Position numbers and translations under genes: made by a program
Origin: a virus
Direction: 5' to 3' (one strand)
DNA: 31,465 nt
IMG/VR virus record: IMGVR_UViG_3300029955_000098
Span: 1 to 31,465 of that record
Shown here: piece after piece, positions 1 to 31,465 of the stretch
Position numbering within the stretch: the first letter of the stretch is position 1
Layout of the letters: every line of letters begins with the position of its first letter
Notes under the pieces: model-generated
Told to the model about the DNA's origin: nothing
Seen by the model: only the letters and a program-made list of their open reading frames with translations
Database searches by the model: none

Positions 1-529
1 CCGATGTGGCGATGCTGGTGGTGTTTGTTACCAGGGTAGCGAGGTTGCCGCCAGCCTCTTGGGCCGCGTTCGTCGGGAGCGGTAGGGCGGCTGCGGATAC
101 CGGCTGTGTGGCCTGGAAGAACGTGCCGGTTACCGCTTGTGTCGCAGGGAAGTTAGAGACAGAAACAGAACCGAGGGCATTAGAACCAGCGGGAAGGCTG
201 CCGGAGATGCCAAAAGCACTGTTGCCAATGCTCCCGCCAGCCTGGAACGGAGTGCCAAGGGTGGTGTTTACAGTGGCAAGGCTAGCGTCTGTGGCGGCTC
301 CAGTGGGCAAAGGGAGTGAGGCAGCACTAACAGGCTGGGTAGCCTGAAAGAACGTTCCTGTGACCGCCTGGGACGCTGGGAAGTTGGAAACGGACACCGA
401 ACCGGATATCGTAGGCGTACCGGTTATGGTGGCAGCAACCGGTATCGACGATTGGTCACTAGCAATGACTACTGGGGCCGAGTTGGCTGATGTCGCTGAT
501 CCGTTGGGGTTATTGGGTGTGTAGCTCAT
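1..529 (-). CDS. Tail appendage protein, N-terminal part (cut by window edge)
   Basis: An open frame starts at ATG 529 and runs off the left edge, giving 176 residues with no stop. The start overlaps the stop of the preceding fibre gene as TGATG, so the two are probably translationally coupled. The N-terminus carries the stretch APVVIASDQSSIPV, a motif familiar from virion and tail proteins of environmental phages. Two 37-residue repeats follow, at residues 43-79 and 120-156, each beginning GSVSVSNFPA and containing QAVTGTFFQATQPVSAA. The copies differ at many synonymous positions, so the repeat is conserved at protein level. The low-complexity Ser/Thr/Ala/Gly composition is typical of beta-structured fibre shafts. 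No enzymatic domain is visible in the part present. The tail-appendage role is inferred from composition and neighbours. Confidence 0.75.
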   Translation of the reverse strand, partial: MSYTPNNPNGSATSANSAPVVIASDQSSIPVAATITGTPTISGSVSVSNFPASQAVTGTFFQATQPVSAASLPLPTGAATDASLATVNTTLGTPFQAGGSIGNSAFGISGSLPAGSNALGSVSVSNFPATQAVTGTFFQATQPVSAAALPLPTNAAQEAGGNLATLVTNTTSIATS

Positions 530-3510
530 CAGACTATGCTCCAGTTACTGCCGTTAGACACCAGGTCAACGGACGTGTTTGCGACAGGTAAGGTAATGGA
601 AGCGCTCCCGTCAATGGTTTGGCCTGCGGTAGTGGCGATAGTCACTGTATTTACGCCTGTATTCTTCACTGTATAGAGGTTGCTATTACCGACGGCAGTA
701 GGTAGCGTTAGCGTCGTAGTGCCCGAAACAAAGTAAACATAGTCTCTAAGGGCGGTTGAGCCAGCAGTCGTAGGGCTAGAGACACTCGTGATAACCCTAG
801 AGATGCCTCCACTAGCGACCAAGGCGTTAATCTGCGCCTGAATGCTACTGGTGACACCGTGGACGTAGCTTAACTCTGTGGCTGTTGTAGTGCTACTGGC
901 GAGTTGCTGGCTGCCATTAGCGATTACGGCTGTATTGGCCGTAAGCTGCATAACTTGCAAGCCAGACGTCACTGGCAGTCCGAGAGTAGGGCTTAAATCA
1001 GCTTGTGTAAAAACGTCTAGGGTACAAAAAACACCGTTAATTTGATAATCCGCTACGAAAATATATCCGCTGTTGAGCGCGATACCGCCAAACGCAGAGT
1101 TAGGATTACCACTATACACCGAACGCACTTTAATAGGCGCTGACAACGTGGTGATGTCGAATAGATCAATACAACCACCATTTGTGGCGTTCGAGCCCGA
1201 CGGTAAGTAAAGGTAGTTACCGTTAGAGGAAGGGGAGTCAATCGCTACGCCTAACGTGTTTGTCGCCAAGGTGTAAGATGGGGTGATATACGTAATGTAG
1301 CTGGGCGCAGTGGGTGTTGTGACGTCGATGATGTCTACTACACCCTGGTTACCATCAGTTACAAAGGCCGTAGTGCCAGACGGGTTAAGAGAGACGCCCA
1401 ACGGTTTGGTGGACGTGGTGGTCGGACCTCCAGAGACCGTATAAGTGTTGGCTAGGAAAGGTACGGCTAGCGTTCCACCCCCAGCGGCAAGTTGCCAGGT
1501 CTTTAGGTATCGGACCGTGGCAGGAAAAGTTGTCTGATAGTTGGTTGTATAAACGATATTGCCGTATACTGTAACGCCACCAGTTCTATTGGTGGTGCCG
1601 CCTTCTTGGTACGATTGGACAGGAGCTGTGATCGTACCGCCTGCAAGACCTCCGCCAACGTCAACAACTGTCAGCCCTTTAGATTGTGTACCTAAGTACA
1701 CATATCCGTTAGCGTATGCTATAGCGTACAGCGAGCCGGGAGATCCTGTAATCAAAAGACTAGACGTTGCGACGATTGAATAAGGGTTGGTGATGTTGCG
1801 GATATAGAGCGTCGAACCGCCAGATGAGGGTATGAAAGCATAAATAGCGCCAGAAATCTGCGCTACTGCAATGTTATACCCTCCCGCCAATGTTACATAG
1901 GAGCACATAACTGGGATTGCGGGATCTGTAATGTCCCATATAACTAGCGTGGCGACTCCTCCGCCAGCGACAACAGCCGCATACTGCTTATAACCGTCAA
2001 TACCCGTGTAGGTAGTGACATTCTCAAACTTAGCGCTCACACCGGCAGTGAATGGGGTTTCACCGACCAACGTGAAGGGCGTATAAATAGGGTGAGATTG
2101 GTCAACGTACGCCCAAGTGCCGTCTGCTTTAAGATAGTCGCCAGCGGCTTTAGAGCCAGAAGGCGGGGCGAGAACGATACCAGCCGTACCGCCCGAGCCT
2201 GTGTCCCCGATGAAAGCACTAAGCATAGCCGTAGCTTGGGCACCTGTAAGGTCCAAGGCGTTGGCAGTCAAGCCGGTGTTGTTGCCTTTGAGCGTATTCG
2301 CAGGCATCTGAGCCAATTTTGCGTTCGTAACGACGTTTGGCTGTATATTTGCAGTGACACTACCTGGACCGGTTGCGGCTACGTCTCCGGTCAAAGCAGT
2401 GATGTAATTGCCCGTAGGCTGTTTACCGGCCAGATCAGTGACCAAATTTGTCACTTGACTTTCGGCTATCTGAATGGACGTCGAGCCAGATGCCGTTAAG
2501 AGGCCCTTGCCGTTGACAGTAAAGGTTGGAACAGCGGTAGCAGAGCCATAAGAGCCAGGGCTTGAATTCACCGTAGCAAGCGTAAAGGCTACAGACCCGG
2601 GGCCTGTCGCTGTGCCGTCTCCGGTCAAGGCCGTTATGTAGTTTCCTGCCGCCTGTTTGCTATTGAACGTATTCCAGTCAGTAGAGCTAAGGTATCCGTT
2701 CTGAGATGTGTTGGCGACTTGGATGGTGAGGTTGGGCGCTGTACCGCCAGAACTAAATAAAGGGCTTGTGGCCGTGACAGCCGTCACTTCGGCAGCGCCA
2801 AGGCTGTTTATCTGCCCTTGAACCTTCTCAAACGCTCCTAAGATGGTATCAGTTGATACCAAAGGGCTGTTAGCGCCTACGGTATAGCCAGACAACGTAG
2901 TAGCTGTAATACCAGTCACTTGTGCCGCTGGTAAGGATAGCGCGCTCAGAGTCGTCAGGGTAGAGTTAGAGGTGGCCGTAATGTTAGATGCAGTGCCAGT
3001 GGTGTTTTGATTGAGTACGGGAACGTCAGTGGCTAGAATACCCCTAAACGTAGGGGCACCGGCTGAGCCGCTAGGGGCTGCGAAGAACGTATTGGCCGCT
3101 TGTGACTTTAGCGTACTGAGTGTCAGAGTACCGGATGATGTGACTGGGCTACCAGTAATGTTAAAAATGCCCGTACTGTCGGCCAAGCCAACGCTAGTGA
3201 CCGTTCCACCGCTAGACGAGGAACTGATGGTGATGGTTGAGGCACCTAGGGCTAAGGATATGTTGGTGCCGGCAACCAAGGTCAAAGCGCCAACGAGGCC
3301 ATTTAAACTCGAGACAGCCGCTCCGGGGCCTGCGTTTTCCTGCCAAGCCGTGCCGTTCCACTCATACATAATACCAGTGTCTTGAACAACACGAACGTCG
3401 CCAATGGTATTACCATTAGATGGGAGGTCCAAAGCCGTATCGACTGGGGACTTCCAGCTACTCGCTCCGTAGGCTGGTATATTTTTATACTCAACAGGAC
3501 CGGCAGCCAT
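529..3510 (-). CDS. Large tail fibre with LVIVD-type beta-propeller
   Basis: This is a 993-residue fibre-like protein. Residues about 10-130 form an N-terminal module (ASSWKSPVDTA, VVQDTGIMYEWNGTAW, SVGLADSTGIFNITGSPVT) that recurs in the 8396-9016 protein. The shaft to about residue 470 is made of recurring phage motifs such as SSTDWNTFNSKQ and QMPANTLKGNNTG. Residues about 474-835 hold repeated blades of the form LVIWDITDPAIPV and VVDIIDVTTPTAPSYI, matching LVIVD repeats of beta-propellers. A helical stretch (SIQAQINAL) then precedes a C-terminal domain with TLTLPTAVGNSN and QTIDGSASITL, a common fibre end domain. The ATG overlaps the previous stop as TAATG. The likely role is adsorption, with the propeller as a candidate receptor-binding or decorating domain. 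The fibre call is firm; the propeller rests on motif recognition. Confidence 0.85.
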   Translation of the reverse strand: MAAGPVEYKNIPAYGASSWKSPVDTALDLPSNGNTIGDVRVVQDTGIMYEWNGTAWQENAGPGAAVSSLNGLVGALTLVAGTNISLALGASTITISSSSSGGTVTSVGLADSTGIFNITGSPVTSSGTLTLSTLKSQAANTFFAAPSGSAGAPTFRGILATDVPVLNQNTTGTASNITATSNSTLTTLSALSLPAAQVTGITATTLSGYTVGANSPLVSTDTILGAFEKVQGQINSLGAAEVTAVTATSPLFSSGGTAPNLTIQVANTSQNGYLSSTDWNTFNSKQAAGNYITALTGDGTATGPGSVAFTLATVNSSPGSYGSATAVPTFTVNGKGLLTASGSTSIQIAESQVTNLVTDLAGKQPTGNYITALTGDVAATGPGSVTANIQPNVVTNAKLAQMPANTLKGNNTGLTANALDLTGAQATAMLSAFIGDTGSGGTAGIVLAPPSGSKAAGDYLKADGTWAYVDQSHPIYTPFTLVGETPFTAGVSAKFENVTTYTGIDGYKQYAAVVAGGGVATLVIWDITDPAIPVMCSYVTLAGGYNIAVAQISGAIYAFIPSSGGSTLYIRNITNPYSIVATSSLLITGSPGSLYAIAYANGYVYLGTQSKGLTVVDVGGGLAGGTITAPVQSYQEGGTTNRTGGVTVYGNIVYTTNYQTTFPATVRYLKTWQLAAGGGTLAVPFLANTYTVSGGPTTTSTKPLGVSLNPSGTTAFVTDGNQGVVDIIDVTTPTAPSYITYITPSYTLATNTLGVAIDSPSSNGNYLYLPSGSNATNGGCIDLFDITTLSAPIKVRSVYSGNPNSAFGGIALNSGYIFVADYQINGVFCTLDVFTQADLSPTLGLPVTSGLQVMQLTANTAVIANGSQQLASSTTTATELSYVHGVTSSIQAQINALVASGGISRVITSVSSPTTAGSTALRDYVYFVSGTTTLTLPTAVGNSNLYTVKNTGVNTVTIATTAGQTIDGSASITLPVANTSVDLVSNGSNWSIV

Positions 3511-3812
3511 TATCTATGCGCTTTCAGAAGGAGGAACATTGCCGCCATCGCAGCAGCTTGTATGGCGACTAAAATCCATGGGATGGGTAAGCGTTTTTTT
3601 GCTACTACTACCTTCGTTAACTCCTTTAGTTCCTTAGTCTCTGCGGCTTTTTTGATATCAGTCTGTTCTTTCATCTTGGACAGGATAAAAGAGCCCTTGG
3701 TATCGGATGTGGTCCTATGTTCCTCGGGAATGACAAAGGCGTGCTCGTCACCATCCTTGTGGGTGATGGTGACTTCGTGCCTAGCATTACTGATCTTAGT
3801 TATGCGCCACAT
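3510..3812 (-). CDS. Small protein with C-terminal membrane segment
   Basis: This 100-residue protein sits between two giant fibre genes and overlaps both (TAATG at each end). Residues 1-30 are a beta-rich segment (MWRITKISNARHEVTITHKD). Residues about 45-75 are highly charged and Lys/Glu-rich, probably helical. Residues about 76-96 form one hydrophobic helix (PWILVAIQAAAMAAMFLLL) followed by KAHR, which looks like a tail anchor. No lysis family is recognised. A holin- or spanin-like role, or a membrane-associated accessory, is possible but unproven. It lacks the repeat motifs of its neighbours. The Shine-Dalgarno GGGGA lies just upstream. Gene reality is well supported by the tight overlaps; function is unknown. 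Confidence 0.75.
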   Translation of the reverse strand: MWRITKISNARHEVTITHKDGDEHAFVIPEEHRTTSDTKGSFILSKMKEQTDIKKAAETKELKELTKVVVAKKRLPIPWILVAIQAAAMAAMFLLLKAHR

Positions 3813-6800
3813 TAGTTCCCCACTCGCGCCCAGCTAAAGTAGTTCGAGAAGTTAGAGGCCGCGATGGTCGGGCTTGAGCCGCCAGACAAGGCTTTTACCG
3901 TTATTAGGTCGCCAGCATTGCAAGGGAAGGCGTCGGCAATCTGGACGTAACCGCTTGTCGAGGAAACAATCTGGTATTGCTGGGTTATCTGGTTGCCGTT
4001 CTGGTAAATGCTAAGGCCATAGTTGCCAGAGCCGGACGACATCACTATTCCAACGTTGAACTGGTAAAAGCCCGAAACGGGAATGGTTAGCGTGCCGCTA
4101 GCGTAGGCGTTATGCGAGTCGCGCGTCCTGGTTGAGTAGGTCACTGTGGCGTAGGTGCCAGAGACGCTGGAGCTAGAGGCGTAATACCGCCCGTTCACCG
4201 ACTCCGTGGCCGCAATCGTAGACGGGCCGCTTCTGCGCGAAATTGAGAAGTAGTTTTCTAAGAACGCAATACTATAAGTTGGACTAGTCGCGTTCGATTT
4301 AGCCTGAATAGCTATCTGCGTCCCTGCTGTAAAGTACAGCGCACTGGCTGCAATAGGTACAGCAAGCGCAACGCTAGTAGAGGCTGTAGTCACATATTGT
4401 GCTTCTTGAAGAGTTGTAGTCGTAGTTGCATTGTAAATTGAGATGAACGTCTGGTTGTTTGTAGCTGACGCCGAGCCGATCACAAAAGCCGCTGCTATGT
4501 CATAGTAGCCAGTAACAGGGATAGTATAAATGCCAGTTGTCGCGTTATAGGCACCGTGAGTATCTTGGCCAACTGTATTCCAAGTTATGGTTGAATAAGT
4601 GGAAGAGAGCGTGCCCATGCTAACAGCAGTTGATGGCGTGGCGCGCATCGCCACTACGCGCGTGTCGGTGTCGCTCGACATCTGGACGTTCGACGACCAG
4701 CCGGCGATGGGGCATTCGGCTTGAAATGCAAAGGGCTGGGCGTTGGTAAACCCGCCCGTGCCGGTAACTACCGTATAGCCAGCCGCCGCCGCGTTTTGCA
4801 CCCCGAAGTTGAACCCGGTTTGCGATGCCTGGACTATCGGTATGACTAAGGTGGCTGAGCCGAAGTTGTTAGTCATCGGCGCGCCAGCTTGCGAGACAGA
4901 GACAATGCTAGCGGCCGAGGTCAGGCCGTTGGGAAAGCCCCATACGACGTTGACCGCAGTACAAGTGCCAGTCGTCGCCCGCCCGCGAATCTGAATGTTC
5001 GCGCCAACCCTGCGCCATTGGGCATCTGTAAGCGTGATAGCGCCTAGGCCGGTAACTGTAGGCGTATAGCTCTGCCAATCCGTCACCACAGCGCCAATCG
5101 GGGCGGTCTGCGGGCCTAGGTAGAAGCCGTCTAGCGTTAAGCTGATCGCGCCTGTGGTGGCGTTTGCATTGTAGATGACAAATCGAAGGCTTGCGGTAGT
5201 GGCGTTCGTTTGGCAAGTGCCTGTGGCGATACCTGAACCAGTGATTTGCGTCATGCCGAAGTTGGCAGTAGACGAAAGCCAAGAGCTGTTCGTAACATCG
5301 TACACAGCGATGCCGAAACTATTGCTCGAGGTACCACTAAAGTTGCCGTTAGAAGCGCCTGATGGCACTGAGTAGTAGAACTTAAAGGTGAGTACCTTGG
5401 CCTGGTCCTCAGAATCAATGGTGTAGGCCGAGGTAGCAAGCATGTTACCTTGCGTAGTGGCCGCAGAGGATACCAAAGCTAGGCTATACGCACCTTCGAT
5501 GGAGGTAGCAGTTGTGGCGATGCTAAGGTTTCCAGACGCACCAGAGCCAAACGTAGGCGTTCCCGTGGGGATGGAGTTAGTTAGTGTACCGACAGTGCCA
5601 AGGCTCCAGCCAGTAATGCTATTGTTCTCAAAGTCACTATATTGGATATAGTTCTTGCCTGGACGCCCTTGCATCATCTGCGTGTAAGACGCATCTCTCC
5701 ACCCAGTCGCCTGGGTGCTGTCGGGAATCAGCCGACCGTAGTCGCCAGGAACGGCTTGTCGCGCGTTCACAGTAGAGAAGGTATAAATATCACCTTTAGT
5801 TGTGAGTGGGGAGGCGGCCGAAGTTGCTTGCCACGTTGGCACGGAACTTGCGCCAGTCGAAGTAAGAACGTATCCGCTGTTCGAAATGCCAGTAGAAGCG
5901 CTTTGAAAAGCGCCAGTTGTGGTTGTACCGCCAACAATAGGAGCATAAGCTGTGGTCGATGCAACTCCAGTACCGCCATTGGGCACGGTAAGGGTACCGG
6001 TGAGCTGGGACGTCGGCAAAGACAAAGAGCTAAGCGTTATAAGCGTTGAGTTACTCGTAGCAGTGATGTTGCCGGCAGTTGTGGCCGCGGGGACCGTACC
6101 CGTAACTTGCGATCCTGGGAGGCTCAAAGCGGTAAGTGTCGTTAAAGTGCTGTTGGTTGTGGCAACTAGCGTAGTCGCCTTGGACTGGGAACCTGATGCT
6201 GCCGAAGCCGTCACATCACCAGTTAATTGGTTAATAGCGTTTACCGTAACAGCCCCTTGGGCACTGTTAACTGAGGTAACACCCGCTGCGGGAGTGACAA
6301 GTTGCCACTTACCGACAGAAGTCGAGTAAATAACCAAGTCTCCAATTTGGAAATTGACCATCGACGGGTCAGTCAGGCCAGAGACAGCGGCAGTGCGAAG
6401 GGCCGTCACATAATACACATAGCCGTTGGTGCCTGTACCGTCAGATAAGGCAGGACTGTTAGTGTTGGGATTCCAAGCACCTTGGTACTCCATAACCACT
6501 GAGGGGAGTTGGGTTACAGGAATCTTCCCGCTAACGTCAAGACTTGCCACACCGGAGGCAGCGCCCACTTCGGATTGCGTTACGTAGGTGGCTGACAAGC
6601 TAGGAATATCGCCTGCTTGAATGGCGCTAAGGCTAGTTGCAGTACCATTGGAACGAAGGTAATACCCTGACGTTTGGGTGCCCGCAAGTGCTGTAATGGC
6701 GTTTGCTTGCGTCGTTTGGCCCGTACCGCCCGCAGATATCGGCAGAGGTGAGGAGCCCGTGGGCACGCTTAGAAGCGTTTGTACTTGGGCGACAGTAAGA

Positions 6801-6919
6801 TCAGCGGCATTGGCCGTCGAACCTGTGTTGTTACCTTTCAACGTATCTGCCGGCATCTGAGCCAGCACCGTATTCGTTACCGCATTGGGTGCGATAAACT
6901 TCGTTTTAATCTGAGACAT
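3812..6919 (-). CDS. Large tail fibre with two C-terminal C1q-like domains
   Basis: The 1035-residue fibre protein is taken to start at ATG 6919, after a GGAGAA Shine-Dalgarno site; an upstream in-frame start at 6943 is less likely. Its N-terminus (MSQIKTKFI) resembles that of the 6972-8387 protein (MAQIVTKFI), suggesting a common attachment peptide. The shaft carries QMPADTLKGNNTG and SNSTLTTLTALSLP repeats shared with the 529-3510 fibre. Residues about 423-606 look like a jelly-roll carbohydrate-binding module (IQYSDFENNSITGWSLG). Two tandem domains at about 745-890 and 895-1035 have the C1q-like pattern: DTHGAYNATTGIYTIPVTGYY and DSHNAYASGTLTIPVSGFYQF. C1q-like jelly rolls commonly form trimers, which fits a receptor-binding tip. 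Domain calls are by eye; the fibre call is firm. Confidence 0.85.
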   Translation of the reverse strand: MSQIKTKFIAPNAVTNTVLAQMPADTLKGNNTGSTANAADLTVAQVQTLLSVPTGSSPLPISAGGTGQTTQANAITALAGTQTSGYYLRSNGTATSLSAIQAGDIPSLSATYVTQSEVGAASGVASLDVSGKIPVTQLPSVVMEYQGAWNPNTNSPALSDGTGTNGYVYYVTALRTAAVSGLTDPSMVNFQIGDLVIYSTSVGKWQLVTPAAGVTSVNSAQGAVTVNAINQLTGDVTASAASGSQSKATTLVATTNSTLTTLTALSLPGSQVTGTVPAATTAGNITATSNSTLITLSSLSLPTSQLTGTLTVPNGGTGVASTTAYAPIVGGTTTTGAFQSASTGISNSGYVLTSTGASSVPTWQATSAASPLTTKGDIYTFSTVNARQAVPGDYGRLIPDSTQATGWRDASYTQMMQGRPGKNYIQYSDFENNSITGWSLGTVGTLTNSIPTGTPTFGSGASGNLSIATTATSIEGAYSLALVSSAATTQGNMLATSAYTIDSEDQAKVLTFKFYYSVPSGASNGNFSGTSSNSFGIAVYDVTNSSWLSSTANFGMTQITGSGIATGTCQTNATTASLRFVIYNANATTGAISLTLDGFYLGPQTAPIGAVVTDWQSYTPTVTGLGAITLTDAQWRRVGANIQIRGRATTGTCTAVNVVWGFPNGLTSAASIVSVSQAGAPMTNNFGSATLVIPIVQASQTGFNFGVQNAAAAGYTVVTGTGGFTNAQPFAFQAECPIAGWSSNVQMSSDTDTRVVAMRATPSTAVSMGTLSSTYSTITWNTVGQDTHGAYNATTGIYTIPVTGYYDIAAAFVIGSASATNNQTFISIYNATTTTTLQEAQYVTTASTSVALAVPIAASALYFTAGTQIAIQAKSNATSPTYSIAFLENYFSISRRSGPSTIAATESVNGRYYASSSSVSGTYATVTYSTRTRDSHNAYASGTLTIPVSGFYQFNVGIVMSSGSGNYGLSIYQNGNQITQQYQIVSSTSGYVQIADAFPCNAGDLITVKALSGGSSPTIAASNFSNYFSWARVGN

Positions 6920-6971
6920 CTGTTCTCCATTGGCATCAGGCATCCTTGCCCGGTAATGTATTACTTTAAGA

Positions 6972-8387
6972 TTACGCTAAGTAACTGTAATCAATAACTA
7001 AAATGTCGCCCGCAACCAACTGAGCGTTTCCGCCTGTGGCCAAGTCGCCTGCAAATGTGATACGCGTCACGCCACCAGCGCCACCGGTCAACGACACAGT
7101 GTAATCAATGGCTTTCTGTTGCTCAGGTCCACCAACCACATAAACACCGGCCGAGTTAACTGAGGCGCTCGAGCCAAAGATAACGTGCGCTAAATCCACG
7201 TATTGGTTGGTGATATTGGTGCTGGACAGCGTAAACTTCTCTTCGGCCGGTTGCAACGCTTCTAACGTGTTGCTGCCGGTGATCTTGGCAGTGACGTTAT
7301 CCACGTTAATGGACAAAGCGGCAGTACTAAGCGACAAACCCCCAGCGGCAGGTACAGAAACCATGCCGGGGTTAGTAGTCGTGGCGGCTTGCCCGTACAG
7401 GGTAGTGCCCGAGATAGTCAGCCCATTGGCTGAAGACGCTTGGCTGTTAAAGGTGCCAATAGCGCTAATACCGGCCACTATGCTCGCTGTAGAAACGGCA
7501 GTTATAAGGCCCTTGCCATTGACAGTGATGATCGGTACCGACGAGGAAGAGCCAAATGAGCCTACGTTTAAGTTGACAGTTGCCAACGTCAAAGCTGCCG
7601 AGCCAGGGCCAGAAGCCGTGGCGTCGCCAGTCAAAGCCGTAATATAGCTTCCCGCAGCTTGTTTACCGTTGAACGTGTTCCAATCGGCAGACGACAAGTA
7701 ACCATTTTGCGACGTGTTGGCGACTTGGATGCTGACAGTCGAGCCGGTGATGGCTAAAGGCGAGGAGAACGTATACGCAGTAGGGCCTGCAAACTCAACG
7801 AACGTAGCAGCAGGGACAACCGCTGTAGCGACAAAGGCGCTATTAGCATAAACCGTGCCATACTCAACAAGCCAGGCGTCACCAATAGCATTAGGGAGGC
7901 CGTTAGAGGTAAGGACGTACGAGCTGCCGATACCGGAGACGACATATTCGCCATTTTGAGAGGCAGTCGTTTGGTTGGCCAAGAGCACCAGGTCACCGTT
8001 GCTCATCGAATGGCCGTCAATCGTCAGCGTAGCACCTCCCGTTAGCGGGACGTTGCTAGCTGCATAGGCTTGTACTGGCCCTTTCCAGGTCAGCCCGCTA
8101 ATGGCTGCGTCAACATACCCTTTGGTAGCGGCATCAGTAGACAACGTGGGGGTCGCCAGAGCATTAATCTGGTTGCTGCCCATGTTGAGGGCACCGGACA
8201 TCGTCCCGCCAGCTAAGGCAAGATACGTGCCAGACAAACTTGGGAGATCAGTCGCCAGGATATTGCGGTAAGTCGCCCCACCCGAGCCGTTGGCAAACAG
8301 TGTTTGAGTAGCGGTAGCAGCACCTGAGCCAAGTTTAGGCGCGGTGACGGCTAAGTTTGTAATGAACTTTGTTACAATTTGAGCCAT
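6972..8387 (-). CDS. Tail fibre / appendage protein
   Basis: This is a 471-residue fibre-like protein with ATG at 8387 after AGAGGAAAAC. Its N-terminus MAQIVTKFITNLAVTAPKL resembles the next fibre, and SGATYRNILATDLPSL recurs in related forms elsewhere. At residues about 75-200 is a segment (KGPVQAYAASNVPLTG, LLANQTTASQNGEYVV) common in phage fibre proteins. The shaft then carries SSADWNTFNGKQAAGSYIT and GPGSAALTLATVN, nearly the same as in the 529-3510 protein. The last roughly 90 residues (FTLSSTNITNQYVDL to VAGDILVIDYSYLA) are an extended version of a C-terminal module found on the 8396-9016 and 9402-9845 proteins. No enzyme motif is seen. A structural role in the tail appendage is inferred. 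Confidence 0.85.
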   Translation of the reverse strand: MAQIVTKFITNLAVTAPKLGSGAATATQTLFANGSGGATYRNILATDLPSLSGTYLALAGGTMSGALNMGSNQINALATPTLSTDAATKGYVDAAISGLTWKGPVQAYAASNVPLTGGATLTIDGHSMSNGDLVLLANQTTASQNGEYVVSGIGSSYVLTSNGLPNAIGDAWLVEYGTVYANSAFVATAVVPAATFVEFAGPTAYTFSSPLAITGSTVSIQVANTSQNGYLSSADWNTFNGKQAAGSYITALTGDATASGPGSAALTLATVNLNVGSFGSSSSVPIITVNGKGLITAVSTASIVAGISAIGTFNSQASSANGLTISGTTLYGQAATTTNPGMVSVPAAGGLSLSTAALSINVDNVTAKITGSNTLEALQPAEEKFTLSSTNITNQYVDLAHVIFGSSASVNSAGVYVVGGPEQQKAIDYTVSLTGGAGGVTRITFAGDLATGGNAQLVAGDILVIDYSYLA

Positions 8388-8395
8388 GTTTTCCT

Positions 8396-9016
8396 CTAAT
8401 TAGATTCCACAGATAAGATGTCGCCAACCGCTAAAATCCCATTAAGTCCCAAACCAAGCCAAGTAAGGGCAGAGCCAACTACCATATAATCGACGCCATA
8501 GATTTGCATAGGGCCACCAGCCACCGTGAGCAGCGTATTAGACGGCTGCGTTGGCGTTGTGGGAAGCGTTATATAGCCGTTAGAGATGTCCGTGCTATTC
8601 AGCGTGTAAACATAGGTCTCTTGACGAAGCGACAAGGTAGGAACGTCTGGCACCGCAAGCGCTCTAAAGCTAGGTGCCCCAGTAGAGCCGTTAGGAGCGG
8701 CTAAGACTTGATTAGCACCTTGGGTGTGTAGGGAGGCCAAGGTAAGGTTGCCCGCGACTGTCACAGGGCTTCCTGAGACGTTAAACAACCCCGTGCTGTC
8801 CACAAGCCCGACACTAATGACAGTACCGCTGCCTCCACCTCCAGAAGTCGCTGCAACCCAACCACCACCAACGTAAACGTAAATGACGCCTGTATCTTGT
8901 GCGATACGCGCGTCACCTTGTTGGTTACCATTGGCCGGGAGTAGGGCAGCCGTTTGCACCGTGGCTTTCCACGATGCGGCTCCTCCTCCAGGTATGCCAA
9001 TCGACTCCGCTGACAT
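8396..9016 (-). CDS. Short tail appendage protein
   Basis: The 206-residue protein is taken to start at ATG 9016, which overlaps the upstream stop as TGATG; a GTG at 9019 is also in frame. The first 120 residues match the N-terminal module of the 993-residue fibre (ASWKATVQTAALLPANGN, IAQDTGVIYVYVGGGW, SVGLVDSTGLFNVSGSPVT). A glycine-rich hinge lies at about residue 57. The last 75 residues form the shared C-terminal module: LNSTDISNGYITL, MQIYGVDYMVVGSALTWLGL, GILAVGDILSV. It therefore looks like a short version of the large fibre with a different end. It is probably a virion component, perhaps a small fibre or adaptor. No exact family is recognised. Confidence 0.8.
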   Translation of the reverse strand: MSAESIGIPGGGAASWKATVQTAALLPANGNQQGDARIAQDTGVIYVYVGGGWVAATSGGGGSGTVISVGLVDSTGLFNVSGSPVTVAGNLTLASLHTQGANQVLAAPNGSTGAPSFRALAVPDVPTLSLRQETYVYTLNSTDISNGYITLPTTPTQPSNTLLTVAGGPMQIYGVDYMVVGSALTWLGLGLNGILAVGDILSVESN

Positions 9017-9393
9017 CACACGCCTTTCGCGTTGATCACAAGCGAGGTAATGGTAGCAGTCGAAGTACCACCCGAAGTGTCCGTATACACCAACCGCACC
9101 CAGTTGTACATAACATCATAGACGTTCCAAAGGAAGTCGCCCGCTGCCGTCACAGCAAAGGGCGAATCTGTAAGGTCCGACCAATGTACTGGTTCGAAGG
9201 GCGGAATAGTGTTTGGTGGCCCTTGCGGTACAGGGTCACTGGACACTTGTAGCTTGAACGTACCCGTTGGCGTCCCCGTCCATACAACTTGGATTGCATA
9301 GCCATAGATATTGTACAGCTGACATGCGGGACTAGTGATGGTGGTGTTCATCACATAGGACGAGAGCGGAATGGGATAGTTATAAGTTCTCAT
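9016..9393 (-). CDS. Small beta-sandwich tail-associated protein
   Basis: This 125-residue protein starts at ATG 9393 after AGGTGG. Its core pattern VVWTGTPTGTFKLQVSSDP, then W.DL, then WVRLVYTDTSGGTSTATITS is shared with the protein at 9845-10216, so the two are paralogues. The alternating hydrophobic pattern suggests a beta-sandwich, possibly in a baseplate-like or fibre-attachment layer. Similar small proteins sit beside fibre genes in other phages, but their role is not established. There are no catalytic motifs, signal peptide or membrane segment. It is confidently a gene, but its function is inferred only from position. Confidence 0.75.
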   Translation of the reverse strand: MRTYNYPIPLSSYVMNTTITSPACQLYNIYGYAIQVVWTGTPTGTFKLQVSSDPVPQGPPNTIPPFEPVHWSDLTDSPFAVTAAGDFLWNVYDVMYNWVRLVYTDTSGGTSTATITSLVINAKGV

Positions 9394-9401
9394 TATACCA
9401 C

Positions 9402-9845
9402 CTAGTAGTAAAAGACGAACAGTTCATCGCCAGCAGCAAGAAAGCCGTCTAAATCCGTTCCTGCCCAAGAGAGTTGAGTACCGGTAATCGTAAAATCAAA
9501 GCCATAGATTTGAAGAACCCCGCCAAGCACAGTCAATTGCGCTTGGGCTGGCTGTGTGGGGGTGTTGGACAATGTCACGTATTTATTCGTGATATCAGTA
9601 GAGGATAACGTGAAGTATTGAGCGTAGTTGCCTACGACAGGCGTCAGGGCAGCTGTGTACGCTGCGTTGCTAGCGATTGGCACCCAAGCCGTACCGTTAA
9701 ACTCGTACAGGATACCGGTGTCGGCAGCGACAGCTAGTGTCCCTGTTGTCGCAGTCAAGGGGAAGAGGCTAAGCGTGGCATAGATAGTAACACCGCTGCC
9801 AGACCCTCCGCCTTGTGGCGGATAATATGAATAGAACTGGCTCAT
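9402..9845 (-). CDS. Short tail appendage protein with shared C-terminal module
   Basis: The 147-residue protein starts at ATG 9845, overlapping the preceding stop as TAATG. The N-terminus is MSQFYSYYPPQGGGSGSG, a flexible glycine-rich segment. Next comes a short LAVAADTGILYEFNGTAWVP motif, the same small beta element seen in the N-terminal modules of the 529-3510 and 8396-9016 proteins. Residues about 75-147 are the C-terminal module shared with 8396-9016: LSSTDITNKYVTL, LQIYGFDFTITGTQLSWAG, GFLAAGDELFVFYY. It is likely a virion protein of the tail appendage. The order of modules suggests descent by duplication and shuffling with its neighbours. Confidence 0.8.
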   Translation of the reverse strand: MSQFYSYYPPQGGGSGSGVTIYATLSLFPLTATTGTLAVAADTGILYEFNGTAWVPIASNAAYTAALTPVVGNYAQYFTLSSTDITNKYVTLSNTPTQPAQAQLTVLGGVLQIYGFDFTITGTQLSWAGTDLDGFLAAGDELFVFYY

Positions 9846-10216
9846 TACGCGACCTTAGCGGATATCACCGCGTTAAGAACGCCAGAACCGCCAGCAGCAG
9901 TATATACGAGACGAAGAGCGTAAGCTCCTGTTGCATAAATGTCGATGAATCCATTGCCAGCGCTCCCTGTGGCAGAAGGCGTGGTGCTCAAGGTTAGAGT
10001 CGTCCAATTGCCGGGGTTTTGCACACTGCCATCAGCGTTTTGGCTATAGGTATTAGAGACTTGAACAGAGAAGGCACCTGTTGGCGTTCCTGTCCAGCTG
10101 ATATCGTAGCTGATTTGGGAGAGCATCTTGACGATGGTGACGGCTGAAGTGACACTGGACGCCATAGAGGCGTTAGTAATAACCTGGAAAGGCGTAAAAA
10201 CCGGTCTTGAACTCAC
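9845..10216 (-). CDS. Small beta-sandwich tail-associated protein (paralogue)
   Basis: The 123-residue protein starts at GTG 10216 with a strong GGAGG six bases upstream; no ATG is near. It shares ISWTGTPTGAFSVQVSNTY, a W.TL strand and ALRLVYTAAGGSGVLNAVIS with the 9016-9393 protein, giving two paralogues separated by one gene. It is probably a beta-sandwich. It opens the appendage cluster after a 60-base gap containing alternative RNA hairpins. Its function is not known; a structural role in the tail is inferred from neighbours and the parallel with its paralogue. Confidence 0.75.
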   Translation of the reverse strand: MSSRPVFTPFQVITNASMASSVTSAVTIVKMLSQISYDISWTGTPTGAFSVQVSNTYSQNADGSVQNPGNWTTLTLSTTPSATGSAGNGFIDIYATGAYALRLVYTAAGGSGVLNAVISAKVA

Positions 10217-10276
10217 TTCAGCCTCCTGATAGGCAAGGGACTGTCGTCCCTAGGCGTATACCCTTGCTTTTAGTCC
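10217..10276 (-). other. Intergenic inverted repeats with mutually exclusive pairings
   Basis: In the 60-base gap, AGGGAC at 10236-10241 can pair with GTCCCT at 10246-10251 around a 4-base loop. The same arm can instead pair with AGTCCCT at 10272-10278, which overlaps the end of the upstream gene. GCAAGGG at 10233-10239 can also pair with CCCTTGC at 10261-10267. These pairings exclude one another. No U-run follows, so it is not an intrinsic terminator. It lies between the putative ejection genes and the appendage genes and could affect processing or translation. Confidence 0.45.
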
Positions 10277-13036
10277 CTAATCGCGTCCAGCCCTATCTGA
10301 TTCTGCCGCCTGCGATTGAGTCTGATGTTCCTTAGCCTCTTTGTTCATAGATGTTGAGGCTTTAGCACTTGGCTTCTTAGACCCCCCACCTTGCTGCTGC
10401 ATCGGTTGGGGCGAAGGCGGTTGGGCAGCTTGGATGGCCATAGGAGACATCGTAGAATCAAGGGGCTGTCCTAGGAACAGCGACAATCCCATGCGCGTCT
10501 TGTAGTCAATCGTCTCACCTTTGGACCTAGCGGCAGCCATTTGGGTGGTGATCTTATTGGCCATAGTTGTATACATCGACGGGTACATGTTCTTTAGGTC
10601 AACCAAGTCGCTGCTCTGCAACTGACCGTTCTTTAGGCGGGCGAGGACGACGGTAGGGTCGGCTGCGATGCTAAGTGCTCGGTTATACCGGGGTTCTGCT
10701 GCTGCGGAGGGCTGGATAGGGTTGTCCAGAGGGCCAGTGCTCTTCTCCTTGGGCTTTAGCTGCTCAAGGTATTTAAGTTGGGTACCCATTGTTTGCGACA
10801 ATGCCGTCTGATGATTGGGCATGTAGTGGCCAATATCACCTTCGGCCAGGCGGTTTAGCTCTTGTGGATCATCGTGGAGCTTTGTAATGGCCTTGTCGAT
10901 CCTGGCTTGGTCCTTTTCGGACGGCATATTGTTCTTGGCCAATACGCGCACGCCATTGCCAAACACTTCGCCAACGGCATTTGTGAGGCGCTGCTCGCCC
11001 TTCATCGACTGGTGGATAAAGTCCACCATAGCCTTAAAGCCTTCCGCTTTGATCGGCTTGTCGGAGCCAAGGAAGTGAAGCAGACTATATTTAATAGCCT
11101 CTGGGGCGTCTTTACCTAGACGGCCAGCCATCTCGCCCAATAGCATGCCAGAGATAGGGTTGTGCCCCATTAGATAGCCAATGGCTCCAATGGCACTTGC
11201 TCCCATATGTTTAAAAACCTTGGCCAAGCCCGCAGGCGTGCCGCTGTTCTTTATGTTCTTAATAGACCCTAGAGCGTCGTTCAAGGTCTTAGCCGACTGA
11301 ATCTTGCTAATGGCCGCATCCGGCAAGACGTACTTAGCGTACTCAGGGCTGCCTTTTTGCAGTTTTTCAACAGCGTTGCTCAGCGTCTTATAATCGACCA
11401 CCGGCTCGCCCAGGTGTGTTTTAACATGCTTGGCTAAAAACTCTCTTTTTTCAACGTCTTGCAGCTTAGCGGCCGTTTCAGGGAAGTTTTTCTGTAAGAA
11501 ACCAATGGCCTCTGAGTTGTTCTTAGGCGAAAACTTGTTAAGAAAGTCCTCAGGGGACAGTTTCTCATTGAGTTTCGTCTTTAGGGTGCCTGTACCGTGG
11601 AAGTCGCCCAAGCGAGCGTGGCCGTTTAACTCTTCCATCATTCGACGATACTGCGCGTACTCGGTGTTCGTCGCTTGGCGCTCTTTTACTAAATCTTTGG
11701 CGGCAGCACTGGCGTATTCAGAGCCTTGTTTTTCCAGCGCACGCCCTTGGCGATTGATCTGTTGTTCCTGAAAATCACCAATCATGCTGCGTAGTTGGTT
11801 GTAAGCGTCGCGTTCGTTACCGTTTAACGAATTCATCTTACCAAGCTCGGTGCGAATCTTGTCCAACTCACCGACAGTGTCAGCGCCCATGACACGCTGA
11901 GCATACTTCTCGTAGATTTGATAGTAGTCGGAGTTGGTGCCCGGCCCTTTGGGACCGATAGCGTGCTCCATGATCTTAGAGCCAAAGTCCCTACGCGCTT
12001 CATCCGGGAGGCTAATGGTAGCAGCCATTGCATTGCGTTTTTGCAGTTTTTCAGCGATAGGGCCGTATTTCTTGTACAGTTCGTTGATAAAGGTATCCCT
12101 GGCTTCTCTACCAGCATCGGCTTTAGAGAAGCTGATAAGATCCTCTAGTGGGGTACCAAGGCTTTGAGCTACCGACTCTTGAGCCGCTTTGGGAAGGCTT
12201 TCAAGATGCTCCATAAACTTACGGTGCTCACCACGGTAAAGGTCTTGGGCGTATTCTAGGGCCTTTGGGTCGCCCGACAAAGCTGCCGACACAGTGGCGT
12301 CTAGAGCAAGCCCAAGGTCTTTTACAGCGTTATTGACGACTTCGGGCATCTCAAGGCTATTGCCATTCAAATGACTAGTGAGGCCAGACAACGCCTCAGT
12401 GAGTTTAGGGCCGCCAGAAACCTTCCATAGAGGGCTAACGACGCCTGCACCTAAGGCCCCACCGGCACCGCCTAGGGCCGCTGCAAGGCCTATATTAGCC
12501 AGTGCGCTCTCGCTAGAGGCTTTAGGATCATTTAGAACTAGTTTGGCGACTTCGTTGTCGCCTTGCATTACGGCCATCTCAGCAGCTTGTTTAACTAGGG
12601 AGGAGCCTACGCGCGTTGCATAGCTGGCACCTTTGCCGGCTTCGCTAAGGCCTGCAAGCCCAGCCGCTGCTTCTCCAGCCTTCCCGAGTACAGCCGCCTC
12701 GCCAGTGCCGGTAAGCGCTCCGGCTGTCAACCCTGCCACCTCGCCTAAGCCGCCAACGATGGGGTGGGCTTCCTGGCGACCTAGGATATTGGCTTTAGGA
12801 ACCCCAAACCCATGGCGTTCGATAGCGCCCATAGCTGTCGAGCCAATAAGCCCTCGCCCAGCACCCTCTAAACCAGCCTTAATAGTCTCGCCCGTACCAC
12901 TAAACTTATCCTCGTCGGCCTGGAACTGACCATCAGGAATGAAGTCAGGCGATCCAGAGGGCTGTGGGGTAGCGGCCGCAACGGGCTCAGCCGAAGGCAT
13001 TTGCCCATCAGGAATGAAATCAGGAGCATCGGCCAT
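10277..13036 (-). CDS. Putative large internal virion / DNA-ejection protein
   Basis: This 919-residue protein has ATG at 13036, overlapping the upstream stop as TAATG; an earlier in-frame start at 13054 is unnecessary. The N-terminus carries two copies of PDFIPDGQ. Between residues about 50 and 210 and again around 620-650 it has Gly/Ala-rich amphipathic or weakly hydrophobic stretches (LAAALGGAGGALGAGVV, ASAIGAIGYLMG), separated by long charged helical regions. The C-terminal roughly 60 residues are disordered, Gln/Ser/Lys-rich. Together with the two preceding genes it occupies the place of P22 gp7, gp20 and gp16, which are ejected with DNA and cross the cell envelope. No lysozyme or protease motif was seen. 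The ejection role is inferred from order and composition. Confidence 0.7.
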   Translation of the reverse strand: MADAPDFIPDGQMPSAEPVAAATPQPSGSPDFIPDGQFQADEDKFSGTGETIKAGLEGAGRGLIGSTAMGAIERHGFGVPKANILGRQEAHPIVGGLGEVAGLTAGALTGTGEAAVLGKAGEAAAGLAGLSEAGKGASYATRVGSSLVKQAAEMAVMQGDNEVAKLVLNDPKASSESALANIGLAAALGGAGGALGAGVVSPLWKVSGGPKLTEALSGLTSHLNGNSLEMPEVVNNAVKDLGLALDATVSAALSGDPKALEYAQDLYRGEHRKFMEHLESLPKAAQESVAQSLGTPLEDLISFSKADAGREARDTFINELYKKYGPIAEKLQKRNAMAATISLPDEARRDFGSKIMEHAIGPKGPGTNSDYYQIYEKYAQRVMGADTVGELDKIRTELGKMNSLNGNERDAYNQLRSMIGDFQEQQINRQGRALEKQGSEYASAAAKDLVKERQATNTEYAQYRRMMEELNGHARLGDFHGTGTLKTKLNEKLSPEDFLNKFSPKNNSEAIGFLQKNFPETAAKLQDVEKREFLAKHVKTHLGEPVVDYKTLSNAVEKLQKGSPEYAKYVLPDAAISKIQSAKTLNDALGSIKNIKNSGTPAGLAKVFKHMGASAIGAIGYLMGHNPISGMLLGEMAGRLGKDAPEAIKYSLLHFLGSDKPIKAEGFKAMVDFIHQSMKGEQRLTNAVGEVFGNGVRVLAKNNMPSEKDQARIDKAITKLHDDPQELNRLAEGDIGHYMPNHQTALSQTMGTQLKYLEQLKPKEKSTGPLDNPIQPSAAAEPRYNRALSIAADPTVVLARLKNGQLQSSDLVDLKNMYPSMYTTMANKITTQMAAARSKGETIDYKTRMGLSLFLGQPLDSTMSPMAIQAAQPPSPQPMQQQGGGSKKPSAKASTSMNKEAKEHQTQSQAAESDRAGRD

Positions 13037-15138
13037 TACTGGACCTTCTTCCAACCACCATGGACTTTTTGATACTTAGCACCATTGAACGTTTTTGTCT
13101 CAGCTTCGCCAGGCTCTTGTGGCAACTTCTGCTGGGGAAGGCCATAGCCCCCAAGCAAACGATTGTACTCAGATTGCTTAATAGCTTGCATTTGGCGAAT
13201 CTGAGGAACGGAGTTCCAGTTGGCCATCCAGCCCGAAGGGCTGCCACCAATCTGTTTGATCAAGAAATCAGCTTCTGAGAGCTTATAAACACCGTCGTGC
13301 TGGGCTTGCTTAATCTGCCCAATCAATTGGTTCTGGATTGTAGCGGCCTGGTTGGTGACTTTTTCACGTTCGGCCGGGTTCAAACGATCGAGGTTATGCG
13401 ATCCACCATACTTCTTGGTGAACTCTAAACTCATATTCATAAGATCATTCACAGCCTTATGCGCAATGATCTGCTTTTTAACGTCTTCTGGCACTTTAGC
13501 GCCAGTGGCCGAGCGACCAACGCCCGGCACATACTGCTCCCGGAGCAAGTCGGCTTGGTCATGCGCACCAATGGCGTCTAGCGCCCTGATATTGCGTCCA
13601 GTGCCGTCTGGATCGTTAGGATCAGAGGCAGCTTGTTGGCCGTTGCCCTGCGCCTTTGGGTTCATGATGTCCATCATCATCTTGCGCATGGCAAACTGCT
13701 GTAGCTGTTGGGAGGCGTCCATGTTTAAATGGCCTATGGTGGCCTCTGCTTGAGCCTTGGCGACAGGGCTGGCGTTAGCGGCAGCGGCCTTGGCCATCTG
13801 CGCGCTAAGGGCATCCTGCATCTGTATACGGGTCATAGCGGCAGCGTCGTGGAGGTTACCGAACTGGTGAAGGTTGGCTGACAGCAAATTGTTCTTAGCG
13901 TCTAAGTTTTTGGCTTGTGCTTGGAGGTTTTGGTCCATCTGCGTTTTAAAGAAGTTGATAGCGGCATTAGGATTGCTTGTGGGGTTGAATCCCGCAAGAA
14001 TCATGCCGATACCCGTAGCGATCTTAGAGTGGTTGTCCCAATATTTCTCAGGATCAACGTAGCCATTCTGAATGTCTTGGATATGGGCTTTACGCTCTTG
14101 GTCTAAAGCGCCATATTGTTGTTGGAACATGTTCTGGGCATGTTGTTGGGAATCAATGCTCTGTTGATATTGTTGGGCTTGCTCTTTGCCAAGCTGTCCA
14201 ACGGCCTCAGCCTTCTGTAGTTCACCTTGCTTAGCTTGTCCTAGGCCCTGTCTAAACGTACCTTCGGCCTCAGCAAAGGCACCTGGCTGCTCTTTAGGCG
14301 GCTTTGCAGGCTGCGTTTGGAAGGCAGGGGCGTTTATATCGGCAGCAGGTTGCGTTGCACCATCCGGGTGTTGGACGATAGCAGGCGCTAGGCCAGCGGC
14401 TTGCCGTTGCTGAGAGTCGAACTGTCTCTTTTGTTCTTCTTCTTGAGCGCCTTCGGCCTTCAACTGCTGTTGATTGGCGTACGTTTGCTCGGCCTCTTGC
14501 CACCGCTTAGGATCGAAATCCTTAGAAGTATCGTCGGGCTCACCCGCTGAGAAGACGTGGGCTGCCATAGTGCCTGGCGCTCCCCACACCATACTGCTCT
14601 TACCGCCAAGCTCTTTATATATCTGGCGCTTCTCGTCTAGCTCCGGATTGACCTGAGGGGGTGGAGTCGCCTGGACAGCCGTTTTGGCCTCTGGCGCAGG
14701 GGCTTGGACAGGTTCGTCAGGCGTTCCTTCGGCAAACTTCTTAGTGAAATATTCACGCCAAGCATCATGATCGGGGTGCTTTTCGTCAATAACTTTGACA
14801 TTATTATGAGCTTTTGGTGTTCTGTCGACGACGGTGGTGCGGCCAAAGGGCTTGGCGGGAGTGTCCCGAAGCATCTCAGCGGCCGAGGGCTCTTTTTTTG
14901 GTTGCTTGTCTACCTTGCCACCTTCGGCAAGTCCTTCGTGATGCATTTGATCGCGCTCTAAGGGAGTGGCGGCTTGCTTGGCAATAGGCGCAAGCGCTTT
15001 TAACTGCGCTTGGGCTTCTGGACCTAAGGTTTTGTGCGCAATGGTCAGCGTGTGACCCTGCTTATGCTGCAACGTAGTCGATTTGTCGTCAGACTTAACG
15101 TGCTTGAACTGATTGAGATCCAGCTTTATTTTGCTCAT
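13036..15138 (-). CDS. Putative internal virion / DNA-ejection protein
   Basis: This is a 700-residue protein whose ATG overlaps the upstream stop as ATGA. The N-terminus MSKIKLDLNQFKHVKSDDKS followed by TTLQHKQGHTLTIAHK is a recognisable start of an uncharacterised phage virion family. A GLAEGGKVDKQPKKEPS segment at about residue 70 echoes MAEGGKVPAMVSPGE in the preceding gene. Residues about 200-480 are Gln/Ala-rich and probably coiled coil, with one weakly hydrophobic stretch (IATGIGMILAGFNP). The C-terminus is again charged. High Gln content and large helical regions are typical of ejected internal proteins. It is the middle member of a run of three such genes in the P22-like order. No enzyme motif was found. 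Confidence 0.7.
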   Translation of the reverse strand: MSKIKLDLNQFKHVKSDDKSTTLQHKQGHTLTIAHKTLGPEAQAQLKALAPIAKQAATPLERDQMHHEGLAEGGKVDKQPKKEPSAAEMLRDTPAKPFGRTTVVDRTPKAHNNVKVIDEKHPDHDAWREYFTKKFAEGTPDEPVQAPAPEAKTAVQATPPPQVNPELDEKRQIYKELGGKSSMVWGAPGTMAAHVFSAGEPDDTSKDFDPKRWQEAEQTYANQQQLKAEGAQEEEQKRQFDSQQRQAAGLAPAIVQHPDGATQPAADINAPAFQTQPAKPPKEQPGAFAEAEGTFRQGLGQAKQGELQKAEAVGQLGKEQAQQYQQSIDSQQHAQNMFQQQYGALDQERKAHIQDIQNGYVDPEKYWDNHSKIATGIGMILAGFNPTSNPNAAINFFKTQMDQNLQAQAKNLDAKNNLLSANLHQFGNLHDAAAMTRIQMQDALSAQMAKAAAANASPVAKAQAEATIGHLNMDASQQLQQFAMRKMMMDIMNPKAQGNGQQAASDPNDPDGTGRNIRALDAIGAHDQADLLREQYVPGVGRSATGAKVPEDVKKQIIAHKAVNDLMNMSLEFTKKYGGSHNLDRLNPAEREKVTNQAATIQNQLIGQIKQAQHDGVYKLSEADFLIKQIGGSPSGWMANWNSVPQIRQMQAIKQSEYNRLLGGYGLPQQKLPQEPGEAETKTFNGAKYQKVHGGWKKVQ

Positions 15139-16607
15139 TTTTTAGGTTTCTTGGGCAGGGATTTTCCCTGCTTCGCCATTAGTTGACTTACGAAGGCATG
15201 GGCGGCCCAATGTGGGTTTTTGGCCTGCGTCACTGAGCGCGGGAGAACGATGCCGCCTTCTTCAAGTGTAGCAGGTACAGTGTCGTTTGCATAGTCGTTC
15301 TTAGCACCTGAAACTTTGGGCTTACCGGGGACTTTTTTGCCTGCTTTAATAGGGTCGGCACCTTGCTCAACCTTTTTAACGGCCTGTGGGCTGAGGTAGC
15401 GTTCACCGGGGCTGACCATAGCTGGCACTTTGCCGCCTTCGGCCATGCCCACGTTTGAGCGCATCATGGTGGCCATAGAGTCGTTCGTCATGGTGCCGTC
15501 TGGATTCCTTGTGCCCGGAGCGCCCATTTGAATAGCCGTAATATCCGAGCTATCATACCCGCCAGCTTGTTTGGGAGTGGTGCTTCCCGAGCCAAACATG
15601 GCGTTATACCCTGCACCCAGGGCTTGGCCTAAAACATTCCCTACTTGAGACATTCCTTGTAGAGGAGGCGCTTGTTGGGGGTTGTTTTGAGATGCGAAGT
15701 GCTTGCCAACGTTAGATTGAGGGCCTGTGGGAGCCTGAGCGACTGGAGCCTGCGCTTGTGGGATTGTAGGCGCAGCGACAGATTGCTGTGGGGCCTGGTC
15801 AAACGGGCTTGTGCCAGGGGCAATTGGCGCGTAGGCGCTAGGTTGGCCATTGGCTTGTACTCCTCCGCCACCAGCATAGCGCCCAATCCACCCGCCCTCG
15901 GCCTCGGCCCCTCCGCCCAGACCAGCCGCAGAACCTGCAGCGCCAAAGATATTGCCCATGAGGTTTTGCTGCCCTTGCATAGTAGAGCCAGCTAAGCCCG
16001 CATTGGCTGTATTGATGTTGCCCTGCATGCCGACGTTAGCATTGTTCTGGTTGCCAATGGCCCCAAGAATCTGTCCCTGTTCGCCTTGGGCAGCGGTATT
16101 AAGCCCTTGGACCGCTTGTGCTTGCTGGCCTGCTTGTTGTCCTGCAATACCGCCCATTTGGCCTAAAGCGTTAAGGCTTTGGTTGGCTTGCATCGTAGCG
16201 GCTTGTCCAGCGGCTTGCTGTTGGTTATTGGCACCCTGCATAGCCGCCTGACGCGCTAAAAGCCCCGCGTTAGCTCCTGTGCCGCGCTGTCCGGCCATAA
16301 GAGCTGCTTGATTAGCGGTATTCGCTCCAGTCGCCTGCGCCAGTTGGGCTTGAGCGGGATTGGGTCCAGTCCCGTTAGCGACACCTTGTAATTGATTGAA
16401 GACCTGAGATTGATTTCCGACACCATTAGCAGCGTTAACAGCGTTGACAAAGCCTTGTTGTGCTTGGAGGGCGTTCTGGGCGTTTGTGTACTGTTGATCT
16501 GCTTGCCCTTGGTTTGCAGCATTGACAATATTTGTGCCACTTGGCCCTTGTATACCTGTGCCATTAACACCGCCAGCTGTACCGAGAAGACCGCCTACGA
16601 AGCCGAT
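15135..16607 (-). CDS. Putative internal virion protein, apparent ATC start
   Basis: The frame is open from a TAG at 16617-16619 to the stop at 15135. The first ATG is only at 16298, but about 100 residues upstream of it have the same Gln/Ala/Asn-rich character (NPAQAQLAQATGANTANQ) and continue the protein smoothly. The best start is ATC at 16607, giving IGFVGGLLGTAG, where relatives as I recall begin MGFVG. An AGGG Shine-Dalgarno lies seven bases upstream. The protein is then 490 residues. The middle is low-complexity Gln/Ala/Gly. The C-terminus has MAEGGKVPAMVSPGERYLSP, a Lys-rich GKKVPGKPKVSGAKN and EEGGIVLPRSVTQAKNPHW, a signature seen in phage virion proteins. The role is probably an ejected internal protein. 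A substitution or sequencing error in the start codon is possible. Confidence 0.7.
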   Translation of the reverse strand: MGFVGGLLGTAGGVNGTGIQGPSGTNIVNAANQGQADQQYTNAQNALQAQQGFVNAVNAANGVGNQSQVFNQLQGVANGTGPNPAQAQLAQATGANTANQAALMAGQRGTGANAGLLARQAAMQGANNQQQAAGQAATMQANQSLNALGQMGGIAGQQAGQQAQAVQGLNTAAQGEQGQILGAIGNQNNANVGMQGNINTANAGLAGSTMQGQQNLMGNIFGAAGSAAGLGGGAEAEGGWIGRYAGGGGVQANGQPSAYAPIAPGTSPFDQAPQQSVAAPTIPQAQAPVAQAPTGPQSNVGKHFASQNNPQQAPPLQGMSQVGNVLGQALGAGYNAMFGSGSTTPKQAGGYDSSDITAIQMGAPGTRNPDGTMTNDSMATMMRSNVGMAEGGKVPAMVSPGERYLSPQAVKKVEQGADPIKAGKKVPGKPKVSGAKNDYANDTVPATLEEGGIVLPRSVTQAKNPHWAAHAFVSQLMAKQGKSLPKKPKK

Positions 16608-16609
16608 AG

Positions 16610-17023
16610 TTATACCCTACCTTTCAGGTCTAGGCTGATAACTGCGTGAGGGCAAAGATGAAATCCAATAGATTGCGCCCTTCTAATTACACTTTCGTCC
16701 CTAGTGTAACATATGAGGCCCTGCAGATTTAACGCTCTAGCATCACTGATAAGAGAATCGACTATCATAGATAGGGCATTATGTCTAATCATTCCCGATA
16801 GTTGACTGTTCGAAACCATGGTATCGAGTTGGCCATAGCCGCCTTCAACTTGACGTAGGAAAGCCGCTGCAATAGGTTCCATCTCGTCGTTATAAGCAAT
16901 GTACCCTAGCTTAGGGAGTGTCGCTTTAGTAATGATTGAGGCCATATCACTGTCTTGGCCAACATGCATGGCGATAAGGTCTTCAAAATGCTCTGTCTTG
17001 TCGAACCTATATAGATCAACCAA
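16610..17023 (-). CDS. GNAT-fold acetyltransferase-like protein
   Basis: This 137-residue protein shows the GNAT order of elements: an N-terminal helix, the strand pair LGYIAYNDEMEPIAAAFLRQV, a helix (ALSMIVDSLISDARALN), then LQGLICYTRDESVIRRAQSIGF, the usual beta5-alpha4 region. The pyrophosphate-binding Q/R-x-x-G-x-G/A loop is not well preserved (NSQLSGMI), so catalysis is uncertain. The start is taken as TTG 17023, overlapping the previous gene by eight bases, with only a weak Shine-Dalgarno site; ATG 16969 would remove 18 residues of the domain. Similar GNAT-like genes occur among podovirus structural genes, where they may be virion-associated. Function is inferred from fold and position only. 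Confidence 0.65.
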   Translation of the reverse strand: MVDLYRFDKTEHFEDLIAMHVGQDSDMASIITKATLPKLGYIAYNDEMEPIAAAFLRQVEGGYGQLDTMVSNSQLSGMIRHNALSMIVDSLISDARALNLQGLICYTRDESVIRRAQSIGFHLCPHAVISLDLKGRV

Positions 17024-20000
17024 AGGAGCGTCCAGCGGTAGAGGTACGTTGGCCCTTCTTGATGCCGACAGTGAGATTAAGGCCCGAGAGGCTAAGCCCT
17101 TGCCCCGGTGCCGTACCGTAAGAAGGATCGTACAGTTCGTTCACGGTGACCTGGAAGCTTTCGCACTTCTGCACCTGTGGGAACACCCTGGCCTCGAAAG
17201 GTTGGCCTACGCCTCCCCAGCCCCCTGGAGAGCCCCAAACGCTATTGCTACCCCAGACACCTCCGAAGTTATCCGGGGTGACAATGGTCGCTTGGGAATT
17301 ACTAGGGTTGTAATCGTAGGCTAGTTGCACGTTAAGTTTAAATGGAGTGAAGTAGTTGCCTAAAAGCAACAGTTGATAGAAACGCTCATACCCCTGCAGG
17401 CCCGCAACGTTAGCCCAAGCCGTCGTAAAAGACATCAGAACAGGCGTAGAGCCGTCGATATAGGTGCCGGGAGTCTCTTGATATACCAGTCCTTGGGCGT
17501 TTAGGTATGTCTGAGCGCCTTGGTACAGGGTGCTGCTTATGGCGTTGATATTATTGAAGGTTCCCCATTGGCCCATATAGTAATCGTACATCAATGTAAT
17601 GCCATTATCTAGAATAAAACGCACTTGGTTGGTGCCTGGAATACTCTGCGCGCTCTTAACAACGTTAGCATTATATTGCTCAACGGGAGCGCCAATGTAC
17701 TGAGTGCTGAGGTCTCGGCCTAAGAGCCAGATTCCTTTTCCTGTGGACTGGAACATGAGTCCGTTTTGCATAAGCACAATGGAATCCTGATTTGAACATC
17801 CAACACTGCTGGTGATAAATATTGGATCGCTGAAATCGTTATTTGCGCCTGTGCTATCCGGGCCTGCCCCAGTAACGTAATAAGCCGCGTTGGCTTTGAA
17901 TACGATGAGTTTATCATCCATAGCGGCGAGCGCGGTACACGGGCCGGTAGATCCTTGGGTTCCGGTCGTAGGGGCAACATAAAGCGTGAACAAGTCGGAC
18001 ATTTCAACTGGGACCGCCTCTATTACGATTTTGGAGTACCAAAGAAGGTTTTGGTCTTCCGCGTCAATTAAAAAGAGCCTGTTTTTATACAGTGTGCTGG
18101 CGATAGATGCCGGGGCCGCTATATCCTCGATCACACCGCCAGTGGTGTATAGGAGCGTTTGGCCTAAAATACTAAGATCGCTCAAAGTATCCGTAATCGT
18201 TACATAATCCACGGTTGGATCGTTGACGACGGGTGACGTGATGCTCGTAAACTGGTAATACACTTGCTGCGCTACACTCCAACGATATCCTACGATGCGC
18301 ACCGGGTTAGGGACCACTTTATAAGTAAGACGCAGAGTGGGCACAGTGAGTGTATTGGCGCTAATCGCACCTGTCGTCACCTGGCTAACAGGGATGCTAG
18401 GGGCGCTGCGATGCAGATTACCTTGGTTGTCGGTCCATTCGTACGTAAAAACGTAGTAATAGGTGCCTGCGGTGATGCTACCGCTAGTGGCAGCGGGGCT
18501 AACCGTTACGTTGTCTGGCCATACCTGGAAGCCGTGCTCAACGGGCCTGACGCCATCGTACTGCCACAGTTGCCCGCCCGTTAGGTGGAGGGTATTGGCA
18601 ATCTCAGAACTATGTTGGCCAAAGGTATTGATAGCGATCTTCGCAAGATTTATGCCAGTTTGCGTGTAAATGGCGGCTGAGGGAGTGCCGGTAGGGTTGT
18701 TAGTGCCCTTATTTGTCGTTGCTAGGAAGTCTTTGATTAGGTACGAGATTTGATAGGTGTCATTTAAAAGCGACACTGAGGGGAGTACTTGGCCGACGAT
18801 ATAGCCGCCACCGTTGCTATAGGCCAGGCGCATGGATACAGCGCCTGTAGAGTCGATCAGAAAGTACGACGGCTGGTTAGCACTGGTGTATGCCACTAGC
18901 ATATAGATCGTGCCTGAGGGCGCTATAAACGCTTTAGAAGCCAATCCTACAGACCGAAGGATTGTAGTCGCTGAGCTAGGGCTGCCCGCCTGTGGTACAG
19001 TTACGATGTCTAAGAAGTCGGTCGGGACAGCGCCAATCGCACCGCCATAGTTGTTAGCGACATCGTAAATGACTGTTAAGGTGCCGTTAGCGGCTACCGA
19101 CGTCAATTGGTTGATACTGGCGCTTGTAATGATTTGATGCGTTGTGGCAGCTATAGGCGCTAATATCTGCGAGTAGGCCGTCACAAAGCCGTTGGTGGTG
19201 CCGCTATCCCAAAAAGTCAGCCAGATGACGTTGGTGCTACTATCAGCTGTTACCGACATGAGGCTAGCTGTATGGGCAGCAAGCGTCACAGGGGCGCTAA
19301 CTGCAAAGGACGGGTTTAAGTAAGCGATATTGATAGAGGTAGAGGTCGCTGCCCAAGCGAAGTAAAGGTTATCGCCATAGGCGACAGCGTCGTATCCTTG
19401 GAAGGTGGAGCTAGTGACGGTACCTACGGTCACCGTGCCGAACACTGAGGGCATTGCGGTAGAGATAGCCAAGGCTTTAAGACTAGCGCTGCCAGAAGTG
19501 TCTATGTAGCTGATAACAAAGTAATTTCCGAACAGGAACGTACGCGGGGAGATAGCCGTTGACGGTAAAGCGGTGCGCTGTACAATCTGCTGGCCTGTGA
19601 CACTGTCACTGATCTGGTAGTAGGCTAAGCTATTGTCGATATAGACCAGGCAAACCAGGCCATTAGCCGCTGTCACTGAGTCTTGCGACTGTTGACTTGT
19701 GCTAACCCTAACCAATGGAGCTACATCGAGGCGCACCGGCTGGACAGGGCCTTGGTTGAGCCATTGGTTGGTGTCAGCGCTGAAAGCGTATAGGTTTGAA
19801 CCTGTCGCTAATAGGTTGTCGTTAAGCGTTGTAAGCGTCGTTTGGTCGGCATTAGGCAATGTTGTTATGTGTGCGTTACCATTGCGCTTTGTCAACCGCC
19901 CCACAGTGTCAAACACAGAGTTTTGCAACGCCAAAAACTTGCCCAATGGCACTTGGTTCTTATCGGTCTTGGTCTCTAGTCCGGAAGCAAAATTAATATT

Positions 20001-20024
20001 GATGGGGGCTTTTTGAAGGGCCAT
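17016..20024 (-). CDS. P22 gp10-like tail hub / DNA stabilisation protein
   Basis: This 1002-residue protein starts MALQKAPININFASGLETKT and continues VPLGKFLALQNSVFDTVGRL with TKRNG. That pattern is typical of the N-terminus of packaged-DNA stabilisation and tail-hub proteins related to P22 gp10. Residues 60-480 show repeating beta-strand patterns that could fold as a propeller. The segment LWQYDGVRPVEHGFQVWP and a following ITAGTYYYVFTYEWTDNQGN look like FN3-like beta domains. TALAAMDDKLIVFKANAAYY and SIVLMQNGLMFQSTGKGIWL further on are also usual for this family. It is about twice the length of P22 gp10 (472 residues). It follows a collar-domain gene and precedes the ejection genes, as expected for a protein plugging the portal channel. 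Confidence 0.75.
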   Translation of the reverse strand: MALQKAPININFASGLETKTDKNQVPLGKFLALQNSVFDTVGRLTKRNGNAHITTLPNADQTTLTTLNDNLLATGSNLYAFSADTNQWLNQGPVQPVRLDVAPLVRVSTSQQSQDSVTAANGLVCLVYIDNSLAYYQISDSVTGQQIVQRTALPSTAISPRTFLFGNYFVISYIDTSGSASLKALAISTAMPSVFGTVTVGTVTSSTFQGYDAVAYGDNLYFAWAATSTSINIAYLNPSFAVSAPVTLAAHTASLMSVTADSSTNVIWLTFWDSGTTNGFVTAYSQILAPIAATTHQIITSASINQLTSVAANGTLTVIYDVANNYGGAIGAVPTDFLDIVTVPQAGSPSSATTILRSVGLASKAFIAPSGTIYMLVAYTSANQPSYFLIDSTGAVSMRLAYSNGGGYIVGQVLPSVSLLNDTYQISYLIKDFLATTNKGTNNPTGTPSAAIYTQTGINLAKIAINTFGQHSSEIANTLHLTGGQLWQYDGVRPVEHGFQVWPDNVTVSPAATSGSITAGTYYYVFTYEWTDNQGNLHRSAPSIPVSQVTTGAISANTLTVPTLRLTYKVVPNPVRIVGYRWSVAQQVYYQFTSITSPVVNDPTVDYVTITDTLSDLSILGQTLLYTTGGVIEDIAAPASIASTLYKNRLFLIDAEDQNLLWYSKIVIEAVPVEMSDLFTLYVAPTTGTQGSTGPCTALAAMDDKLIVFKANAAYYVTGAGPDSTGANNDFSDPIFITSSVGCSNQDSIVLMQNGLMFQSTGKGIWLLGRDLSTQYIGAPVEQYNANVVKSAQSIPGTNQVRFILDNGITLMYDYYMGQWGTFNNINAISSTLYQGAQTYLNAQGLVYQETPGTYIDGSTPVLMSFTTAWANVAGLQGYERFYQLLLLGNYFTPFKLNVQLAYDYNPSNSQATIVTPDNFGGVWGSNSVWGSPGGWGGVGQPFEARVFPQVQKCESFQVTVNELYDPSYGTAPGQGLSLSGLNLTVGIKKGQRTSTAGRSFG

Positions 20025-20027
20025 CGG

Positions 20028-21245
20028 TTACGTCTTAATAATGTAGTTGACGTAAGCGTTAATAGGCCGAGTCTCATTGCCGCCAGTTGCGCTAGTTGCC
20101 TGAGTAACACCATAAACTGAGGTGTTGCCAAACGGCAGAACATAAGGTGGAGGAGCTGCACCATTATCCTCGACCAGCATCGTGTGTGTATGGCTAGCGA
20201 ACTGGCTGCTCTGGACAGAACCGACATTGTTTCCAGTGTTACCGCCAGTATTCATTGCGGTACGGGAAGCTTTATCAGGGTCCCTGCCAGCTGTGCCGTC
20301 TCTGCCCCTTAAAAACTGCCCTCGTAGATCGGGAACGTTAAAGTGTGTTCCATCGGCGGTACCAAAAGCAGTTCCGATGACTGCAAAGAGATTAACATAG
20401 GCGGCTTGAAGATACGAAGTGCCGTCGCATAATAGGAAACCTGATGGGGCCGAAGTTCCACCATAAGAAAGGATTGCACCTGTTGGTGTGAGAGCTTGTT
20501 GAAGGTCTGCTGCGAGCTGTGCTAAGTCAATAGTATTATTAGCAATTTGTGTAGCCGTAATCGTTTGGTTGGCTAGCAGGGAGCCTGTGATCGAAGCCGT
20601 TGCAATCTGAGTCGGTTGAATCGACGACACTGTCCCTAGGTTCCCGGACGAGTCGAGCGTGACAAACTGCGTACTGACGGGGAGCGTTGCTGGAAGTAAA
20701 AGAGTAAAGGACGAGGCAAGTGAGGCGGAGGGCGCAATAGTTGTGCCAAGTGTCGTAGACGCTACGTTGGGCCTGATGATGATAGAACCGATATCAAAGT
20801 TGGCGGGAACGGTTGAGCCAGTCCCTTGCTTCCAGCTAAACACACCGGCTGCGTACGACTGCCCTGGTAAAGATGCAATAGAGGCATTTACAGTGCCGCC
20901 AGACGTAATCTGAATGTTATTAGTACCGTCGAAGTACCATAGGTCGGGGAGCGCTATAGGGCTTTCAGTGCCGTTTTGGACGTATAAGCTCTGGCTAGCT
21001 GAGGGCGCGCTACCGCTAACGGCAAACGAGGCGTAAGAAAGCGTGGTAGCTGGGTTCGACTGGAACGACAAGGCACTGTTGATATTAAGGCCCGAGGGGG
21101 TGATTTGAACACCAGAGCCGCTAGAGTGGTTGTGCCCATCTATAATGGCCAAAGAGCTATTGATATCAAGGGCATAGGTCGGTCCGGCTTCACTGCCCAC
21201 CGTTGGCACTATAAGGCTCATATTAGGCGACAGCGTGCTAGACAT
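20028..21245 (-). CDS. Tail fibre with phage tail collar domain
   Basis: This 405-residue protein contains a phage tail collar domain at about residues 262-315: TGAILSYGGTSAPSGFLLCD, then YVNLFAVIGTAFG and FNVPDLRGQFLRG. The C-terminus SSQFASHTHTM and GGNETRPINAYVNYIIK completes the usual collar-fibre ending, where His clusters and the ETRP element are diagnostic. The N-terminal half (LDINSSLAIIDGHNHSSGSG) is a shaft-like beta-rich region also familiar from environmental podoviruses. ATG 21245 overlaps the upstream stop as TAATG. It lies beside the adaptor and tail-hub genes rather than in the fibre cluster, so it may be a short fibre or needle-like element at the head-tail junction. The collar call is firm. 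Confidence 0.88.
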   Translation of the reverse strand: MSSTLSPNMSLIVPTVGSEAGPTYALDINSSLAIIDGHNHSSGSGVQITPSGLNINSALSFQSNPATTLSYASFAVSGSAPSASQSLYVQNGTESPIALPDLWYFDGTNNIQITSGGTVNASIASLPGQSYAAGVFSWKQGTGSTVPANFDIGSIIIRPNVASTTLGTTIAPSASLASSFTLLLPATLPVSTQFVTLDSSGNLGTVSSIQPTQIATASITGSLLANQTITATQIANNTIDLAQLAADLQQALTPTGAILSYGGTSAPSGFLLCDGTSYLQAAYVNLFAVIGTAFGTADGTHFNVPDLRGQFLRGRDGTAGRDPDKASRTAMNTGGNTGNNVGSVQSSQFASHTHTMLVEDNGAAPPPYVLPFGNTSVYGVTQATSATGGNETRPINAYVNYIIKT

Positions 21246-21541
21246 TAAAACACCAGCAAATCAACGACCACATTGGCCGAGGCGACAAGGTTAAGTGTTA
21301 ATTGCGGGGTCTGGTTAGAGTCCTGCGTGTCGAAAATCGTAGCTGAAGCACGAATTCGAGTAGGATTCCACCCTGTCAAATTTCGCCCCAATTTGTGATT
21401 GACGACGTTCGCCCCCGCAACTAACGAGACATTTTTCAATATCAAGCCTTGGTTAAACGGTTGAGCGACGACAGGCTCAATGATGGTCGCCCATCTATCT
21501 TGTGCCATGTCCCATGAGAGTTTACGCGGGAGAACTGACAT
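21245..21541 (-). CDS. Small conserved head-tail region protein
   Basis: This 98-residue protein is taken to start at ATG 21541, which overlaps the adaptor stop as TGATG; the in-frame extension to 21592 lies inside the adaptor gene. The sequence begins MSVLPRKLSWDMAQDRWATI, with VSLVAGANVVNHKLGRNLTG and LNLVASANVVVDLLVF towards the end. This is an alternation of strands consistent with a small beta-sandwich. Comparable proteins sit between the adaptor and the fibre or tail-hub genes of podoviruses and are usually left uncharacterised. A minor virion or assembly role is inferred from position. Confidence 0.75.
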   Translation of the reverse strand: MSVLPRKLSWDMAQDRWATIIEPVVAQPFNQGLILKNVSLVAGANVVNHKLGRNLTGWNPTRIRASATIFDTQDSNQTPQLTLNLVASANVVVDLLVF

Positions 21542-22596
21542 CAGTAGCCCCCGCGACCATTTGGCCCGTAGCCTGTGCTGTTGGGTCCCCAAGGTGTGCG
21601 GGTATTGCTAATGGTGTCTGGCTGACCTGCGTCTCTGTTTGCAGCCGACTCCTCAATACGCTGTTTCAGCATAACCAGCTCTTGCGTAAGAAGGGAAGTA
21701 TCGCTCTCTTCTTTCGCCAAAGCCATTATAGCGCTTCTGACAATAACATATTCAAGCCAACCTGAGATACCCGTGTTGGTGGTATCTGTCTCTAAGAGCA
21801 GCTCTTTAAGCCGTGGGATGTACCACAGTCGCAATGCTTGGCCAGCAGAAGGCGTAGGAATGAACTGGATGTTGTTCCCCATCAGCCGGTATTGCAGGTT
21901 GAAGACACCGTAGATGGTGCTTGAAGTATTCGGATACACAAAGTTATTACGATCTATGAAGTTGAATTTGTTGACCGTGACATAGCCGTTGGTGGCGTTG
22001 TTAAGCGCCATATCGACGCCTGACAGTTTATAGAAGGGCGGAGGCGTAATAGTTAATGTGGGATTAAGTCCATTCAAGAACGTATTGAAGCCCGTTGGCA
22101 AGGCGTATTGGAAGCTAGTACCGTCAGCGACGAACTGAATCGGAGGCGCAATGTAATAGTCTTCGTAGACCGTAATGAGCAGGTCATAGAGCTCAAACAT
22201 CGATTTATTGATGTAGTTGCGCCATTCCGGCTGCGTTACGAAGTTTGAGTTGACTCGATCAGCGCGCTGTTGGGCCTGTAGCCGGATATCGGCAAGGCTC
22301 ATCTCGCCTGTGGGAGTCGGTATGGCGTTCTGAGAGAGCGTAGGCGGACTATACGTTATATTGTCGCTGGAAGCAGCTACGGTGTACCAGTACTGAACAC
22401 CTAGAGACACTGAGGTGTCTAGATATGACGTCGCCAATGGGCTTCCAGACACCGTGGCAAGGGCCGTAAACGTAACGTTATCTAAGCTACGTTGGACCTG
22501 ATAATAAGCTGCCCCAGCCGAAAGGTTCCAAGAAACAAGTACTTGGCCATTAGCGGCTTGAACGTTGAAGTTTTGAGGCGTACCAGGTAGGGCCAT
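21541..22596 (-). CDS. Head-tail adaptor with N-terminal FN3 domain
   Basis: The 351-residue protein has two parts. Residues 1-95 are a fibronectin type III domain: PGTPQNFNVQAANGQVLVSW, AAYYQVQRSLDN, TSYLDTSVSLGVQYWYTVAA. From about residue 98 (MSLADIRLQAQQRADRVNSN, EWRNYINKSMFELYDLLI) the sequence matches phage head-completion adaptors of the type that bind the portal (P22 gp4 role). This includes LRLWYIPRLKELLLETDT and a helical end AIMALAKEESDTSLLTQELV. The last 30 residues are a Gly/Asn/Pro tail. The SD AAAGG sits inside a small hairpin (ACCTTT/AAAGGT) just before ATG 22596. The FN3 fusion puts a surface-type domain on a neck protein. The adaptor role is inferred from motifs and gene order. 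Confidence 0.8.
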   Translation of the reverse strand: MALPGTPQNFNVQAANGQVLVSWNLSAGAAYYQVQRSLDNVTFTALATVSGSPLATSYLDTSVSLGVQYWYTVAASSDNITYSPPTLSQNAIPTPTGEMSLADIRLQAQQRADRVNSNFVTQPEWRNYINKSMFELYDLLITVYEDYYIAPPIQFVADGTSFQYALPTGFNTFLNGLNPTLTITPPPFYKLSGVDMALNNATNGYVTVNKFNFIDRNNFVYPNTSSTIYGVFNLQYRLMGNNIQFIPTPSAGQALRLWYIPRLKELLLETDTTNTGISGWLEYVIVRSAIMALAKEESDTSLLTQELVMLKQRIEESAANRDAGQPDTISNTRTPWGPNSTGYGPNGRGGY

Positions 22597-22614
22597 AAAA
22601 CCTTTCTAAAGGTC

Positions 22615-22667
22615 TGGGTTGGCGGCCTTGCACTTTAAGCGTAGGGTTTATACTACGCACCAACCCA
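22615..22667 (-). other. Nested stem-loop in the gap upstream of the adaptor gene
   Basis: TGGGTTGG at 22615-22622 and CCAACCCA at 22660-22667 form a perfect 8-bp outer stem. Inside, GCGTAG at 22639-22644 pairs with CTACGC at 22653-22658 around an 8-base loop. No U-run follows in the direction of transcription, so it is not an intrinsic terminator. It lies between an apparently abundant virion protein and the adaptor, so an RNase processing or stabilising element is one possibility. The pairing is seen; the function is inferred. Confidence 0.5.
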
Positions 22668-22689
22668 TTTCAGGTCTTATAACAGCCTC

Positions 22690-23346
22690 TTACTCGCCGA
22701 GGACGAGAATGGAGCTGTTGCTCAGCAGCATTGCCAAGCTAATAACGCTACCGTCGGCAGGAGTCGCAGTGGCGTTCGAGAGCATGCAGCGCATCGTCAA
22801 GAGCGCTCCTCCTGCCTGTGGTTGAGTCGAGGCAATGGTAGCGTTCGGGTCACCAACGATTTCGATGTGATCAATGCCCGAGCCCGTCGTAGCGACAGGG
22901 GCGGCCGTTCCCGTACCGCCCATAGCGCCAGTGGCCGTGGGGGTGAAGGAGGCACCAACGGCAGCGGTCATGCCAATTGGTAGGCCAGCTGCTTGAAACT
23001 GCGCTTGAGTGGTGGTGCCGAGCGACGTAATCGTTACAGGAGTGCCAGCCGTAACGCTGTTGGAGGGCGTTCCGATAGGACCAATTGCACCGGCGAAGCC
23101 GCTCAGGTAACGGTTGTAGTTGTCGGCGAGTTGAACAATAATGAATCCCGGAGCCGGATTCGGGTTTCCGGCAGCCGGGGTGGCCGAAGTGTGCATGTAC
23201 ACAGCTTGAACGGCCGGTCCTTTCAGACTGCGGATGCCAAAGCCGTTGCCGTTGGCGCTATCGACTACGAAGTTGCAGTCGAGAAGGACAGGGCTGACGT
23301 GCATCGAGTAAATTTTGCCGCCAGAAGCCCAGTTACGATTGGCCAT
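22690..23346 (-). CDS. Conserved virion protein, possible head decoration
   Basis: The 218-residue protein starts at ATG 23346 after AAAAAGGATATTTT; an upstream in-frame GTG at 23400 lies in the structured leader and is unlikely. The start MANRNWASGGKIYSMHVSPV and following LDCNFVVDSANGNGFGIRSL, YMHTSATPAAGNPNPAPGFI and LADNYNRYLSGFAGAIGPIG are a recognised conserved pattern in uncharacterised structural proteins of environmental phages. The middle is Thr/Gly/Ala-rich and beta-like. The end is DHIEIVGDPNATIA and MRCMLSNATATPADGSVISL. It is the first gene after a sigma70-type promoter, consistent with high late expression. A capsid decoration or neck role is plausible but not shown. Confidence 0.78.
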   Translation of the reverse strand: MANRNWASGGKIYSMHVSPVLLDCNFVVDSANGNGFGIRSLKGPAVQAVYMHTSATPAAGNPNPAPGFIIVQLADNYNRYLSGFAGAIGPIGTPSNSVTAGTPVTITSLGTTTQAQFQAAGLPIGMTAAVGASFTPTATGAMGGTGTAAPVATTGSGIDHIEIVGDPNATIASTQPQAGGALLTMRCMLSNATATPADGSVISLAMLLSNSSILVLGE

Positions 23347-23360
23347 AAAATATCCTTTTT

Positions 23361-23417
23361 GCTTTGCGCCTTTGTCCAGAGGCATATAGCGTGGACTCAC
23401 CTATCAGCGTGCAAAGC
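23361..23417 (-). promoter_or_regulatory. Structured 5' leader of the virion protein gene
   Basis: Between the promoter and the start codon at 23346, GCTTTGC and GCAAAGC (23411-23417 with 23361-23367) form a perfect 7-bp stem. An inner 5-bp stem (23392-23396 with 23374-23378) lies within it. The outer stem ends a few bases before the AAAAAGGA ribosome binding site, so folding could control ribosome access or protect the transcript. No ligand-binding family is recognised. Confidence 0.4.
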
Positions 23418-23439
23418 AGCCGCCTTAAGGGAGGGCGCG

Positions 23440-23468
23440 AGGATATCTCATGCCTTCACTTAAGTCAA
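23440..23468 (-). promoter_or_regulatory. Sigma70-type promoter upstream of the virion protein gene
   Basis: On the minus strand TTGACT (23468-23463) is followed by exactly 17 bases and TATCCT (23445-23440). The -35 matches the consensus at five of six positions and the -10 at four of six. It lies in a 137-base gap, just after the stop of a small gene and about 95 bases before the virion protein start. Transcription would begin near 23433. The placement and spacing support a real promoter for the head-completion and tail operon. Confidence 0.6.
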
Positions 23469-23483
23469 AGTGGCTCATCTCTG

Positions 23484-23738
23484 TTATATGCGTTTTCGCG
23501 CTACAAAGTCTACCCGGATAACACTTCCCCCTGCTTGCGGAAATGGGGTTACTGAGGCTATCGATTGGGCCTTTATGAGACTATTATAATGCTTCATAGC
23601 AGTCGGGGTATTGTCAAATGGACCGAAGTACCCAAGTGCTTGTGGACAGTGATAGTAATATCCCGTCACAGCATTAGGGCTGGTTGTCCAGATGGTAAGA
23701 CGCGTTACAGGGTCAAAATAGACAAGATATTTATGCAT
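23484..23738 (-). CDS. Small hypothetical protein
   Basis: This 84-residue protein starts at ATG 23738 with GAGG about eight bases upstream; a longer in-frame reading to 23936 lies within the preceding gene and is rejected. The sequence is MHKYLVYFDPVTRLTIWTTS, with YYHCPQALGYFGPFDNTPTA in the middle. It resembles small phage proteins that describe an alternating strand-helix fold, but no family is recognised. It is the last gene of the small-gene block and is followed directly by a promoter. Its function is unknown. Confidence 0.65.
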   Translation of the reverse strand: MHKYLVYFDPVTRLTIWTTSPNAVTGYYYHCPQALGYFGPFDNTPTAMKHYNSLIKAQSIASVTPFPQAGGSVIRVDFVARKRI

Positions 23739-23739
23739 A

Positions 23740-23961
23740 TCAAGCCTCGGTTCCAGGAAAGGATTGTTGGGGGCTGTCGTGGAGCCGGCTAAGGGTTTTG
23801 ATGTGGACTTCATACCGAAAGCCAAAAGCGTCTTGAATAACAGTCCTCGCACCTTCAGCCGTATATTCGACAGTTTCGACATTAAACCCCTCTTTTTCGG
23901 ACATAAACTGCGTGATTTTCCCCAAAACCCAACCATTAAAGGATGTGATTGGTGCTTTCAT
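23740..23961 (-). CDS. Small hypothetical protein
   Basis: This 73-residue protein has an ATG overlapping the stop of the upstream gene by four bases (ATGA). The sequence begins MKAPITSFNGWVLGKITQFM and is mixed alpha/beta (VETVEYTAEGARTVIQDAFG). No motif is recognised. Coupled overlaps on the upstream side and a one-base gap to the next gene support it as real. The longer frame that overlaps it on the same strand is less convincing. Confidence 0.65.
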   Translation of the reverse strand: MKAPITSFNGWVLGKITQFMSEKEGFNVETVEYTAEGARTVIQDAFGFRYEVHIKTLSRLHDSPQQSFPGTEA

Positions 23962-24158
23962 TTCTCGTCCTCCTCTTTAAGTTTTACCAAACTCGGTACT
24001 TTCCTATCTTCTCTTAGCTTGCCGTCAAACGTAAAGCCCCTAGTGTCATTTGGCCCAAACCGGACAATGATGTCAGCTTCGTCATAGCTACCTAGCCGCA
24101 ATACGATGCCCTTTTTACCGCACCAAGACACCCTGTCGCCTACGTTAAAGATCCTCAT
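23958..24158 (-). CDS. Small SH3-like beta-barrel protein
   Basis: This 66-residue protein starts at ATG 24158 after AAGG. The pattern FNVGDRVSWCGKKGIVLRLG, then ADIIVRFGPND, then GFTFDGKLRED fits a small SH3-like or KOW-like barrel, a kind frequent in phage accessory regions. The C-terminus is Lys/Glu-rich. Its stop overlaps the next gene's start. A nucleic-acid- or protein-binding role is possible, but nothing specific can be said. Confidence 0.65.
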   Translation of the reverse strand: MRIFNVGDRVSWCGKKGIVLRLGSYDEADIIVRFGPNDTRGFTFDGKLREDRKVPSLVKLKEEDEK

Positions 24159-24188
24159 AATACCTTATCGGCCCTTTTTATAGGGACT

Positions 24189-24470
24189 TTAGTCTTTTTT
24201 ACGGGCGGGGCACCAAAATGAGTGGCAGTTCTCAAGACCGTAAATCAAATGACACCCGCACTCGCAAGTAGTCGTTTTTAATGCAGGATCCGGGCATAGC
24301 TCGTCTTCACTAACAGTAGCCGTACCGCTTCCACCATACCCTCCCAAAAACGTTACACGATAGGTAAAGTAGGGCACCCATTGGCTGGGAGGTATCACTT
24401 CTTCGATGGTAACCTGCACAAACTCCCCAAAATAGGCCCTGCTGCCCTTTTTAAACTTAGGCTGGCTCAT
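24189..24470 (-). CDS. Small protein with C-terminal Cys/His cluster
   Basis: The 93-residue protein is read from ATG 24470 (MSQPKFKKGSRAYFGEFVQV), overlapping the upstream gene by 14 bases; a GTG at 24512 is an alternative, and the Shine-Dalgarno site is weak for both. A Tyr/Gly-rich beta region (YFTYRVTFLGGYGGSG) is followed by CECGCHLIYGLENCHSFWCP. This cluster of five Cys and two His could bind zinc. It may be a small zinc-ribbon protein. No family is recognised and the function is unknown. Confidence 0.6.
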   Translation of the reverse strand: MSQPKFKKGSRAYFGEFVQVTIEEVIPPSQWVPYFTYRVTFLGGYGGSGTATVSEDELCPDPALKTTTCECGCHLIYGLENCHSFWCPARKKD

Positions 24471-24720
24471 CGTGGCTGTCCAAGTCTTTTTCAATGGCCG
24501 TGATCCAAGCACGTTGTAGAATCCTCACCATGATTTCGTAGACCTCCCCTGTTTCGAAGCAGAGGTGACTGACGATATCAAGTGCGCCGTCGTCGTCCAT
24601 AGTGCAGATAGCAGCGTTTTCTACCGCATCGTCGAAGTTGACGGCATCTGCTAAGATGCACAAGGGTCGGCCTTTGCTGTCGTTAAAATAGGTAGGTTCG
24701 CATACGTGGAGCTTTTTCAT
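24457..24720 (-). CDS. Small hypothetical protein
   Basis: This 87-residue acidic protein starts at ATG 24720, overlapping the stop of the 29-residue membrane peptide gene as ATGA. The sequence begins MKKLHVCEPTYFNDSKGRPL and has an acidic middle (MDDDGALDIVSHLCFETGEV) and a helical end (IMVRILQRAWITAIEKDL). No motif or family is recognised. The coupled start supports it as real. Confidence 0.65.
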   Translation of the reverse strand: MKKLHVCEPTYFNDSKGRPLCILADAVNFDDAVENAAICTMDDDGALDIVSHLCFETGEVYEIMVRILQRAWITAIEKDLDSHDEPA

Positions 24721-24806
24721 TTGGGCCTCCGACCAGTGAACATGCGCGTAAAGCCGCCGGAATAGAAGAAGTAGAAGATCGCTGCGGCAACTACTATGTG
24801 AAACAT
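24717..24806 (-). CDS. 29-residue membrane micropeptide
   Basis: ATG 24806 follows a strong AAGGGGG six bases upstream. The peptide is MFHIVVAAAIFYFFYSGGFT plus RMFTGRRPK: one hydrophobic helix, then a positively charged tail, consistent with N-out/C-in insertion. The stop overlaps the next start as ATGA. The excellent ribosome site and coupling support translation despite the short length. Its role is unknown. Confidence 0.6.
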   Translation of the reverse strand: MFHIVVAAAIFYFFYSGGFTRMFTGRRPK

Positions 24807-24864
24807 ATATTCCCCCTTGATGTATTACTTATCGGCCGTCCTTGGCCAAACTTTAGAATTATTT

Positions 24865-25152
24865 TCAGGCCCCGCCCTTTTCCTTAAGCGTCTCAATAAC
24901 GGCCTTAGTGCGGTTCTTGAGCACTTGGGCAGTTTCTTTGATCGGGCCAGCTACCTGGTTGTAACGTTCTTTGGCGTAATCAAACTCTTCTTGGGCGCTT
25001 TGAAACTCAGGCGTCTCTTTAAACGCCTCGTTCTCTTGATATTGCACCTGGAGCAAGACGACTTTGGCCTTCAACTCGTCGGTAGTGAGGCTGGCGATCT
25101 CAGCTTGAAACTCAGGCGTAAGGCCAATAGGCTCTTTTTTGGGACGGCTCAT
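24865..25152 (-). CDS. Small helical coiled-coil protein
   Basis: This 95-residue protein starts at ATG 25152, overlapping the stop of the 56-residue gene as ATGA. The sequence MSRPKKEPIGLTPEFQAEIA then SLTTDELKAKVVLLQVQYQE and FDYAKERYNQVAGPIKETAQ is almost entirely helical, with heptad-like spacing. It may form a coiled coil with its small upstream neighbour, which is also helical and Lys-rich. No family is recognised. A 58-base gap with a GGCC inverted repeat separates it from the next gene. Confidence 0.7.
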   Translation of the reverse strand: MSRPKKEPIGLTPEFQAEIASLTTDELKAKVVLLQVQYQENEAFKETPEFQSAQEEFDYAKERYNQVAGPIKETAQVLKNRTKAVIETLKEKGGA

Positions 25153-25319
25153 TTGCTCAACTCCTCGATTTTATTCAATGTTTTCTTCAAGTCAATCTCA
25201 AGCATTTGTTTAAAGGCCGCTGCCTGCCATTCCCGTTTCTTGGGCACAGCTTGTTTCAGGCGGGCCTGGAGGCCTTCGGCATAAATTTTAAGACTCTTAA
25301 CCTTGGTTTCGTTACTCAT
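25149..25319 (-). CDS. 56-residue helical protein
   Basis: The gene runs from ATG 25319 to TGA 25149 and encodes MSNETKVKSLKIYAEGLQAR, then LKQAVPKKREWQAAAFKQML and a Lys/Glu-rich end. The start overlaps the upstream stop as TGATG and the stop overlaps the downstream ATG as ATGA, so it is coupled on both sides. The sequence is helical, basic and probably a coiled-coil partner of the next product. No family is recognised. Confidence 0.65.
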   Translation of the reverse strand: MSNETKVKSLKIYAEGLQARLKQAVPKKREWQAAAFKQMLEIDLKKTLNKIEELSK

Positions 25320-25543
25320 CATTTAGCTCCTTTATTAGGATTCCTGCCACCGAGTCCGTTCAAAGCTAGGTCCAATTGGTCTTGGCGCGCCGCAACCCGG
25401 TCCAGCTCATTATCGGTCAACTCGTCACCATTGTCTTCGTAATAGCCGGTCTGAGGCGATATCCAACCATCGCCAACCTCACACTCAACTACCACCCAAT
25501 GTCCGTTAAAAAAGAATTCTAATGAGGTCTTGCGAGATGTCAT
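25319..25543 (-). CDS. Small hypothetical protein
   Basis: This 74-residue protein starts at ATG 25543, overlapping the upstream stop. A beta-hairpin-like N-terminus (SLEFFFNGHWVVVECEVGDG) leads to an acidic segment (YYEDNGDELTDNELDRVAAR) and a Gly/Asn-rich end. The pattern W.SPQTGYYEDNGDEL occurs in small phage proteins of unknown function. No role can be assigned. Confidence 0.65.
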   Translation of the reverse strand: MTSRKTSLEFFFNGHWVVVECEVGDGWISPQTGYYEDNGDELTDNELDRVAARQDQLDLALNGLGGRNPNKGAK

Positions 25544-25806
25544 AACATTGCCTCCTTGTTGTCTTCTTTGTTAGGCTTCCTAAGCGCGTCCAAATCAGCC
25601 TGGTATTCGTGAGGGCCAAATACCTGATTTATGATAATTGTTTTGTATTCATTGGCGATATCATCGTACTCCCCGTTGGCAATCTGAGTCACAATAGCTT
25701 TTGGAATCTCTAAGTACAAAGCAACTTCTTTAAGAGAGGTAAAGACGCCTTCAAACTCGTACTGTCCATTACCGTTGTCCAGGAACACTTCGTAAGTCTT
25801 CTCCAC
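25540..25806 (-). CDS. Small hypothetical protein, GTG start
   Basis: The 88-residue protein starts at GTG 25806 with GGAGGG five bases upstream and no nearby ATG. The segment MEKTYEVFLDNGNGQYEFEG then VFTSLKEVALYLEIPKAIVT resembles a small domain with a helix-turn-helix-like or homing-endonuclease accessory character (FTSLKEVALYLEIPKAIVTQIANGEYDD). This is suggestive of DNA binding but not conclusive. The stop overlaps the next start. Confidence 0.6.
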   Translation of the reverse strand: MEKTYEVFLDNGNGQYEFEGVFTSLKEVALYLEIPKAIVTQIANGEYDDIANEYKTIIINQVFGPHEYQADLDALRKPNKEDNKEAML

Positions 25807-25814
25807 AAGCCCTC

Positions 25815-26030
25815 CTACTGTAGTTTACCTTTTTCGTTAGTTTGCACTTGGTCTATAAGGTCAAGTATATGCCTAAAACGCTCAGCTGCAGCAACAAATT
25901 TCGATAATTTTACTATAGTCTCGTTGCTATACGTTCGTTTACCCGACCTGATATCTCCCTGCAAGCTTTCGGCCAAGTCTGAGGCAGTTCCGACATACTC
26001 AATAAGGTGGCGACGATCATTTTCCGCCAT
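25815..26030 (-). CDS. Small helical protein
   Basis: The 71-residue protein starts at ATG 26030 after AGGAAGGA; an in-frame start at 26072 lies too close to the promoter and lacks a better ribosome site. MAENDRRHLIEYVGTASDLA, ESLQGDIRSGKRTYSNETIV and FVAAAERFRHILDLIDQVQT indicate an all-helical protein. It is the first gene after the promoter at 26110-26082. No family is recognised. Confidence 0.65.
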   Translation of the reverse strand: MAENDRRHLIEYVGTASDLAESLQGDIRSGKRTYSNETIVKLSKFVAAAERFRHILDLIDQVQTNEKGKLQ

Positions 26031-26081
26031 TGGTATCCTTCCTTTCTTCGGAGGCTTTAGGGCTAAATCCACTTAGGGGAC

Positions 26082-26110
26082 AGAATATCGGACCTGGGGA
26101 CGAGGGTCAA
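26082..26110 (-). promoter_or_regulatory. Sigma70-type promoter inside the small-gene block
   Basis: On the minus strand TTGACC (26110-26105) is followed by 17 bases and TATTCT (26087-26082), matching five and four of six consensus positions. It overlaps the last codons of the PQ-loop gene and lies about 50 bases before the start at 26030. The geometry is the same as the promoters at 27033-27005 and 23468-23440. Transcription would begin near 26075. Confidence 0.55.
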
Positions 26111-26355
26111 GAACCTTTTAACTTGAATCTCATAATAGTACCGACTATTAGGATGTTCGCAAGGTAGTTGACCATGAGCGGAAAGTCTAAAGACGGGAGG
26201 ACGTACGCGAGGGTTAGCACCTCCCCACCGAGCCAAAGGGACAGGAATAGGAAGGAGATATCATCAGCCTTGCGTGTACGGACTGTCTTAATGGCCTGGG
26301 GTAGACCGCTTAAGGCCAAGCACACTGCACCCAGCCACCCTAATACGGCATGCAT
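26107..26355 (-). CDS. PQ-loop (SemiSWEET-like) membrane protein
   Basis: This 82-residue protein starts at ATG 26355 after GAGGAGG. It has three hydrophobic helices: residues about 4-22, 33-54 and 58-76. The first ends in LSGLPQAIKTVRTRKADDIS, the PQ-loop signature of SemiSWEET and related small transporters, in which the Pro-Gln pair sits at the end of helix 1. The third helix begins VNYLANILIVG, where an Asn is usual. Family members dimerise and move sugars or other small solutes across membranes. A membrane transporter is unexpected inside a phage structural region. Function is inferred from family resemblance; sequencing of a host-derived cargo gene is the simplest explanation. Confidence 0.75.
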   Translation of the reverse strand: MHAVLGWLGAVCLALSGLPQAIKTVRTRKADDISFLFLSLWLGGEVLTLAYVLPSLDFPLMVNYLANILIVGTIMRFKLKGS

Positions 26356-26366
26356 AAGACCTCCTC

Positions 26367-26981
26367 TTACTTAGATTCTGCCATCAACCGAAAGCTAAGT
26401 CCAAGCTTTTTGCTCTGTTTTCCCGATTTGAGAAGGCCAGATATAGTCACCCGGCTGACGCCCAGCATCTCGGCCGCAGCGTTAACGGACTCGTACACAG
26501 TGCCCGTTTCAACGGCTATAACGGCTTTGTACTTCCAGGGCTGGGCAACTCCGGTCATGGTCTCGCTGATGCGCTGGCGTCGCTCCTCTGAGACGGGGCG
26601 GCCTTTAGGGGCACCGTTCATCCGGTTTTTGATAGGGCGGCCTTTGAGGGAGGCCGCTATTTTCTCGCGCGTTTCGGCATGGCACATCTTGTTTTTACCG
26701 CCAAGCTCAAGGTTGTACCCGTTTGGGGCGACCGTATTAAGGGCCTTAATATAGGTCTCTTCTTTGATATTCAGTTCGTCCAACGTAGTTGCTGAGTCAA
26801 TCTGCTCAACGTGGAAGTTTTCAATGCCATGCTTGCGCATCGCACTATATAATGCCGTCTGTCGTGACCCATCTTGTCTAGCGTAGCGCTTATGGTCTGC
26901 CCATCGGTCTCCTAGCTTGCCCGTAGTTTGACCGATGTAAAGCTTACCGTTGACCGTATTAGAGATTTTGTAGATGACCAT
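26367..26981 (-). CDS. GIY-YIG homing endonuclease with NUMOD repeats
   Basis: This 204-residue protein has the GIY-YIG nuclease domain at residues 1-95: VIYKISNTVNGKLYIGQT, the conserved Arg in DRWADHKRYAR, and the catalytic Glu in NIKEETYIKALN followed by NGYNLELGG. The C-terminal half holds NUMOD3-type segments (HAETREKIAASLKGRP and SEERRQRISETMTG) and a NUMOD1/HTH-like segment (YESVNAAAEMLGVSRVTISG). It is the Seg-type arrangement of T4-like free-standing endonucleases. ATG 26981 follows AGAGAGGG. It stands between the coat gene terminator/promoter and the PQ-loop gene and does not lie in an intron. It probably targets a related phage sequence. Confidence 0.92.
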   Translation of the reverse strand: MVIYKISNTVNGKLYIGQTTGKLGDRWADHKRYARQDGSRQTALYSAMRKHGIENFHVEQIDSATTLDELNIKEETYIKALNTVAPNGYNLELGGKNKMCHAETREKIAASLKGRPIKNRMNGAPKGRPVSEERRQRISETMTGVAQPWKYKAVIAVETGTVYESVNAAAEMLGVSRVTISGLLKSGKQSKKLGLSFRLMAESK

Positions 26982-27004
26982 AAAGCCCTCTCTTTCTTAC
27001 TCTA

Positions 27005-27033
27005 ATACTAAATCATTCCATTCTTTATGTCAA
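27005..27033 (-). promoter_or_regulatory. Sigma70-type promoter after the coat gene terminator
   Basis: On the minus strand TTGACA (27033-27028), a perfect -35, is followed by 17 bases and TAGTAT (27010-27005), which has four of six -10 matches including the key first, second, fifth and sixth bases. It begins 12 bases after the terminator U-run and lies just upstream of the GIY-YIG gene. Transcription would begin near 26998. Confidence 0.7.
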
Positions 27034-27045
27034 GCAAAAGGGAAT

Positions 27046-27076
27046 AAAAAAACCCGGAGGTTTTAAGTCCGGGTTT
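27046..27076 (-). terminator. Intrinsic terminator after the coat gene
   Basis: AAACCCGGA at 27076-27068 pairs with TCCGGGTTT at 27058-27050 as a perfect 9-bp stem with a 9-base loop, followed on the minus strand by a T-run to 27046. It lies 30 bases after the coat stop codon at 27107. This is a classic rho-independent terminator and would isolate the heavily expressed head genes from the next block. Confidence 0.9.
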
Positions 27077-27106
27077 AAGACGTCTAAAGTTTAGACATCA
27101 AAGTGC

Positions 27107-28222
27107 CTAAGCACTCAAACTTACGACACAATTCCACCCAGGGGCCGAACAAATGAGGTTGCCGTAGTAAGCAATCCGAATCTCCAACGCGTCAGCAGTA
27201 CCGACACGCAGGCCCTCCAATCCCTCCATGCCATAAGTGAGAATATGAGGCACTTTGCCCAAGCTTCTCAGTTTCCAGGTGTTCATCGTCAACAGGTAGG
27301 CCGTTTGCGGGGGGCAGCTACGGTCGGCAAGCACGGTCACGCGGCCATAAGCCGATTGGAACGTGATACCTTCGAAAGCCACTTCCACTTCGTCATGGTT
27401 GACTTGAACGTATACCACTTTAGCGCCAAGGGCGTTAACGAGTGCAGCGTACGAAGCGAAGTCCATGATGCAAAGGTCGGGTTTGCCACCTTCACGGTTC
27501 AAGAACGCCAGGGCGTTCGTCATGCCTTCTTCGATCGTGTAGGCTTGCGCGTTGAAACGGCAGCCAGCAAGACGAGTCGGGTCAGTCGAACGGTTAACTC
27601 CCCAGAAGCTGTCCGTCGGAGGAGGCGTAGCGGTCGGGATCCACGCACCGAGGCCAGCAAGACACTCGCTCGAGCCGGTGTTGACAGTACCAGCGACGAT
27701 ATCGCCAGAGATGCCAAGGCCGTTTCCAGCAGTCGTCCACGAAGCATCAATAGCCGACGCTTGGATCGTGATGACGCCGGTAGCGCGGTTGACAGACGTA
27801 ACGAGGCCCGTCGTTGCCGAAAGAGCCGAAATGACGCCAGCCGCATACGAGTAGTTTACCAAAAGCATGTTGACTTCGAATTGCACGACTTGTTGGATAT
27901 TCGCCAACGTGATCGTGTAAACCGAGCCAGCAGCCGTAGCCGAACCGATGAAACCGCGCGTGCCAGAACCATCCGAGAACAGTTCGAACGCGATGTTGTT
28001 CGTCAAGTTACGGAAACCACCGTCCATTTGGAGTTTTGCAGCGTCCACAAACGCGCCCGCGTTCGTTTTCGTCTGTTCCATAAGGAGGTTGGTGATCGTA
28101 ACGAGTTGGTAGTCTTCGATCACATAGACGAAGAAGCTAGCCAATTGGCTCGCAGTTTGTTGGTTCTGAGCGTTCGCGAAACTATGCGAACGGCCCTGTG
28201 GCGTTCCAAACTCGATCGGTAC
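27107..28222 (-). CDS. Major capsid protein, exon 3
   Basis: Exon 3 encodes the last 371 residues of the coat protein. It starts VPIEFGTPQGRSHSFANAQN, which is preceded by intron, and includes TKTNAGAFVDAAKLQMDGGF, DSFWGVNRSTDPTRLAGCRF, EEGMTNALAFLNREGGKPDL and MNTWKLRSLGKVPHILTYGM. These are typical of HK97-like major capsid proteins of podoviruses and siphoviruses. The frame could be read from TTG 28225, but this has no Shine-Dalgarno site and would lack the N-terminal 46 residues that every relative carries. Joining exon 1 (29877-29801) and exon 2 (29052-28992) to 28222 gives one 417-residue protein. The stop is followed by a strong terminator. The identity of the protein is firm; the precise junction is inferred. 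Confidence 0.93.
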   Translation of the reverse strand, partial: VPIEFGTPQGRSHSFANAQNQQTASQLASFFVYVIEDYQLVTITNLLMEQTKTNAGAFVDAAKLQMDGGFRNLTNNIAFELFSDGSGTRGFIGSATAAGSVYTITLANIQQVVQFEVNMLLVNYSYAAGVISALSATTGLVTSVNRATGVITIQASAIDASWTTAGNGLGISGDIVAGTVNTGSSECLAGLGAWIPTATPPPTDSFWGVNRSTDPTRLAGCRFNAQAYTIEEGMTNALAFLNREGGKPDLCIMDFASYAALVNALGAKVVYVQVNHDEVEVAFEGITFQSAYGRVTVLADRSCPPQTAYLLTMNTWKLRSLGKVPHILTYGMEGLEGLRVGTADALEIRIAYYGNLICSAPGWNCVVSLSA

Positions 28223-28991
28223 CAAATGGGCTTATTAGCCCTGTTATCGGCCGGCTTTTTATCCGACCTTCTGATACTTATTAGTGTACTTTATTAGGTT
28301 TAGCATTGTTTGAACATTTTCTTCAAGCAAGCCAAAAGCCCGGTTACACTTAATGCAGAGAACGCCTCTAGGGTTTTTAGTACCGTGGTCGTGATCCAAA
28401 GCCATAGCAACTTCTTTTCCACGCCACAAAACCTTTCGATTTTGTCCACAACCTGCGCAAACACCGCCTTGTTCTTTTAACTTGGCGTCGAAATAGGCGG
28501 AGCCTACTCCATATGCTTGCTTCAGCTTTGTATCCCTTATTTTTTCGGGATTCCGGTTACGGTAGCTAGTTACCCTAGCTTTTACGACTTCTTTATTTTC
28601 GTCGTAATATTGTTTGCGTTTCTTTTTGACACACTCTTTACATCTGCTTTCTTTGGCAGATGTATAAAATTTGTCTAAAGATTCAAACTTTCCGCAACCC
28701 GTGCATTTTTTCGTATCAGTTCGGCGTACATCATCAAGAATTTTCATCTTGTTCTCCACTCTTGGCACTATTTTATTCTAGCATTTTTAGGGGCTAGTTT
28801 CAAGTACTACGCTCTACGGTGGCTCAAAATCGTTACTGTTTGAGCTTACCTCGGGATTGGCATTTCAGCTTCCCCCGATACTGGAGAATTTTACATTCCC
28901 ATACCTCTAGGAATGTATTTTCCCGCGAATCCGTCCAAATATCAACTAGTTAGTTGTTTTGAGCGGGAAAATAAAGCCCCGACGGTTAGGA
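28223..28991 (-). ncRNA. Group I intron 2 of the coat gene
   Basis: This 769-nt insert separates coat exons 2 and 3. P1 is clear: exon AAAGCCCU pairs over 8 bp with GGGGCUUU at intron positions 12-19, placing a U-G wobble at the 5' splice site. P2 is a perfect 10-bp stem (AUUUUCCCGC / GCGGGAAAAU). P5 (CGGG/CCCG), P6 (GCUCAAA/UUUGAGC), P7 (GUACU/AGUGC) and P8 (CUAGC/GCUAG) follow in the right order. A GGGCU-AAUA-AGCCC hairpin lies just before the 3' end, which is a G followed by exon GTACCG. The core GUAUCGGGGGAAGCUGA...AAUGCCAAU matches intron 1. The endonuclease gene lies between core and 3' splice site. Helices were paired by eye. Confidence 0.85.
28259..28747 (-). CDS. Endonuclease VII-like homing endonuclease in intron 2
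   Basis: The 162-residue protein starts at ATG 28747 after GGAGAA; a GTG at 28768 is in frame but lies in the intron P7 strand. Residues about 10-45 hold a Zn-finger-like module with two CxxC pairs (CTGCGKFESLDKFY and SRCKECVKKKRKQY) followed by a basic arm. The C-terminal half is endonuclease VII-like: VCAGCGQN, MALDHDHGTKNPRGVLCIKC then NRAFGLLEENVQ, with the zinc Cys pairs, the catalytic Asp-His and the Asn after the second CxxC as in T4 gp49. Its place inside a group I intron indicates a homing role: cutting intronless coat genes at the exon junction. The stop is 36 bases before the 3' splice site. Confidence 0.92.
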   Translation of the reverse strand: MKILDDVRRTDTKKCTGCGKFESLDKFYTSAKESRCKECVKKKRKQYYDENKEVVKARVTSYRNRNPEKIRDTKLKQAYGVGSAYFDAKLKEQGGVCAGCGQNRKVLWRGKEVAMALDHDHGTKNPRGVLCIKCNRAFGLLEENVQTMLNLIKYTNKYQKVG

Positions 28992-29052
28992 AGGGCTTTC
29001 GTTCTTGGGCAAAAGGGCCAAGAACGGGTTTTCTTTATAGACAAGGTCTTTC
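28992..29052 (-). CDS. Major capsid protein, exon 2 (61 nt)
   Basis: Exon 2 supplies one base that completes AT|G, then KDLVYKENPFLALLPKNESP, ending in a full codon. Coat relatives have the same KDLVY-NPFLAL-PK stretch, so this element is diagnostic. Without it no ORF shows it, because it runs into TAA six bases into intron 2. The upstream end follows the intron 1 terminal G and the downstream end is the U paired with G in intron 2 P1. Residues 27-46 of the joined protein come from it. Confidence 0.88.
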
Positions 29053-29800
29053 CAGATATGTTATCGCGCCCGGCTCTTTATCCAGCGCTTCTAGCATTTG
29101 TTAAATTTGCGACGATTTTCTGCTCTGGGCAATATCTGCAAATTCCAAGGAACATGCAGGCCACAAACATTATCTCCGCAAAGTGGAACTATGTGATCAA
29201 CTTCGTGAGGTCCTAAACTTTTTGAAAGCTCAGAAGCCTTTAAGAAGATATCTTGCATCTGCCTATAGTGTTCAAAAGTAAGCCATTTAGGAGTTGCGTT
29301 TAGCTTTTGGGCTTGGTATTTATGAGTTCTGGCTAATACTTTAGCCAAATTCTCTTTAACATACCTTCTTTGCCCGGCCCTAATCTGGTCCCGATTTTTT
29401 TCTCGGTAACGAGCTTGGGTCGCTTTACGCTGCTCTGAAGACTTTTGTCCTCTAGGAGCATCCTGATTCGGATAAAGATAGAGCCTTGCTCTTTTCTTTG
29501 CGCATTCCTTGCACTCCGAACTTTTGCCAGATTTGTAATAATCTGTTTCTGGCTTGCTTATTTTGCACATCGTGCAGAGCTTCATAATATCCTTTATGCT
29601 AGCTCAGACTATCTTATCACCCTCTTGGGGTGCCGTCCACTCGTGGTATCATTTTAGTCCGTATCTACGGGATCAGATACTAGTCGTTACAAGGGCTTAA
29701 AATCTTTAGCTTTAAGCTTCTCTCGGTATTGGCATCTCAGCTTTCACCGATATTGGACAGTTTTCATCCACCAGTTGCCTGATGGCGACACAATTAATTT
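29053..29800 (-). ncRNA. Group I intron 1 of the coat gene
   Basis: This 748-nt insert separates coat exons 1 and 2. P1 pairs exon ACAU plus the first two intron A residues with UUGUGU, giving a 6-bp helix with a U-G pair at the 5' splice site and a 5-base loop. The core has CCAAUAUCGGUGAAAGCUGA and GCCAAUACCGAG (P4-P5 region). Two GACUA copies (29685-29681, 29659-29655) can pair with UAGUC in the typical AAGAUAGUC element at 29615-29607 (P7). P8 is CACCC/GGGUG, and GUAUCT/AGAUAC is a P7.1-like hairpin. It ends ATATCTG, with exon GAAAGAC next. The HNH gene lies between core and 3' splice site. Subgroup not assigned; helices paired by eye. Confidence 0.88.
29091..29585 (-). CDS. HNH homing endonuclease in intron 1
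   Basis: This 164-residue protein starts at ATG 29585 after AAAGGA. The N-terminus is a two-CxxC module (KLCTMCKISKPETDYYKSGK, SECKECAKKRARLY) followed by a long basic arm. The C-terminus is a standard HNH: HEVDHIVPLCGDNVCGLHVP then WNLQILPRAENRRK, with the catalytic His, the metal-binding Asn and His. It lies wholly within group I intron 1, starting 22 bases after the core P7 element and ending 38 bases before the 3' splice site. It is expected to cut intronless alleles of the coat gene near the exon 1-2 junction. The N-terminal module resembles the intron 2 enzyme, although the nuclease domains differ. Confidence 0.93.
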   Translation of the reverse strand: MKLCTMCKISKPETDYYKSGKSSECKECAKKRARLYLYPNQDAPRGQKSSEQRKATQARYREKNRDQIRAGQRRYVKENLAKVLARTHKYQAQKLNATPKWLTFEHYRQMQDIFLKASELSKSLGPHEVDHIVPLCGDNVCGLHVPWNLQILPRAENRRKFNKC

Positions 29801-29877
29801 ATGTATTCCTTGTCGTCCGTGTACAATTCTTTAAGTGCCGCAATCTGGTTGGCACTAGTAGCGTAAATAGCAGCCAT
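29801..29877 (-). CDS. Major capsid protein, exon 1
   Basis: ATG 29877 has AGGAG six bases upstream, in the gap after the scaffold gene. It encodes MAAIYATSANQIAALKELYT then DDKEY and two bases (AT) of the next codon, after which the frame meets TAA in the intron. The sequence is the expected N-arm of HK97-like coat proteins. Exon 1 ends at the U that pairs with G in intron P1. The exon is only 77 nt, so automated gene calls would miss it. Confidence 0.9.
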
Positions 29878-29936
29878 TGGCTACTCCTATTAGTTAAGTT
29901 ATAGATATTGCTTAGTAACGGGTTTTATCGATGTCG

Positions 29937-30995
29937 TTACTTTAGCTCCCCACGAAATGCTAGAATGGCACGTTCCTTCGCGCTGAGCGGCCGAGAAGTA
30001 CTTGCGGCATTAGATAGGGTCTTCATCGTTTGTGGCTGCCGTTGAGCAGAGGCGGCTTGTTGCTGAGCCGGTGCTTTAGTGCTTGTCTGCGCAGACGATG
30101 CACTAAGGCGTTTCTTAATCTTGTCAATCTTTGTAAGCTTAATCGCCTCTTCCAAGAGGTAGTCCTCTACCATCTTGGCGGCTTCTTCGACACCAAGGAG
30201 TGTCCCGTCTTTACGGTATGTCTCTTCGATGAGTTCGACGACGTCGTTGACTGAGTTGGTGGCTTTCACCGTCTCAAACTCAGGGTCCGTATAGACGAGT
30301 TTCTTAGCATCTTCCCGTATTTGCTTCACTGCGGCATCGTATTGAGCCTGTTGTTGGGCTTGCTGGCTTTTCTGGCCGTTCTCGTTAGCTTCTTCGAGTT
30401 GGCGAATCTTAGCCTCAAGGCGGTTGATCGTAGCGTCAACACGTGGGTCCGAGGGCTGTTGGTTGAGGATTGCTTGGGTGATTTCGTCGTATGACAGGCC
30501 AGCTTCAGCGAGTGCTTGCAGAGGGGAGGTCTTGAGTATATCCTTTTGGATATACTTAGATAGATCAGTAGAGGGAGCCATAGCCTTAGAGGCTAATTCG
30601 GCCTCTTTAGCTTTAAGGGCGTCTTCGCGCGCCTTAAATGCTTGCTCTTGTTGACGAGCTTTTTGCCGGAGTGCGCGCTCGCGACGGGCGAGCTGCTCAT
30701 ATACCGGATCAACGGGCTTCTCTTCTGTGGCTTCAATGGTATCCGGTTGTCCCAAATCCTCTTGGATTGGTTCCGGTGCTTGCGCACGTGGTGCAATGGC
30801 GCTCATCTCTTCTGGGGAGATATTGGTGGCATCTCGCACCGGTAGCTCTTGCGCTTGGCCTTGCTTCGGTGCCGTCGGTGCGGGGGCTTCTGAGGCTTTG
30901 TGGAAGGCTGCTATAGCCGCTGCGCGCTTTTCTGTGCCTGAGTTAAGAGAGATCGTAGGCGTGCCCGTAGGCGCAACCTTGGGTTGGATGTTCAT
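29937..30995 (-). CDS. Scaffolding protein
   Basis: This 352-residue protein starts at ATG 30995 after AAAGGA, between the portal and coat genes, the standard scaffold position. Residues 1-95 are disordered (Pro/Ala/Gln/Glu-rich). Residues about 98-137 (QLARRERALRQKARQQEQAF) and 186-232 (INRLEAKIRQLEEANENG) are predicted coiled coils. The C-terminal segment after about residue 235 is acidic then basic, ending SAKERAILAFRGELK; a basic C-terminus is how scaffolds such as that of P22 bind coat protein. No protease motif is present. The protein would guide procapsid assembly and leave or be cleaved before DNA packaging. Confidence 0.85.
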   Translation of the reverse strand: MNIQPKVAPTGTPTISLNSGTEKRAAAIAAFHKASEAPAPTAPKQGQAQELPVRDATNISPEEMSAIAPRAQAPEPIQEDLGQPDTIEATEEKPVDPVYEQLARRERALRQKARQQEQAFKAREDALKAKEAELASKAMAPSTDLSKYIQKDILKTSPLQALAEAGLSYDEITQAILNQQPSDPRVDATINRLEAKIRQLEEANENGQKSQQAQQQAQYDAAVKQIREDAKKLVYTDPEFETVKATNSVNDVVELIEETYRKDGTLLGVEEAAKMVEDYLLEEAIKLTKIDKIKKRLSASSAQTSTKAPAQQQAASAQRQPQTMKTLSNAASTSRPLSAKERAILAFRGELK

Positions 30996-31027
30996 TTTCG
31001 TTCCTTTGTATGTTAGCTAGCTTGCAT

Positions 31028-31465
31028 TTATTGTTGTGGAGGCTGTGATGGGCCGCCTGGAGCATTAGGTAATAGGGGTGAGGTTGGAGGAGCTTGGGGG
31101 GAGGCCAGAGGCGCAGCGCCTGGAGCACCCGCCATCGGAGGCGGCTGTGCCGCTTGCAACAAGTCCAACACTTGTGTGTAAAAGTCCCTAAGCAATTGTA
31201 GCTTGGACTCTTCAAGTTTGGCAGGGCCGTGGAGGTTGATATACTGCACCACAGTCGTCTTGGCGAAGGCGAGGTCCATGAACGGATCTGGTGGGGAGTA
31301 TTTGCCTGTCTCGACGATATCGTCCAAGACCTTGAATACGCGCTCTTGGCCAGCGTTAGCAAGCTTTTCGACCTGAGAAAGGTCCGGGTAGTCTAAGAGT
31401 CTGCGTGCTTCCTGGAGCGTTATCATACCTGCTTGCGCCATTTCTGTCACTTTGGCGAGGCGGCC
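31028..31465 (-). CDS. Portal protein, C-terminal part (cut by window edge)
   Basis: The frame is open to the right edge and ends at 31028, giving at least 145 residues; the GTG at 31450 is an internal codon. GMITLQEARRLLDYPDLSQV is a frequent C-terminal helix of large portal proteins, where a similar ITxxEARxLLDxPDL occurs. It is followed by a second helix (LEESKLQLLRDFYTQVLDLL) and a Pro/Ala/Gly-rich disordered tail. The position just before the scaffold matches portal. Portal forms the dodecameric DNA channel of the head. Confidence is limited by the missing N-terminal part. Confidence 0.72.
   Translation of the reverse strand, partial: GRLAKVTEMAQAGMITLQEARRLLDYPDLSQVEKLANAGQERVFKVLDDIVETGKYSPPDPFMDLAFAKTTVVQYINLHGPAKLEESKLQLLRDFYTQVLDLLQAAQPPPMAGAPGAAPLASPQAPPTSPLLPNAPGGPSQPPQQ

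What the first reader, a model, noticed from the sequence alone, without database searches (positions are those of the whole stretch)
27107..29877. Major capsid gene interrupted by two group I introns, each with its own homing endonuclease
Three separate coding pieces (29877-29801, 29052-28992, 28222-27107) join to one 417-residue coat protein. Both 5' sites have a U paired with G in a P1 helix; both 3' ends are G; the phases (2 then 0) join exactly. The coat gene is a highly expressed, indispensable head gene, and two introns within 140 coding bases are unusual. Predicted junctions give DDKEY-M-KDLVY and NESP-VPIEF. One caution is that the second junction appears a few residues shorter than some relatives near the loop after PK.
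Basis: partly seen in the sequence, partly recalled or inferred. Interest (0 to 1): 0.92.

Follow-up and report, generated by a model that had tools for sequence, protein, structure and literature searches.

The report
Coreless satellite introns in capsid gene

Summary
The split capsid gene is real, but the second junction is misread. Uninterrupted relatives carry nine more residues there (DGFAGKYIP), encoded inside "intron 2" as a 27-nt micro-exon. So there are three inserts: a 748-nt group I intron, a 56-nt mini-insert (28991-28936) and a 686-nt group IA intron (28908-28223). Both long introns encode EndoVII-like nucleases; the 686-nt class has a strongly covarying core.

The mini-insert has no core. 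Spliced alignment found 33 distinct ones (30-59 nt, about ten sites) in relatives. Each fits U|...G| boundaries with a guide strand complementary to both flanking exons (P1+P10). Most pair a further 7-12 nt with exon abutting P1 of one specific downstream full intron, in L065 1.1 kb away. They occur in 27 of 36 intron-bearing genes and 0 of 78 intron-free ones (p=8e-19). Four found after the rules were fixed obeyed them.

Best explanation: "satellite" introns without a catalytic core, excised by the tethered helper intron's ribozyme. T4-type ribosome bypassing fails (0/29 matched codons). No RNA data were available; excision and helper catalysis are inferred. Closest precedents: tiny fungal rRNA introns (PaSSU) and engineered spliceozymes.

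The parts
29801..29877 (-). capsid exon 1 (77 nt, phase 2)
   Evidence: homology to intron-free relatives; empty site in strain L006
29053..29800 (-). group I intron 1, 748 nt, has P2, no satellite assigned to it
   Evidence: Rfam Intron_gpI 29810-29586, E 6.7e-7, below gathering score; layout
29091..29585 (-). EndoVII-like nuclease ORF in intron 1
   Evidence: phrog_1035 E 1.6e-20
28992..29052 (-). capsid exon 2; its end AAAGCCCU (28999-28992) is the P1 exon strand of the satellite
28936..28991 (-). 56-nt satellite intron, no catalytic core, in-frame TAA at its second codon
   Evidence: spliced alignment, guide test
28973..28985 (-). satellite guide CCGUC-G-GGGCUUU: P10 strand (28985-28981), G28980 facing U28992, P1 strand (28979-28973)
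   Evidence: no shuffle of 2000 as good
28963..28972 (-). satellite tether strand AUUUUCCCGC, pairs with 28926-28917
28909..28935 (-). micro-exon encoding DGFAGKYIP; contains the P10 target (28935-28931), tether target GCGGGAAAAU (28926-28917) and P1 strand of intron 2 (28916-28909)
   Evidence: conserved in intron-free relatives
28223..28908 (-). group IA intron 2 (helper), 686 nt, long P1, no P2
   Evidence: covarying core over 18 sequences; layout
28259..28768 (-). EndoVII-like HNH nuclease ORF in intron 2; its start overlaps P8 and the 3' strand of P7
   Evidence: Pfam PF02945 E 2e-13
27107..28222 (-). capsid exon 3
   Evidence: Pfam SU10_MCP, PHROG major head protein; Foldseek of a low-confidence relative model best hits SU10 capsid

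Best explanation
The capsid pre-mRNA holds two self-splicing group I introns plus a 56-nt satellite intron with no catalytic core. The satellite supplies only the substrate side of group I splicing: a U.G pair at its 5' end, one guide strand that pairs with the end of the upstream exon (P1) and the start of the downstream exon (P10), and a terminal G. A further strand directly after the guide pairs with exon sequence abutting P1 of the downstream full intron. This places the satellite's P1 beside the helper intron's P1, so that the helper's ribozyme can use it: a free G attacks after U28992, then the freed exon attacks after G28936, joining exon 2 to the micro-exon; the helper then excises itself. 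The early stop codon probably keeps ribosomes off unspliced RNA. Shown by comparison: the inserts, their boundaries to within synonymous shifts, the three pairings and their covariation, the link to one helper. Inferred: removal at the RNA level, the helper core as catalyst, the order of events, the role of the stop codon.
For: 29 distinct coreless inserts of 30-59 nt by spliced alignment. For all 29 a register U|...G| with G facing the U exists within alignment uncertainty; 15 need no shift. P10 of 5-8 bp in 28 of 29; most guides beat all of 2000 shuffles. Tether to the exon abutting P1 of a specific full intron: 25 of 29 reach p<=0.03 against at least one intron, including L065 at 1114 nt distance and L062 with two satellites matched to two introns. 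At one helper site 110 of 113 exon differences are accompanied by a guide change. Present in 27 of 36 intron-bearing and 0 of 78 intron-free genes, p=8e-19. Four satellites found after the rules were set obey them. Early in-frame stop in 25 of 29 against 20% in shuffles. The helper class has a complete covarying core. Strain L006 keeps satellite and intron 2 without intron 1. Engineered group I ribozymes can remove 64-100-nt coreless introns in E. coli (PMC4094466).
Against: No RNA evidence of any splicing. L046 aa28 has no in-register helper; L042, L117, L123 and L073 aa45 have weak or shifted tethers. The four bulged guides at codon 30 are not significant in the ungapped test. In 14 of 29 the U and G boundary needed a shift of 1-2 nt from the aligner's choice. 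No rule was found that matches satellite and helper 3' ends. Shuffle p-values ignore shared ancestry. Tiny fungal introns are reported to splice without a helper.
Confidence: 0.72

Rival explanations
1. The mini-inserts are autonomous minimal group I-like introns, as reported for the 63-75-nt PaSSU introns of fungal rRNA, and splice without a helper core.
For: PaSSU introns also have P1, P10 and a pairing between intron middle and 3' exon, lack most of the core, and are reported to splice in vitro.
Against: Inserts as short as 30 nt leave about 15 nt outside the guide, too little for a P7 of the kind claimed for PaSSU. None occurs in a gene without a full intron, and the third pairing goes to the flank of a full intron's P1, not simply to the nearest exon.
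Confidence: 0.08
2. A different group I core, not the tethered one (another intron of the same phage, or an excised intron acting in trans), removes the satellite; the tether serves another purpose, such as ordering the two splicing events or shielding the helper's 5' site.
For: Some genes hold several full introns; tether weak or shifted in L042, L117, L123, L073 aa45 and absent in L046 aa28.
Against: One-to-one tether in register in most cases; L006 has only intron 2 in this gene.
Confidence: 0.1
3. The inserts stay in the mRNA and are skipped by ribosomes, like the T4 gene 60 coding gap or mitochondrial byps.
For: Similar size, hairpin and stop codon right after the upstream junction.
Against: No landing triplet equals or is synonymous with the take-off codon in 29 of 29; seven lie inside a codon. 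Does not explain U.G, terminal G, P10, or the tether to a full intron.
Confidence: 0.05
4. One reading: a single intron 28991-28223 is removed and the micro-exon is skipped.
For: U.G at 28992 and G at 28223 could be joined in principle.
Against: It deletes nine residues conserved in relatives. With satellites at codons 22 to 50 before the same helper site, skipping would delete variable, conserved stretches. The micro-exon has its own P1 with intron 2.
Confidence: 0.03

Closest known systems
Small degenerate group I introns of Phialophora and lichen rRNA (PaSSU type; PMC3160393)
   Same: 56-81 nt, most of the core absent, P1 with G.U at the 5' site, P10, and a pairing of the intron with the 3' exon; reported to splice in vitro
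   Different: Those lie in fungal rRNA, end in U, are said to keep a P7, and no helper intron is described. Here: phage protein gene, terminal G, as short as 30 nt, about ten sites, linked to one specific full intron
Spliceozymes and trans excision-splicing ribozymes (engineered; PMC4094466)
   Same: A group I core removes a coreless intron of similar size from an mRNA
   Different: Engineered; the guide sits on the ribozyme. Here the guide sits on the removed segment, and the ribozyme is another intron of the same transcript
Group I introns with homing endonucleases in phage genes (for example Bastillevirinae, PMC11878797; Jug phages, PMC12363816)
   Same: The two long introns here
   Different: No satellite introns are mentioned in the passages read
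T4 gene 60 bypass and mitochondrial byps (own knowledge)
   Same: Short coding gaps with stop codon and hairpin
   Different: No matched take-off and landing codons here; group I splice-site features instead
Group II-derived degenerate introns served by RNA in trans (Euglena group III introns, spliceosome; own knowledge)
   Same: Reduced introns that rely on RNA supplied from elsewhere
   Different: Group II chemistry, different lineage

Membership tests
Group I intron (intron 1, 29800-29053) | P3-P9 catalytic core | tested here: met
   Rfam Intron_gpI full-length model match, E 6.7e-7, though below gathering score
Group I intron (intron 2, 28908-28223) | P3-P8 core with P7 | tested here: met
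   98.2% of cells paired, 23 pairs changed on both sides, 18 sequences; P7 itself invariant in this set
Group I intron (intron 2, 28908-28223) | U.G at 5' site in P1, terminal G | tested here: met
Group I intron (mini-insert 28991-28936) | U.G at 5' site in P1, P10, terminal G | tested here: met
Group I intron (mini-insert 28991-28936) | P3-P8 catalytic core | tested here: not met
   30-59 nt in all; guide and tether use about half the length
Group I intron (all three inserts) | guanosine-initiated self-splicing | not testable with these tools
   no RNA data
PaSSU-type small group I intron | P1, P10 and intron-exon pairing without most of the core | tested here: met
   compared
PaSSU-type small group I intron | terminal U and a P7 | tested here: not met
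   all fitted with terminal G; 30-nt members have no room for P7
Programmed ribosome bypass (T4 gene 60, byps) | matched take-off and landing codons | tested here: not met
   0 of 29 identical or synonymous

The most novel reading that the evidence does not exclude
Natural satellite introns: introns that keep only the group I guide and splice-site nucleotides and depend on the ribozyme of one specific full intron, recruited by a tether helix abutting the helper's P1. It would be a natural group I ribozyme that splices an intron other than itself, a group I parallel to the step from self-splicing introns to introns served by a shared splicing RNA.
Probability: 0.72. Interest if true: 0.96.

Novelty: categorically new. 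Interest (0 to 1): 0.92.

Why it matters
If true, a natural group I ribozyme removes an intron other than itself. That is the kind of step proposed for the origin of the spliceosome and, for group I RNA, so far known to me only from engineered ribozymes. The set offers natural test pairs with built-in controls: covarying tethers, satellites at about ten sites, helpers with and without satellites. It also suggests an addiction: once a satellite sits in an essential gene, the helper cannot be lost. Practically, 30-59-nt introns break gene models of capsid proteins and were not recognised by ORF listing or Rfam here.

Tried and rejected
Rfam at gathering score gave no hits in the window or in 16 related loci, so the core was shown by own alignment. 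Relatives in the phages collection and in genome contigs: none. Search of viral contigs for a sequence identical to the predicted spliced junction: none. The same intron class is common in other phage genes; a signature scan upstream of those without P2 gave convincing satellites only in two further apparent capsid genes, L201 and L298. An HMM search with both intron classes found hardly any intron outside the capsid gene in the flanks of the first loci. A link between satellite and helper 3' ends (P9.0) was looked at by eye; no rule seen. L046 aa28 satellite: no in-register helper, including the intron at codon 14. Ribosome bypass rejected. The structure model of a relative's capsid protein is poor (pLDDT 54) and is only weak support. 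Apparent inserts in L048 aa209, L071 and L074 were judged in-frame loops or misalignments.

Full report
THE OBSERVATION. The window is a whole IMG/VR record. The 3' piece matches SU10_MCP and a PHROG major head protein, and both inserts hold EndoVII-type nuclease ORFs. A search of viral contigs with the joined protein gave 80 relatives, many uninterrupted, one (L002) 90% identical.

JUNCTION 2 IS WRONG. The missing DGFAGKYIP is encoded inside the 'second intron'. A spliced alignment of the window to a profile of intron-free proteins gives three inserts: 29800-29053 (748 nt), 28991-28936 (56 nt) and 28908-28223 (686 nt) (the third moved by one base so that it ends in G). Insert 1 is supported by Rfam (35.4 bits, E 6.7e-7, below the gathering score) and by a 98.7-99.4% identical strain, L006, that lacks exactly this insert and keeps the other two.

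THE LONG INTRON 2 IS A GROUP IA RIBOZYME. Rfam did not recognise it. I aligned 18 introns of the class and drew P3, P4, P5, P6, P7, P7.1, P7.2 and P8 by hand. 98.2% of cells pair, against 77.8% in shuffles and at most 41.7% when slid; 23 pairs change on both sides. P7.1/P7.2 is what places it in subgroup IA (established knowledge). The nuclease ORF overlaps P8 and the 3' strand of P7.

THE 56-NT INSERT IS ONE OF A FAMILY. Spliced alignment of the loci found 29 distinct inserts of 30-59 nt in the capsid gene, at about ten sites (codons 22 to 51, and 412). I call them satellites. Fitted to group I rules with boundaries allowed to move by up to 3 nt, all 29 accept a register in which the upstream exon ends in U, the insert ends in G, and the U faces a G lying between two paired stretches of the insert. 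15 of them need no shift at all. 28 have 5-8 bp between the guide and the start of the 3' exon (P10). P1 is 6-8 bp in 19, 4 bp in one, and interrupted by a bulge or mismatch in nine. Most guides are better than all of 2000 shuffles; the four bulged guides at codon 30 are not significant in that ungapped test. Different sites have different guides, and exon changes at one site are matched in the guide (AAAGAG with CUCUUU, AAAGAA with UUCUUU, AAGGA with UCCUU). An in-frame stop lies within the first three codons in 25 of 29, against 20% of shuffled inserts. The size leaves no room for a group I core.

THE SATELLITE IS TIED TO ONE FULL INTRON. The strand directly 3' of the guide pairs with the exon just upstream of P1 of a downstream full intron. 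The target usually covers about -17 to -8, flush with the P1 strand, whether the distance is 21, 73 or 1114 nt. In L062 two satellites match two different introns one to one. In L065 the satellite passes over the nearer intron and matches one 1.1 kb away. By duplex energy 25 of 29 reach p<=0.03 against at least one intron of their gene; one of these (L046 aa28) is out of register, and L042, L117, L123 and L073 aa45 do not reach it. For helpers at codon 54, 110 of 113 exon differences between loci come with a change in the tether strand, and all 19 non-consensus exon letters stay paired. In the window the minimum-energy fold has satellite P1, tether helix and helper P1 as three abutting helices (z -2.96).

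ASSOCIATION AND INDEPENDENT TEST. Of 114 distinct capsid genes, 27 have both satellite and full intron, 9 only full introns, 78 neither, none a satellite alone (p=8e-19). The full introns fall into two layouts: short P1 plus P2 (26-29 nt between guide and P3) and long P1 without P2 (2-6 nt). By my tally of that listing, 31 of 42 of the second kind have an assigned satellite, and none of 14 of the first kind in the -17/-8 register; L073 aa53 has one at -13 to -4, next to its shorter P1. A later scan brought four further satellites. All fit the rules fixed before (tether p=0.001, 0.005, 0.001, 0.02), though P10 is only 3 bp in L388. At codon 50/51 some phages carry a satellite and others a full intron at the same site.

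MECHANISM. The satellite is a group I substrate without an enzyme. The tether puts its P1 beside the helper's P1 and J1/2, so a swap of the two P1 helices in the docking site of one core is the simplest reading. This is inferred from base pairing; no RNA was seen. The stop codon may shield unspliced RNA from ribosomes (inference). The helper class exists without satellites in many other phage genes, so dependence seems to run one way.

RIVALS. Ribosome bypass fails on codon matching, 0 of 29. Autonomous tiny introns of the PaSSU type are the nearest natural precedent; they share P1, P10 and an intron-exon pairing but end in U, are said to keep a P7, and no helper is described. Skipping the micro-exon would remove conserved residues.

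NOVELTY. The two long introns are new members of a known kind. For the satellite-helper pair I found no natural precedent in ten literature searches, which cover open-licence papers only. The engineered analogue is the spliceozyme.

Noticed in passing
window 26367-26981 (-): A GIY-YIG homing endonuclease gene lies directly downstream of the capsid gene, apparently free-standing.
   Followed up: no
L195-L313: The group IA intron class with its nuclease start inside the core (AUGUACGCC overlapping the 3' strand of P7) is widespread in other phages and genes; Rfam missed the members tested.
   Followed up: partly
L031 5001-6699: A complete capsid gene followed by a second copy of its last 29 codons about 320 nt downstream, 97% identical: perhaps a remnant of intron or gene rearrangement.
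   Followed up: no
capsid genes of L073, L078, L055, L065, L062, L389: Up to five inserts in a single capsid gene, including 190-230-nt group I introns without nuclease ORF.
   Followed up: partly
L049/L386/L389 against L043/L044/L117/L390, codon 50/51: Same insertion site holds a satellite in some phages and a full group I intron in others, hinting that satellites may arise from full introns or share target preference.
   Followed up: partly
all satellites: How a new satellite arises is unexplained: guide and tether must match two separate places in the gene at once.
   Followed up: no
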